From the NCBI RefSeq assembly GCF_032362555.1, contig NC_083523.1:8469501-8533500 (forward strand): a DNA stretch of 64,000 nt, in the 5' to 3' direction. The notes beneath the pieces are model-generated. The model worked only from the letters and a program-made list of their open reading frames with translations, had not been told where the DNA came from and did not search any database. The position numbers and the translations under genes are program-made. This document shows, piece after piece, positions 1 to 64,000 of the stretch (the first letter of the stretch is position 1; every line of letters begins with the position of its first letter). This DNA comes from Amyelois transitella. Its lineage: Eukaryota; Arthropoda; Insecta; Lepidoptera; Pyralidae.

Positions 1-63
1 AACACCAAATTAATTGTCAAATATTTTTGTATTTTAGCCTGGCCTGATATGATAACTCAAAAC

Positions 64-250
64 TTACCTTTTCCCATTCCTCCGTCGGCGTTTGGTCGCG
101 TACACCGTCCCCAGCTGGCTGGTGTGGGGCTGCGGCGGCCGGAGCAGGCCCGTGTCCACGCATCCGTCCAGAGCGTAGCCCGGCTGCCCACTCCAGCCGC
201 ACAACTGCAGCTTCGACTCTGTGGCTATTTTGACGGCTGCTGCTGACACT
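64..250 (-). CDS. Probable coding exon of an unidentified gene
   Basis: The segment is much richer in G+C than its surroundings. On the minus strand it stays open in one frame for about 70 codons and ends at a good splice donor (AAAAG followed by GTAAGTTTT, just below position 70). One frame reads as a plausible protein with a basic run (KRRRRNGKR) at its end. The upstream limit is uncertain: a CAG near 230-250 could be the acceptor, but its pyrimidine tract is weak. No family is recognised and other frames are also open, so the frame is not settled. The gene would continue beyond the left edge of the window; the promoter-like island at 1,686-1,875 could be its start. Confidence 0.4.
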
Positions 251-280
251 ACCGAGATGAATTGCAAGCGAGGGTTCACA

Positions 281-1640
281 TAGGTTCTTCACTTTGTAAG
301 ATTCACGTGGATTTGGAGATGGTTTGATTCGGTGCGTGTATTTTGATGGTTGGTTACACGCTACGGTGTTAATTTGTCCTCGGAAGAATTGTCAAGAAAT
401 GTTCACAAATGTTTTGATGGTTCCAAGTCTGAATGGTTTAATTTTGTGGATACTTTGACGGCTGGTCAAATGCGTCCGAATTAAATTGAACTCTGAGGAC
501 TGGATGGCAATTTCCCAGATACAATTGGGATTGTTTCTGCAAGTTTGACACTATATTGACAATTATTATAACAAATGTGAGGTCAAATTGAAGAAAGTTT
601 AGATGGTTACTTCACTTGGAATTTTTTTTTCGACTAGGAACTTATCTAAGGAACTTTCCCAAATTAGGCAATGGTTTGTTTGATTTTATATTGATTTATA
701 ATTTGTCTGAAGTTTGGAAATAAACGTTGAAGCAAGGCTGGTTTGAATTTCAGAGCTGAAGCTTTGGTCAAATCTTGTCTGAAATCTTCTTATAAACTCT
801 TCTCTGTGCACAATTTCTATCAATTTATTCCATAATTGTTATAACACCAACTTCTAATAAATTCTTTGGTTTCAACTTCAAAAATTCCAGAAAATAATAT
901 TGGCATTACACTAAAATCATTATATTTTCAGAAATAATTATTAGCTTCATGACATCCAATAGTTTGAATTTCATTTTTCAATCATATCATCATCAGTATC
1001 AAAATTTAAATTTGTATCATCGAATAATTGCAACATTAATTGCATCGGATGTTTGTGACCTTGTCCTGAAAATCGCGTGTTTTTAGCAAATTTATTATTT
1101 CCGTTTAAAAACACAAAGTTAACTAGAATTGGAACTGAAAAACCCTTCAAAACAATAATTGCTTTTCTAGAATTTTGGAGAAGATTATTTAAAAGTAAAA
1201 TAAATATCAACTTTTGAGTACATTATCACTGTGTTACCTATAATCTTTTAAAGAATTTTGGAAGATTAAATTGAGCCTAAGACTTTTTTCAAGACACTGA
1301 TTTGGAAAGTTCTAGTTGGAAGATTAAGTTTAATTTCATTTCCTATCGTCACATCAACATTTTAGTCACTAACACGATAATTTACTTCTCAATAACCGAA
1401 CTGCTTAAATGTCCTTATTGTTTATATAACACCAATCGAAATTCGGAAATCACCACCAGAGGTCGTTTTCAGGCAATCGATTTCACGATGGGCGCCACTG
1501 TTATTGTTTCCACTTTCAGTTACAACACTACTGCGACTATTCGATTTTCATAATCTATATCTTCATTCACATCACTATCTACTTCAAAAGTGAGATCACT
1601 GTACACATCGCCACGTAAAATTGTGTCCGGACCGGTTTTT
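281..1640. other. AT-rich stretch without recognised gene
   Basis: Several short open frames occur here, all with AT-rich codon use and no recognisable domain. If the exon at the left edge starts from the island near 1.7-1.9 kb, this stretch would be its first intron. No repeat family found elsewhere in the window is seen here. Confidence 0.5.
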
Positions 1641-1685
1641 TTTTTAATTTTAATCACGTGTACATTTTAGGTTAGAATTTAAAAA

Positions 1686-1875
1686 TACATGGTATACGCG
1701 TGGCGCCACCGGCAAGCGCCCGTAGTGGTTTGGTGGCTGGTTCCCCAAAGTCCATACCAGCGAGGGGCGGGCCCAAATGAGGACACGCCCACCAATCCAA
1801 CCCAACCAATCACAACGCTCGGGCATCATCAAAGCGTACACGGGGACGTATTGAGTGACGTGCATTTTTATTTTT
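1686..1875. promoter_or_regulatory. GC-rich promoter-like island with GC box and CCAAT boxes
   Basis: A GC box (GGGGCGGG, about 1,763-1,771), two CCAAT motifs (1,792-1,796 and 1,806-1,810) and a CRE-like TGACGTGC near 1,855 lie within 190 bases of otherwise AT-rich DNA. A short open frame with ATG at 1,973 follows on the plus strand and reaches a donor (ACCG|GTAAGG) at 2,001. This could be a first coding exon of only about nine codons. Transcription in either direction is possible; no downstream plus-strand exon that fits was found. Confidence 0.4.
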
Positions 1876-2239
1876 CCGAACAATTGCAAACGTTACTTTT
1901 TTAACTTTTTACGCGGCGTCTTTAGTTTTGTTTTTAAATTATATCGGTTTTGTTTACTGTATAGCTTCTGAAATGCCAGTTGCGATGCTGACAGTTACCG
2001 GTAAGGACTGGTTGGCATTTTTACTGTTGAAAAGTATCTTTGAATTTTTAAATTCATTGTATTCAAAATGTAATTTATTGCACTAGTTAAACTTGAGTCT
2101 TTGTTTCTTTATTTCGACTTAAAATTGGGGCCTAGTTTATTTTTTTATTAAATAATTTTCGATGCCGATGTTTTAATGATTACTTATTTGTTTAATTTTC
2201 TGTTGAATCGAGTGGTCGTTTATTGAAGTCCCTTAGTGC

Positions 2240-2352
2240 GTCCCTTCCTCAAGTGACGTCACAAGATGGCTGCCGTCGGAGGGAGAGTTCTCGCATTTAC
2301 CCCTAAGCCGTCCGGTCGGAAAGACCAGCAACCCTCCGACTTTTCTTTTTAA
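2240..2352 (+). promoter_or_regulatory. CRE/YY1-like island with stem-loop and 28-codon ORF
   Basis: A full palindromic CRE (TGACGTCA, 2,254-2,261) is followed at once by CAAGATGGC, which resembles the YY1/Pho motif. The ATG in that motif (2,266) opens a 28-codon frame ending at 2,352 that reads MAAVGGRVLAFTPKPSGRK and on to a stop. The block is bounded by the inverted repeat GTCGGAGGG (2,275-2,283) and CCCTCCGAC (2,332-2,340), and a small GGTC/GACC hairpin lies inside. It could be a promoter with a short leader peptide, a structured RNA, or a repeat not otherwise seen in this window. Confidence 0.35.
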
Positions 2353-3216
2353 GTAATTAGGCATTCAGTCGTAAGTTTCATGTAATTTTTGTGACAAGTT
2401 GAAGTAATCTGCACCTGATAAAATCTTCGTGTTTTTTTTTTATGGAAAAAATATTTTTAAAATAACTGTAGAAATATTAAATCATAGCTTTAGTTGGAAG
2501 ATTATTTTTAGTTCACTGAAACAAACAGTATTTACAAGTTATTTTTATCTGATAGAAATTCAATTAAGCAATGTCGATTTTGCTTGTCGAATTTCGGAAT
2601 ATACTTATTATTATGTAACTAAACTATAACTGTCTGTTAGTTTGTAAAAAAATTAACTTAGTGTACAAAAATGAAATTTTGTGGGGCTACCGCTAACACA
2701 GCATGGCCGACACATTAAAATAAAAATGTCCAGAGAAGATTAAGTACCTAGAACTTTTTATTGCGACAAAACAAGATTATAAAGGCTATTGTTAAAAGTT
2801 GACATAATTAAGTTATCAAGACACGTTCACGTTAAGCTTTAAAATATATAAGTATTAATTAGACTTAAGAGTCGACGTCAATAAGAGATAAATATCTTGT
2901 ATCCAATTTTGAAAATAAATCTTTTCTCATCTACTCGTATATATGTCCATGTAGAATCATTTAAAGATGAAAATTGTAATTTTTTTTTTCTAGTACCTTT
3001 TGCGTTGAGTTAAATTAAATTTGGACACTGAGTAAAACAAAATCTAAGAGAAAGAGTTTGGTAGGTACTCAAAAGAAATCGTTAAAAATTTTACCTAATA
3101 AAAGCTAATGTTTTTCATTCACTCAATACAAGAAGCTATTATTTCCTCATATTTCATTAGTTCTTATTCATATTTATTAATTTGCGATTATATTTTTTGG
3201 AATTTTGCTGTACAAA
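2353..3216. other. AT-rich intergenic DNA with one small repeat relic
   Basis: No gene is seen. About 2,870-2,932 on the minus strand matches the repeat found at 11,959-12,120 and 17,607-17,945 (the TTATTTTCAAAATTGGATAC and ATTGACGTCA motifs). The rest is low-complexity AT sequence. Confidence 0.5.
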
Positions 3217-3262
3217 TTTTACCCCGCAAGGGATACAGACGTGACTATATGTAGATATGTAT
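3217..3262 (+). repeat. TATG-tailed SINE, 3' end only
   Basis: Only the tail is present (ACCCCGCAAGGGATACAGAC, then TATG-type repeats). It is a 5'-truncated copy of the family whose best-bounded copy lies at 51,823-52,072. Confidence 0.6.
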
Positions 3263-3399
3263 GTAGAATAGAACCACTCAAAATCTATTTGCAGACTTTG
3301 TTACCTTAAAGTGACTCAGCAAAAAATATATTCCAATCCCAACTAACAAGTTATTCAAAATTAATCAATTATAAATTGTAAATTATTAATAACTTATTA

Positions 3400-3655
3400 T
3401 CCTACCTATATGAGAAAGTTAGTTTACTTGTTCGTTTGTTTGTTGCCTCTTCACGCGTTATATACTTAACTAATCTTTTCAGAAATTTAGCGTATAAATA
3501 ATTAGGAAGCTGAAAAAATAAATAGGGTATTTTTCATCCCGGTAAAAACTATAGTTCCCGTAGGATTTACGAAAAACTCCTTAATAGGTGGCGCTAAATA
3601 CGCGCGAGTAGGTAGCGTTAAATTTACGCGGGCGAAGCTGCGGGTAAAAATCTAG
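3400..3655 (+). mobile_element. Helitron-like non-autonomous element
   Basis: The element ends in TCTAGT after a GC-rich hairpin-prone stretch (GCGGGCGAAGCTGCGGGT) and starts near a TC about 250 bases upstream. The 3' CTAG and the absence of terminal inverted repeats fit Helitron-like elements of Lepidoptera. It is a different subfamily from the copies at 18,095 and 28,597. Confidence 0.55.
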
Positions 3656-3784
3656 TGCTAAATAAAGTTAAATGTATAAACATACAACAAAGCTGGTATC
3701 TTCCATGTTTTAGCATTCACTACCCGAAGGTTGGCTGGAAGAGATTGCTTAACGTTCAATCTGCCTTTGCTCAACATATTCTTA

Positions 3785-4050
3785 ACTAGCCGTGCCCGCA
3801 ACTCCGTCCGCGTGGAATAGTTATTTTGGGTATCATTGAAGCCCTCAAGGATGAATAAGTTTCCCCGTTTTTTTTACATTGTCCATTATTTCTTCGCCCC
3901 TAATAGTTGCAGCGTCATGTTATATAGCCTAAAGCCTTCCTCGATAAATGGTCTATTCAACGCAAATAGAATTTTTCAATTCGAACCAGTAGTTCCTGAG
4001 AGTAGCGCGTTCAAACAAACAAACTCTTCAGCTTTATAATATTGTATAGA
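3785..4050 (-). mobile_element. Helitron-like element, subfamily 1 (about 260 bp)
   Basis: A near full-length copy on the minus strand. It has the CTAG 3' end, the CGCGG...GAAG...GCGGGCAC segment before it, and the 5' part with AGCTGAAGAGTTTGTTTG. The short open frame read through it is only the repeat itself. Confidence 0.7.
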
Positions 4051-4079
4051 TGTACGTTTCTACTACATAAGTATGAAAA

Positions 4080-4127
4080 CAGCTGAACGTGGCCTATCAG
4101 TCTTTTAAGACTGTTGGCTCTGTCTAC
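4080..4127 (+). repeat. TATG-tailed SINE fragment
   Basis: A short internal piece (AGCTGAACGTGGCCTATCAG to GGCTCTGTCTAC) lies directly after the Helitron-like copy. Confidence 0.55.
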
Positions 4128-4129
4128 GA

Positions 4130-5075
4130 GAGTTTATACGAAACGTACTAACCTTACCCTTTGTGGTAAGGAAACGCATAAAGAAGAAAGCGAAGCTACA
4201 AAAAGAAATGTTTGTTCACTGGATCAAGTGTCATTCCGAATTCCTCCTATTTTCAACCCCTAACAGTACCTAGTTGGGTGCAGTTGATATAAAACGTTAT
4301 GATTTATGTCTGTGCGTCCGCTGACACCGGCGGTAAATCACTGCCGAATTGCCAAAACTCACGCAGTCAAATAGCTTAGTGCTTGGACTGAGACATAAGA
4401 GTAAGCGGTGTTATTTGCTTTTAACCATCTTCAAGAGAAAAGGTGGTTTTTAGTTTGACTTGTATGTTTATTTATATGTTTGTCCACGATTATTTCGCGT
4501 TTCGCTGAACTGATTTTAATTAGTTTTTCAAGAAAGTGTTTGGAGACTATTTTAGAAAACCTCTTTCGTAAAAGAAAGGATAACGGTTGGAGGCGGTTCT
4601 CATGTTTTTTACAAAAATAATATTATTTATAGATATTGTAGCCATCTCGTTGACGTTAACTTTTTCCACTCTTTACATGATGTAAGTTTTTCCAATTATT
4701 CATCACTTGCCATCGCACAAGTTACTCCTTGTCTCCTCATGCTTTCTCTGTCGCTATCAATCTATCTCTTTTTCGGTCTTTCCTTATCTCTAAACTTCCA
4801 CTTCCATATTTAGGGCTCTTGCTATATTTTCAAGAGCTACGTACAAAAGTTTTTAACACACACGCCTACATATAACTTTATCCTACATTTTTATATCAAT
4901 AGTTATAAGATATCAAAGTCAAGTTAAGCGGGAACGTAACTGATTTCAGTCCAGATATACGAGCTAGCCTATGGCTTGAAAGAAAAATCCCAAATTTGTA
5001 AGCTGTTCCTTTCTGATTGACTCTCAAAACAGCTTTCGATTGAGAGCCTTCCAAATAAATGGTGACCTCACAATT
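4130..5075. other. Intergenic DNA, nothing recognised
   Basis: Both strands were read. Only short frames without domains are present, and no copy of the repeat families seen elsewhere could be placed. Confidence 0.45.
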
Positions 5076-5077
5076 AT

Positions 5078-5227
5078 ACATACATACATAAAATCACGCC
5101 TCTTTCCCGGAGGGGTAGGCAGAGACTACCTCTTTCCACTTGCCACGATCTCTGCATACTTTCTTCGCTTCATCCACATTCATAACTGTCTTCATGCAAG
5201 CTTGGCGGTTTCGGGTACTTTTGACCT
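5078..5227 (-). mobile_element. RTE-type LINE, 5'-truncated 3' end
   Basis: Minus-strand copy starting with the inverted TATG tail and reading CCTCTTTCCCGGAGGGGTAG, then CACTTGCCACGATCTCTGCA. It matches the 3' part of the longer copy at 45,415-46,049, so it is a dead-on-arrival LINE insertion. Confidence 0.75.
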
Positions 5228-5749
5228 AAAAAATTTAAATATTTCTTTTTCACATTATATATTTTTTTTACAAAAAAAAATATTATTATATAGATATTGT
5301 AGGTCATATCATTTATAACCTCACAATTAACTATATATTATCTAAATAAACCGACATAAGTATTGTGAATTGATAATTTGCAGCAAATATTAGGCAAGCG
5401 TTGCAACAGCCAATAATTTCAGAAATTATAGAACACTGTCAATTTTTTTTACTAATGCATGGAAATTAAAAGGCTTTGAAGGTGGTTGCTAAAATTCGTT
5501 TCTCTGTTATACTTGTACCACACCACAAACAGTATTTTCGAGACAAGTGCGTCCGTAAAAGCTGTATAATTTTTTTATTACTCCAATGTCATATTAAAAT
5601 AATAACTTTTGTGATGTCATTGTGAAAAGCTAAATATTCACCTGGTCATTTATTTATACGAATCTTGTTAATTATTTAAATATATTATAAATTTTATAGT
5701 AATAATTAATTAAATTATTTAAGTAATAAAAATAAATAGTAATAAAAAG

Positions 5750-6009
5750 TGCCGTGTGGTTCCCGGCACCAATACAAAAAAGAGTAGATCCACTCCATCT
5801 CTTTCCCATGGATGTAGTAAAAGGCGACTTAGGGATAGGCTTACAAACTTGGGATTCTTTTTTGGCGATGTGTTAGCAACCTTTCACTATTTGAATCTCA
5901 ATTCTATCATTAAGCCAAATAGCTGAACGTGGCCATTCAGTCTTTTCAGGACTGTTGGCTCTGTCTACCCCGCAAGAGATATAGGCGTGACCATATGTAT
6001 GTATGTATA
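5750..6009 (+). repeat. TATG-tailed SINE, near full length
   Basis: It runs from GTGCCGTGTGGTTCCCGGCA through GTCGTAAAAGGCGAC-type and AGCTGAACGTGGCC blocks to the TATGTATGTAT tail. An inverted RTE LINE end (6,046-6,142) follows within 40 bases. Confidence 0.8.
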
Positions 6010-6045
6010 AAAATAATTATAAATATACAAGAATACTATATATAT

Positions 6046-6142
6046 ATATAGTCTTTCTCCCGAACGGGCAGAGGCAGAGACTACATCTTTCCACTTGCCA
6101 CGATCACTGCATACTTTATTCGCTTCATCCACATTCATACAT
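6046..6142 (-). mobile_element. RTE-type LINE 3' end fragment
   Basis: Short diverged minus-strand piece containing GGCAGAGACTACATCTTTCC and CACTTGCCACGATCACTGCA, which match the LINE copy at 45,415-46,049. Confidence 0.65.
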
Positions 6143-6285
6143 GCATACAACTAGAGTTTTGAAAATAATTATACCTAATACTCGTAATAATCTGTACATC
6201 ATCAATGTTTAAGAAGTAATATAATGGTTTTTAAATTCCTAATCGAATTTACCATGAAATTCGCGTCACAAGGTTCGTCTCACAT

Positions 6286-6405
6286 TAATCGTGCCTCTTT
6301 CTCTGAGCGGTAGGCAGAGACAACATCTTTTTAAGAGGCGCTATGCCTCTTTGCACACTGCTTTTATTTCATCCACATCCGTCTAATTTTTATGCAAGAC
6401 CATAC
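6286..6405 (-). mobile_element. Diverged RTE-type LINE 3' end fragment
   Basis: Recognisable by GTAGGCAGAGACAACATC and TTCATCCACATCCG, with small insertions. Older than the neighbouring copies. Confidence 0.5.
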
Positions 6406-6561
6406 ATTTTGGCTGGGCACAAAAAAATGTTTTTCATTTTTTTCAGACTTTTAATAGGTGTAATCTTAATTTTGTTTTTCAAACGCAGTTCAATGTAAGA
6501 TATAAACTAATTTACATATTTAAGAGTAGGAAAGCTGTTGTATTTTAATAATCTTATTTAA

Positions 6562-6712
6562 TTGCTTATAAACTTGGGATTCCTCTTTTAGGCGATGGAC
6601 TTTCCATCATGAAGCCATGCGTCTGAACGTGGCGTTTCAGTCTTTTCAAGACTGCTAGCACCGTATACCCCGCAAAGGATATAGATAGACGTGAATTTAT
6701 ATGTATGTATTT
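6562..6712 (+). repeat. TATG-tailed SINE, 5'-truncated
   Basis: The copy begins at GCTTATAAACTTGGGATTCC and ends in ATATGTATGTAT. A small deletion has removed the part between the GGCGATGG and AAGCC blocks. Confidence 0.65.
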
Positions 6713-8150
6713 AGGCAGCTGTTAATTAAGTTTCATTTCTATTTTAGCCTTTTCTTATATTAAGTATGTTTACATAACGCAAGTCTCGAATTCACTTGAA
6801 TTATTTTTTTAAATTGGTCCATCACTAATGATAAATTTTTAATAAGGTCTACAATTTTCATTTTTACAAATTTAATTACAGGAATAATGTTATATAAAAT
6901 ACTTAACGCTGGCGACATCTACTGTTAGTTACGTGTACTTCAAACAAAGCTAAAGCAAGCTTACGGTATAAGCTCGGGGACAATCAATAACTTACACGAG
7001 GTCACCGAATAGTACGAAAACCTAGTAAATGTATTCATTCATTCGTTCTACTAATAACATAAATCCGAAATTCACCTTGTGAAAAGGTTGAGTGAAATGG
7101 TTTTTTGAACAGACTGTTAAAAATACCAAATTCAAAAGACAAAATATTTCAGTCAAATTAATATAAATTTATTGGAGCGATTCAAACCAATTTAATTCGA
7201 GCAATTCCCCGAACATTTAAATATCGAATACCGCAACTCAATCGAACATATGCCACGAAATTTCACTAATCATTTAAATTTCGAATGCGAATCGAATTTG
7301 TCCGATTTTTTTTTTGGTGCGGCGCCGAATTCGACTGTCAATCAAAATCTTCCTACATATTATTATTTAGGGTATCGTAATTCCAAAAGGCTGAATTTCG
7401 AATTTTCGAGTTCGACAGGTTTTTTTATCTAATTGTTTAGACCCGAGGCTTGGTAATTGTATTCGGCTAGGCGGTCTTGTAAAAACACTTATTACGTCGT
7501 GTTCTTTTTTTAAAAATTGGATTTATCCCTAATCTCGCATTGACACGGTAATGAGACCAAAATATTGTATACGACGAAATTTATTTTTGAAATACATTGA
7601 GACGCCTTTTAATTTTTTTTTTTATTTAAAGTTCGACTGTAACACCAAAATTTTGTTATTTGCTTGTGGAAGAAAGACCTCAAGTGCAGCTAGGAACTTT
7701 TTATATTAGTGCAATCACCTGCAAAAGACCAAAATTTTCTTTTGTTCCCGAATAGATTGAATAGTTATTAAGCGAAATATTTATAAACCAAGGCATTATA
7801 TTAATTATAATTATTTTAGGCAAAGATATGTAAGTACATATATTTGATTCTCTTGACTATCTGTCAGCTATCATTTGTCTTGTTTGCTTTCAGCCCTTGA
7901 GGGACAAAACTTGATTATGTGCGACTATAACCAAAGCTCATTAAAAATAATGAACACGTCTCCACTGATTTTCTGTTCCCCCGCGCAGCCACCAGGCGGA
8001 TTTGGTTCCGTGAAACTAATCAAGCTAAATAAGTAAATTGGGCGTCCGTCACGCGATGCCGAATAATGCCGGATACAATGTATATGTACGTCTTTGACTG
8101 CTATCCTCTTAAACTGGGGTATTTTCTCGAATGGCTTACGACTAGATAGA
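6713..8150. other. AT-rich intergenic DNA with TTCGAAT-rich patch
   Basis: No gene is seen. Between about 7,140 and 7,430 the motif TCGAAT or ATTCGA recurs many times; similar motifs occur at 23,740-23,850 and 26,645-26,700. It may be an old repeat, but its ends were not found. Confidence 0.35.
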
Positions 8151-8179
8151 GGTACATTTGACGTCCTTGTTATGGTCAA

Positions 8180-8445
8180 GGCACCGTCTAGTGTCGTGTG
8201 GTTTACGACACTTTAGAATAGAGAACACTTCATTCCGTGGATGTCGTAAAAGACGGCTAGAGAAAAGGACTAGTCACAACTCCATCTCTTTATTGCGTAA
8301 ATGGCGACTAAACAGTAAAGACACATTCAGTGCAGTTCTGCTGCAAATGTTGCGGAGATCAGACGGCACTTCGTGTGAAAACCAGACGTACCCAAGTTCT
8401 TGGTCAGTGTTACTGGAGCACCTCCCCAGAGAGGTGAGGATGTAC
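8180..8445 (+). repeat. Diverged SINE-like copy (GTCGTGTGGTTTACGAC head)
   Basis: It resembles the head of the TATG-tailed SINE (GTGTGGTT, TGGATGTCGTAAAAGACG) but departs from it downstream. The same variant head recurs at 24,007-24,075, suggesting a related subfamily. Confidence 0.4.
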
Positions 8446-8560
8446 TAATACATACATACATAATTACGTCTATATCCCTTGCGGGGCAGACAGAGCCGAC
8501 AGTCTTAAATACTGATAGGCCACGTTCAGTTGCTTGGCCTTATGATAGAAATGTAACCGG
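8446..8560 (-). repeat. TATG-tailed SINE, 3' part
   Basis: Inverted tail (ACATACATACATAATTACGT) followed by CTATATCCCTTGCGGGGCAG, stopping near the TTGGCC block. Confidence 0.65.
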
Positions 8561-9114
8561 GCTAATTTCCAGTGTTAACGCTAGTATGCATTAATTTAAA
8601 ACTATCAATTTATAGCCATATTTATCTATGTATTTCTTAAAAACAGTGAGTTCCTTCGTATACTGGCAACCTTAAAATATGTGCTGTTTAACATCCTAAA
8701 TCATAGAGTGGCTTTACACAGAGAGCCCAAGCGGTTTATACATTCAAGCACTATTTAAATGACGAGTCAAAATAAGGTTCTGAAGAAAATTATTGAGACA
8801 TTTCTTTCTTTTAAAAGAATTAATATGTATAGACAAGACTAAGTTAAATACTTAACTTCCGCCAATTATTCAATAAAGGACTGATTTGGCCCTAATAATA
8901 AACAAAAAAAAAATTTTGCAAATCCACGCATAAAAATATTTTGCAATCTTTGCAGAAATTTGTGTACAAAATATTAATTAAATAAATAAGTAGATGAGTA
9001 CGCTCGCCGAATTTTTACCAATGGTAGATAATAATCAAAACATAAATATATGTATCAACATAAACTGTGATATAGGATAACATACTGCAGTCTTAAGTAC
9101 TTTTTAAAACGGCG

Positions 9115-9446
9115 TTTCGCGTATAATATTTAAGAGTGGAGAAGGAGAAAGGATACCTTCCATCCCGGTGAAAACTACTCGTATAGTTCCTATGGGGTTT
9201 GCGACAAAACTGTATTATTTTGTAAGTGGCCCTAAACATGGCTTATAAACGTGGGTTTCTTCTTGTAGACGATGGGCTAGCAACCTGTCACTATTTGAAT
9301 CTCAATTCTGTTATTAAGCCAAACAGCTGAACGTGGCCTATCAGTATTTTAAATACTTTTGGCTCTGTCTACCCTACAAGGGATATAGACGTAATGTTTG
9401 TATTTGATGGTAAATTTGCGCGGGCGAAGATGCGGTTAAAAGCTAG
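9115..9446 (+). mobile_element. Helitron-like element interrupted by a SINE
   Basis: The parts before 9,240 (CATCCCGGTGAAAACTACTC) and after 9,406 (GCGCGGGCGAAGATGCGG, then AGCTAGT) belong to one element like that at 3,400-3,655. A SINE copy sits between them. The 5' end is not sharp. Confidence 0.5.
9241..9405 (+). repeat. TATG-tailed SINE inside a Helitron-like element
   Basis: 5'-truncated copy from GCTTATAAACGTGGGTTTCT to ATATAGACGTAATG. It splits the Helitron-like element and so is younger than it. Confidence 0.65.
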
Positions 9447-9477
9447 TTTTAACAATAAGTGACTGAATTTATTTCAC

Positions 9478-9650
9478 ACTAGCGACCCGCCCCGGCTTCG
9501 CACGGGTGAAAAATTTATACATAAAAACCTTCCTCTTGAATCATTCTACCTGTTACAAAAAACCGCATCAAAATCCGTTGCGTAATTTTAAAGATTTAAG
9601 CATACAGACAAACAGACTAAAATAGCGACTTTGTTTTATACTATATAGTG
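9478..9650 (-). mobile_element. Helitron-like element, subfamily 2
   Basis: Minus-strand copy beginning (its 3' end) with ACTAGCGACCCGCCCCGGCT and containing AAACCGCATCAAAATCCGTT. A related piece lies at 22,022-22,140. Confidence 0.5.
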
Positions 9651-9868
9651 AAGTGAAGTAGACTCTGTAATGTTATCTACTCTACATAAAGGAGTCTGCT
9701 GTCGGCATTTTAATTACAACTTATATTATAACTAACCGATATTTTCAAACTACCTAACTGCAAAAAACAGGGAAGTTCGTGATTGCAGCCACACGAAAAA
9801 ACGTTCTTGAAAATAGGTCAACTTTTTTTATTTTCAACTTTATATTCTTTTGTATATTTATTTGTTCT

Positions 9869-10139
9869 GCCGTGTGGTTCCTGGCACCAATACAAAAAAG
9901 AATAGGACCACTTCATCTCTTTCCCATGGATGTCGTAAAATGCGACTAAGGGATAAGCTTACAAACTTGGGATTCTTTTTTAGGCGATGGGCAAGCAACC
10001 TGTCACTATTTGAATCTCAATTCTATCATTAAGCCAAATAGCTGAACGTGGCCGTTCAGTCTTTTCAAGACTGTTGGCTCTGTCTACCCCGCAAGGGATA
10101 TAGACGTGACCATATGTATGTGTGTATGTATGTATGTAT
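9869..10139 (+). repeat. TATG-tailed SINE, full length
   Basis: Complete head (GCCGTGTGGTTCCTGGCACC), middle and tail with a run of TATG/TGTG repeats. Confidence 0.8.
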
Positions 10140-10149
10140 TTATTAGTCT

Positions 10150-10370
10150 TGAGAGCGTCGGTGGTCAAATCGGTAAGGTGCCCGGTTGGATTGCGTGTGT
10201 CATAAAAAGGCACAGGTTCGAATCCCACCACGACCATGTATCAATGACTATTTTCGAATTTATGTACATTAGTTTGAATACTAACCGATGCTGTTACGGT
10301 TAGGAGAAACATCGTGAGGAATCCTTCACATTCAGGCAAGTGGATGTGTAACCATTATCTTATACTCTCA
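10150..10370 (+). repeat. tRNA-derived SINE, family 2
   Basis: A box-A-like GGTGGTCAAATCGGTAAGG and box-B GGTTCGAATCCCACC lie at tRNA-like spacing. The non-tRNA body follows (ACTAACCGATGCTGTTACGG, ATCGTGAGGAATCCTTCAC). Related copies are at 11,205-11,392 (minus) and 25,283-25,620 (plus). Confidence 0.75.
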
Positions 10371-10410
10371 TATTTTATATATCGATATATTTTCCAAAGT
10401 ATTTGAAATG

Positions 10411-10672
10411 TGCCGTGTGGTTCCGTGTGGTTCCAATACAAAAAAGATAAGTTTATAAGCCTATCCCTTAGTCGCCTTTTACGACATCCATGGGAAAGAG
10501 ATAGAGTGGTCCTATTCTTTATTTTCTAATGGTGCCGGAAACCATACGGCAAATTAATCATTAAGCCAAATAGCTGAACGTGGCCATTCAGTCTTTTCAA
10601 GACTGTTGGCTCTGTCTACCCCGCAAGGGATATAGACGTGACCATATGTATGTGTATGTATGTATGTAAATT
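10411..10672 (+). repeat. TATG-tailed SINE with inverted middle
   Basis: The plus-strand head (10,411-10,446) is followed by an inverted head-and-middle segment (about 10,447-10,551, ending GGTGCCGGAAACCATACGGC), then the normal plus-strand tail (10,557-10,672). The switch lies in the same part of the element as the fold-backs at 16,165, 27,921 and 48,786. Confidence 0.7.
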
Positions 10673-11204
10673 TTCCAAAAGTATTTTTTTTTTCCAAGCG
10701 AATCCTAGGAATTTAGACGTGACCGTGATATGTAGGTACGTATGTTTGTATGTATTTTAATTTTTTTTTCATAGTGAAGCCTTGTACTTTAGTCAAGTAA
10801 TGAAAAGTGTCATGTTTAATATAAAACCCGTTCATATAATCCAAGATGGCATATTAATCGTTAACAGCTACTCCATTTAATAGTCGTTTGGCAGACTTAA
10901 ATTCTATTTTATTACTTTATGCCGACTTAATTTACTCGCTCTAAGTAGCCCTTTTGTAATTCAGAAAAAAAGTTACTTTAAGATGTACCTATCTACAAAT
11001 TATTTTATAATAGACGCTGATAGCATCAAGTTAGATTTTGTTTAAAGTATGCAAGGTGCATATTATAATTTCTAGCTCTTTTAAAAAGTATAATAAACTC
11101 GGTCGACAGGTAGAAATAAGCGTATGTTTAAAGACTGCCGTTTAATTAATTTATATCACGTCAAAATACCTTGCGGAGTAGTCAGAACCAGTAAACCCAT
11201 ACCC
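10673..11204. other. Intergenic DNA, nothing recognised
   Basis: AT-rich. A weak trace of SINE tail (TAGACGTGACCGTGATATG) occurs near 10,717, with no head attached. Confidence 0.4.
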
Positions 11205-11392
11205 ACATACCCAGCAGTCCAGTTGCTTGAATATGCAGCGTTTCCTCACGATGTTATCCCTCACCGTAACACATCGGTTAGTATTCAAACTAATGTACAT
11301 AACTTCGAAAATAAGTCATTGGTAATGTCCGGGGTGGGATTGGGGTATTGTTCGAATCTGTGCCTTTTTGCGCCACACGCATTTTAACCAGA
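11205..11392 (-). repeat. tRNA-derived SINE, family 2
   Basis: Minus-strand copy: GTTTCCTCACGATGTTATCC, ATCGGTTAGTATTCAAACT, and a degraded box B (TGTTCGAATCTGTGCC read on the plus strand). Confidence 0.65.
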
Positions 11393-11958
11393 CAACATTT
11401 CTTCCACCGACGTTATTACAGGTTAGCAATAAAATTAATGCACATGTATTTTGTGTAAAGAAAAAAAGAACCATTCGTGCCAACTTTAAAAACAAAAGCT
11501 ATTGACTGCAAATTTGTCAAAAGCGTGTCAAATAAATCATGCTTAATACCACCTATAAGTTACATAAAGTGAAACTAAAACCGTTTACAATAGCAAAATA
11601 CTTCATTTAATAGTATTTTTTTCGAATAAAATTGTAATAAATACTTCACAGGCGCCTGCGCATGACTTCAATTAATTTACAGCGGGCTGTAGGTAAAGGT
11701 GTCATATGTCGGTAGCATTTACTTAGCATTTTGTAAAAGAATGATGCCTTTATTGTTTTGAAAAGCTATGCTAATTTTTCATGATAATTATTAGTTACTT
11801 GACTATCATATTTACATTATTCATCGTATTATTATGTCCTGGTTGTGTCCTCACTTTTTTAGCCATATCAGATATAACACAGTCATATTCAATTGCCTGA
11901 ATGAGCGAATTCTCTCTCAATGTTTTCCATTACCGCAAGAACTCAAACTAATACGAGT
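11393..11958. other. Intergenic DNA, nothing recognised
   Basis: No open frame of note and no known repeat. Confidence 0.4.
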
Positions 11959-12120
11959 AGAATAGAATAGAATAGATTTATTTTCAAAATTGGATACAAG
12001 GTATTACTTATTGACGTCACATCACTTAAATCTAATTATAACAACTACCGCTTCTAAAGCGCATGTATAGAAGAAGCGGCTGAACAAACTATACTGCAGC
12101 ATTTTCATCGGAAGTCAATT
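11959..12120 (+). repeat. Interspersed repeat starting with ATAGAATAGAATAGATTTAT
   Basis: The segment contains TTTTCAAAATTGGATAC, TTGACGTCACATCACTTAAA and AGAAGCGGCTGAAC. It matches 17,607-17,945 closely, the inverted piece at 2,870-2,932, and more distantly 49,430-49,560. Class unknown; probably the 3' untranslated end of a retroelement. Confidence 0.6.
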
Positions 12121-12478
12121 TACAAGTTTTAATGTACATAAACTAAAATATAATGATAAAAAAATGTACACTTACATCTATATATTATACTATTTGTGTA
12201 TTTTATGCAAAGCATTTTGGTTTACGTTGTATCAAATAGCAAACAGACGAAATGGCTAGAGATACTTCATTCAAATACACTTGTGAAATATACCTTTTGC
12301 CAAAACAAATAAAAAATAAAAAAGGAACATAATTAAAAAATGGGTTCACACTGGTTTAAGCCGAGATACGATTTGAACCTATAATTTTAACCTAATCTTC
12401 TTTACGTATGCTATGACAACCGTTGCCATGGTTTGTGAGTTAAGAATAAATGTCAGATATTGTCATAGACAAATATTT

Positions 12479-12622
12479 CTTTTTTTAGGCGATGGGCTAG
12501 CAACCTGTCGCTATTTGGATCTCAAATTTATCATGAAGCCAAATAGCCGATCAGTCTTTTCAAGACTGTTGACTCTGTCTACCACACAAGGGATATAGAC
12601 GTGACCATGTGTATGTATGTAT
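12479..12622 (+). repeat. TATG-tailed SINE, 5'-truncated
   Basis: From the GGCGATGGGCTAGCAACC block to GTGTATGTATGTAT, with a small deletion that removes the TGAACGTGGCC block. Confidence 0.65.
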
Positions 12623-13058
12623 ACAGTACTTTAAATTTGATTATTTCTCTCCTTCTGTCTTCTGTAGTGAATAACTCACTTATTAACTATACTTCCTACA
12701 CATGTCTATTTAGTACAACAAGCATTTTATTTGCGCAATCACGATTCGTCCAACGACGTTAAAAAAAATTGTATTAACTCGGTAGAGTAGTTTTAACTGA
12801 GTCAGTCACCTTTTCATTCACATTAGTATTATACAGTAGTCGACATTAAACAAATGGAGTTAATTACCGATTCGCCACAGACATTACTCAAAGAGTCCAA
12901 TTCCGCATCGGACCGCGACATGCGATCTGTTATATTAACTTCAAATATGACGTTAACATTAAAATCCATTGATTTATAATTCAAGCAGAAAGGTACAAAT
13001 TGTCTGAAAAAGATTTACGTGTAAATTGAAGTAAAGTTGTAAAGTGATTTACGTGTGT
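12623..13058. other. Intergenic DNA, nothing recognised
   Basis: AT-rich sequence without a supported gene or repeat. Confidence 0.4.
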
Positions 13059-13226
13059 ATTATAAAGCTGAAGGCTTTTCGCTATATAACATCACGCTGC
13101 AACTATTAGGAGCGAAGAAATAATGGAGAATGTGAAAAAAATCGGGGTAAAATTATTCATCCTTGAGGGCTTCAATGATGCCCGAAATAACTATTCCACG
13201 CGGACGAAGACGCGGGCACAGCTGGT
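13059..13226 (+). mobile_element. Helitron-like element, subfamily 1, internally deleted
   Basis: It starts at TATAAAGCTGAAGG and jumps to CTATATAACATCACGCTGCA. It ends CACAGCTGGT, where the canonical CTAG has become CTGG. Confidence 0.65.
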
Positions 13227-13264
13227 GTATTGTAAAATTAATAAACAATAGTTGTTTTGTGATG

Positions 13265-13445
13265 TCATGATGGTCAAAAGTACCCGAAACCGCCGAGCTT
13301 GCATGTAGAGTTATGAATGTAAATAAAGCGAAGGAAGTGTGCAGAGATCGTGGCAAATGAAAAGAGGTAGTCTCTGCCTACCCCTCCGGGAAAGAGGCGT
13401 GATTTTATGTATGTATGTCGGGAAAGAGGCGTGATTTTATGTACG
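13265..13445 (+). mobile_element. RTE-type LINE 3' end with duplicated tail
   Basis: Plus-strand copy from GGTCAAAAGTACCCGAAACC through TCTGCCTACCCCTCCGGG. The last 30 or so bases (CGGGAAAGAGGCGTGATTTT plus TATG repeats) occur twice in tandem. Confidence 0.7.
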
Positions 13446-13807
13446 TTTTAGAATCGAGCTTCGTTGATCAAACGTTTAAATCTGAATAAAAAGTAAGATG
13501 CACTGGTTCTGATCCAACTATAGTACAAGGAAAATTTATTCATTCAGACAACAATAAAATGTATAACCATAATCTAATATGATTAGATTCCCTTCAAAAG
13601 GTTGCAGAGGTCAGTCGGAACAACAAAGTGTGTGACCACGGTTCAATATTTAGGTTCCATTCAACAGATTGCGAGACCTACTAATTATTTTTTTATTATA
13701 AGCTCATCGTCTAAAATGAGCATCAAAAGTTTATATATGAGACGTTACCTTTATTTAGTTTACAATCTGCAAGAGAAGAGATGCAATTGACTCACACTAT
13801 GTTAAAT

Positions 13808-13945
13808 ACACTCTTTCCCGGAGGGGTAGGCAGAGACTACATCTTTCCAATTGCCACGACCTGTGCATACTTCCTTCGCTTCGTCCACATTCATAACTCT
13901 CTTCATGCAAGCTCGGCGGTTTCGGTAACTCTTGACCTGACCCTT
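13808..13945 (-). mobile_element. RTE-type LINE 3' end fragment
   Basis: Minus-strand copy lacking most of the TATG tail. Blocks CCCGGAGGGGTAGGCAGAGA and CATGCAAGCTCGGCGGTTTC are intact. Confidence 0.7.
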
Positions 13946-15135
13946 TGTGTAACGTTAAAAAAGTAAATTTTTAATAACTAATGTTCTAAATTTAACATAG
14001 AAATGGGAATTATGAACAACAACAGAAATGGCATATTGTACTTTGAACTTTAGAAATGATGGGTCGCAGTCTAGCATTAAATGCAATTTTCTACATAGTT
14101 GTAAAACTATCAAATAAGATAACATGTTTTGTGGTGACTGATTACCATCAGTTTCCAGAGAACACATTCACCAGTACTTACCACTTCTAAAGTCTCATAT
14201 TATTCCTAACCCTATGTGTTACATTAATTAATCTGACTGTTATGACAGTAATCATGATTGATTACTTTGTCATAGAAACAAATTTGCATATAATAGGGGT
14301 GTTATTCAACAATTAGTTTTATTTCATTTTTATTCTTTTTTTTTTAATGAACTGATTTTAATGTAACTTGAAAACGTATTGCATGAGACATGTAGGTGTT
14401 GTATCGTGTTATAAATTAGCCATAAATTCTTGTTCGACGCGTAATTTGCATACGGAGAATGATGGTTAAACATGTAAATAGTCTATTAAAGGCTTCCGTT
14501 AGAAAAATACTTTAACGGAAATATGTTCGTCCGTCCATTCGTATGTTACAGCATTACGAAGGCTATATGAATACAGTTAAGCTGAAATCTGAAAGCTAAT
14601 GTAAACGCAAAAAATATGTGCAGTGTGATTTAACAAAAACTGTAGAATTGAGATCTTCTTCCATTTTTTAAGTCGGTTAAAAATATAATCAATTATCAAT
14701 AAATATTTATTGTGAAGATATGTAAGGCTTTACTCACCGTAAAGCCTTTAGACTATTGGACTTAACTGAGATGGATGCCTTGTGGCATTAAGTCCACCTG
14801 TTGTACTTTTTACGTGCATAAAGTTTAAATAAATAAATAAATAATTCTAATGAAAATATAAAGACGAAACTTTTCGTGCACGAGTCCGACTTACGCTTGG
14901 CCGTTTTTTTTTCTTCTATTCTTAGTGTACTATTATTATTATTGTTCTAAAGAGAAAACGTTGAATTTTTTTGTCACTCAGGCTAGTAATTTTTTTTTAT
15001 TAATTACAATTTATTGACTGATTTTGATGACAATTTGACAGATATTATCTGGTGGATGAAAGTGGTCAGAAAATTTATATTTTATATATTTGGATGACCA
15101 ACAGCAAGTTTTACAATCGTAAGCTTTTAAAAAGA
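13946..15135. other. Intergenic DNA with a LINE-like tail
   Basis: Near 14,706-14,850 the sequence ATGCCTTGTGGCATTAAGTCCACC followed by an AAATAAATAAAT tail resembles a non-LTR element 3' end; a relative lies at 40,440-40,500. The rest is unremarkable AT-rich DNA. Confidence 0.4.
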
Positions 15136-15228
15136 TTTATGCAGAGATCGTGGCAAGTGGTAAGATGAAGTCTCTGCCTACCCGTCCGGGAAAAAGGCAT
15201 GATTTTATTCATTTATGTATGTATGTTA
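15136..15228 (+). mobile_element. RTE-type LINE 3' end fragment
   Basis: Plus-strand copy (GCAGAGATCGTGGCAAGTGG to ATGTATGTATG) lying 80 bases upstream of a SINE copy in the same orientation. Confidence 0.7.
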
Positions 15229-15309
15229 AATCCATATATTTTTTTCTTAATAAAGTTATACAGTCTGCTTTTGTAAAATTTTCAATCAAATCAGTGTAAC
15301 ATTTTTCAT

Positions 15310-15570
15310 GCCGTGTGGTTCCCGGCACCAACAGAATAAAGAATAGGACCACTCCATCTCTCTCCCATGGATGTCGTAAAGAGCGACTAAGAGTTAGGCT
15401 TATAAACTTGGGATTCATCTTTTAGGTGATTGGCTGGCAACCTGTCACTATTTGAATCTTAATTCTATCTTAAAGCCAAATAGCTGAACGTGGTCTATCA
15501 GTCTTCTCAAGACTGTTGACTCTGTCTACCCCGCAAGGGATATAGACGTGATTATATGTATGTATGTATT
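15310..15570 (+). repeat. TATG-tailed SINE, full length
   Basis: Head GCCGTGTGGTTCCCGGCACC, ordered middle blocks, tail ATATGTATGTATGTA. Confidence 0.8.
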
Positions 15571-16070
15571 TTTCATCTCCGCGACATTCTTAAATTTTTT
15601 TTCTAACAGCACACTGATGACGACAACGCATAATTAATTATACGACAATTGTTCGAATAATCTAGCGTGAATTATCCAATTGCTATCACAGCCGTATCGA
15701 AAGTGCGTATTAAAAAAAAAAAAATATTGTGTGCATTAAAATAGCTGAAAACTCAATAGAGCATACATCATTCCACATAACTCATCCCGACAACTTTCAA
15801 GAAAGTAAATGTTGGTATGCAATTAAACGCATTACTGAACTAATTGTATCGCGTACAGTAGTACAATGATATTTTGTTTTTTTATCACCATTCTGACGGT
15901 AGGTACGTTAATTAGAAAATACTTGTCGTGTCGCGCTTTAGGAATTGTCTGTAGCATAAAAGCGGTATGGGATGTTTGTTGTTAGTTGGTAATTATAAAT
16001 TTGCTAACGAAAGCAATAAGCAGATGCTAGGCTAAGAGAATTAAAAAAACTGTTTTGAAATTACTCATAT
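15571..16070. other. Intergenic DNA, nothing recognised
   Basis: No gene or placed repeat. Confidence 0.4.
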
Positions 16071-16296
16071 ACATATATACATGCGGGTTATATAGAGCCA
16101 GCATCCTTGAAAATATTGATAGGCCACGATCTGCTGTTTAGCTGATATAATTGGGATGGCGTATGGCTTATAAACTTGGGATAATAAGAATCCCAAGTTT
16201 ATAAGCCTACCCATTAGTCGCCTTTTACGACATCCATGGCAAAGAGATGGAATGGTCCTACTCTTTTTTGTATTGGTGCCGGGAACCACACGGCAT
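16071..16296 (-). repeat. TATG-tailed SINE with perfect fold-back
   Basis: Minus-strand copy with an 18-bp perfect inverted repeat (GGCTTATAAACTTGGGAT at 16,165-16,182, its complement at 16,190-16,207, 7-base loop). The arms are the SINE's own sequence in both orientations. Confidence 0.75.
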
Positions 16297-16439
16297 AATT
16301 TTTCAAACAATTTTTTATTTTCATTTAATGTTTTTAAGAATAAAGATTTCTTAGACTGGAGTTTTTGTATGAACTATCGTGATACAGCGAGGCAAACTCG
16401 AAAGTGACCAGTAGTTTAGAAATTCAAAAGAGAATAAGT

Positions 16440-16672
16440 AAATAAATATAAAGGGGACAAATTACACTGATTGAGTTAGCCTCGAAGTTCGAAACTTGTG
16501 TTACGAGATACTAACTCAACGACACTATATTTTATAATTAATACTTACATAGGTAAACATCCAAGACCTAGGCCAATCAGAAAAAATATCTTTTCTCGTC
16601 ATGCCCTGGCCGGGATTCGAACCCGGCATCTCCGGTGTCACAAGCGTACTACCGCTGCACCACAGAAACCGT
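16440..16672 (-). repeat. tRNA-derived SINE, family 1
   Basis: Minus-strand copy. The tRNA-like head has box B (GGGATTCGAACCCGGC read on plus) and box A (GTACTACCGCTGCACCACAG on plus). The body includes AACTCAACGACACTATATTT. The head cannot fold into an intact tRNA, so it is not a tRNA gene. Confidence 0.75.
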
Positions 16673-17070
16673 CAACAATAATCATCTAAATTTATTTAGA
16701 TTGTTTAATTGTTACATAAAATTGTTAGTTTTCTGAATAAATAAAAATAATAAATTAATAAGGTGTTGGTACTTACTTAATCTGTAGACTGTAGACAGTT
16801 TAAGCAATTCTGTCGGAAAAAGTTCAAGAAAAAAACCAAAGCAATTAAAACTAACTTTAGTATAGCATTGAATGCACTGTCTTCCGTGCTTTAATGGCGT
16901 TTAATTACAAAAACATAAATTATTATAGCTCATAATTGAATCGTAAAAGTTTATGGCTCTATCAGAAACTATAAGACTTAACTTTAAACATCAACAAAGC
17001 ATTGGAACGCATTAAATGTTATAATTTTTCAATTTCATAGAACTATTATCTACAGTTAAGTATTTAAAGC
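16673..17070. other. AT-rich intergenic DNA
   Basis: Nothing recognised. Confidence 0.4.
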
Positions 17071-17440
17071 GCCCGTGTGGTTCCCAATAGAAAAATATAG
17101 GACCACTCCGTCTCTTTGCCATGGATGTCGTAAAAGACGACTAAGCGATAGGGCTTATAAACTTGGGATTCTTCTTTAAGGCGACAGGCTACCAACCTGT
17201 CACTATTTGTATCTCAACTCTATCATTGTATGTAAATTATTAAAAATCTGAAGCAAAAATAAGAAGCAGGACGTTAAAAACATTAAGGTTACTAAGGAAG
17301 GTGATTATGTGTATATTAAGAATGCTGAATCTCAATTCTATATTAAAGCCAAACAGCTGATCGTGGCCTATCAGTCTTTTCAAGACTGTTGGCACTGTCT
17401 TCTCCGCAAGGGACATAGACGTGATTGTATGTATGTATGT
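17071..17440 (+). repeat. TATG-tailed SINE interrupted by about 100 bases
   Basis: The head and middle (17,071-17,226) and the tail (17,326-17,440) flank unrelated sequence. The ATTCTATATT block is partly repeated at the resumption, so this could be an insertion or two separate truncated copies. Confidence 0.6.
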
Positions 17441-17606
17441 AAGAATGCAACTGCTTATGTGTATATTATGTTTACTTATGTATATTAAGAATGTGCAGGT
17501 ATTGAAGGAGACTTAACTCTCATTCATCAGCGCAGGCGTCTCTTTGCACTTCTGTCGTCTTGTATTACGTCCGCATTTTTTTAACGTTTCACTAACGTAC
17601 CAATGT

Positions 17607-17945
17607 AGAATAGAATAGATTTATTTTCAAAGGGGAAGACCAAAAAAGAGATGGATGAACGGCGTAAAGGATAGTATGAGGAGAAAGGGAGTGACCAGTG
17701 AGATGGCAATTGACAGAAGTAATTGGAAAGAACTAACAAACTGTGCCGACCCCGCGTAGAAAGTGGGAAAAGGTAACGACGAAGAAGAAGATTAATTTTC
17801 AAAATTGGATACAAGTTATCACTAATTGACGTCACATCACTTAAATCTAATTATAACTACTACCGCTTCCAAAGCGCATGTGTAGAAGAAGCGGCGGAAC
17901 AAACTACAGTGCAGCAATTTCATCGGACGTCAATTTACAAATATA
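17607..17945 (+). repeat. Interspersed repeat split by a LINE insertion
   Basis: Same family as 11,959-12,120. Positions 17,631-17,792 are an inserted LINE end. The host repeat resumes with ATTTTCAAAATTGG, duplicating ATTTTCAAA. Confidence 0.65.
17631..17792 (+). mobile_element. LINE C-terminal coding end (second RTE-like family)
   Basis: One frame reads RGRPKKRWMNGVKDSMRRKG, then VTSEMAIDRSNWKELTNCAD, and stops after PA. This is the usual C-terminus of RTE-clade reverse transcriptases (GRP..RW motif). A GAAGAA-type simple tail follows. ATTTTCAAA occurs on both sides (17,622-17,630 and 17,793-17,801), consistent with a 9-bp target duplication. Confidence 0.75.
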
Positions 17946-18094
17946 AATCTCTTAAAACTACATCGTGGATGTATGCACATTGTCTACATTAAAAAACATT
18001 AATGAATGTCAGAACTATTCATACTGGCGTATAAACATTTGTGTCCTAAGTCCTCTAAGTCGATTTAAACATTTAGGGTCTAAAGTTGTATTTA

Positions 18095-18352
18095 TCTATA
18101 CCAATATTATAAAGTTGAAGAGTTTTTTTGTTTGAACGCGCTAATCTCAGGAACTACTGGTTAGAATTGAAAAATTCGTTGAATAGACCATTTATCGAAG
18201 AAATTTTAGGCTATAAAACATTTCGCTGTAACTATAAGAACCAAAGAAATAATGGAAAATGTGAAAAAATACGGGAAAATTATTCATCCTTGAAGGCTTC
18301 AATGATGCCCAAAATAACTATTCCACGCGGACGAAGTTGCGGGCACAGCTAG
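18095..18352 (+). mobile_element. Helitron-like element, subfamily 1, complete
   Basis: A 258-bp copy with exact ends: TCTATACC at the start and CTAG at the finish, flanked by A and T with no target duplication, as expected for Helitron insertion between A and T. A short GC hairpin region precedes the CTAG. The open frame across it is incidental. Confidence 0.8.
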
Positions 18353-18353
18353 T

Positions 18354-18440
18354 ATGTAAATAAACGTCAATAAGTCAACGTAAGTAAAGTCTTTGTATCA
18401 TTGGTAATAACATAACAGTTGAGAATAAATAGCATTAGTA
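18354..18440. repeat. Direct duplicate, copy 1
   Basis: About 87 bases directly after the Helitron-like element (TAAACGTCAATAAGTCAACG onward) are repeated at 18,591-18,676 with a few differences. Confidence 0.75.
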
Positions 18441-18468
18441 AGTATATATTTACTAGGTGTAAGCTAGC

Positions 18469-18590
18469 CTAAAGCCTTCCTCGATAAATGGTTTATTCAA
18501 CACAAAAATAATTTTTCAATTCGAACCAGTACTTCCTGAGATTAGCGCGTTCAAACAAACAAACTCTTCAGCTTTATAGTATAAGTATAG
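18469..18590 (-). mobile_element. Helitron-like element, subfamily 1, 5' part inverted
   Basis: Only the 5' half is present, on the minus strand, lying between the two copies of the direct duplicate. Confidence 0.7.
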
Positions 18591-18676
18591 ATGTAAATAA
18601 ACGTCAATAAGTCAACGTAAGTAAACTCTTTGTATCATTTGTAATACATAACAGTTGAGAATTAATAGCATTAGTA
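18591..18676. repeat. Direct duplicate, copy 2
   Basis: Nearly identical to 18,354-18,440. The order element / unit / inverted part-element / unit suggests one rearrangement rather than separate insertions. Confidence 0.75.
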
Positions 18677-19490
18677 TACATACATATATTTATTTCGATT
18701 TCCGTTGGAAATTAATTTAATAATCATTAAAAGTCTTGCTCACGTTAAAATTATGAAGTAGATATTAATAAATTCGGTCAAAGACGCCGTTTTATTACAT
18801 TCGCATCACGTTTTCGCCACCTGCTTTGCAATTATACACAATCTATGTTGAAATTATATCCATTTTTAATATCTCAAATTGCAAAATATAATAAGAGCAA
18901 AAGTGTTACGTTATGTATTGTAACGAGAGGCATCCCTATAAAATATTAACAAAAGACTTTAAATTATATCTTCTCATCAAACAAAATAAATTTAAGTCTT
19001 TTAAAAATCTATTTTTTATAATTGGACAGGACATTCGTATATAACACGTTCTTGAGCGTTTAAAAATAAAATTAAACTTTAAAAAACATAATTTTTTTTT
19101 GTATTTATCCTTCTCAACTATTACATTTTTCATCTCTTTCATCCTTCAAGAAAATCGTAGCGTTACAATAACCGAATTGCCAACAAAAAAAAAAAAACAA
19201 GAGCGTAACATAAACACCTTGAAACTCTGTATCTTCATTATTTTGCACTCTAATACAGAATATGTATCGTCGACGTCGGGTTATTAATATTGCAGTAATC
19301 TATTGCTATAATGCGAACTCAGTAAGGTTAAATGAGACACAAAGGTCAAATGTTTATGAAGATATATTATGTTGACGTGTAATGCAGGTCTTGAAAAATA
19401 ACCCCTTAAATCATGTTTCAATTTTTGAACTGCAAAATGCTTGGCAAAAGGTGAAATGAGAGACTAATTTTTACACATTTTCGTAATTAA
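18677..19490. other. AT-rich intergenic DNA
   Basis: Nothing recognised; low-complexity runs of A and T. Confidence 0.4.
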
Positions 19491-19580
19491 TTTATCAACC
19501 TGTCGCAATTTGAATCACAGCACTATCGTAAGGCCAAACAGCTGAACGTGGCCTATTAGTCCATTTAAGGCTGATGATTT
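19491..19580 (+). repeat. TATG-tailed SINE internal fragment
   Basis: AACCTGTCGCAATTTGAATC through CAGCTGAACGTGGCC, lacking head and tail. Confidence 0.55.
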
Positions 19581-19699
19581 TACACTAGTATGAACATTTT
19601 TGCAATATTTTCTTATTTTTTCACCTTACTCATATTTTCTTATATTATTCCGATTTCTTTTGAGCATTGGACGCCTTCTATAAATTACATATATATATA

Positions 19700-19922
19700 C
19701 ATATTGTCACATCTACATCCCTTACGAGGTAGACAGAGCCAACAGTTTTTCAGACTGAATGACCACGCTCAGCTGTATGGCTCTATGATGGAATTGAGAT
19801 TCAAATAGTGACAGGTTGCTGGCCCATCGCTTACAAGCCTATCCCTAACTCGCCTTTTCCGACATCCGCGAATAAGAGATGGAATGGCCCTATTCTCTTA
19901 AAGCGCCGGGAACCACACGGTA
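19700..19922 (-). repeat. TATG-tailed SINE, near full length
   Basis: Minus-strand copy from the inverted tail (ATACATATTGTCACATCTAC) to GGGAACCACACGG. Confidence 0.75.
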
Positions 19923-20555
19923 ATCTAAGGTTATGTATGTAAATTTAACAAAATACCTTAGACACAAGTTATTTTAGCGCTCTAGCGGATCCCTGAAGAA
20001 AAGCTCACTATTTTTATAACGGTACAACGCCTTATTATAGTCTCCTATTAGACCATTTGTAATACTTATTAGCCGTCTTTAATTATGACAAGAATGGATT
20101 ATTACGTCAAAGAATATGACAGGCTCATACGATACGAAACAAACTACTCGTACATATTTAAAAAAAGAACATGTTACATTGTCATAATCGACATCCCTAT
20201 TTAAATGCGCAAGCGCGAGTGTATATTTGAAAAAAAAAACATGGCGATTATAACTTAAAAAAAAAGAGATAATTATTCGGTATCATTACGAAAAACAGGT
20301 GAAGTACCTACGGTACGTTTGTCCGTTGCTTATAATAATGTGAGTGATGACGCGTCTGTGTAGGGAATTAGTATTAAAACATTGCGAACTTGCGAAATTA
20401 TATCGGCTATCTTAATAATTTTGTAGCGATAGCAAAAACAAAAAAAGGAAAGATAAAATTCATTTTTTTTTGTGTTTATAAATGGTAATGAAGCAACAGT
20501 TACACATATATTACACCTTTTACAATACAAATTATCTTTATTGCCCATAAAAAAT
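19923..20555. other. Intergenic DNA, nothing recognised
   Basis: No supported gene; short AT-rich frames only. Confidence 0.4.
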
Positions 20556-20776
20556 ACATACATGTGATCACGTCTATATCCCTAGCGGGGTAGACAGGGC
20601 CACCAGTCTTGAAAAGACTGATAGGCCACGTTCAACTGTTTGGCTTAGTGATAGAATTGAGATTAAAATAGTGACAGGTTGCTAGCCCGTCGACTAAAAG
20701 AAGAATCCCAAGTTTATTAGCCTATCCCTAAGTCGCATTTTACAACATCAATGAGAAATATGGTGGTCCTATTCGA
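20556..20776 (-). repeat. TATG-tailed SINE lacking its head end
   Basis: Minus-strand copy from ACATACATGTGATCACGTCT to GGTGGTCCTATTC; the GTGTGGTT head is missing. Confidence 0.7.
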
Positions 20777-20967
20777 AACCTTTTTCAAGACGATAAAAAT
20801 ACATATTTTTATTTAGCAGTAAAAAAAAACAATTAATATATATTTAATGTTTTTATACTGACCATACTTATTGCGAATATTGAAGTGAAACCGGACCGAT
20901 TTCCGGTTTACCGTTCCTCTTGGATGGCTTTATGCCACAGTTGCATTTCTATAAATTTTACAAGTTG

Positions 20968-21040
20968 TTGCCTCTGTCTACCCTGCAAGGGATATAGACG
21001 TGACCATAAAGTATGTATGTATGTATGTATGTATCAAGAT
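20968..21040 (+). repeat. TATG-tailed SINE, tail only
   Basis: CTCTGTCTACCCTGCAAGGG through five TATG repeats. Confidence 0.65.
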
Positions 21041-21057
21041 TCAACTCGATTTTTTAA

Positions 21058-21104
21058 ATTTTCGCGGAATTTACGCGGACGAAGTCGCGGGCAACAGCTA
21101 GTTT
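21058..21104 (+). mobile_element. Helitron-like 3' end joined to a SINE
   Basis: Only the last 45 or so bases (ACGCGGACGAAGTCGCGGGC, then AACAGCTAGT) are recognisable. They abut a tRNA-derived SINE at the same internal point as the insertion at 51,487-51,703. Confidence 0.55.
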
Positions 21105-21250
21105 TATAATAAACACTTACATAGATAAACATCCAAGACCCAGGCCAATCAGAAAAAGTTCTTTTCTCACCATCCCCTGGCCGGGATTCGAACCCGGGAC
21201 CTCCGGTGTTACAGACAAGCGTACTTACTACCGCTGCGCCACAGAGGCCG
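21105..21250 (-). repeat. tRNA-derived SINE, family 1, partial
   Basis: Minus-strand copy with an intact box-B region (GGGATTCGAACCCGGGAC on plus). The 3' half is missing beyond TTTATAATAAACACTTAC, where the Helitron-like end begins. Confidence 0.7.
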
Positions 21251-21519
21251 TCTCCTTAATTACTCCTGTCTAACATCGTTATGCTTTCGCATAACGCCAT
21301 CAAATTAAACACAATATTATATGTAATGCCGCTCAAGTTTACCAGGTGCCCGATATCCATCTTAATCGGCGTAGTGTGTATCACGCGACTCTTATTAATA
21401 CAATTTTGCACCTTTATTCCTTATTAATTGTTACTTTTCTGATTGTAGATACGGTTACCAGAATATGCCGCTTTGTTTGTTGACCCTGTTAAATGTATTA
21501 AACAGTTAGTCTTTCTTGA

Positions 21520-21758
21520 CTGCCTCTGTGGCGCAGCGGTAGTATGCTTGTCCGTGAGACCAGAGGTCCCGGGTTCGAATCCCGGCCAGGACATGATGAG
21601 AAAAGAACTTTCTCTGATTGGCCTGGGTTTTGCATTTTTATCTAGATAAGTAATTATTATAAAATATAGTATCGTTGAGTTAGTATCTCGTAACACAAGT
21701 CTCGAACTTACTTCGAGGCTAACTCAATCTGTGTAACTTGCCCCGTATATAATTCTAT
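21520..21758 (+). repeat. tRNA-derived SINE, family 1, full length
   Basis: Head GCCTCTGTGGCGCAGCGGTA (box A) and GGTTCGAATCCCGG (box B), then body TCTCTGATTGGCCTGGGTTT, GTATCGTTGAGTTAGTATCT and the end TTGCCCCGTATATAA. The acceptor-stem halves do not pair well, so it is a SINE and not a tRNA gene. Confidence 0.8.
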
Positions 21759-21837
21759 TTTTAACTTATTGATCAAAATAAGCCAAATAAAATTAAAAAT
21801 GAATTTAATAAGAAATTTTATTGTTTGGTTTTAAATT

Positions 21838-21910
21838 GAACGTGGCCTCTCAGTCTTTTCAAGACTGTTGGCTCTGTCTACCCCGCAAGGGATATAGACA
21901 TAATTATAAT
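21838..21910 (+). repeat. TATG-tailed SINE, 3' part
   Basis: TGAACGTGGCCTCTCAGTC to GGGATATAGACATAATTAT. Confidence 0.6.
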
Positions 21911-22196
21911 ATAGATATACATGGTTTTAAGCGATTCGGAAAAAGAGAATATATGTACTTTTCAAAAGATACCGTAAAAACAAAAAAAACGTCAGCGGTA
22001 GTAATGTTTTAAAATCTAAATAACATTTTCCTAAGTATAACAAACACTTTCCTAAAAACCGCATCAAAATCGGTTTAGCGATACGCGAGATAAACCCGGA
22101 CTAACATACACACTTACAGGTCAAACTGAGAATTAACTTTTTTTTATAAAAGGCAGTTAAAATTGAAAACACAGGTTGAAATCCTTCTACTATCAC

Positions 22197-22459
22197 CAGA
22201 GATCGGAATAGGTAGATTGAATTGGGGTCAATGAACCGAAACGTATATATTAATATGGACATGCCTCCGGGATTGCGGGATTTGTAAATTATTAAGATTT
22301 TATCCGGAATTTTTTACAAGTGGGATGAAGAATATATTAGTGGTAGCAGCCCCGACTTCGTTCATGTAAATTGTATCCAAAGAGGCTTATCCATGTTATG
22401 CTTTCTATGGTAATTCATGATGCAAGTACATAAAATCAATCTACCTATTCCGATCTTTG
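22197..22459. mobile_element. hAT-type MITE with 8-bp target duplication
   Basis: The terminal inverted repeats are 24 bp with one mismatch; the left begins CAGAGATCGGAATAGG and the right, inverted, CAAAGATCGGAATAGG. ACTATCAC flanks the element directly on both sides (22,189-22,196 and 22,460-22,467). An 8-bp duplication and a CA(G/A)AG start are standard for the hAT superfamily. The 263-bp interior codes for nothing, so the element must have been moved by a transposase from elsewhere. Confidence 0.85.
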
Positions 22460-22543
22460 ACTATCACGCACCAATGTCTCGTTTCTTAACATTAATAATG
22501 ACTAATATATGTATAAGTACTATTAAGGTTAGGAAGTGTCGTG

Positions 22544-22800
22544 TCGTGTGGTTCCCGGCACCAATACAAAAAGAATAGGACCACTGCATCTCTTTCCCAT
22601 GGAAGTCTTAAAAGGCGACTAAGAGATAGGCTTACAAACTTGGGATTCTTTTTTATGCGATGGGTTAGCAACATGTCACTATTTGAATCTCAATTATATC
22701 TTCGATCCAAAAAGCTGAACGTGGCCATTCAGTCTTTTCAAGTCTGTTGGCTCTGTCTACCCCGCAAGGGATATAGACGTTACCATATGTACGTATGTAT
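22544..22800 (+). repeat. TATG-tailed SINE, full length
   Basis: GTCGTGTGGTTCCCGGCACC to ATATGTACGTATGTATG; well conserved. Confidence 0.8.
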
Positions 22801-23349
22801 GAGTTACTTACCTAACTTGTGAATTTTCCAGGCAAGAATGAACATTTTAATAACAATGTATAAAATTTGAGCTTACTTATTAATATTAATAATGAATTAT
22901 ACTTAATTATTAATAATGACTAAAACTTGAGCTTACGTCGACCACCTTAGGCCTCATCTTGCTTACCATCAGGCAGGATGGAGGTCAATCTCAGGAGGTC
23001 AAACGCGCTCAAATCTATTAAATTATAAAAAAAATCATCATGATGATGCTATCAAAACTTGATAACAAACAGCTGTCAATGACACGAAACGAACAAACTT
23101 GAAAAAATGATACAAAAATATATATTTACTAAGGTATTTGATGAAAAATTCATTACTTTACACTAGTTATCAAACAACAAAGTAACATACAATCAATAAA
23201 TTGCATCTTTTATTAAAACAATTGTTTATTTAACTAAATGTCATGTTGAAAAGTCAATAGTCGTAACTCGCCATCATTGAGTAATGATTGGAAGAGAGTG
23301 CGCATTTTGCTCGTAAAAAACTAATGGTAAGTGTGAATTTTTTAATTTA
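22801..23349. other. AT-rich intergenic DNA
   Basis: No gene seen. A short CATCTTGCTTACCATCAGGC stretch near 22,955 resembles sequence common in old lepidopteran repeats, but was not assigned. Confidence 0.35.
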
Positions 23350-23600
23350 AGTGCCGTGTGGTTATTGGTATCAATATAAAAAAGAATAGGCCTATTTCTT
23401 TCGCACGGATGTCGTAAACGGAGACTAAGGGAGAGGCATGCCAACTTAGGATTCTTCTTTTAGGTGATGGGCTAGCAACCTGTCACTATTTGAATCTCAG
23501 TTCTATCATTAAGTCTATCAACTGAGCGTGGTCAATCAGTATTACAAAACTGCTGGCTCTATCTACCCCGCAAGGGACTTGAAGACGGGATCATAATATG
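23350..23600 (+). repeat. TATG-tailed SINE, diverged
   Basis: Head GTGCCGTGTGGTTATTGGTA; the tail lacks clear TATG repeats. Confidence 0.7.
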
Positions 23601-24006
23601 AATGAATAAAGGAATGCCATTTTTAAACTGTCTTGTAGGTAGTTAATTGTTTATTAATGCTCTTACGTATTCTATGGTAACACCAAATTTTTATTTTTAA
23701 ACGCCTTTTCGTTCCCTATTTCTTATATAAATATCGAATGCCAAATTGGAACACAACGAATTCTACCATTCTTTTTGACTTGCTTACTCTAAGCTTGAAC
23801 CAAACGGGTTTGAATTTCGAATGTCGGCTCAAAAAGCGGCATATCTACGAAATCTGACAATTTGCGCGCAAGCTGGCTGCGCGTGCGCACCAACAAATTT
23901 ATTATTATTGTCAGCGGAATGACAACAAAAAGGCGGAGTTGGTTAGCGACACTCTTAGTTATGGTGCTAATTTTTAATTCATATTTTATTTACTTTATGT
24001 CACATA

Positions 24007-24365
24007 GTGCCGTGTGGTTTTTGATACTTTAGAATGGAACCACTTCATATACTTCACATAAATGTCGTAGGTATTTATGTGAAAAACTAGTATCATCGTA
24101 AGAATTTTACACAACATACATACATATTTATAGTCACGTCTATATTCCTCGCGGGTAAGACAAAGCCAACAGTCTCAAAAAGACTGAATGTTCACAATCA
24201 GCTGCACGACTTCATGATAGAATTGAGATTCAAATAGTAACAGGTTGCTAGCTTATCGCCTACAAGAGGAATGCCAAGTTTAGAAGCTATCTCTTAGTCG
24301 CCTTTTACGACATCCATTGGAAAGAGTGGTGTTATTTTTCTATTGGCACACGGTACCACACGGCT
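24007..24365 (-). repeat. TATG-tailed SINE (minus) joined to a variant head (plus)
   Basis: 24,007-24,075 is a plus-strand variant head (GTGCCGTGTGGTTTTTGATA, like 8,180). 24,115-24,365 is a minus-strand copy ending in ACCACACGGC. The two make a large imperfect inverted arrangement. Confidence 0.65.
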
Positions 24366-24517
24366 CAACATTTAAAACAAAATCTCTTCTACTCCAAATT
24401 TTTTTAATAAATAAATACTGTCAGGATTTTATTTTGTTATACTTATAAGAATTCCTTACCAAATACTGTAAGAGGTGTATACCTACTACTACCGTTGCAT
24501 TTTTGGCGTAAAGAAAT

Positions 24518-24800
24518 AAAATAAATAAATAAATTTACCACGGAACCCTAATAATTCCAGAACGATACCCCAAACGCGTGGGTCAATTACCATCCTTTGT
24601 GGGACGCCGCTAAACATCAAATAAGCCGCTCTGAACGATTCGTCACACTCATTTAGTATATTAAACCAGCCACAAACCAGTCTAGTCAGACCCCCATAAC
24701 CTTTGGGGATTCCACCGATATGGACCAGGAATGTATGGGGATAATTAGCCGTGGAAGGTCTCTGATGATGGCAGGGCAAAACAGCTTTGTACAAGTTAAA
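24518..24800 (-). mobile_element. 3' untranslated end of an unidentified LINE
   Basis: On the minus strand the segment ends in GGGTTCCGTGGTAAATTTAT and an ATTT-repeat tail, the style of a non-LTR retroelement end. It is open for about 100 codons in one frame, but the protein resembles nothing I recognise. Confidence 0.4.
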
Positions 24801-24972
24801 TAGACAAAGATATACCGACTAATTTTCTTATTAATACTGATAGCGTTACGTTCATTCATAAGTCTTCTCTGGGGTCTAAGTTTTATTGGTGTTAGAGTAG
24901 GAGGTAGTCAAATTCTGAGTCTTCTCTGAGATCTGGTGGTTTTGATTGGGAGGTGGTTTCAAATTCTTTAAT

Positions 24973-25245
24973 CATACATACTTACATACATATCTACATA
25001 TCATCACGTCTATATCCCTTGCGGGTTAGACAGAGCCGACAGTCTCGAAAAGACTGCTAGACCACGTTCAGCTGGTTGGCTTAATGACAGAATTGACATT
25101 CAAATAGTGGAAGGTTGAGCCCATCGCCTAAAAAAAGAATCCTAAGTTTATAAGAATATGCCTTAGTCGCCTTTTACGACATCCATGGGAACGATATGGA
25201 GTGATCCTATTCTTTTTTTTTTATTGGTGCCGGTACCACACGGCA
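24973..25245 (-). repeat. TATG-tailed SINE, full length
   Basis: Minus-strand copy from the inverted tail to ACCACACGGC. Confidence 0.8.
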
Positions 25246-25282
25246 TTCTTTAATCAATCAATCATAATTATTTTTGTCAAAC

Positions 25283-25620
25283 ACTGTTTAAGATAATCGG
25301 TAAGATGCCCGGTTAATATGCCTGATGGGCAGAAAAGCACAGGTTCCAATCCCACCTCGGCCACGTATCAATGTCTATTTTCGAATTTATGTAAGTACAT
25401 TGGTTTCAATACTAACCGATGCTCGTACGGTGAGGGAAAACGTCGTGAGGAAACCTGCACATTCAGGCAACTGGATGTGTAAGTCATGATCGATCCTATA
25501 CGGGTAGGTATAAAGGCTGCCGAGGTCAGATGGAAGTCTTTTCGTGTAAAAACTAGATTCACCCAATCCAGGATCCATGGTTAAAGTCATACCCTCCTCT
25601 CCAGAGTGATGATGATGCAA
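25283..25620 (+). repeat. tRNA-derived SINE, family 2, long copy
   Basis: ATAATCGGTAAGATGCCCGG (box A region), AGGTTCCAATCCCACC (box B with one change), ACTAACCGATGCTCGTACGG, and CGTCGTGAGGAAACCTGCAC. It continues past the point where the 10,150 copy stops. Confidence 0.7.
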
Positions 25621-25700
25621 CCGGGACTAGAGCCAGGAGGAATATTGCTTGAGATTATCCTTATGTTAAAGGCTTTTGTCGATTTAATAATCTTCTCAAA

Positions 25701-25719
25701 ACACACACACACACACACA
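25701..25719. repeat. CA microsatellite
   Basis: Nine CA units in a row. Confidence 0.8.
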
Positions 25720-25805
25720 ATAAGATCTTAATTCAGACAAACTTTTAGCAACTTTCTTTAGGCTATGTTACTTAACACATACCTAAAGTGAAATATAACA
25801 AAATA

Positions 25806-26054
25806 GAGGCCGCCCGCGACTTCGTCAGCTTTAAAATTCATATCATAACGTGACAATCAATCCCGCGGGAACTCCGGGATAAAAAGTAGCCTATGTGTTA
25901 TTCCGGGTTTTCAGTACATACCAAATTTCATCGTAATTGGTTCAGGAGTTTTTGCGTGAAAGAGTAACAAACATCCATACTGACATCCTGACATCCTGAC
26001 ATCCTGACATAGGTACCTACTCGCAAACTTTCGCATTTATAATATTAGTAGGAT
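25806..26054 (-). mobile_element. Helitron-like element, subfamily 3
   Basis: Minus-strand copy containing CGCGGGAACTCCGGGATAAA and GTAATTGGTTCAGGAGTTTT, like the one at 51,487-51,703. The unit CTGACATC is repeated in tandem near 25,980-26,010. Confidence 0.65.
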
Positions 26055-26179
26055 TACAAAACAGTTATTGGATTAAGGAGGAAATTTACAATGTCAGACT
26101 TATCCCAATTGGGATTTCTTCCAGTCAACCAAACTAAGTTGTTGACCATGTGAAATATACGCTTAGAACTATAAGTAAG

Positions 26180-26330
26180 GCGACTAAGGGATTGGCTTAT
26201 TAACTCGGGATTCTTCTTTTTGGCGATGGGCTAGCAACCTGTCACTATTTGAATCTCAATTCTATCAAAAAGCCAACCCCATGTACCTACCCGTAAGGGA
26301 TATAGACGTGATGTTATGTATGTATGAATG
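26180..26330 (+). repeat. TATG-tailed SINE, 5'-truncated
   Basis: AGGCGACTAAGGGATTGGCT to TGTTATGTATGTATG, with an internal deletion before the ACCTACCCGTAAGGG tail. Confidence 0.65.
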
Positions 26331-27280
26331 TACAAGCAAGTAAATTCACGGGAAATAAGTTTGCTATCATAACCCATCTCGTTATGAGTATAATGTCCGA
26401 AATTTACAACGAACGTAAGTACAGCAGCCTTCCGTGACCCGCCCTAGCGAGCCCGCGATTGGCTACCGGCCACAGCGTTAGAAATGACCTCACAAATTTA
26501 CATCTGTCTCGCTCACTCCTATAGAAATAAAGCGTGGTTCGTTTACCCTCTCTGTCTAACATCAGCTGTAAAAGATTACAGAAAGGTACTGTTAATTCAT
26601 TTTTCCTACTAATTCTAGTAACTGTATCAAACGATCATTACAATTAAAAATCTCAATCGAATTTCGAACTTGTAATTCACAATTTAAGATCGAATTTATC
26701 GTATTTTTCCATGGCGTTTACGACGTTTCGTTTGCTTGTTAAAAGTATAATTTTAAAACAGTTTTTTTTTTTTGCTAAACACCATAATAACTGGAAGGCA
26801 AAATGGAGGTCGTTTTTTTTTCTGAAAAATTCCTCGTGGACCGCTGTTTATAATTACGTTGCTATCTTGATTTTAGATAAAAGGTTTTTACATACTTTAT
26901 TAGATGTGTCCTTCCGTTTATATTTAAAAAAAAAAAAGTAAATTGCATTCGACAATGCAGTTATGCTTTTCCGATTCGCGTAGGGTTGTCAGAATTGTTG
27001 ACAAAAACATAAGTAGTTATGTACGTACAAAGTTACCTATGCCTAAATTATTCTCACTTACTGCTCAATCTATGAATTTCCAAAATAAAGTCTATGTTAC
27101 TCCCCTCTATAATAATTGTATCTCTGTATATAAGTATACCTATTTTTTTCAAATCTTTTATAAAGTGTTTGAGGTTAAGTCTCTTACAATAAATAAAATG
27201 ACGCCATTTCTTGCAATATTTTATCATCTTCCTATAATATAAAAACATAATAAATGCAAGCTTACTAAAATAAATAAAAA
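26331..27280. other. Intergenic DNA with two short AT-rich frames
   Basis: Frames at 26,711-26,941 and 26,943-27,242 (plus) have no domain, no signal peptide and AT-driven codon use; I do not call them genes. A GC-richer patch near 26,430-26,520 is unexplained. Confidence 0.4.
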
Positions 27281-27284
27281 TAAA

Positions 27285-27345
27285 AAGCCCAAGCCAATCA
27301 GAAAAAAAAAATTCCATCATGACCTGACCTGAGATCGAACCCGGG
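27285..27345 (-). repeat. tRNA-derived SINE, family 1, head relic
   Basis: CCCAAGCCAATCAG and GATCGAACCCGGGACC (box B) on an otherwise eroded copy. Confidence 0.55.
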
Positions 27346-27349
27346 ACCT

Positions 27350-27600
27350 ACATTGACATGATGTCTATATCTTCTGTGGGGTAGACAGAGCCAACAGTCT
27401 TTAAAAGACTGAAACGCCACGGTCAATTATTTGGCTTTAAAATGCACTTGAAATAAAAAAAAGTGACAGGTTACTAACACATAGCTTACAAGAGGAATCC
27501 CAAATTTATAAACCTATCACTTCATCGCCTTTTACAACATCAATGGAAAATATATACGGAGTGGTTCTATCCTGTGGCGGAAACCAAACGACGCACCTTC
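27350..27600 (-). repeat. TATG-tailed SINE, diverged
   Basis: ATGTCTATATCTTCTGTGGG through ATCCTGTGGCGGAAACC. Confidence 0.7.
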
Positions 27601-27674
27601 GGATTCAGACGCGAGAATTTGACAACTACGCCTATCTAGAAGCCATCAGGTTTACCCAGAAATGTGATGCATCC

Positions 27675-27805
27675 GAACCTATTCCTCCAAATGAATCCCA
27701 ATTCCATCATTGAGAACTAACAGCTGAACGTGGCCTGTCAGTCTTTCATGACTGCCGGCCCTGTCTACCCCGCAACGGTTATAGACGTGATTATACGAAT
27801 GAATT
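27675..27805 (+). repeat. TATG-tailed SINE, 3' part
   Basis: Ends ATAGACGTGATTATACGAAT. It is followed within 10 bases by another copy with the same end. Confidence 0.65.
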
Positions 27806-27812
27806 TCTCTTA

Positions 27813-28115
27813 ATTGCCGTGTGGTTCCCGGCACCAATACAAAAAAGAATGGGACCACTCCATCTCTTTCCCATGGATGTCGTAAAAGGCGACTAAGAAA
27901 AGAAAAAACTAAGAAAAAAAAAGAATCCCAAGTAGGTATGTAAGCCTATCCGGTTTACAAACTTGGAATTATTTTTTAGGCGATGGGCTAGCAACCTGTC
28001 ACTAGTTGAATCTCAATTTAATCTTAAAGTCAAATAGCTGAACGTGGCCTATCAGTCTTTACAAGACTGCCGGCTCTGTCTATCCCGCAACGGTTATAGA
28101 CGTGATTATACGAAT
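27813..28115 (+). repeat. TATG-tailed SINE with imperfect fold-back
   Basis: Full-length copy. Near 27,921-27,970 an inverted piece (AGAATCCCAAGT...GTAAGCCTATCC) directly precedes the normal GGTTTACAAACTTGGAATT, forming an imperfect hairpin at the usual position. Its tail (CCCGCAACGGTTATAGACGT) is shared with the preceding copy at 27,675. Confidence 0.75.
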
Positions 28116-28371
28116 TAATTTCTTCAAATTTATCGCCATAATGTCTAACCAAGTAGTACTTACCTAACTAAAAACTAATTACACAAAGTTCAGGAGAAGG
28201 CAACCCTAGATGAAAGATACAAACATACACAGCGGAACTATTGACGTCGGCTACCGCGGAAATAATGACACACAATGTGATATGTATACCCTGTCAATCA
28301 TGGCGGGTAAATGATGCACTTATATTGATAGTACCAATTGTTGGCATAGGTACTTACTTACTATACCTAAC

Positions 28372-28530
28372 CTTACAAACTTGGGATTCTTTTTTAGGCG
28401 GCTAGCAACCTGTCACTATTTAAATCTCAATTCTATCATTAAGCCAAATAGCAATAGCCTTTTCAAGACTGTTGGCTCTGTCTACCCCGCAAGGGATATA
28501 GACGATACCATATGTATGTATGTATGTATA
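28372..28530 (+). repeat. TATG-tailed SINE, 5'-truncated
   Basis: CTTACAAACTTGGGATTC to three TATG repeats, with the TGAACGTGGCC block deleted. Confidence 0.7.
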
Positions 28531-28596
28531 CCTAATCTATGTAAATTCAGTTGCAAGGTATAAAAGTCTAACGCAATATGAGTAATCTGTGCCGTA

Positions 28597-28857
28597 TCTA
28601 TCCTGCTAATATTATAAAGCTGAAGAGTTTGTTTAAACGCGTTAGTCTCAGTAACTACTGGTTCAAATAGAAAAATTATTTTTGTGTTGAATAGACCATT
28701 TATCGAGAAAGGCTATAATGACAACACGCTGCAACTATTTGGAGCGAAGAAATAATGGAAAATGTGAAAAAAAAACGAGGATATTTATTCATCCTTGAGG
28801 GCTTCAATGATGCCTAAAATAACTATTCCACGCGGACGAAGTCGCGGGCACAGCTAG
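28597..28857 (+). mobile_element. Helitron-like element, subfamily 1, complete
   Basis: TCTATCCTGC at the start, CACAGCTAG at the end, flanked by A and T. Very similar to 18,095-18,352. Confidence 0.8.
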
Positions 28858-28917
28858 TTAAAAAATAAAGTGTATTACAAGCACTATATTAGTTCAACTG
28901 AAAATTGATGTTGTATT

Positions 28918-29185
28918 TACATACATATTATCACGTCTATATCCCTTGCGGGTAGACAGAGCCAACAATCTGAAAAATACTGATAGGCCACGTTCAGGTG
29001 ATTGGCTTTCTGATAGAATTGAGATTCAAATAGTGACATAGTGACAGGTTGCTAGCCCATCGCCTGTAAGAATCCCAGGTTTATAACCCTATCCCTAAGT
29101 CGCCTATTAAGACATCCATGGGAACGAGATGGAGTGATCCTGTTCTTTTTTAATTTTTAATTGGCGCCGGGAACCACACGGCACT
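28918..29185 (-). repeat. TATG-tailed SINE, full length
   Basis: From ACATACATATTATCACGTCT to GGGAACCACACGGCAC. GTGACATA is locally duplicated near 29,030. Confidence 0.8.
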
Positions 29186-29425
29186 ATATTCAACAACATA
29201 CCTAATATTATTTACAAACATATCATAAGTTACTGGCAAATTAGTCTGCGTACAATAACAAAAAAAAAAAGAAAATTGCATTGCGGAATGCATAATGCGC
29301 ATTAGTTTACAATTTACAAGTTATGCTTGCCAACTCCATACCTTAAATAGATAGTTGCCTGAACGCGTCTGAGATGAGTGATTCAGATGTAAAGACAATT
29401 TGGTTCCGTATTATTTTATTTAAAA

Positions 29426-29706
29426 CTAGCTGTGCCCGCGACTTCGTCCGCATGGAATAGTTACTTTGGTAATCATTGAAGCCCTCAAGGATGAATAATT
29501 TTCCCCGTTTTTTTTTTCACATTTTCCATTATTCGCCATATTTCGCTCCTAATAGTTGCAGCGTGATGTTATATAGCCTAAAGCCTTCCTCGATAAATGG
29601 TGTATTCAAAACAAAAAGAATTTTTCAATTCGAACCAGTAGTTCCTGATATTAGCGCGTTCAAACAAACAAACAAAGCTCTCAATAATATTAGTATAGAG
29701 TATAGA
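29426..29706 (-). mobile_element. Helitron-like element, subfamily 1
   Basis: Minus-strand copy with CTAG (29,426-29,429), GTGCCCGCGACTTCGTCCGC, and a TATAGA 5' end. A short frame (29,476-29,715) is the repeat read through. Confidence 0.75.
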
Positions 29707-30017
29707 TTTTATTAGGTATTTTATTTTATTTATTGCTTATTAGGCATTAGGTACATAAATACAATAAAAAAGAAACAATTAAATATTTTTGAAGTTCATT
29801 TTAAGTTCATCATCTTTAAATATTATTTTTTTTATGAGTATATTAAGTATACTCACACTCAAAAGAACCAAATAAAAAAAAAAACAATTTAAAATAAAAC
29901 AATTAATACATAAGATATCTATTCATACATATGATCACGTCTATATCCTAGTTCTATCCTTGTTCTAGTGTATAACTTCACTGATAATTGTCTATTTCAC
30001 ATTTTCATTTTACATAG

Positions 30018-30268
30018 TTTGCCGTGTGGTTCCCGGCACCAATAGAAAAAAGAATAGAACCACTCCATCTCGTTACCATGGATGTCGTAAAAGGCGACTA
30101 AGGGGTAGGCTTATAAACTTGGGATTCTTCTTTCAGGCGATGGGCTAGCAACCTGTCACTATTTGAATCTCAATTCAATCTTAAAGCCAAACGGCTGAAC
30201 TTGGCCTATTAGTCTTTACAAGACTGTTGGCTCTGTCTACCCCGCAAGGGATATAGACGTATGTATGT
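30018..30268 (+). repeat. TATG-tailed SINE, full length
   Basis: TTGCCGTGTGGTTCCCGGCA to ACGTATGTATG. Confidence 0.8.
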
Positions 30269-30885
30269 TATATCAGCACACACAAGAATGCTTAAGTTAT
30301 TATTGTATTCACCTGCGGATCCCCAAAAACAAGTAACGTTGAACCAGTGATGCAGTAAACTATTGAAATTTTCTCCACGCGATGAAAAAAAAACCAGCCG
30401 ATACTCAGAACTGGTGCAATTATTCTTACTTATTTGCATAGATTCGTAATTACCTATTTATAGAGAAAAGATGAAAACTTTAAATATGGCGAGCCGTTAT
30501 TTGCCCTGTTTTTTTTTTTTTCAATTTCCACGTGCAACTTTTACTTGAGTGTTTTACCAATCGAGTTATGTAGGTAGGTACATAAGTTATTCTTTGTAAA
30601 AGTGACTGTTGAATTTAAAAAAAAAAAACAAATATTGGTACTTACTTTACTGTCATTTTTATTACTTGCATAATTATTGTAACCGAGATTACTGCAATAA
30701 AGAATATTTTATTTTATATTTTTTTTTTTGTATTACGTACGCATACAATTTTGATCCGGGCACCGGCTCCAAAAATGTAGGTATGTTAGGTTCCAACCTA
30801 ATCGCCTAGCTATTGTCAATTAAGTTTTCAATTATTTTTAACATTAAAGTGTTTTTTTTTATTTGGTCCTTTTTGGTGTGAGTAT
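30269..30885. other. AT-rich intergenic DNA
   Basis: Long T runs; no supported gene. Confidence 0.4.
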
Positions 30886-31100
30886 AAATAAAAAAGAATA
30901 GGACCACTCCATCTACAAGGCGACTAAGGGATAGGCTTACAAACTTGGGATTCTTTTTTTAGGCGATGGGCTAGCAAACTGTCACTAGGTATATGAATCT
31001 CAATTCAATCAAAAAGCTAAACAGCTGAACGTGGCCTGTCAGTCTTTTCTGGACTGTTGGCTCTGTCTAACCCGCAAGGGGTTATTTTATGTATGTATAT
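30886..31100 (+). repeat. TATG-tailed SINE, head deleted
   Basis: AAAAAAGAATAGGACCACTC to TTTATGTATGTATA, missing GTCGTAAA and the extreme head. Confidence 0.7.
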
Positions 31101-31404
31101 ACTATAATTTTTTTAAACAAAATTCTGTAGGTACTTAGGTAAGTCCATTCTAACTATATACAAAAAGTATGTAAGTATATTATGTCTGTAATTTACAGGC
31201 TACATTATGGTAGTACTGATGCATGTAGAGATTGCATATAATTGTCGCTTTGGCGGTTATAATGCTAAGCATAATTGCATACGTGTAAAAAATATATTTA
31301 CGTAAATTATAAGGGCACATTATGGGCAATTTTGTGTTCGACATAGTTGTAGGGACAATGCGATCTATTATAGAGTAGTGTGAATCCACCTCAATTTTAA
31401 TAAA

Positions 31405-31607
31405 TAAATACATACATACATAAAAATCACGCCTCTTTCCCGGAGGGGTACGCAGAGACTACATCTTTCCACTTGCCACGATATCTGCCTGCATACATCC
31501 TTCGCTTCGTCCACATTCATAACTCTCTTCATGCAAGCTTGGCGGTTTCGGGTACTCTTGACCTGACCCTTTGCCAGGACGTCCTTAATTTGATCAAGAA
31601 ACGTTCG
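31405..31607 (-). mobile_element. RTE-type LINE 3' end fragment
   Basis: Inverted TATG tail, CTTTCCCGGAGGGGTACGCA, and on to GACGTCCTTAATTTGATCAA. Confidence 0.75.
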
Positions 31608-32652
31608 TCTCTAAATAAATGTTAAAAGTAACCTGCCCTAGTACATAAGTCCGCGACTCTGAAAAACTGCCGTGGGAAATTCTAGAAAAACTTAGCCTTT
31701 GACATTCCGAAGGTCTATTCTATATCTGTGCCAAATATGGTGATAATCAGTCCAGTAATTTTTGAGTTTATTCGTACAAAAATAAAATTGTTTCCTCTTT
31801 ATTATTTATTACTCACAAAATTTAGCTAATGAATCAGCTCAACTTGTCAAGAAAAACTACAGTGAATAATAAAGGACATTTTTTTCCTAATATACTTACC
31901 TATGTACTAAAGTGATCCTGGATATTTATTTTTATTTATATTACAAATCAGATGAATCGTAAAACAAAATACAAAAGTATCAAACGGAATAAACAGCAGG
32001 CCAACTCTTGACTTTGATTCGATCTCGATATTCGATCTCGATTCGATCTCGACAAAATCTGATATTGATCACAAAACGGTACTCTTGAGCCGAATCGAAT
32101 CGAAATCGAGATCGAGTTGAAATCAACCTAAGATGGCGATCCGTTAACCATTTCCGGGTAATGACGTAATCTACATCGAATGAAAGGTTCTTTATAGTGA
32201 CACTACTATCTAAAATTTTAAATTTACAATGACTTCTTTTCTTCCAAAAACACATATATTTTGTAATGTTTCTGTAAATATAAGCTATTTTACATCAAAT
32301 AAGGGCACAATAACTAGTGAAACGTTACTAATTTTCGATCAAACTAAAGAATTTTATTGGATTAATAAATACCTTTGCACAATTTTTAAAAAAGAACTTT
32401 GACAGTGACACTTCATAGAAAAAGGGGCGCGCGTTTATAAAAAAATTTAGTAAAAACAGAAAACTTTCAAGTGCTTGGAATGTTTGAAAAAATGTTTAAG
32501 TGGTTTTGTGTTGCCTTTTTAACAGAATTTATGTTATTTATTGATATGGGTTTTATAAGTAAGTCGAAGAGTGAGCTTCGTTTGTTCACACGTCTAATAT
32601 TTTTACTTCATCTGTTATATTTCCTTTAATACGCTATCAAAACTTTTTGAAC

Positions 32653-33995
32653 ATGAGTCAGAATGCAAGGCCTACATATCCCCAGTTGGAAGCTTTGGTG
32701 AATTTTTTGGAGGAAAATCCAGGAATAGCTAAAGGTCATCTGCGTTCCGCTCAAGCAAAGTGGGAGACTAAAAGAAAATGGGAAGAAATTACCATTACGC
32801 TAAATGCTATGGGAGGGACGCAAAAAGATGCCAAAGGTTGGACAAAGGTAAGATGTTTAATGCATGATATATAAATAATTAAATATTGCTAGTAGTTTCA
32901 TTGTGAAGATAATGTTGATGCATTTTTCTATGGATATTTACAAGTTTCTTTATTCAATCATAAATGTTTTATTAAAAAAGTATCAATATGCATAATGTTA
33001 ATGGTTATTTATTCGTTTTCAGTTTTGGACTGACAAAAAATATGCCCTAAAGAAAGTTTTAGGGCAGCGTAATGCAGATGCCAGCTGAACCGGAGGTGGT
33101 AGATCTGCCAACTTACCTCCACTCACATGTATAGAGGAGAGAATGGTGGCTATTCTTGGTGGCAGGGGTTTTGCAGAAGGGGACTCTCAGTTTAGTGTTC
33201 CAATACTACCATCTCAGGTGATAATTTTTATTAAAGAAGTTAAAATAGCAAAGAGAGATCGCATAAAATTTTGCATTTAAAATATTTATTCCACAATCCT
33301 TTGCCCCTCAGTGCTAAATTAAACAAAGAACTTATTGGAACATGCAGGTTAGAACCATGGAGTTGATAAATTTGTTTTTCTATTGTTAAACTAATTCTGA
33401 ATTATTGTAATTAGGACCAACCATCAACCAGCCAGCCATTGCCAGCCAGTGTAACATCAACACCACTAGGACAACAGGAAGATTCTATCGTCTTACCTCT
33501 ACCGGGAACTCCAGCCCACTCTCCACCTTTAGCCTCTATGCAATCTAGTAAGTTTGTCTTTCTATTTTATGCAATGGGAGTACAAACTTTGGATTTCTTC
33601 CCCTTTTTCAGCTAGATAAAATCTATATAATTATATATATATAATATGAAATTAATTACCTAAAGATTTATGTTATGTTAGTTAATAAATAAAGTTTACC
33701 AATATTATGTTTTAATTTTACAGCCCCGAGAAGAAGCCCTCGAATTCGAGCCAGGTTGAGTCGTCAAGCTGCCAGAACAACAGGAGAGCGAGGTAGGCGA
33801 TCTCAACTTCAAGTTGAAAGAGATCGCCTTGTTTCCATTGAAGAGAAGCGGGTCAAGGCAGAGCTTCTTCAGGCTAGAGCATTGCAAGAGAATATGGCGG
33901 GACTTGCTGCAGCTTGCAATAATATAGCTGAAGCCATATCAATATTTGGGGAAAGACTGGTTAATGTTGTAGAAACTTTTATGCAATCACATTAA
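32653..33995 (+). pseudogene. Harbinger Myb/SANT-like DNA-binding protein, in-frame stop
   Basis: Four exons fit with GT-AG introns in phase: 32,653-32,847, 33,023-33,217, 33,415-33,547 and 33,724-33,995. Exon 1 carries the Myb/SANT-like region (RPTYPQLEALVNFLEENPGI, then KWEEITITLNAMGG), which continues in exon 2 (FWTDKKYALKKVLG). The last exon is a charged coiled-coil-like tail (RLVSIEEKRVKAELLQARAL). In Harbinger elements this second protein partners the transposase, aiding nuclear import and end binding. A TGA at 33,086-33,088 in exon 2 interrupts an otherwise open 264-codon frame, with plausible protein sequence on both sides. Either the copy is dead for this gene, or a small exon boundary was misjudged. 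Confidence 0.75.
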
Positions 33996-34284
33996 AGTTT
34001 CTACAATTAAACGTAAAAGTAAAGTAGTTTTTGGATTTATGGATATGGATGGTATTGCTGTTTATTTGTTGTTTTTCTTTTTTATTCCATGTTATAACTA
34101 GTAGATTACATTAGTATTATTTGACAAATACCAATGTTAACAGAAATACTTTGTAATGTGTACCATATTTTTAAGTGTTACAATTATGTTTACTTAATAA
34201 TTTTTGCAATTAAATTAATAGCATACAGTAGTAGTGGTAGTATAAATGTATAAAATAAAACAATATTAATATGATATATCTTTA

Positions 34285-35855
34285 TTAATTTGTTCGTCTC
34301 CTTGTCCACAACATATTCACTATACGTTGCCGGGCTTCAACTCCTCTGCGCAGTTCCAGCGTGGCTCCAGCGCTGTGCGCGGCGGCGCTCGGCGCGGGCT
34401 CCGACGATGGCTGCTGCGCGGTGCCCGACGACAGCGAAGGGTTAACTTCGCTGGGGGAGGGGATGCGTGCTGTGTTACACATATTATGTAGCACACAACA
34501 TGCGTTAATTATTTTTGAAACCATGTCTGGTTTATAATGAAGCACCCTATGCTTCAGCAAACACCGCCAACGTGCCTTTAATAACCCTATCGTTCGTTCC
34601 ACTCTGTTACGAGCTGAACAGTGTATTTGTGTATAGAATTCTTCTGGAGAACCAGCTGCAGCATTGACAATTGGTGTCATCATGTACTCTCTTTGTGCAT
34701 ACCCCGAGTCACCTGCAAATATTAACAAGATGTCATTATTTAAGTTCAGCTTAGTACCTAGACTGGGCACCTATGCTTAACAGCTGAGGTAGCATCTAGG
34801 AAAATATTCTAATGAAATTTTTCCAATCATAGAAATGTAAATAAATAATAAAAATAAACACTTACCTAACAAATACACTGTCTCCCCTTGGTTCACTAAA
34901 TCAATTAGGTGATTTTTGATTGCATGTTGGTTAAAGATGTGTGAATCATGGGTAGCACCACCAAAACATGCATCTACACTTATAATATTTAGATCAAAAT
35001 CACATATCTGAAACAATAAAAAAATTAATATACCTTTTAACAGTGGCAACCTATACATTCACAAATTACTTCATTTGGTAAGGTATAGTTAATTTAAATG
35101 ATCTTACAATTTGCACATTTCTGGAATGGTAGTGTTTTCGGTTGAAATACCAATCCTCATTCTCTGATGGTCTTACCATGGCCACATGTGTTCCATCTAC
35201 ACAACCAATAACACCGGGTATTCCATATTTTTCATAGAATCTAAAAGTTAAAAAAAAATTATGAAATGTAATATTTATTATAAAATTTATGTTTCCTACA
35301 AACATTTTCCTATAAGAAAATTTTATTGTAACTACTTACTTCATCTTTATAGCATTCCGTTCATTAACATTAGTAGGGAACTTTATATATTTTTGTAGAA
35401 TTATTATTTGGTTGAACGCATCGGTCACCTCTTTGATACACCTTGACACTGACTGCTGTGACATTGCAGTACCATAGTTCCTTCCTACGATACGTTGATA
35501 ACTGCCTGATGCATAAAAAGAGAGAGCAACCAATATCTATAACAAGAAGAAAATTTAAAGATTTAGGTATAGATTTTAGAACTAGAACGAAAAAACTATA
35601 AAGAACTCAAATACTTGCCTTAAATTTTATGGGAATATCACTTCTGCGAGAAGGTGCCTTTAAGTATGGGGAGAGCACCTCCACAAGCTCCAAAAAAATT
35701 TCTTTTGTTATTCGATAGTTTGCCACAAATTCTTCATCGCCAATTTCTATAGCTGCTGCACAATAACGTGCTATTTGCGTTCTTCTTCTTCTTTGGCGTG
35801 CGTCAACTCTCTCAGCTTCATCCAATAAATTTAATTGTGCTGCAAGTCGAGCCAT
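34285..35855 (-). CDS. Harbinger (PIF) DDE transposase of the outer element
   Basis: Five exons join in phase: 35,855-35,619, 35,536-35,340, 35,240-35,108, 35,007-34,866 and 34,712-34,285, giving about 378 aa without a stop. The first intron uses a GC donor (AAG|GCAAGT); the others are GT-AG. Family marks of HARBI1-like DDE_Tnp_4 transposases are present. The first Asp is in GCVDGTHV (exon 3), the second in GDSGY (split across the exon 4/5 junction), and the Glu in ARNRVERTIGLLKARW. An N-terminal region with helix-turn-helix character (QQSVSRCIKEVTDAF) lies in exon 2. The protein would bind the element ends and cut and paste it. The start chosen is ATGGCTCGAC, since the frame upstream has no earlier ATG. 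The gene looks intact, unlike its Myb partner. Confidence 0.88.
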
Positions 35856-36304
35856 CCTGCTATCAATCCACAAAACAAAGTTGTAGACAAAAAATTGCAA
35901 ATATTTCCCAGCACTTTCACTCACGAAGAAAGATTATTGTATCTCAAAGCATTATTGTTAAAGAAACTTACCTATTTTCTATAATTTAATCTTGAAAACA
36001 CACTTTTGATTTCAAAAAAGTAGCGTCTTGTGAATCGTGTGATTTGACGTATGTTTTCGATTTAAACATGAGCATAACTCGATCTCGATAGTGTCGAGAG
36101 TAAAGGTACAGTTACACATGCTCATTACTAGCATGCTAAAAAACGTGCTATTAGTATGCTTAATATGAGTATGCTTATGAACTGTTTACATTTGCTAGCA
36201 ATAAGCATGCTAGTTTTAAGTATGCTACTAAATAAGCATGCTCAAAGCAAACACTCCAACACAAATGCGATTTTAGCATGCTCTTTGTTAGTTCAAACAA
36301 AACC

Positions 36305-38440
36305 ATGGACGATGAAACAACCATCCGTACGGAGCTTAATAAAGTTATTCTTTTGCTATCGTTGCAATGCATCCGAAGACTTCTCTCAGGTAGAAAGAGA
36401 AAAAACCAATGTAAAAGGAATAGGAAGATTTGGGTCCGTGATTGGCTAAGTAGAAGGGAACAACTTGGAGCAAGTACTCGATTGCTAGTAGAAATGCGAG
36501 AAGAAGATATTGATGGTTACAAAAATCATTTGCGCATGTTACCGCATCAGTTTGACGAATTACTATCTAAAGTTGAAAGCGCTATAAAGAAACAAGATAC
36601 ACACATGCGAAATGCTATTCCACCAAAAGTGAAACTGGAAGTGACATTGAGGTATCTAGCAACTGGAGATTCGTTATACACATTAGAAGCACTTCACAGA
36701 GTTGCAAGGTCTACTATATCTCTATTTATACCTGAAGTGTGTGATGCAATATACAATGTTCTGAAGGATTATATGCGGGTAAGTAAAGTAAACCAGTGAT
36801 TATTAGTTTAAATCAAGTATTTATTGTTTAAAATCTAGATTAAAAACTTACTAAACTAAATTTAACTTTAACACATTTTCCATGCTTTGTTCAACAAATC
36901 TTCTTCAGAGACAGTAGAATCTGATTGGGATAACGCGTAAGGAAGTGTGTAAGTGACTGTATTTGTGTTTGTACTGGGAGGTATGAAAGTCATTGTCTGT
37001 GTGTTTGTAGTAGGAGGAGTGTAAGTGACTGTATTTGTGTTTGTACTGGGAGGTATGAAAGTCATTGTCTGTGTGTTTGTAGTAGGAGGAGTGTAAGTGA
37101 CTGTATTTGTGTTTGTACTGGGAGGTATGAAAGTCATTGTCTGTGTGTTTGTAGTAGGAGGTGTGTAAGTGACTGTATTTGTGTTTGTACTGGGAGGTAT
37201 GAAAGTCATTGTTTGTGTAAAGGGAGACAAATTTGGGTACTGGCGTCGACGTCTTGCTGCAGTCAGAATTGTTTGGATCTCATGTTGTACATCTAATGCG
37301 TCGTACAATGGTAGAGTTCGCAATTGAGCTGCAACATTTTGAGCAAAATAATGGAATTCGTCGTAATTAGGCGGTGCATTTATAGCAGAACTAATATTTT
37401 GTAAACGATCGAGAGCATATGTAATGGGTTCTTCTTGTAAGCTTCTTTTTCTACGTCGTGTTGATGAGTTATTAGATGAACGCGATTGTGATCGATCTTC
37501 TGTAGTTGGACTAGGAGAGGGTGATAACACATTCATCGATTGCGGCGTCAACGAGTTTGAATATGAAACAGCGTCACTTGGTTGTGAATCTTGCGATGGC
37601 TCGTCTCTGTCTTGTATCTGTAAAAAAAATATATTAAGTTTATAAAATACTTATTTGTTTTTTTTACAGATTCCCGGTTCTGAAGATTGGAAACGCATTG
37701 AACATGGATTTAGAACTAAATGGAACTTTCCAGGTTGTGTCGGAGCGTTGGATGGCAAACATATAAATATATTCGCCCCTGATGATACTTCTGACTACTA
37801 TAACTACAAGGGCGCTCATAGCATCATACTTCTGGCATTAGTTGATGATGACTATTGTTTTTCATACGTAAATGTTGGGACTAATGGTAGAGCTTCTGAT
37901 GGAGGTGTTTATCAAAAATCTAATTTAGCACAAGCTTTGGAAAATAATTCTCTCAATTTTCCGGACCAATCAGTTATTGTGGCAGACGCTGCTTTTCCTC
38001 TAAAGTCATACCTTATGAAGCCCTATCGAACAACTCCAACGCGTAAAGAAAAAATATTTAACTACCGTTTATCGAGAGCCAGACGAATCGTTGAAAATGC
38101 GTTTGGTATTTTAGTGACACGATTTCGAGTTTTTATGGATGCCATAGATATGGCCCCCAAAAATGTCGATAGAATTACATTAGCTGCCTGCTCTTTACAC
38201 AATTGGCTTCGGAAAACATCTGATATGTACATCACGCAAAGATGCGTCGACTTTGAAGATACACAACAACGTGTTGTGGTACCAGGATCATGGAGGGCAC
38301 AACTACGGACTGCTTTGGAAGGCTTACCACCTACACGCTACGCTAACCACGCTTCTCGACAGGCAGGAGCGATAAGAGACATCTATGCGCAGCTCTTTGA
38401 AACTACAGAGGCGGTACCGTGGCAAGGTCATATGATTTAA
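36305..38440 (+). CDS. Harbinger DDE transposase of the inner element
   Basis: Two exons, 36,305-36,778 and 37,670-38,440, with donor CGG|GTAAGTA and acceptor TTTTTACAG|ATT in phase 0, give about 414 aa. The start ACCATGG has a good Kozak context. Exon 1 holds the basic N-terminus and helix-turn-helix region (KVKLEVTLRYLATGDSLYTL). Exon 2 holds the DDE_Tnp_4 catalytic core: Asp in GCVGALDGKH, Asp in IVADAAFPL, Glu in RRIVENAFGILVTRF. All three are present and there is no stop, so it could be active. The 891-bp intron contains, on the other strand, the whole second exon of the MADF gene. Confidence 0.9.
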
Positions 38441-38928
38441 ATTAATAACTACATAGAAAATGCTGTACTACTTATTCTATGATATTAAATAATTGTGTGT
38501 TACTAACAGTTACGTGCATTTTTATTTAAGTATTGTAAACCAAAACTCACCAATTCCATAGAAATAGGGTCCCTGTAATCGCCAGTGTCTCCAAGGAAAG
38601 AATGCATTTCGTGAAACCAGGACATAGATGGGTTGTACACAGTAGCGGCACCAGAACCGGATCGCTTGGAATTCTCAATTTTTTTTAATTCGCTGTGGTA
38701 AACGGACCTCAAGTTCTTGATTTTTGATTTTATAATTTTCACAGTCAAAGTAGGATCGTCCATGTTGGTTAATAAATCTTGATATGCATTATTTCTTGCA
38801 ATATTGTTTTTGTACTGTGGTATATGCGGATTCCATAGGCACTCGTTGTTCCGATATAAAATTACAAATTTCAACGTTTTTTCATCGCCCCAGCGAGACA
38901 TTTTTGGCGAGAAATTGTGCACGCGCAT
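36868..38928 (-). CDS. MADF-BESS-like partner protein of the inner Harbinger
   Basis: Two exons on the minus strand, 38,928-38,551 and 37,617-36,868, join in phase 0 (GAATTG|GTGAGT and TTTTTTTACAG|ATA) to give about 375 aa; a start at 38,901 (MSRWGDEKT) is equally possible. The first exon is a MADF (Myb/SANT-like) domain: a helix beginning TLKFVILYRNNECLWNP, then IKSKIKNLRSVYHSELKKIE. The C-terminal part of exon 2 has a BESS-like motif (FHYFAQNVAAQLRTLPLYDA, then IQTIL). Between them is a Thr/Pro/Asn-rich tract built of four 72-bp repeats. Such two-domain proteins bind DNA and assist Harbinger transposases. Its intron contains the second exon of the transposase on the other strand. Confidence 0.85.
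36949..37230 (-). repeat. 72-bp tandem repeats coding a Thr/Pro-rich linker
   Basis: Units start at 36,949, 37,021, 37,093 and 37,165 (exact 72-bp spacing). Each codes a 24-residue repeat (TMTFIPPSTNTNTVTYTPP and similar). The near identity of units suggests recent expansion. The frame is kept because 72 is a multiple of three. Confidence 0.9.
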
Positions 38929-39373
38929 CTACTGTGAACGACTGATCGCTACTAGCATGCTCAATAAGCAAACCTGTTTACACGCGCTAAAAGCACGCCC
39001 CCTTCCACCCGCGCCGCAGGTAGCATGCCCAAAAATCGCACGGCCGTCGATTTTTGAGCATACTCGTAATTAGCATGCTAATTATTAGCAATGTTTCGAC
39101 ACACATACCACTAAGTAGCAATTGCTCAATAGTGGCATGCTTTCGTGCTAGTAATGAGCATGTGTAACTGTAGCTTATAAGACATAACGGCGGTTTTCGA
39201 TTTCAAGTAGTTCACTATTCGACCACAACTCGATTGGCGCTTCGGTCGTTTTCCAGAGTACCAAATTACTGATTCTCGATGTCAATTCGATTTTGATCGT
39301 AACTCGACCGCGTCAAGAGTAACCCTACAGTTCAAAGTTATTAAGTACCTCTCATTTTGAAATAAGCTAAAGC

Positions 39374-39522
39374 GCCATCTAGTCGACATTTACTGTACTA
39401 ATAAATATAACAGCGCTATCTATACAAATTGTTCATTAAAATACAACAAAGCATGCTCGTATTGTTTGGTACAATGCTATTCGCTGTTGTTAGTTCTAAA
39501 AGTACACACTAGATGGCAGTCT
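39374..39522. promoter_or_regulatory. Two facing CTCF-like motifs
   Basis: CGCCATCTAGTCG (about 39,374) and, on the other strand, TGCCATCTAGTG (about 39,510-39,521) each match the insect/vertebrate CTCF core at 12 of 13 positions by eye. They lie just outside the right end of the outer Harbinger. They could instead be part of an unrecognised repeat. Confidence 0.3.
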
Positions 39523-39644
39523 TACAATTTTTAAAGGAAACAAGTTTTCTCATACCAATCGTGGAGATTATCTATTGAATATATGCATTGAAATACCTAC
39601 ATATTAAATTTTAAAAATAACTATTACGAAAAGATATAAGAATC

Positions 39645-39940
39645 GTGGCAAGTGGAAAGATGTAGTCTCTGCCTACTCCTTCGGAAGAGAGGTGTGAAAA
39701 AAAGAAGCTATAACAGAAAAAAGCGTAGTAAAAAGAAGCAAAGCCCTTGGCAAAAGATGATACAATTTCTTTCATAGCTTTGCGTACACCTTCCCCACAT
39801 AGTTTCGAGCCCCGGGTCCGGCTTTTTCTCCCTCTTTTCTCTCTCTCCCTCTTTCTCTTACAGTCATAACTCTATTTATGAAAACTCGCGGTTTCGAACA
39901 CTCTTACCTGGGCCTTAAACCAGGATATCCTTAACTTAAA
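39645..39940. mobile_element. RTE-type LINE relics, two orientations
   Basis: 39,645-39,700 is a plus-strand 3' end (CGTGGCAAGTGGAAAGATGT, then AGTCTCTGCCTACTCC). About 39,860-39,940 is a diverged minus-strand piece (ACTCGCGGTTTCGAACACTC). Confidence 0.45.
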
Positions 39941-40119
39941 ATTTTAATAATAAATGTCTTAATAATTTTGGCGTCATTGTGTACAGTCGGCCACATAGAA
40001 AAGTGTACCACTTTCATATCATCGACTTATCGAAGGTTTCTTTTTCTTTGTGATCCACTGTACACGTCTAATACGATTTAAAAGGTTTGCTGCCTTGCCA
40101 GATACAAGGTGTACAGACA

Positions 40120-40320
40120 TAAAATAACATATAATCACGTCTCTATCCCCTGCGGGGTAGACAGAGCCGACAGTCACCAAAAGACTGAATCAAATGATTG
40201 TGAAAGCTTCCGCTGTTTGGCTAAATGATACAGACATACATATGTACTTATAATCACGTCTTTATCCCATACGGGGTGGACAGTGTCTAAAAGACTGAAA
40301 GGCATATCAGGGTGTTACTA
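40120..40320 (-). repeat. Two TATG-tailed SINE 3' parts
   Basis: 40,125-40,225 and 40,240-40,320 each start with ATAATCACGTCT and read into CGGGGTAGACAG or CGGGGTGGACAG. Confidence 0.6.
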
Positions 40321-41270
40321 ACTGTTAATGGCTTCTCAATACATTATGTATGTAAGTATTTATGTCTTTTGTTTGTAATGTATGTTTTCTTTTCAGTATG
40401 CATGTGCACTTTATCACACAACCAACTTAAAGATTTTCCATTTGGTCAGCTGGTAGAGAATGCCAAACGGCATTAAGTCCGCCTTTTGCACATTTATTTG
40501 TGTAATAATTATTTTTTATGTATAACTGACCTCAATTCGGAATTGAACTTAACGCTCACTAGTTATTTACCGATTTATTTTGGTTGTAGGCAACCGTCTT
40601 TATTAATTAACCCGAACTATCGCTCCCGCTACACGTATTGACTTATCATAATATCTACATTCAGGTCTACCCTTTTTTTAAAGGCTAACGCCATTATTGG
40701 ACACATGGAACTTTTTCTCAAAAAAAACGGGATCTTCAGTTTTTACCGGAATGAAAAGTACTATGTTTTTCGCCAGACTCTTAATTAGAGACAACAAACA
40801 AACAAAAAATTACTTTCGCATATAATGTACATAACATTATATTATTTGGGATTCATTTCGTTCGGAAAAGGCGAGAAGTATAAAAAAATATAAAACATAT
40901 TCATCATTTTATTTCTGACAACTACTTAAATTCGTTCCGGCAGTACTGTTTAAAACTAAGTATTTACCAAACATTTGTTTCTACACCCTGTATTACGCTT
41001 TCACATAAAAATAATCTCAACTTTAAAAAAAAATCAGACGACAAACTTCGCTAATCTCAAAATAGATTTATGACAACTGAGAAAAATTAATAAAATGAAC
41101 ATAAAAAAAATAAACATGTTAAAAATTATATCGAACATTCTGTTCCAAATTTAAAAATTACCAAATTCCATTTGATGTATTAATTCAAATAGTTCAAATT
41201 AAATTCAATTGATTGATCGGTCAAGTTGATGGGTTCAATTGTTTGATGGGTCCATTTTGTGGGTCCAATT
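40321..41270. other. 3' flank of the odorant-binding protein gene
   Basis: AT-rich. It contains a LINE-like tail piece (GAATGCCAAACGGCATTAAG, about 40,455). On the minus strand AATAAA occurs at 40,912-40,907, about 360 bases past the stop codon, followed by a T-rich stretch. It is a candidate poly(A) signal. Confidence 0.4.
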
Positions 41271-41273
41271 GGT

Positions 41274-44200
41274 TTATAGGAAGATTGCGTGTTTCGGGTC
41301 CTTCTCGTGGTAGCATTTGACGTAGTTCCACGCTGTCTGGGCCGGGTTGTTGCCTTTGTTGGCTAAGCAGGCGTCTATCAGCTTCTCCACGTTGGTTTTG
41401 TCAGCTGTGTAATGAAAACGTGTTGACATTATGGAATATGTAATGTATGTAACATTATATTCGACGGCCTGTGTGGCGCAGCGGTAGTACGCTTGTCTGT
41501 GACACCGGAGTCCCGGGTTCGAATCCTGGCCAGGGCATGATGAGAAATGAACTTTTTCTGATTAGCCTGGGTTTCGGATGTTTATCTAATACTATAAGTA
41601 TATAAGTATTTATTATAAAATATAGTATCGTTGAGTTAGTATCTCGTAACACAAGTCTCGAACTTACTTCGAGGCTAACTCGATCTGTGTAATTTGTCCC
41701 GTATATAATATTTATTTAATATTAGTTGAACTGACTTTACTACTGAAGGGATTTTCAGAAAATGGTTGTCTTTTTTTGACATTGCAAAATATTGTTGATT
41801 CCTTTGATTATGAAAATGTTATCAAAATCTGTAAAAAAGTGCGTAGACTTATAAATGAGGGATTCTTCTTTTAGACGATGGGCTAGCAACCTATCCCTAT
41901 TTGAATCTCAATTCTATCATAAAGCCAAATAGCTGAACGAGGCCTATCAGTCATTTCAAGACTGTTGGCTCTGTCTACCCTGCATTTATGCAGACACGTC
42001 AGTATAATAAACTCTCGACCAGAGATTAGAACTTCCCCAGTATCATCCCGTTCGACTTTAGTTCTGTGGTCATAAGTAATACAGTTGTTTTTGACCTGGT
42101 CAGTTTCCAACGGGAATTACCATTTCCTGTCTAGTCATAAAATTAAGATAGTTATCACGAGTCGGCAAAATTAGTTTGTACTGCGTTCGTAGAGAGCCCA
42201 GGACACTGTATTGTCACATTTTATTTTTATTTTGATGTGCTTTCACATTGTGATTTATATATTTGTGATTTTGAGAATAATTGGAGTGCTTGTGTGTTAC
42301 CGAAATGAGTTGTGTTGCGGTGAAATGTTGTGATACTTATTTTAAAATGTCAGAGGTATATGTATAAAAGTAAGATGTCTAACAATTCGGCCAGAATGTA
42401 AATCTATAATAACGGTTTTTTTCCTTTGCTTCTTAACAAAAAAATTGCTCAGCGTATAAGTCACACGATTCAGCGGTAAACGCTGCCAGTGTTCTGGGCA
42501 CGATGCCTCCATGTGGCGCATTGGAGCGTTTATATAATACTTAATTGAAATCTTTTACGAAATATAGTTTAATGTAAGTGTCAAGTAAACTGTCTAAAGC
42601 GACTTAAATTGTTTATATATAATATTAACGTAAGGTTTTTTAACAATAAAGAGTTTTTAAATATACCTAACGATGGAGCGAAACATTCCGAGTCCAAATA
42701 TATAAAAAACTAATTTTGGCCAAAATGGCACTTACGTTAAGTATTTCTTTGCTCCTTATAGTTGCAGCGTGATGTTATATATTCAACGCAAAAATATTTT
42801 TTCAATTCGAACCAGTAGTTCCTGAGATTAGCGCGTTCAAACAAACAAACTCTTCAGCTTTATAATATTAGTATAGATGTATATGTCGGCCTCTGTGGCG
42901 CAGCGGTAGTACGCTTGTCTGTGACACCGGAGGTCCCGGGTTCGAATTCCGGCCAGGGCATGATGAGAAAAGACCTTTTTCTGATTGGCCTGGGTCTTGG
43001 ATGTTTATCTATATAAGTATTTATTATAAAATATAGTATCGTTGAGTTAGTATCCCGTAACACAAGTTTCGAACTTACTTCGAGGCTAATTCAATCAGTG
43101 TAATTTGTCCCGTATATATTTTTATTTATTTATTTAGATGTTGCACCCTTAATAATGATGAACTCTTACCTGGGTTAGGAACCTTGGCGAGGGCTACATC
43201 CTTCTTGAACTTGCCGTCCTTCGTCATCAGCTCAGACTTCACCAGCATACACAGAGCATACTTCTTCAATGGCTCGTTTTCTGTCTGAGATTTAAAAAGA
43301 AAAAAATTTTTTTTTTTTCAATAATTTCTAACAGAAAGTAAGTTTAGGTAGTCGTGTTATGAAAGACTTAAACATGGTATCACGTACATTCAATCACGTC
43401 TATGTCCCTTGCGGGGTTGACAAGAGCCAACAGTATTAAAAAGACTGAAATACCTCGTTCAGCTTTATGGCTCGAAGATGGAACTAAATCATTGATTACT
43501 CATAATAAAGTAGATATTGTGTAAATTACCAACTTTTTTCAGGCAGTGAAAAAATAAAACTAAAGCGAGAAGCCTTTTTCCGTAAAAAAATTAGGAGACG
43601 ACTCAATAATTTACAAGCAACATGTATAACTAAGGGATAGGCTTACACACTTGGGATTTTTTAAGCGATGGTTTAGCAACCTGTCACTATTTGAATCTCA
43701 ATTCTATCATTAAGCCAAATAGCTGAACGTGGCCATTCAGTCTTTTCAAGACTGTTGGCTCTGTCTACCCCGCAAGGGATATAGACGTGACCGTATGTAT
43801 GTTTGTATGTTGGCTCTGTCTACCCCGCAAGGCATATAGACGTGATCATATGTATGTATGTCGGCTCTGTCTACCCCGCAAGGGATATAGACGTGACTAT
43901 ATGTATGTATGTATGTACTATACCGTATACGGTACCTTGTAGTCACCAGTCTTCAGTTTGTTGACCAGCTGTTCATCCACCTTGGTCTCAGCGAGACATT
44001 CCGAGCGATGTTTCTTTAGTTTCTCTTTTTGTTCGTCTGTTAGGGCCTGAGACAGAGAATGTGTATTAAAATCGGCAGAATATGAGTGGACTTTATTGAC
44101 ATTAGTTGTATGTATATATATTTAAGCTATATCTATACATATAATAAATCTGTAGAAAGGTCAATTCTGTACATTGAAAATATTGAAAAAATAAATAGCA

Positions 44201-47200
44201 GGGGGTGTTACTGGATCGATACCAAACACAAAAATGTGATTAAAAAAATTTTTGTCTGTCTGTCTGTATGTTCAGGCATCACGTGAAAACTAACGGTTCG
44301 ATTTTGATGAAACTTGGTATAATTATACCTTATTATCCTGGGCGTAAAATAGGATACTTTTTATCCCGAAAAAATACGAAGAAAAAAAAATCTTAATTTT
44401 TCAGTTTATCCATAGACGTTGTTCTGTAGAACCGCGAACACACGTTGCGTTACCCGCAGTGGATTTAGCGCCGTAACCTGTAGCGCCTAAAGTCGGCTTT
44501 GGCTTGAACCGTTTGCTGCACAAGCGGGCCGCTACTAATTACTATGAAAAAAATACTACATAGCTACATTAATTCCCATCAAGCTGAAAATGAGTATAAT
44601 TATTTAAAACACAATCAAAAGCATTATTTCAAAATTCCCCATGATTCCGGTTTAAGGAAAAAAATTTACTCACGGTCAAAGGTAAAAAATGGGTGTATCG
44701 CAATTTTCTTTAAAACGGTAAGTTTTTCAAATCGGAAAATTACCTCAGACATGAATTGAAGATCATAAAGTTATCTATAAAAAAGGTATCAATAATTTTT
44801 TTCAACAAAGCTACCGTTTCTGTGATATAACGATGCAAAAAGTTGCAAGCGTCATAATATGCATCCGTTTCCTTGCCACCTCTGAGGTAGTGTACTATTA
44901 GCGCGTTTTTTTTTTTACATTTTTATTATTAAACTTGAAAAAGTCTGAAATAGGTTAGAATAAACACGTGTTTTCACTACGCAGTGGCACTCAAGACTAA
45001 CTTTCGTATTTATTATTTAAAAAAAAAATTGGAATAACCCTAAGTAAAGAAAATGATTTTAGGACAATAATAGAGGTTACAATTATCAAATTCAATGCAA
45101 TAATCAAATTAAAACTAAAGCTACTTATAAAAAGAAAGAAAAAAGATGACTAAAAACTAAAATTTAATTTATAAATTGTACAGTCCTTGCATAGCATCAA
45201 CATGCGGGAATGTGCCCAGAAGGCTGGCAGCATTGCCAATTCGAATGGCAATGCTGATTCTCTGAGCCAGATAATTTCCAGCCCTCCGGTCAAGATATAC
45301 CTCAATTAGCTTTTTCGACAATTGTCGGAAAAGCTGATGGGCAGATAGGCCCCCCGGTCCCAGAGTTTCTACCCCAAAAGGTTCAAAAGTATAGATATTA
45401 CCGATAACTACATACATACATACATAAAATCACGCCTCTTTCCCGGAGGGGTAGGCAGAGACTACCTCTTTCCACTTGCCACGATCCCTGCATACTTCCT
45501 TTGCTTCATCTACATTCATAACTCTCTTCATGCAAGCTCGGCGGTTTCAGGTACTTTTGACCTGACCCTTTACCAGGACGTCCTTAATTTGATCAAGATA
45601 TGTTCGTCTAGGTCTTCCCACCCCGACCTTTCCCTCCACACTCTCCATGTATATCTGCTTAGTCAACCTGTTTTCATTCATCCTCTCCACATGACCGAAC
45701 CATCTCAACATACCCTTTTCTATTCCTGTAACTACATCTTCTTTCACATCACAACATTCCCTTATCACACTGTTCCTTATCCGGTCACTCAATTTCACAC
45801 CCAACATATTCCTTAACGCTCTCATTTCCACTGCATTTATTCTGCTTTCGTGCTTCTTTTGCCATACCCAACTTTCACTCCCATACATTAATGTCGGGAC
45901 CAACACGCCCCTGTGCACAGCCAGTTGAGCCTTTTTGGATAGTTTCTGACTGCTCATAAAGGCATGCAAAGCTCCATTCACCATGTTCCCCGCGTTCACT
46001 CTCCTTTCAATATCACTATCACACTTGCCATCTGATGTAAACTTTGATCCCGATAACTACATATTTGCGCCTTTTGAGGTTTTTTGCCTCATTTGAAGCA
46101 AAACGGCCTTAGATTTAGTAACCTGAAGATGAGACGGCGCAAGTGTGTCGACACAAGTAGCATCCCACACCAAAGGCTGCCCCAATCTCCAGGGTACCAA
46201 AGTCATACCATCCGGTCTCTTGGCATCATCCCGAGCCAGACCGTTTGGTTCTAGGAGGATTATATCATTTAGGGCGGCATGGCGCCCTAAACGGCCGGCA
46301 CTCCTAGGGCATGAGAGGCCGTGGTGTCCATAGCCGACAACGGTTATTATGCAAGGACAACTATTATTAAAGACTAACGGTATTTCATGTGTTGAGCATT
46401 CTGAGATAAAGCAGCTATACGACCCTAGCCACGTACACAATTAATCAGAGAGACAGATGTTGTCTCAAGGTTTCACTACAGTATAAATGAAGGGACTGGG
46501 TTTCATTATACTTATGTATATTTTATATTTTGAATTCAAGTTAAAATTACCGACAGAACAATATTTTTACTTATATTACTGCTACATAGAGTATATACGA
46601 GACGTGCTTATGCATATTTATGACGCTTGCAACTTTTTGCATCGTAATATCTCAGAAACGGTAGCATTATTGAAAAAAAATATTGATTCCTTTTTATAGA
46701 TATCTTTATGATCTACAATCTATGTCTGAGGTAATTTTCCTATAAAACTTACCGTTTTGAAGAAAATCGTGAAAATCCCATTTTCTTACCTTTGACCTTG
46801 GGTAATTTTTTTCTTTAAACCGGAATCATGGGGAATTTTGAAATAATGCTTTTGATTGTGTTTTAAACAATTATACTCATTTTCAGCTTGCTGGGAATTA
46901 ATGTAGCTTCATTCCTATTTTTTGGTCTAAATTGACCGGATTGAAAATAAAATGGAGAAATAAACCATCTACGCGAAGACCGACATCCGCGCGGACGGAG
47001 TCGCGGGGGAAAGCTAGTTTCTACTATAATTTATTTATTTATTTATTTATTTACTAATTTATGTACACAGAAAACATCGAGACTGATAAACACAAGAAAC
47101 AAAATTACAAAGGTTCTGCTTATTTCAAAACAAATCTCTTCCAGCAGACCCGAGATAGGAAGGCAGGATAGGAGGGATAGGCATGATGGAAAGGGTGACA

Positions 47201-47868
47201 GGCGTGTACTTATATAAATATATATATATTTATGTGTGTGTTTGTAACGAACAAACACAAAAACTACTGAACTAATTTTCACGACATAAGGCACAGCTAC
47301 AGCTGTACCTACGAATAGACTACATTTTTTATAACCAAGGTTCCTTTTTTTTTGGAATTTTCCACTGGAGCGAAGTACTGCCAGTTAAAGAAGTCAATCA
47401 ATTTTTTTTTTAATGTTTAAAATTCTTTTAATAGTCATTTGAACTTAAATTTTATACCTGCTCTTAGTTAAAATATTGTGCACATTTTTTTTTCAAATAT
47501 TCTCACAATGTCTTCAAACATACATAGATTTTATGTATGTAGATAGATATATAAAAACTCTTTATTGCACCATAAGAGTTAAACATACAAAACAGCATAA
47601 AACAGATAGAGATGGTACAAAGGCGGACTTATCGCTAATGCAAATAATGCACTCTATCTCCTATTCTTAAAATTTGGACAACTCTTTTGTCTTTTTCCTC
47701 CTATCAATTCGAATTTTTTATCAATTTTTTGAGGCAAAATACATCAATTCACACCAAGGTTACCTTGTCTAACAATCAAATAATAAGCTGAGAAAATTAA
47801 AATAAGTAAAATTGAACACTTACCTGAGCCAAAACTAGGCAGGCAGCGATTACGATAAAAGTTTTCAT
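41274..47868 (-). CDS. Odorant-binding protein, minus-C class (PBP/GOBP family)
   Basis: Four coding exons: 47,868-47,824, 44,046-43,936, 43,284-43,170 and 41,404-41,274, all with GT-AG introns in phase (0, 0, 1), give 133 aa. Exon 1 is a signal peptide ([15 protein letters not shown], cleavage probably after the next Ala). The mature protein has the OBP helices and four cysteines (SEC, ALCML, DACL, VKCYH), at the positions of C1, C3, C4 and C6 of classical OBPs; C2 and C5 are lacking. That pattern and the size define minus-C OBPs, small secreted carriers of hydrophobic ligands found in antennae but also in other tissues. The intron between signal peptide and first helix is 3.8 kb and nearly all transposon. 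Which OBP subgroup it belongs to cannot be settled here. Confidence 0.92.
41462..41720 (+). repeat. tRNA-derived SINE, family 1, in OBP intron 3
   Basis: Full-length copy antisense to the gene, about 58 bases upstream (in gene sense) of the last exon. Boxes A and B are intact. Confidence 0.8.
41850..41985 (+). repeat. TATG-tailed SINE, truncated both ends, in OBP intron 3
   Basis: TTATAAATGAGGGATTCTTC to GGCTCTGTCTACCCTGC; the TATG tail is missing. Confidence 0.65.
42746..42877 (-). mobile_element. Helitron-like element, subfamily 1, 5' half, in OBP intron 3
   Basis: Minus-strand copy ending at TATAGA (42,877). A tRNA-derived SINE starts within 15 bases. Confidence 0.65.
42888..43135 (+). 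repeat. tRNA-derived SINE, family 1, in OBP intron 3
   Basis: Full-length copy with intact box A and a box B with one change (GGTTCGAATTCCGG). It ends about 35 bases from exon 3. Confidence 0.8.
43393..43480 (-). repeat. TATG-tailed SINE 3' part, in OBP intron 2
   Basis: ATCACGTCTATGTCCCTTGC to GTTCAGCTTTATGG. Confidence 0.6.
43630..43917 (+). repeat. TATG-tailed SINE with triplicated tail, in OBP intron 2
   Basis: A 5'-truncated copy whose last 50-57 bases (GGCTCTGTCTACCCCGCAAG to TATGTATGT) occur three times in tandem (43,754-43,810, 43,811-43,861, 43,862-43,917). Its end lies 18 bases inside the intron from the donor of exon 2. Confidence 0.8.
44556..44872 (+). repeat. Long inverted arm, left
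   Basis: About 310 bases (from ACATTAATTCCCATCAAGCT through AAAAGTTGCAAGCGTCATAA) that recur inverted at 46,603-46,908 with roughly 90 percent identity by eye. The 71-codon open frame here is not conserved as a protein in the other arm. Confidence 0.8.
45169..46440 (-). pseudogene. Dead LINE-type polyprotein C-terminal fragment
   Basis: 46,440-46,064 reads [20 protein letters not shown], then [20 protein letters not shown] and [12 protein letters not shown]. It resumes after an insertion at 45,400-45,169 with [13 protein letters not shown] and [21 protein letters not shown] know this pattern as the tail of reverse-transcriptase polyproteins widespread in invertebrates, but cannot name the clade. 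A one-base frame change separates the two parts even with the insertion removed, so it was already decayed. Confidence 0.6.
45415..46049 (-). mobile_element. RTE-type LINE, longest copy, with 14-bp target duplication
   Basis: A 5'-truncated LINE coding on the minus strand for a reverse-transcriptase C-terminus ([62 protein letters not shown]), about 150 aa without a stop in that part. The tail is TATG repeats. CCGATAACTACATA stands at both 45,401-45,414 and 46,050-46,063, an exact target-site duplication from target-primed insertion. The YGSE and GRPRR motifs fit RTE-like elements. Confidence 0.88.
46603..46908 (-). repeat. Long inverted arm, right
   Basis: Inverted partner of 44,556-44,872. 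The differences are scattered substitutions and small gaps, so the arms have aged. Confidence 0.8.
47036..47660 (-). repeat. LINE-like tail pieces in OBP intron 1
   Basis: Two minus-strand pieces: one starting TTATTTATTTATTTATTTAC (47,036 on) and one at about 47,555-47,660 (AACTCTTTATTGCACCATAA, GTACAAAGGCGGACTTATCG). Both look like 3' ends of non-LTR elements of unknown family. Confidence 0.4.
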
Positions 47869-47887
47869 ATTGGCAATGTTCTTGTAC

Positions 47888-47925
47888 AAACTGACAAACA
47901 TGCGTTCAAACTTCTATATATATAG
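47888..47925 (-). promoter_or_regulatory. Core promoter of the OBP gene: TATA box and TCAGT initiator
   Basis: On the minus strand CTATATATATAG (47,925-47,914) lies about 31 bases upstream of the A in TCAGT (47,894-47,890), the arthropod initiator. The ATG is 24 bases further on. Spacing and both motifs are textbook, supporting a short 5' UTR of about 24 nt. Confidence 0.75.
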
Positions 47926-48007
47926 TCGATGATCCGACGATTCAGGATAATAACACCGGGATCACGGGATGGCCAGGGGTTGATAACATTGAGGTATATT
48001 TTTTTAT

Positions 48008-48265
48008 GCCGTGCCGTGGCGTGTGGTTCCCGGCACCAATACATAAGAGAATAGGACCACTCCATCTCTTTCCCATGGATGTCGTAAAGGGCGACTAAGG
48101 GATAGGCTTACAAACTTGGAATTCCTTTTTTAGGCGATGCGCTAGCAACCGGTCACTATTTGAATCTCAATTCTATCATTAAGCCAAATAGCTGAACGTG
48201 GCCATTCAGTCTTTTCTAGACTGTTGGCTCTGTCTACCCTGCTAGTGATATAGACGTGACCATAT
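48008..48265 (+). repeat. TATG-tailed SINE just upstream of the OBP promoter
   Basis: Full-length copy (GCCGTGCCGTGGCGTGTGGTTC head with a small duplication) about 85 bases upstream of the TATA box, in the opposite orientation. The TATG repeats are mostly lost. Confidence 0.75.
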
Positions 48266-48649
48266 TCATCTAACATCCCGACCTGTATTCGGGTGTATTC
48301 GGAGGAGGTAGACGCTAAGCATTGCGATTAATAAATTATGTACGATTTAATTCAAAAGAAAAATTGGCAATCCATTTTAAATAATAGATAATATACAGTA
48401 TTGTATTGTATTTTTTATCAGCTGAAAATATTCAGTTACCTGTATGAAACATAATTAGATAACCTTATTATGACAACTCTTACCTAAAAATATTTAATTA
48501 ATATTTTATTTAGAATAAGTAGCATTTTTTCTAATTATTAAATAATAATGGCAAGTATTATGAAAATTACAAAAAGAAACCACTCTCCTAAACTGCTATA
48601 TATTTCAATGTCTTATAGTTTTATCTGGTGATAAGGATTAATTTTTGCA

Positions 48650-48872
48650 TACATACATACAAATTATCACGTCTATATCCCTTGCGGGGTAGCCAGACCT
48701 AACAGCCTTGAACAGACTGAAAGGCCACGTTCAACCGTATGGCTTAAAAACCAAACAGTGTCGGGTTGCTAGCCCATCGCTTACTAGAACAATCCCTAGT
48801 TTATAATCCTATCCCTTAGTCTTATAAACTAGGGATTGTTCTTGCAGAGATTTTTACGACACCCACTCTTTT
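48650..48872 (-). repeat. TATG-tailed SINE with perfect 21-bp fold-back
   Basis: The minus-strand copy runs to 48,806, then the same segment returns inverted: arms 48,786-48,806 and 48,822-48,842, perfect over 21 bp with a 15-base loop. The arm core is GAACAATCCCTAGTTTATAA. Confidence 0.75.
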
Positions 48873-49255
48873 TCGCATAACTTGTATATTATGAGGGATA
48901 TATTCATCTGTACTGTCGTGTGTTATTTATTAAAAGTTAATAATAATCGTGAGCAGAAAATGTTTTGAACACCTGTTACAGCACTTAGGTAGGCAGGACT
49001 GGAAAGATCTGGCTGGGACTTGCGATGTCACTCCTCGCATCTGTCCACACTACGCGATATATTATCAGATTTAACTGGTTTCATGATAGAACCTTCCAAC
49101 GATCTCACTTTTATCTGGGTAATTCTTGTTTTGAGTTGAGACAAGTTTGACTGCTTGTAGAATTAAAAAATTGTATAGAGTTAATGGCATGAAGAGGTTG
49201 CGCGTCATGTTTTTATTGTACGTTTTGCATTGAAGTTATTATTTATCATTCATGG
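48873..49255. other. Intergenic DNA, nothing recognised
   Basis: No gene or repeat could be placed. Confidence 0.35.
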
Positions 49256-49312
49256 GAATGAGACGGAGTGGTCCTATTGTTTTTTTTTATTGGTGCCGGG
49301 AACCACACGGCA
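49256..49312 (-). repeat. TATG-tailed SINE, head only
   Basis: GAGACGGAGTGGTCCTATTG to GGTGCCGGGAACCACACGGC. Confidence 0.65.
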
Positions 49313-49429
49313 CGATCTCTTCATTACTCTCTCTATATTACATTTTGAATCAAAATTCAAATTTTTTTATTCATTATTATAGGATACTTCATATCGCTTA
49401 ATAATTATCAAATTTACTTTTGGTTTCAC

Positions 49430-49560
49430 AACATTGGTTGATGTTAAATAAATTACTTAAAACTAAGTTTACCGCCGATTCCAAAGCGTCAGTGCAGACG
49501 AAGCGGTAAAAAACGGCACTGCAGCATTTTCTTCAACAACGTCAACTTCACGACTATCCA
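49430..49560 (+). repeat. Distant copy of the 11,959 repeat family
   Basis: CCGATTCCAAAGCGTC, GAAGCGGTAAAAA and ACTGCAGCATTTTCTTCA follow the order of the other copies at lower similarity. Confidence 0.45.
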
Positions 49561-49747
49561 AACTTGGAATAGAATGTGGACGAGAGAATACATTGTTACT
49601 ACAATCTACAAAATTGTACAATCATACATTGTATAATTTTTTTGGCGTTGTTCAGACAATTGTTGCATAGTGTCGCTACTGTTATTGCCTAGACTAGATT
49701 TTACTATTCTGCCTATGATGGTTTTGAGATGTCTAACCTTTAAGTGT

Positions 49748-49912
49748 GTGGATAGGCTTATAAACTTGGGATTCTTCTCTTAGGCGATGGGCTAGCAACC
49801 TGTCACTATTCTCATTCTATCAGCTAAACGTGGCCTATCAGTATTTCAATACTGTTAAGCTCTGTCAACCCAGCACGTCTATATCACTATATAGACGTGA
49901 TTATATGGATAA
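49748..49912 (+). repeat. TATG-tailed SINE, 5'-truncated
   Basis: ATAGGCTTATAAACTTGGGA to ATAGACGTGATTATATGG. A LINE end begins immediately after. Confidence 0.65.
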
Positions 49913-50260
49913 ATGAAAGCAGGTTGACTAAGCAGATATACAAGGAGAGTGTGAAGGGAAAGGTCGGAGTGGGAAGACTTAGACGAACGTATCTTAATCA
50001 AATTAAGGACGTCCTGGCAAAGGTCAAGAGTACCCGAAACCGCCGAGCTTTCATGAAAGAAGAATAATGAATGTGGATGAAGCGAAGGAAGTATGCAGAG
50101 ATCGTAGCAAGTGGAAAGATGTAGTCTCTGCCAACCGCTCCGGGAAAAAAGCGTGATTTTATGTATGTTTGTATGCCTGTATGCATGTCTGTATGTATAT
50201 ATATATGTATGTATGTATGTATGTATCTATGTATGTTTGTATATATGTATGTATGTTGAA
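49913..50260 (+). mobile_element. RTE-type LINE 3' end with long TATG array
   Basis: Plus-strand copy coding the RQ..QVD-type end (GTGGGAAGACTTAGACGAAC, AAGGACGTCCTGGCAAAGGT) and continuing to GCGTGATTTTATGTATG. About 100 bases of TATG and TGTATG repeats follow. It abuts the SINE before it in the same orientation. Confidence 0.8.
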
Positions 50261-50464
50261 AGTAAGCAAAACAAAATCGTGTCGTGTAGCCCGTCCAGCC
50301 GCTAACAGATAAATTGCATTTGGACAATAATAACTAACGACGTAATGCAACAATCGGCCGCCATCATTGATTTATTGTTGGACGTTGACCCGAATGGCCT
50401 CTAGCCTCTGTGAGAAAAATTTACATTATATTTGTAAACAAATTTGGCGTTTTTTTGAGAAAAA

Positions 50465-50760
50465 CATACATTAATACGTCTTTATCCCTTGCGGGGTAGA
50501 CAGAGTTAATAGTCTTGAAAAGACTGATAGGCCACGTTCAGCTGTTTGGCTTGATGATATAATTAAGATTCAAATAGAGACAGGTTACTAGCCCACCGCC
50601 TGAAAGAAGAATTCCAAGTGTATGAGCCTATATATATAGTTAAATTATTTTTAAGCCTATAGTTTTATGTTTTTTATAAGTTTCTTAATCGTATTTTACG
50701 AAATCCATGGAAAAGATATAGAGTAGTACTATTCTTATTTATATTGGTGCTGGGACAAGC
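50465..50760 (-). repeat. TATG-tailed SINE, full length with small insertions
   Basis: AATACGTCTTTATCCCTTGC to TATTGGTGCTGGGAC. About 45 extra AT-rich bases sit near 50,630-50,680. Confidence 0.7.
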
Positions 50761-50869
50761 ATGTAACTATTTATATGAGAAAAACATATCTTTTGTTTAT
50801 AGAGATAAGCCTACATTTTCTTGCTTTAAGAGTAGAAGCTGTCAAAAAACACAAACACACGCACGTATC

Positions 50870-50935
50870 ATGTATCCTTTGCGAGGTAGACAGAGCCAAT
50901 AGACAGTGATTCTAGATTGCTAGCCCAAATCTGAA
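50870..50935 (-). repeat. TATG-tailed SINE 3' fragment
   Basis: GTATCCTTTGCGAGGTAGACAG and little else. Confidence 0.5.
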
Positions 50936-51111
50936 GACTCGCAAGGTTTTTATGTCTTTCTCTGTTACAGTCTGGGAAGAGAAGCACTTTATAAGTGTTT
51001 TGAAGTTTGGCGATTTCAAATTAAATGAAGATTAAAAAAACTTGACAATATTGTAAAAAAAAAGTATATTTTTTCGTTATGTTAATGTAGATTCATCATT
51101 AAGATTGACTT

Positions 51112-51350
51112 TCAGCTGTTTGTTTGAACGCTCATCTCAGGAACTATTGGTTCGAATTGAAAAATTCTCTTTGCTTTAAGTAGAACATTTATCGAGGAAG
51201 GCTTTAGGTTATATAACATCATGCTGCAACTATAAGGAGCAAAGAAATAATGTAATATGTGAAAAAAAAGGGATAATTATTCATCCTTGGGGGCTTCAAT
51301 AATGCCCAAAATAACTATTCCACGCGGACGAAGTGGCGGGCACAGCTTGT
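51112..51350 (+). mobile_element. Helitron-like element, subfamily 1
   Basis: CAGCTGTTTGTTTGAACGCT to CGGGCACAGCTTGT. The 5' end is eroded and the 3' CTAG has become CTTG. Confidence 0.65.
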
Positions 51351-51406
51351 ATGAGATAAAAATTAATTTAATATAAGATCCCGGTTCCTTTTTCCTTTCA
51401 TCCCGG

Positions 51407-51800
51407 AAGGATGTAATGATGAGAAATGAACTTTCTGTGATTGGCCTCGGTCTTGAATGTTTATCTATATAAGTATTTTTTATAAAACTAGATGCCGTAC
51501 GCGACTTCGTCCGCGTGGAATCAGTCTCGCGGGAACTCCGGGAAATATAGTAAATATAGCCTATATGTTATTCTGGGTCTTCAGCTACCGACATACCAAA
51601 TAACATCGTAATCGGTTCAGTAGTTTTTGCGTGAAAGAGTAACAAACATCCATTCCGACATCCTGACATACTTACACACTTTCGCATTTATAATATTAGT
51701 AGAATATAGTATCTATCGTTGAGTTAGTATCTCGTAACACAAATCTCGAACTTACTTCGAGGCTGACTCAATGAGTGTAATTTGTCCCGTATATATTTAT
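51407..51800 (+). repeat. tRNA-derived SINE, family 1, split by a Helitron-like element
   Basis: The body (GAGAAATGAACTTTCTGTGA to AAGTATTTTTTATAAA, ending 51,486) resumes at 51,704 (ATATAGTATCTATCGTTGAG). The tRNA-like head is missing. Removing 51,487-51,703 restores the family sequence. Confidence 0.8.
51487..51703 (-). mobile_element. Helitron-like element, subfamily 3, inside a SINE
   Basis: A 217-bp minus-strand insertion. Its ends are ACTAG on the left and TAGTAGA on the right, so it starts TC and ends CTAGT on its own strand. There is no target duplication. Confidence 0.8.
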
Positions 51801-51822
51801 TTATAACAATATGAGAATTCAT

Positions 51823-52072
51823 GAGAGTGCTGTGTGGTTCCCGGCACCAATGAAAAAAAGAATAGGACCACTCCATCTCTTTCCCATAGATGTCGACTAA
51901 GGGTTAGATAGGCTTACAAACTCGGGATTCTTCTATAGGCGATGGGCTAGCAACCTGTCACTATTTGAATCTCAATTCTATCATTAAGCCAAATAGCTGA
52001 ACGTGGCTGTTCAGTCTTTTCAAGACTGTTGGCTCTGTCTACCCCGCAAGGGATTTAGACGTGACCATATGT
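51823..52072 (+). repeat. TATG-tailed SINE with exact 12-bp target duplication
   Basis: ATGAGAATTCAT stands directly on both sides (51,811-51,822 and 52,073-52,084), which fixes the ends of the family. This 250-bp copy starts a few bases before GCTGTGTGGTTCCCGGCACC and ends GTGACCATATGT. The duplication shows target-primed insertion, so the family is a retroposon. Confidence 0.88.
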
Positions 52073-52084
52073 ATGAGAATTCAT

Positions 52085-53780
52085 ATTCGAATGTCGATGA
52101 AAACGTTGCAGGAGCACCAAAATCTGGCTATGACACAAGCATGCGCCATAGACCGCCTAAACTTCAACAAACTTAAACGCAACAAAACAGCCCTTTTAGT
52201 GACACGTGTACCATTTAGAAACATGAAAAACAAACAGCCGAATGTGAAAATGTAACATGTTAAATTGTTTTTGAAAATGGAACAACGCTTAAACATTTTT
52301 GGGTAAGAGAATTTAAGTGTAAAATCTAAATTTGGAAATGTAATGTATTATTTGTGAAAATGGATTAGCGTTAAAAATTTTGTGATAAGAAAATTTTTGT
52401 CTATTATTTTTGTAAATGGAACAGCGCTTAATGTTAAGTGACAAGAAAATTTAAGTAGTGTTAAAAATTTACGAAACAAATTGAAAATGGAATTGTGTTA
52501 AGTGTTCCTATATAATTAAACAGCAGGTTACATTGTTTATGTAGGTACGTTAAAACTATTTATTCACATCTGCAGTAGGTAATACTATTAATTTCAAAGA
52601 TATCCATGAGACAAGCGGATAATAATCAAAATTTAAAGTCATTTCTGAACCTTTTTTATGTTAAAATACTTTAAGTTTACAGAGAGATCTGCAGTTATAC
52701 CAATCCATGGTCAGTCTTTTGGTAGTAACTAAAAATTCAGTAATGCGATGACAATTACCAATTTACGTTACTTTATGCGGTAAAACAGTGATGAAAACAA
52801 CTTCAGACTGGTACTAACAAACCGCATTGCGCAGGCTGACTTACACATAACTTCGCGTTAGTTGACTTAATTCAGGATGGCATGTCAGCGAAAAACAACA
52901 ATTACTGTGATAATATAACAAATTGCTGCTATTTTTAATACAAATATTGGACATTTTCTCAAAAATTGTAATACTTGACGGCAGTTCTAAGACATTTTCT
53001 TAAGGAATACGGAATCTCGGTGAGTTTTCATGTGATAAGGTATAATATTAGTTACGAGTATTTTTCTTTTTTTGGGGTATCGTCTACTAGTTCATTGAGT
53101 GAATTTTTAATAGCCTATTTAAAGTTAATAATCTGTGAATATCTTTTCATTATTTTATCTCTAGTCATAAATAAATCAATTGTAAATAGTCATAATAGTC
53201 TCTATGTTTGTAGCGAAGCTCTAGATCTTCTTCTTTCACTCTTCTCTCAATTTTACATGCTATTTGCCTGTTGTCTACTGTTTTAGAACGTAAATATTTA
53301 CTCGGTTAATTAGATTGTTATATGATTTTCTGTAATTCATTGACATAATCTGCAATATTATTGTATTGTTTTTCATTCATATTAAAACTGTTCGTAATAT
53401 TTATATATTGTAATCATCAGTTAACGTAAATACAATAATTATAATTCACAATGATCAAATAACGATAATACCACAATATGTCATAATAATGTGTCAAATT
53501 TAATATGAAAGTCTATTAGTGGGAGATCTATATACAAAATGAATACATCATTTGAACAGGAGTAGGTAAACTTAAAATATATGTGGATAAATATGTTAAA
53601 AAAATAATGTAAAACTCAGAAACCATATTTCCGCGTTTTAAGACGTTTTTAGATGTAATACCAAAGAGTAAGTATCATTTTATTATGTAATAGATGAAAG
53701 ACATTAAAGTTAAAAAACAGGAAGCCATAACACAATGTTAAGTATACATCATATGTCTATTTTATTATTAGTATCATAGC
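52085..53780. other. AT-rich DNA upstream of tipE
   Basis: No coding exon is supported. The 103-codon frame at 52,975-53,286 is AT-driven and lacks a domain. Between 52,260 and 52,500 the motif GAAAATGGAA..GCGTTAA recurs loosely. Confidence 0.45.
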
Positions 53781-53789
53781 GGCCGTTGA

Positions 53790-53927
53790 CATCAATGAAT
53801 TATAAAAAAAATAGCACATTCGGGGTTGCCCGCACTGCGACCGAATCGATCCGGCCACAGCGCCTGCGCAAACCACCCCAACGCACGTCAGTGGTGATAC
53901 GACGCGGCTGGCTGCTGGTATCACAAA
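53790..53927 (+). promoter_or_regulatory. Probable tipE 5' untranslated region
   Basis: A GC-rich stretch directly upstream of the tipE ATG, in contrast to the AT-rich flank. TTATAAAA lies at about 53,798-53,805. TCAGT near 53,888 could be an initiator, but its spacing to the TATA-like motif is too long, so the start site is unresolved. Confidence 0.4.
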
Positions 53928-55238
53928 ATGCCTAAGCCGACGCCTGTCGAGGACTTGATCATCCCCCCTCAAGATCAAAAGATATGTGGGACAATATGTG
54001 TGTGTCAAATGACAGCTGTGCTGAGTTGTGTCGCGATTGTGTACCTCACGGTGGCTATTTACATGCCGTACTCCCGCGCTATAGCATCAGGCATCGATCC
54101 TACTCCAATTATGTGTACGACTACTCGGGCTGTAAATAAAGATAACTGCGACTGGGGATCCTGCGGAGAATGGTGTTTGAGCAAAACCTCCGGCGCTTGC
54201 ATCCAAATATACGTAAATGTCAGAAAGAATGGCTCATCTTTACTTTTGTCCGAATGCGGCAGCGCTGCAAACAAAACATGCTACGGAATAGATCAAGAAA
54301 ATGCTCGAAAGTACCACTGCATACGAGATGAATGTAGGAATCTAACTGGAACCTTCAATTGCACCGAAGGAAAATGTATAAACATAACCGATGCATTCGA
54401 ATGTGCGTTCAGAGAAACAGATCCACCGTTAAAATGTTCTGGAAGGAGAGGGAAGATTACATGTATAGATGTTCACGGATTGTTTTCGTGCACAAGAGGC
54501 ACTTGTAGAAAAATAAGAACACCGTATAATTGTGATCGGAGATGCGTTGATATCCCGACCCGAAATAAGAATGTGATAGTTTTGAGTGGGGACAGAGTAT
54601 TTTTGGCGAAATGTGCTAAATTAGCTCAAGAGGATGGTGGTGCGGTCGTCTGGACTGATAATGGGGAGGAAGTGTTAATGTTGTCATGTCATGCAGTCCA
54701 TAATGGCACATCCGGTGTTGTGGCTGTAGATTGTATCAATGCGGCTTTGTTACCCCGCAATGACATCTCTGATTTGACCAATTTTACCTACCTTCAATAT
54801 TTATATACAATGAGAGCTACACCAAATCGTTTCATAGCTCCATCTGAAGTAGAGCTAACCTTAGCCAATGATAGCCGCCTAATGATTAATCTCGAAGGAT
54901 GTGTCAATACACTAGCTGACGAATGTAAGGAATTTCTTAAAGATTACGGAAGAGATGGAGCTGATCATAACGCCAAAGCCAGATTCCCTTGTTTTTACAC
55001 TGACAATGATTCTGAAACTGTGGTTGCAAGATTTGACTTAGATGCCACCTATCGTCAATTTATAGTGGCACTGAGTTTACCAACAGTATTGGTGTTTGTG
55101 TCGTGCATAACATTGGTATTGTGTCAAAAGACTATTGAAGTTGGCGATGATGCAAAGATGAGATTTAAAGCATTTAAGAAAGGAGGTATTCAAGCTGACA
55201 TGCAAATGTCTCCAAATGATCCTGTTTCTCCACTCTGA
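53928..55238 (+). CDS. tipE: TipE, voltage-gated sodium channel auxiliary subunit
   Basis: A single uninterrupted frame of 436 aa. TipE associates with the Para sodium channel in neuronal membranes and raises its expression and current; it is named for the Drosophila temperature-induced paralytic E mutant. Two membrane segments are clear (about residues 26-46, CQMTAVLSCVAIVYLTVAIY, and 378-399, FIVALSLPTVLVFVSCITLV), with short cytosolic ends. The large loop between them is rich in cysteine (about 25) and has several N-glycosylation sequons (for example NKT 115, NLT 138, NCT 144, NFT 285). Family-marking blocks are NCDWGSCGEWC (73-83), INLEGC (320-325) and RFPCFY (352-357). The length is close to that of fly TipE. 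The next gene downstream is its homologue in the same orientation. AATAAA occurs about 90 bases after the stop. Confidence 0.93.
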   Translation: MPKPTPVEDLIIPPQDQKICGTICVCQMTAVLSCVAIVYLTVAIYMPYSRAIASGIDPTPIMCTTTRAVNKDNCDWGSCGEWCLSKTSGACIQIYVNVRKNGSSLLLSECGSAANKTCYGIDQENARKYHCIRDECRNLTGTFNCTEGKCINITDAFECAFRETDPPLKCSGRRGKITCIDVHGLFSCTRGTCRKIRTPYNCDRRCVDIPTRNKNVIVLSGDRVFLAKCAKLAQEDGGAVVWTDNGEEVLMLSCHAVHNGTSGVVAVDCINAALLPRNDISDLTNFTYLQYLYTMRATPNRFIAPSEVELTLANDSRLMINLEGCVNTLADECKEFLKDYGRDGADHNAKARFPCFYTDNDSETVVARFDLDATYRQFIVALSLPTVLVFVSCITLVLCQKTIEVGDDAKMRFKAFKKGGIQADMQMSPNDPVSPL

Positions 55239-55585
55239 GATCAGTCACGTGAGATATATTTATTTAATTTTCACTTTTTCATCGTGTCAAAAATTTCATT
55301 AATGTTATGGTAACATGAACTATGACGTAAATAAAACTGATTTGACGTGTAAAGAATTACGTAACAAATAACCTTGACACGTTTATTCGTTTATATGGTG
55401 TTCCAAAATGTATATAACACTATGGATTACCCTACTAATGTGTATTTTAATTTTGATTTGTTGCATAATTACTTTCTGGTTAATTTGTCACGTTTATATT
55501 TATTTCTTTTTTAATACGAGTCTACATGTATGTGATATCTAGCCATTATCATAATTAACTAATTCTGTTTTTTTGTCTATTCCAG
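55239..55585. other. Spacer between tipE and its homologue
   Basis: Holds the tipE 3' end (AATAAA at about 55,330) and a clear acceptor (TTTTTTTGTCTATTCCAG, ending 55,585) for the next gene. A donor-like CAC|GTGAGA lies at 55,248. No separate promoter is evident. Confidence 0.55.
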
Positions 55586-55670
55586 GCGTTCCCCTCCTCT
55601 GCGAGGGTCCGGCTAGTTCACTAAGAGACGACTAAATGCTTGCAATGCTTTCTGCCAGCTAACTTCCCTC

Positions 55671-57809
55671 ATGTCTTCGATGAGCAGATCTCGTGCCAGC
55701 CTCTCCCCGGCTGCTTCAGAGAGGTCTACACTGCCTATGGGCGCCTCTGCAGAGCCAGGAAGTCCAGAGTTTCAGCCTTTGGAGCCAACGAGGGAACAGT
55801 TATTAGCGCACTTTTTCGAAAGATTCAAATTTTACACATCATTGTGTCTCGGAACGTCAGCCATACTCGCAGTATTTGCTTTTCTCTTCCTGATACCCTT
55901 CGTCGTTGAACCAGCGATACAGACTATTTTAGCCGAGTTCGTGCCAGAAGCTGGAATATGTGCAGTTTCAGAGCATGTTCACGCTGAGACATTGACTAAC
56001 TGCACTTGGGCATCATGCCGAGAAGGTTGTACGACGGCGCATACGAAATGCCACAAAATAAGGGTCAATTTGAAACGAAAACCGTTCGAAGAAAACACAC
56101 CTATTCCGTCAGAATGGGATGAAACCGATTTGAAGTTCTTGATAAATCCAGAGGGATGTGGTTATCCGCCGAGAGTGAATTGTTCGGTGTTTGCACACGA
56201 GTACGCAGGGCCGAAGGCTCCGAAAATTTTCCCGTGTTATTACAGTATGACACGGCCAGATTTGGTAGTAGCAAGATATTCGTGGGACTCCACCATCAGA
56301 GGTCTGGTCCTGGCACTGGTGCTGCCAACAGCGGTTTTCGTGTTCAGTTTGAGTGTGCTGGCCTATTGGCACTGTCGTTGTTGCGAAAGAGCCTGCAATA
56401 GACGAGTACACGCCGAATCGTATGCGAGTAAAGAAGAGTAAGTACTTTTTTGATAATTTTAATGTATTATAAATGATGTATTTAGAAGTCTAAGTATTTT
56501 TATTTTTCAGAGTAGTCACTAGATTTTCACTATGATTTAAGTTATTGATTTATTTAAAAACTGGACTTTCAGGTCCGATAGTGATTTCAAGTTTGGCGAT
56601 GGAAAATCTTAGTCGCCATTGTTTCATGGAACTAGTAGGATACAAGTACGTTTCATGTTGAAAAAATGCACTGTACCGCGTGAAAAACAAATCTGTTTCT
56701 AAATTAATCTGTAAATCATATTTCTAGAACTGCCTTATATTTGCTTACAGCTTAATACTTAAATGATATAAATAATTATATGGGCTAAGAAAAAGCACAA
56801 CTTCTGAATTGAATAAGCCTGCTACTGTTATAATTAAGAAATACATATGTAAAATTGGGGTATTTTGCCACTAATTTCTAATGTCTTCTTCCAATATTAG
56901 TGAAAGCACTGAATATACTATTGACTGAATTTTAATCCAACGGCTTTTTTTTTTAATTTTGCATGGTTTGTTAAAGAAAATTTTTATATTTCAAATTTAA
57001 AATATTTTTTTAATGTAATGTTAGTCATTTTGCTGATGTGAATACAAGGCGGTCAATACACAACACAAGTGAAATGTAGACCTTCAGTTACCCACGTTTT
57101 AGTGGCGCCCTCTAGAGATTGAAAGAAATCTTATCACTTTTCTTTTTATTTTTGGTGTATAGAACTCAGTTATAAATGGTAATAATATAAAAATATAAAT
57201 ATATATATGTATATTATAATGCATAAAAATAGGAATTAAAAAAAAAACGTTTGATTTATATAAGAATATTTTTTTTGGTTGTAAATTTTTTAATAATATT
57301 TTCTATAGCGGGGGCACCACTTTCACGAGTAAAATCGTTCTATAGATTGCACAATTAAACTGACTTACTATGTAAAAATCCTTCAGCACTGTACGTTCTA
57401 CTCTACATAGAAGTTTTAGTAGTCTTAGATATACTTACTTATTTCTCTTGTTTCTGTAAGACATATTTTTTACCAAAATATTATTGAACCTAAAACATAA
57501 AGATCTTAATATACTAGTTAGTATAAATATTTGGTAAATGATAAAAATAATTTAAATTTCAATTAAACTCAATCAAGCATTTTTTGAAATGCCTATAATA
57601 TATTTTGTAAACTTTAACTAACTGAAAAATAAAATTGTCAATTTTTTTTCTTCGCAATTTTTAATTAAAAAATTAAATTGTCAATTTTTATTTCGCAATT
57701 CTTAAATTAAAAAAAAATTACCAAAATTATAAAAATTTATTTTTCTCTAAATTTCAGTAGTAAATTACTATGCGAGTTGGACGACGACCCGAGTGACGAC
57801 GTGTTCTGA
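55671..57809 (+). CDS. TipE homologue (Teh), sodium channel auxiliary subunit
   Basis: Two coding exons, 55,671-56,437 and 57,758-57,809, join in phase (GA|GTAAGTAC and AAATTTCAG|T) to give 272 aa. It has two membrane segments (about 54-78 and 209-232) around a short cysteine loop. The same blocks as TipE are present: NCTWASCREGC, INPEGC, FPCYYS, then VVARYSWDSTIRGLVLALVL. It lacks the long cysteine-rich insert of TipE, as do the Teh proteins. The second exon adds an acidic tail (SKLLCELDDDPSDDVF). A splice acceptor at 55,585 shows at least one upstream non-coding exon. A small upstream frame (ATG 55,635, eight codons) precedes the start. By position next to tipE it is most likely Teh2, but Teh1 cannot be excluded. 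Confidence 0.88.
56511..56535 (+). other. Possible alternative last coding exon of the Teh gene
   Basis: A strong acceptor (AAGTATTTTTATTTTTCAG) ends at 56,510, only 72 bases after the donor at 56,438. Splicing there keeps the frame and ends the protein after VVTRFSL (stop 56,533-56,535), replacing the acidic tail. Intron length and acceptor quality are acceptable for an insect. Confidence 0.4.
56536..57757. other. Intron of the Teh gene
   Basis: AT-rich, without TATG-tailed SINE or Helitron copies, unlike the OBP introns. It contains GTGGCGCCCTCTAG (about 57,103-57,117), a CTCF-like motif, and several long A or T runs. Confidence 0.5.
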
Positions 57810-60015
57810 CGCCGCGCGTCAGCCGCCCGCCGCCGTGCCTCGCCCCGCGCTGGATACCAGCAATTTTAAACACGACCATTGTGTATTTGTAATTCCTATC
57901 AATTCTTTATCTGATTGGACCCAGGCTAATTATTTTAATTGTGAAATTAGGAAATTGTGGGTAAAGATGTTTCTCAGTATAAATATTTATTACAAAAATT
58001 ATCGTTGAGTTACCGTAACACGGATGTCTCGAACTTAATTTGTATATTTTTTCCGTATATTCCAAATTTAGGTTATCACGATAATTCTTTATTATATTAA
58101 AATATTCAAACTACCATCAACAAAACTAAAATAAAATTAATTAAGGAAAACTGAAAGATATAAATATATTTTAAATCTTTAAGTTACATGAATAGTATAA
58201 TCAATCGTGAACTTTTAGAAACAATTTTGAACTTGATTTATTATTACCTTGAAAGTCTGAGACGATTATTGATTGCTCATTGCTTGTTGTTCAAATTTTA
58301 ATTTTGAAAAATATGTACCCATTCCAGTATCATAATTTTGAAGTTTTTATTTTTATTTTTTATGATACTCATAGAGTTTCAACACTTAGGAAAGCTAATA
58401 AAAAAAATAATATTAAAAAGAGATATTTTCTTATATATTTCTGACCATTACATTGTGGTTGCGTTTACATTGCATGAAATTTAGACGCACAAAATGACTG
58501 CTGCATGTTAAGCTAAGCTTCAATGGATTAAAGATTGAATCTTAAATAAATTTCCGCTGCTTTGTAGTAGCTAGCATTTCTGGGAATTTTGTGATTAATT
58601 TTATAACTTTTACAGTGTAATCGTTGTTAAAATATAATCTTTTTGTTGTTAGCATATCTTGACCTGTCTTTTTAATAATGCGGGAAGGTTTATTGTGAGG
58701 AAGGGTGAGGTTGAAAACCAGTATTAAAATGTGAAAAATTGGCGGGGAGCTTAAGCTGAAGCTTAAAAAAAAATAAAAAAATAATATTTAAAATTTCGAA
58801 AAGCGTCTCTTTGTTCTAAAATTGAGCTAAGCCGGATAGTCATAAGTTTTTAATTATTTGCTTCCGGATTTCTCTCCCGGTTTGTACAAATAGTATATAT
58901 TATAATTAATTAGATAGTCTTTTACAAATATGTACATTTTCAGATTACTCAATGAACACAATTCGTTTTAACCATTTTAGTCACAGATGTAAAAAATGTG
59001 TTGATTAATATTGGTATTATAAATATACGATTGGTTTTTTATTAATTTAGTTCCATTGTCTAACAAATTAAGTTATACGATAACAACCAAAACAATTTTA
59101 TTCAAATTGTTCAATATATTTTTAAGATTAACAATCACCTAAATGGAATAATTTCATTAGTAGGTATAAATATGACATGAATATTATATTAAAATAGTTT
59201 ATACATTTAAAATTATATTTCTATTTTTCTTCTTTGACTTGAATTAAATTTCATTGTAAAATAGTGCTTGTTTTCATTAAGCTTAAAAAAGGGATAATTA
59301 TACTGCCCATGAAACTCGTATTTTATAAAATATCTGCCATATTTTTGTGATACTAGCGCTTATTGTGTACAAATACAATAAAGTTTAAATTTCTAAAAGA
59401 AAATATATTATTCGAAATTGTCATGAATTTAAAATATTTTTTATTATACTTAAGATTTGGGGGATAACTTTTTGTTCCTACTATTCGAAAATTTTAAACT
59501 TTCTTTAAATCAGAATCTTTATCTGCTAGAACCCGGTTTTCTTTAAATAAGTAGTGGTTATTTTTACGTTAAATTAAGATTATGTTCGTAATATTGTAAT
59601 GTTAAGTATTCTGTAATGTACGTGTTAGTATTTTGCAATTATTGTAATAACTTTAAGCTTATCTACTTATAATTTAAAAAATAAAATAATTTAAAAATAA
59701 TTTTATTTTTAATATTTTATTTAATAGCTTAATTAAATATATTTTTTAATTTACTAACTGTAAATGGAACATAAATTCCGATGTTATGATTATATAATTA
59801 TGTGCAAAAATTAAAAAAAAATATTCATATATTGCCTCACTGAGCGTTTGTAAATAATTTCAATAAATTATTGTAAATAATCAATTTCTTGTTAATATAA
59901 ATTGGATGACTATCTATTTAGACGTAGTAGACAATATTGTAAGTTGCAAGTGGCATCGTTAAGCACAAAAGACACAAATCAATGACAAATAAAGCTTGTT
60001 TTCTAGAGCTGTGTT
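57810..60015 (+). other. Probable 3' untranslated region of the Teh gene
   Basis: No further coding is seen. AATAAA-type signals occur near 58,130 and 59,870. The best is ACAAATAAAGC near 59,987, followed by GTTTTCTAGAGCTGTGTTTT, a typical cleavage and GU-rich context. If used, the 3' UTR is about 2.2 kb. Confidence 0.45.
57908..58060 (+). repeat. Old tRNA-derived SINE (family 1) in the Teh 3' UTR
   Basis: ATCTGATTGGACCCAGGCTA, TATCGTTGAGTTACCGTAAC and TCTCGAACTTAA preserve the order of the family 1 body; the head is lost. It would be transcribed in sense with the gene. Confidence 0.6.
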
Positions 60016-61061
60016 TTATTGTTTTATTATTATTATTGTTTTTTTTTTTGCTGTTAATAACTTTTTTAATTTACTCATGGTTTTTTTTCCTTTCGCGTGG
60101 GACGGGCTAAGTGAACCTTTTCCTAAGCTAACACGTTTATTGATTTTATTTAAAGAAAAAGGTCCTTCACTTTTTTCAGTGTTTCAGGAAGTTTTACATT
60201 CATAAATAAATTACATTTTTATCATTAATGAAAAACAGAATATAATTATCGACACATATTTTTTATAATTGCCATCCTTAATATATAGAGAAAATAAAAT
60301 ATTTATTTTATTACAAATATTTTTTTGTTTAAAGACTCAAGTAGGTATTACCAAAGAAATTACTCTTGTCTGACTGACTGAAAGGCATTATTACAGCTAA
60401 ATAAATATATGAGAAACTGATCAAAAAAACATATGTAGGTATTAACAAAGAATTAACTCTGGTCTGACTGACTGACCGACGGTAACAGAGCTGAAACTTC
60501 GGGGCGTAAGAAACTGAAGAAAGAAATCTGACATGTTTGTTATTTGATCAATGTATCAGCGCTAAGAAATATCTATCGAAATTCCAATAAAACAACGGAT
60601 GTAAGCGATTATATAAGTCCAAATCCATAAGTCCTTTTATACTATTACTTTCTTAAAAACTACTATAGTTTTTCAAAACCTAACCCGCTAGACCCATTTA
60701 AAAAAAGTTGATATGGTGGTAGATAAAAGTTGGAACAGCTAATCAAATTACAAAAACAATTAATCAAATGTATGTTACTGAAATTTGGAAGTATATGTTT
60801 CTTGAGAAGTATAGGCGAGCCTAAAATTGGTTTGGTAATTTTTTTCTTAACTTATTTTTCTTAAAAAAAACTGTATTTAAATACCATTATTTAATTTTAT
60901 TCTTTTTTAGACATTTAAAAAGGTGTTCATTCTTAAAAAATAAGTTTTTGTGGTGTGACATCATATACTCAGCAAGTCATTGCGTTTTGTACGAGTATTT
61001 TATCATCGTCAATGACTCTTCAATTTGATAACTTTTCATTATAATGGTTTTTATTTATAAA
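60016..61061. other. Intergenic AT-rich DNA with a small tandem repeat
   Basis: Two tandem units of about 95 bases start at 60,341 and 60,436 (GTAGGTATTACCAAAGAAAT and GTAGGTATTAACAAAGAATT, each with TCTGACTGACTGA). No gene is supported. Confidence 0.5.
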
Positions 61062-61065
61062 TTAA

Positions 61066-62124
61066 CCGATTCGTTGCGGATGACACGTATCCGTGCCATC
61101 ACTTTTTTTTGCGTGTGGCGTTAGACACGGATGTGTGCCATTTTGAAATCGATGCCAACTCTTTCAATTTAGCTTAAAAAAATTTTTACCCAGAACCAAA
61201 TTATCATCATTTTGCACGTATATTAAGCTCGTAGTATTCGTTTCTGGATATTGTAAAAAAAAATATTAAATAGGGGTAACCAACCTTTTTAAAAGTTGCG
61301 TTATTTTTTATTTAACCATCATAATATGAACAATTATTAATGTATTAAACAATAAATAAAAACATTTATTAATCAGACAACATGATCCAAAGCGTTAGTT
61401 ACAAGAGCTTATATTCTATGTACTAACATATATTCTATATACTAACTATGTAAATACAATTTAAAAACAAAAGAATGTTGTCACAGACTGTTGTCTGTGG
61501 ATTAATTTTCAAATAACTGGACAGTTCCCACGATTGGCTATGGCATCCAAAACACTATTGCGGCTGACGGTGAGTTTTGTGAGTGTTCCTCCCAGTCTTG
61601 TGAATTCTGTTCTATAACTTTGTCATCGTCGCTTTGTGTTTCAATCTCTGTGTCGGGAATGTACTTTCTTTTACGCCGCAATTCTTGAACAGTAAATAAC
61701 CATAATACTTAATTTAAACAGTTGAAATTTGTTATGAGGAAAACCAAACAATGCTTATAGATCTTATTTAATACTTCATAATCAATCAAATCATTAGGAA
61801 ATGCAAAAAAAGTTAAAAAGGTTTAGCACAACTGCATTCAAAAAGTCACTTACCCTCTATTTCCCAGAAATACACTTATTTTGACACTTCTAATCACTTA
61901 TATCTCTTTGCCTGACCGTTCACGTTATTTTCTAATCCAAACTAAGAGTATTCAATCTTTAAAACGCGTCAAACATGGTCAAATACATTTATACTTATCC
62001 GCATGGCTGAAGACACGGATTCGTGTCATCTAATCGTATGGCGTTGGGCACTGATCAGTGTCACGTTACTTTTGTTCGACGCCACAGTTAAAAGTTAGCG
62101 AAATTAGACATCGCAACGAATCGG
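61066..62124. mobile_element. Non-autonomous piggyBac-like element
   Basis: The 13-bp terminal repeats CCGATTCGTTGCG are perfect (left 61,066, right complement ending 62,124). TTAA precedes the left end; TTCA follows the right end, probably a mutated TTAA. Inside each end is an inverted subterminal block of the form GATGACACG.ATCCGTG. At 61,560-61,690 the minus strand reads ELRRKRKYIPDTEIETQSDD, DDKVIEQNSQDWEEHSQNSP, an acidic stretch like the N-terminus of piggyBac transposases. The catalytic part is absent. Confidence 0.72.
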
Positions 62125-62539
62125 TTCAGACATTTCATCGTAGGAAAACAGTTACGAAAATCCCCTTGATAAATAACGTTATGCGACAATAAATAAAATA
62201 TATATATAAATGAAAATATTCCTAAATCACTGAAAAATAAAAGCTTTTAAAATAAGGACTATAGGATAATAAAAAAACCCACGTAATGACTTTAAGACAA
62301 ATTAAAGTGGTCATTATAATAAGTACATAGGGTCGCAGATTACATTTTCAATTTTTTACTATAGTTTCTCAGTTCTTCGCAGATCTATGGCAAGACCTAG
62401 GCCTGCTGCCTAAAGGTTGAATGACCTCAAATCTTGCGTTTCACTGCATTGCCGTATAAACTAGTACTACGTGGTAACTAACTAATAGGCATATTACTAA
62501 ATAGCATACATACATACATTTTAAATATTATTGTCGTTA
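62125..62539. other. Intergenic DNA, nothing recognised
   Basis: AT-rich sequence without supported features. Confidence 0.4.
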
Positions 62540-62792
62540 TACCGTGTGGTTCCCGGCACCAATAGGAAAAAGAAGAGGACCACTCTCCATCTCTTTCCCA
62601 TTGATGTCGTAAAAGGCGACTAAGGGTTAAGCTTATAAACTTGGGATTCTCCCTTTAAGCGACAGGCTAGCAACCTGTCACTATTTGAATCTCAATTCTA
62701 TCATTAAGCCTTGTAGCTGAACGTGGCTGTCGTAGATTGTCGGCTTTGTCTACCCCGCAAGGGATATAGACGTGAGTATATGTATGTATGTT
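62540..62792 (+). repeat. TATG-tailed SINE, full length
   Basis: ACCGTGTGGTTCCCGGCACC to GAGTATATGTATGTATG, with a short deletion in the CAGTCTTTTCAAGACTG hairpin. Confidence 0.8.
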
Positions 62793-62949
62793 ATACTACA
62801 TTACGGTTATCTTTATTCTGAAAATTCTATGTTGGTCTGACAGCGAAGAAAAATTATAGTGTGCCTGCTGCTTCTCTTACCGTGCAGATTGGAAAAGTCA
62901 ATCAAAGGAGGTAAAGGCTTATAAATTTCTCTCAAAAGACTCTAAGGAC

Positions 62950-63245
62950 TAACATACATACATCATCACTTCTATATCCCTTTTTTTTCCTCCGAAGGGG
63001 AAATCCTTATAACGGACTGCCTCCCGGGTCTTCACCCGGGAGAGTGTGGAACTCCTGGCATCTAATGTGCCAGCCTACCCACTAAAACCCCTCCAGTGCG
63101 CCCTTTTCGCCATTTTGTTGCAGGGAAGACAACTAACAGTATCGAATAGACTAATAGACCACGTTCAGCTGTTTGGCTCAATGATAGAATTGAGATTCAA
63201 ATAGTGACAGGTGGCTAGCCTATCGCCTAAAAGGAGAATCATTAG
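62950..63245 (-). repeat. TATG-tailed SINE with foreign insert
   Basis: Minus-strand copy. Positions 62,981-63,124 are unrelated sequence, starting with a T run and TCCTCCGAAGGGGAAATCC, containing CCCGGGTCTTCACCCGGG (a hairpin). It replaces a few SINE bases. The insert looks like the 3' end of another retroelement. Confidence 0.65.
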
Positions 63246-63399
63246 ATCAAGGAAAATATTATGCGGTTTGCAAAAATGTCGCATTTTTATTGTTTGTAAA
63301 AAGAAATGGGTCAGCTATAATTGACGGTGTAGTTCAATGCCCGTCAAAGTGATTTGCCGCATTACATGTAAAAAAGATAATTGTACATTCACCTTTAGA

Positions 63400-63440
63400 T
63401 ATGTGCCGTGTGGTTCCCGGCACCAATACAAAAAAGAATT
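63400..63440 (+). repeat. TATG-tailed SINE, head only
   Basis: GTGCCGTGTGGTTCCCGGCA to AAAAAAGAATTG, then unrelated sequence; a 3'-truncated copy. Confidence 0.65.
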
Positions 63441-63524
63441 GACAAATGCTGATAATAACAGATACCTACATTAACATACACGGGATAGAGTGACCGTATC
63501 TTGAAAATGCCAGCTACCTGAAAT

Positions 63525-63875
63525 GTACATATATACATAAAATCTTAATGTTTCCCGGAGTGGTAGGCAGAGACTACATCTTTCCACTTGCCACGATATC
63601 TGCATACTTCCTTCGCTTCATCCACATTCATAACTCTTTTATGCAAGCTCGGTTTCGGGTACCCTTGACCTGACCTTTTGCCAGGACGTCCTTAATTTGA
63701 TGAAGATACGTTCGTCTATGCCTGCCCACTCGACCTTTCCCTCCACACTCTCTTTGTATATCTGCTTAGTCAACCTTCTTCCATTCATCCTCTCCACATA
63801 ACCGAACGTGGCCTTTCAGTCTTTATGATACTGTTGGCTCTGTCTACCCCGCAAGTGATAAAGACGTGATTATAA
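63525..63875. mobile_element. LINE-SINE chimera
   Basis: 63,525-63,807 is a minus-strand RTE-type LINE end (TATACATAAAATC through CATTCATCCTCTCCACATAA). At GAAC (63,804-63,807), a stretch common to both families, it switches to a plus-strand SINE tail (GAACGTGGCCTTTCAGTC to TATAAGTATGTATC, 63,875). Confidence 0.75.
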
Positions 63876-64000
63876 GTATGTATCAATTTAGACAATCGCT
63901 TTTACATCAGTTAGTCCGTCTGTATGTTTGAGTGCTAAGAAAATAAATCTTTATTTAATCAACAGTATAATAAAACCACATATTAAATTATAATAAACAT

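Follow-up and report, generated by a model that had tools for sequence, protein, structure and literature searches.

The window analysed here, a 64,000-nt stretch of Amyelois transitella DNA, contains a 3,072-bp PIF/Harbinger element (36,104–39,175) whose two genes lie on opposite strands and, as we read the sequence with very high confidence, are interlocked through each other's introns. Along the plus strand the exons follow in the order transposase exon 1 (+), MADF exon 2 (−), transposase exon 2 (+) and MADF exon 1 (−). Specifically, transposase exon 1 (T1; 36,305–36,778, plus strand; 158 codons, with an in-frame ATG at 36,278 as an alternative start) ends in the donor CGG/GTAAGT and is followed by a phase 0 intron of 891 nt (36,779–37,669) and by exon 2 (T2; 37,670–38,440; 256 codons plus stop; acceptor TTTTTTTTACAG/ATT, phase 0), which matches DDE_Tnp_4 (PF13359; E 3.6e-32, 111.6 bits, cut-off 24.8). 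The MADF gene, on the minus strand, consists of exon 1 (M1; 38,551–38,928; two possible in-frame ATG starts, at 38,928 and 38,901; donor TTG/GTGAGT), which holds the whole MADF domain (PF10545, E 4.5e-16), a phase 0 intron of 933 nt (37,618–38,550) and exon 2 (M2; 36,868–37,617; 249 codons plus stop; acceptor TTTTTTTTACAG/ATA, phase 0). The transposase intron contains M2 antisense, the MADF intron contains T2 antisense, and the stretch intronic in both genes (37,618–37,669) is 52 nt long and bears two 3′ splice sites in opposed directions. A sequence-only reading of the window had proposed this interlocking, which was borne out to the base: all four splice sites conform to GT-AG and keep the phase, the acceptors it placed about 50 bases apart and opposed have 52 nt between them, and the two frames it described as intact are predicted to be open once spliced. 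Its further claim, that each transcript before splicing would be antisense to exons of the partner, follows, on paper, from the same exon arrangement.

The terminal inverted repeats of the element are 30 nt long and differ at one base between the ends. The left repeat (36,104–36,133, plus strand) begins AGGTACAGTTACACATGC and is flanked by TAA at 36,101–36,103, and the right repeat (39,146–39,175, minus strand) is flanked by TAT at 39,176–39,178. Inside each end is a subterminal array of AGCATGCT-like motifs, with seven around the putative transposase promoter (36,131–36,281) and five around the putative MADF promoter (38,955–39,140). All 12 are thus subterminal, with none in the 2,597-bp interior, and the maximum count in 2,000 shuffles of the element ends was 3. 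These motifs are candidate binding sites for the MADF protein or the transposase, by comparison with the subterminal motif that the Myb-like protein of Harbinger3_DR binds, as given in the part of PMC9710019 consulted here. The presence of a DDE_Tnp_4 transposase, a MADF second gene and terminal inverted repeats identifies the element as PIF/Harbinger.

Searched at the protein level, the genome of the window (327 Mb) has T2 at 100% rounded identity in six places and in one further copy that is broken into two parts, about 4.6 kb from each other, on contig 27. These seven near-identical copies occupy 6 contigs, and in each of them M2 and M1 lie at the corresponding positions of the other strand. 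Few substitutions separate the full copies from the window copy. Among the more altered ones, the C2 copy is changed at the end of transposase exon 1 (153/158 residues match), the C27 copy is the one split in two, the C19 copy at 1.87 Mb (L003) has a 21-nt in-frame deletion in the M2 tandem repeats, and the left end of the C30 copy was not found; the left terminal inverted repeat end is the same in 5/6 of the other copies. Reading of the flanks gave target duplications of TTA/TTA in three copies, TAA/TAA in one and TAT/TAT in one, the last not being of the PIF/Harbinger TWA type. The window copy has an unequal pair (TAA and TAT), in contrast to the equal pairs of five other copies. Where a domesticated pair would be a single copy with no TIR or TSD, we found seven copies with TIRs. 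Judged from these near-identical sequences, the inner element is a recently active DNA transposon of the PIF/Harbinger type, with a DDE transposase and a MADF-BESS-type partner.

With respect to more distant relatives, at least 158 transposase matches were found in the genome, down to about 40% identity, a lower bound because only the best candidates were scored; 148 were listed. The 148 were paired by coordinate with 122 of 150 MADF rows and 2 of 73 rows from another MADF-exon search; by inspection, none of the 28 MADF rows omitted lies within 6 kb of a listed transposase row. The nearest MADF match within 6 kb was downstream and opposite in 89 of the 148 listed rows, upstream and opposite in 11, downstream on the same strand in four, upstream on the same strand in three and absent in 41. 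An antisense M2 upstream of T2 was present in all 11 of the "absent" rows that were inspected (L032, L034, L035, L043, L045, L046, L048, L051, L055, L056 and L058; the MADF gene was seen only in part in L058 and L055), so absence in the pairing is not proof that the gene is absent. One of the downstream, same-strand rows (C32:2397948, L053) has antisense MADF exons of its own, and the same-strand match adjoins another transposase fragment; the other three we judge from coordinates to be neighbours.

The layout was then read in 34 transposase rows, with splice sites curated by hand for 29 representative rows. All four splice sites stand in the interlocked order in 21 rows and a consistent part of them in eight; two rows are side by side and three are uninterpretable (L024, with a degraded MADF exon 2; L027, a disrupted copy; and L060, a deletion copy). 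The 31 interpretable rows are therefore wholly or partly interlocked in 29 cases, and the six other near-identical copies match the window copy, which answers the question of conservation raised by the sequence-only reading. The incomplete rows include L033, which has no readable first MADF donor, and L055, in which MADF exon 1 was not found; stops, frameshifts or short exon 2 frames occur in L009, L012, L023, L051, L052 and L053. Across the 29 curated rows the gap between the opposed 3′ splice sites has a median of 78 nt and a minimum of 27. The uncounted loci are other copies or pieces of the same families (for example L010, L013, L014, L050, L061, L002–L008, L016, L018–L022, L025, L029 and L030), the survey covers one genome, and families outside it include those at C7:2792450, C32:7422844, C32:2875250 and C20:1860169. 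Contig C32, rich in relatives of a second, outer Harbinger of the window among the matches listed, is perhaps a repeat-rich sex chromosome.

These counts also bear on whether the arrangement in the window might be an artefact of assembly or of rearrangement in one copy. The idea draws on the position of the inner element beside or inside another Harbinger, and we regard its probability as practically nil: seven copies on 6 contigs and 29 wholly or partly interlocked family rows exclude it.

In the two side-by-side rows, L054 and L059, the transposase has no intron (and in L059 a frameshift), and MADF exons 2 and 1, in that order, come after it in a tail-to-tail arrangement; no clear remnant of a transposase exon was found in their short MADF introns. 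A DDE tree of the 34 rows, rooted at the midpoint with no outgroup, divides them into clade A (14 rows) and clade B (20 rows) with support 96/95, a split that coincides with the two positions of the transposase intron. The two side-by-side rows both belong to clade A, within a subclade of nine rows (98/95). When the outer Harbinger transposase, which has a very long branch, served as outgroup, clade A (13 rows, including L054) was recovered at 95/95, nested among B rows, and clade B was not monophyletic. On both trees the side-by-side layout is most simply derived, and because L054 and L059 are nested in an interlocked clade, interlocking was probably lost in them. The reverse case raised by the sequence-only reading, that relatives might lie side by side with the window copy as the rearranged one, does not apply for the same reason. 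Taken together, these observations indicate that the layout is an old design and not an accident of one copy, that it is the rule among the MADF-type Harbingers sampled, and that it is probably the ancestral plan of this group in this genome.

Beyond this genome the only relative found was L062, a 3,505-bp contig (CALINO010000055.1) binned in a marine bacterial (Arenicella) MAG; a scan of viral contigs returned no relative. With its eukaryotic-type Harbinger transposase, this contig is probably eukaryotic contamination of the bin. In its transposase the coding frame continues across the A and the B intron positions alike, so that the gene is interlocked at neither, and no MADF-like ORF was seen on reading through its ORFs of 55 aa or more.

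The interlock exists in two versions. The clade A transposase intron is phase 0 and lies immediately ahead of the [IVMF]P found upstream of the DDE domain, whereas in clade B it is phase 2 and lies about 43 codons earlier, in "TL-R-YL" or close variants. The MADF intron that contains T2 follows the MADF domain in clade A, where it is phase 0, and falls within the domain in clade B, where it is phase 1. In L017, L026, L027 and L033 the MADF gene has one more, small exon, and the MADF donor of L044 is weaker. As the clade B intron interrupts the domain, neither MADF exon alone holds it, and the domain is whole only after splicing: in all eight clade B spliced products scanned, PF10545 positions 1–84 or 2–84 run across the junction, which falls at residue 44–61. 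BESS exceeded its cut-off in five of these eight proteins, every time in the antisense exon. In the family scan as a whole, nine of nine spliced proteins contained MADF and five of nine BESS over the cut-off, all five from clade B; the one clade A protein scanned (L028) had MADF and no BESS match.

Because the intron positions of A and B are non-homologous in both genes, and L062 has neither transposase intron, reciprocal antisense interlocking may have arisen at least twice in this transposon group, a reading we consider doubtful. If it is true, the topology itself would have been selected, as a device that couples expression of transposase and partner or that bars either one alone.

The antisense exon carries much of this argument, and one might suppose that its frame is not a real coding sequence but an antisense ORF present by chance or as a remnant, the MADF gene itself stopping within exon 1 or beyond it. 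In the window copy M2 encodes a basic stretch, a BESS-like region and then a 72-nt in-frame tandem repeat (36,940–37,218; 3.9 copies, 98% matches), and no Pfam family, BESS included, exceeds its cut-off there; both the repeats and the lack of a Pfam match lend this idea some weight. Against it, clade B needs M2 for half of its MADF domain and for BESS, and an hhalign comparison of the clade A and clade B M2 profiles matches them over the BESS region (E 4.8e-6, probability 86). In 22/23 transposase introns the antisense ORF (260 aa in the window) is longer than those of all 200 dinucleotide shuffles; the exception is L055, in which 1/200 shuffles had one as long. The M2 sequence is also constrained, with pN/pS of 0.39–0.74 in 16 pairs, compared with 0.21–0.55 for transposase exon 2; these are rough values, since pS is near-saturated (0.63–0.87 for M2) and one M2 pair comprises 38 codons and one T2 pair 23. 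We therefore think a spurious M2 very improbable, and for clade B it is ruled out by the MADF domain that spans the spliced junction. A PDB sequence search gave one match, to an antibody chain (E 0.73), which we take as chance.

The two genes also show much the same history. A MADF tree of 24 rows recovers the A and B groups of the DDE tree (100/99); it includes 24 of the 27 spliced rows, with L009, L053 and L058 omitted and L017, L026 and L044 represented by exon 2 only. Groups common to both trees are 17/26, 48/52, 35/46, 51/56 and 12/15/32 with 34. The trees disagree on row 36, which groups with 43 by MADF and with 44 by DDE, and on the positions of 49 and 45; long branches also mark the 1/11 pairing.

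In terms of transcript ends, each gene of the window copy has a polyadenylation hexamer inside its partner's intron, namely AATAAA at 36,820–36,825 (minus strand) for the MADF gene, 43 nt beyond the stop, and ATTAAA at 38,484–38,489 (plus strand) for the transposase gene, 44 nt beyond the stop. Across families, transposase stops lie a median of 55.5 nt from the partner's donor and never closer than 13 nt, and MADF stops a median of 125.5 nt and never closer than 14 nt. AATAAA or ATTAAA is found in this spacer, ahead of the partner's exon, in 23/28 cases on the transposase side and 19/20 on the MADF side; the total of 42/48 compares with 22.9 expected by shuffling and with 22/48 on the wrong strand (P ~1e-11, a generous value as the families are not independent). 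In spacers of up to 60 nt a hexamer is present in 12/18, against 4.3 expected. The six spacers free of a hexamer are those of L009, L017, L026, L033 and L045 on the transposase side and L043 on the MADF side, and some 3′ UTRs therefore probably extend into the partner's exon. Overall, with the hexamers placed inside introns, the mature mRNAs should hardly overlap, the pre-mRNAs being antisense to one another, and any coupling would act mainly at the pre-mRNA level.

The window itself offers a comparison in the outer Harbinger, beside or within which the inner element is inserted. This element (32,650–35,933) has a multi-exon DDE_Tnp_4 transposase (ORFs 35,933–34,285, minus strand) and a partner at about 32,650–33,995 on the plus strand that matches Myb_DNA-bind_5 over the cut-off (E 2.8e-5) and has no MADF; its termini were searched for and not found. 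It resembles the inner element in having two convergent genes with introns, one of them a DDE_Tnp_4 transposase, and differs in that the genes lie side by side, tail to tail, with a Myb-like partner. The statement in the sequence-only reading that Harbinger genes usually stand side by side thus holds for this Myb-partner element and fails for the MADF-type Harbingers sampled.

Among known systems, the co-domesticated transposase–MADF pairs of insects, DPLG7/DPM7, APLG/APM and LPLG2/LPM2 (PMC9710019), are the nearest in content: as far as the main text describes them, they too combine a DDE transposase with a MADF partner, both from a single element, with some two-exon transposases and directions that are not always the same. 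They differ in being called adjacent, or next to each other, and the words opposite, overlap, orientation and nested do not occur in that main text, figures aside. Zebrafish Harbinger3_DR and rice PIF-type elements likewise encode two proteins, one of which, Myb-like, binds the ends and is required for the transposase to enter the nucleus (PMC9710019, PMC2836001); interlocked introns go unmentioned in the portions of their descriptions consulted. Nested or overlapping antisense pairs such as Pou5f1/Tcf19 are also opposite-strand genes that overlap across exons and introns (PMC8493703, in the text consulted), but exons are shared there, whereas those of the inner Harbinger exclude one another, in a reciprocal arrangement that has persisted through a transposon radiation. 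The open-access literature, in the parts seen, gave no account of interlocked Harbinger genes; an earlier mention may exist in Casola 2007, Kapitonov and Jurka 2004, Sinzelle 2008 or Repbase.

Building from this anatomy, transcription would begin near each end of the element, with the genes running towards each other, and each primary transcript would cross the partner's 3′ exon, which splicing would then remove. Polyadenylation would take place inside the partner's intron, so that each mRNA ends at or before the partner's first exon, and the primary transcripts would be antisense over about 1.7 kb. By analogy with zebrafish Harbinger3_DR, as presented in the available part of PMC9710019, the MADF protein may bind the AGCATGCT arrays and carry the transposase. 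The arrangement would further act as a topological lock, in which deleting, duplicating or moving either entire gene as a unit would carry along or disrupt an exon of its partner. Such a lock would keep transposase and partner as a co-inherited pair, with exon 1 of either gene still losable alone. The account we favor, and hold to be reasonably likely as a whole, is that of a recently active transposon with interdigitated genes, hardly overlapping mRNAs and an ancestral plan maintained by this lock.

As the reason why the layout was retained, we put the lock ahead of historical accident and of antisense regulation, albeit tentatively. It is not absolute, given that un-interlocking occurred in L054 and L059 and that loss of one gene's exon 1 would leave the other gene whole. 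The same two rows, and the same freedom to lose either exon 1 without harm to the other gene, are what one would expect had a single ancestral rearrangement been passively inherited, with no benefit and little barrier to undoing, as would be the single transposase intron position within each clade. Yet, deep as the divergence is, un-interlocking is seen in only 2/31 interpretable rows, and the topology is the same in the two clades although both intron positions have changed; as the introns are placed differently in A and B, a simple frozen layout is not a sufficient explanation, and we see accident as a possible but less probable cause. Regulation by antisense coupling, through overlapping pre-mRNAs, polymerase collision or nuclear double-stranded RNA, would tie the outputs of the two genes and damp transposition when both are highly transcribed. 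The anatomy guarantees antisense pre-mRNA over both second exons, the short spacers with their poly(A) hexamers look set to spare the mature mRNAs from antisense, and the layout has been kept across deep divergence, all of which such coupling would explain; no conserved regulation-specific feature was identified in the sequences, however, side-by-side relatives exist, and we think it unlikely to be the main reason. A benefit from compaction is also unlikely, by the reasoning that the same exons placed side by side with short introns would have about the same length. The lock therefore remains our preferred, if provisional, reason for retention.

On a larger scale, dense clusters of Harbinger copies from many families have nearly all their members in a single orientation among the matches listed, with 1 plus and 14 minus at C30:1.81–1.90 Mb and 14 plus and 1 minus at C7:2.76–3.11 Mb. 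Further one-orientation clusters, again among the matches listed, are at C20:1.82–1.92 Mb (8+/0−), C20:7.26–7.37 Mb (0+/6−) and C23:4.80–4.87 Mb (7+/1−). The regions were picked after seeing the data, the tally was made by hand, and C27 (2.6–3.2 Mb) is mixed. These clusters look like unistrand piRNA clusters, and for interlocked elements within them one orientation is antisense to the transposase and sense to the MADF exons.

For the biology of these transposons, the arrangement means that each protein would be obtainable only by removing an intron that bears the partner's exon from a transcript overlapped in antisense. It also suggests that gene calling on one strand would cut such elements into fragments. 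If the splicing is as predicted, the families would form a natural series, with two versions of the interlock and two undone rows, for testing regulation by convergent overlap, and a model for how the spliceosome handles opposed 3′ splice sites as close as 27 nt. It would likewise bear on why a transposase and its partner often travel, or become domesticated, together.
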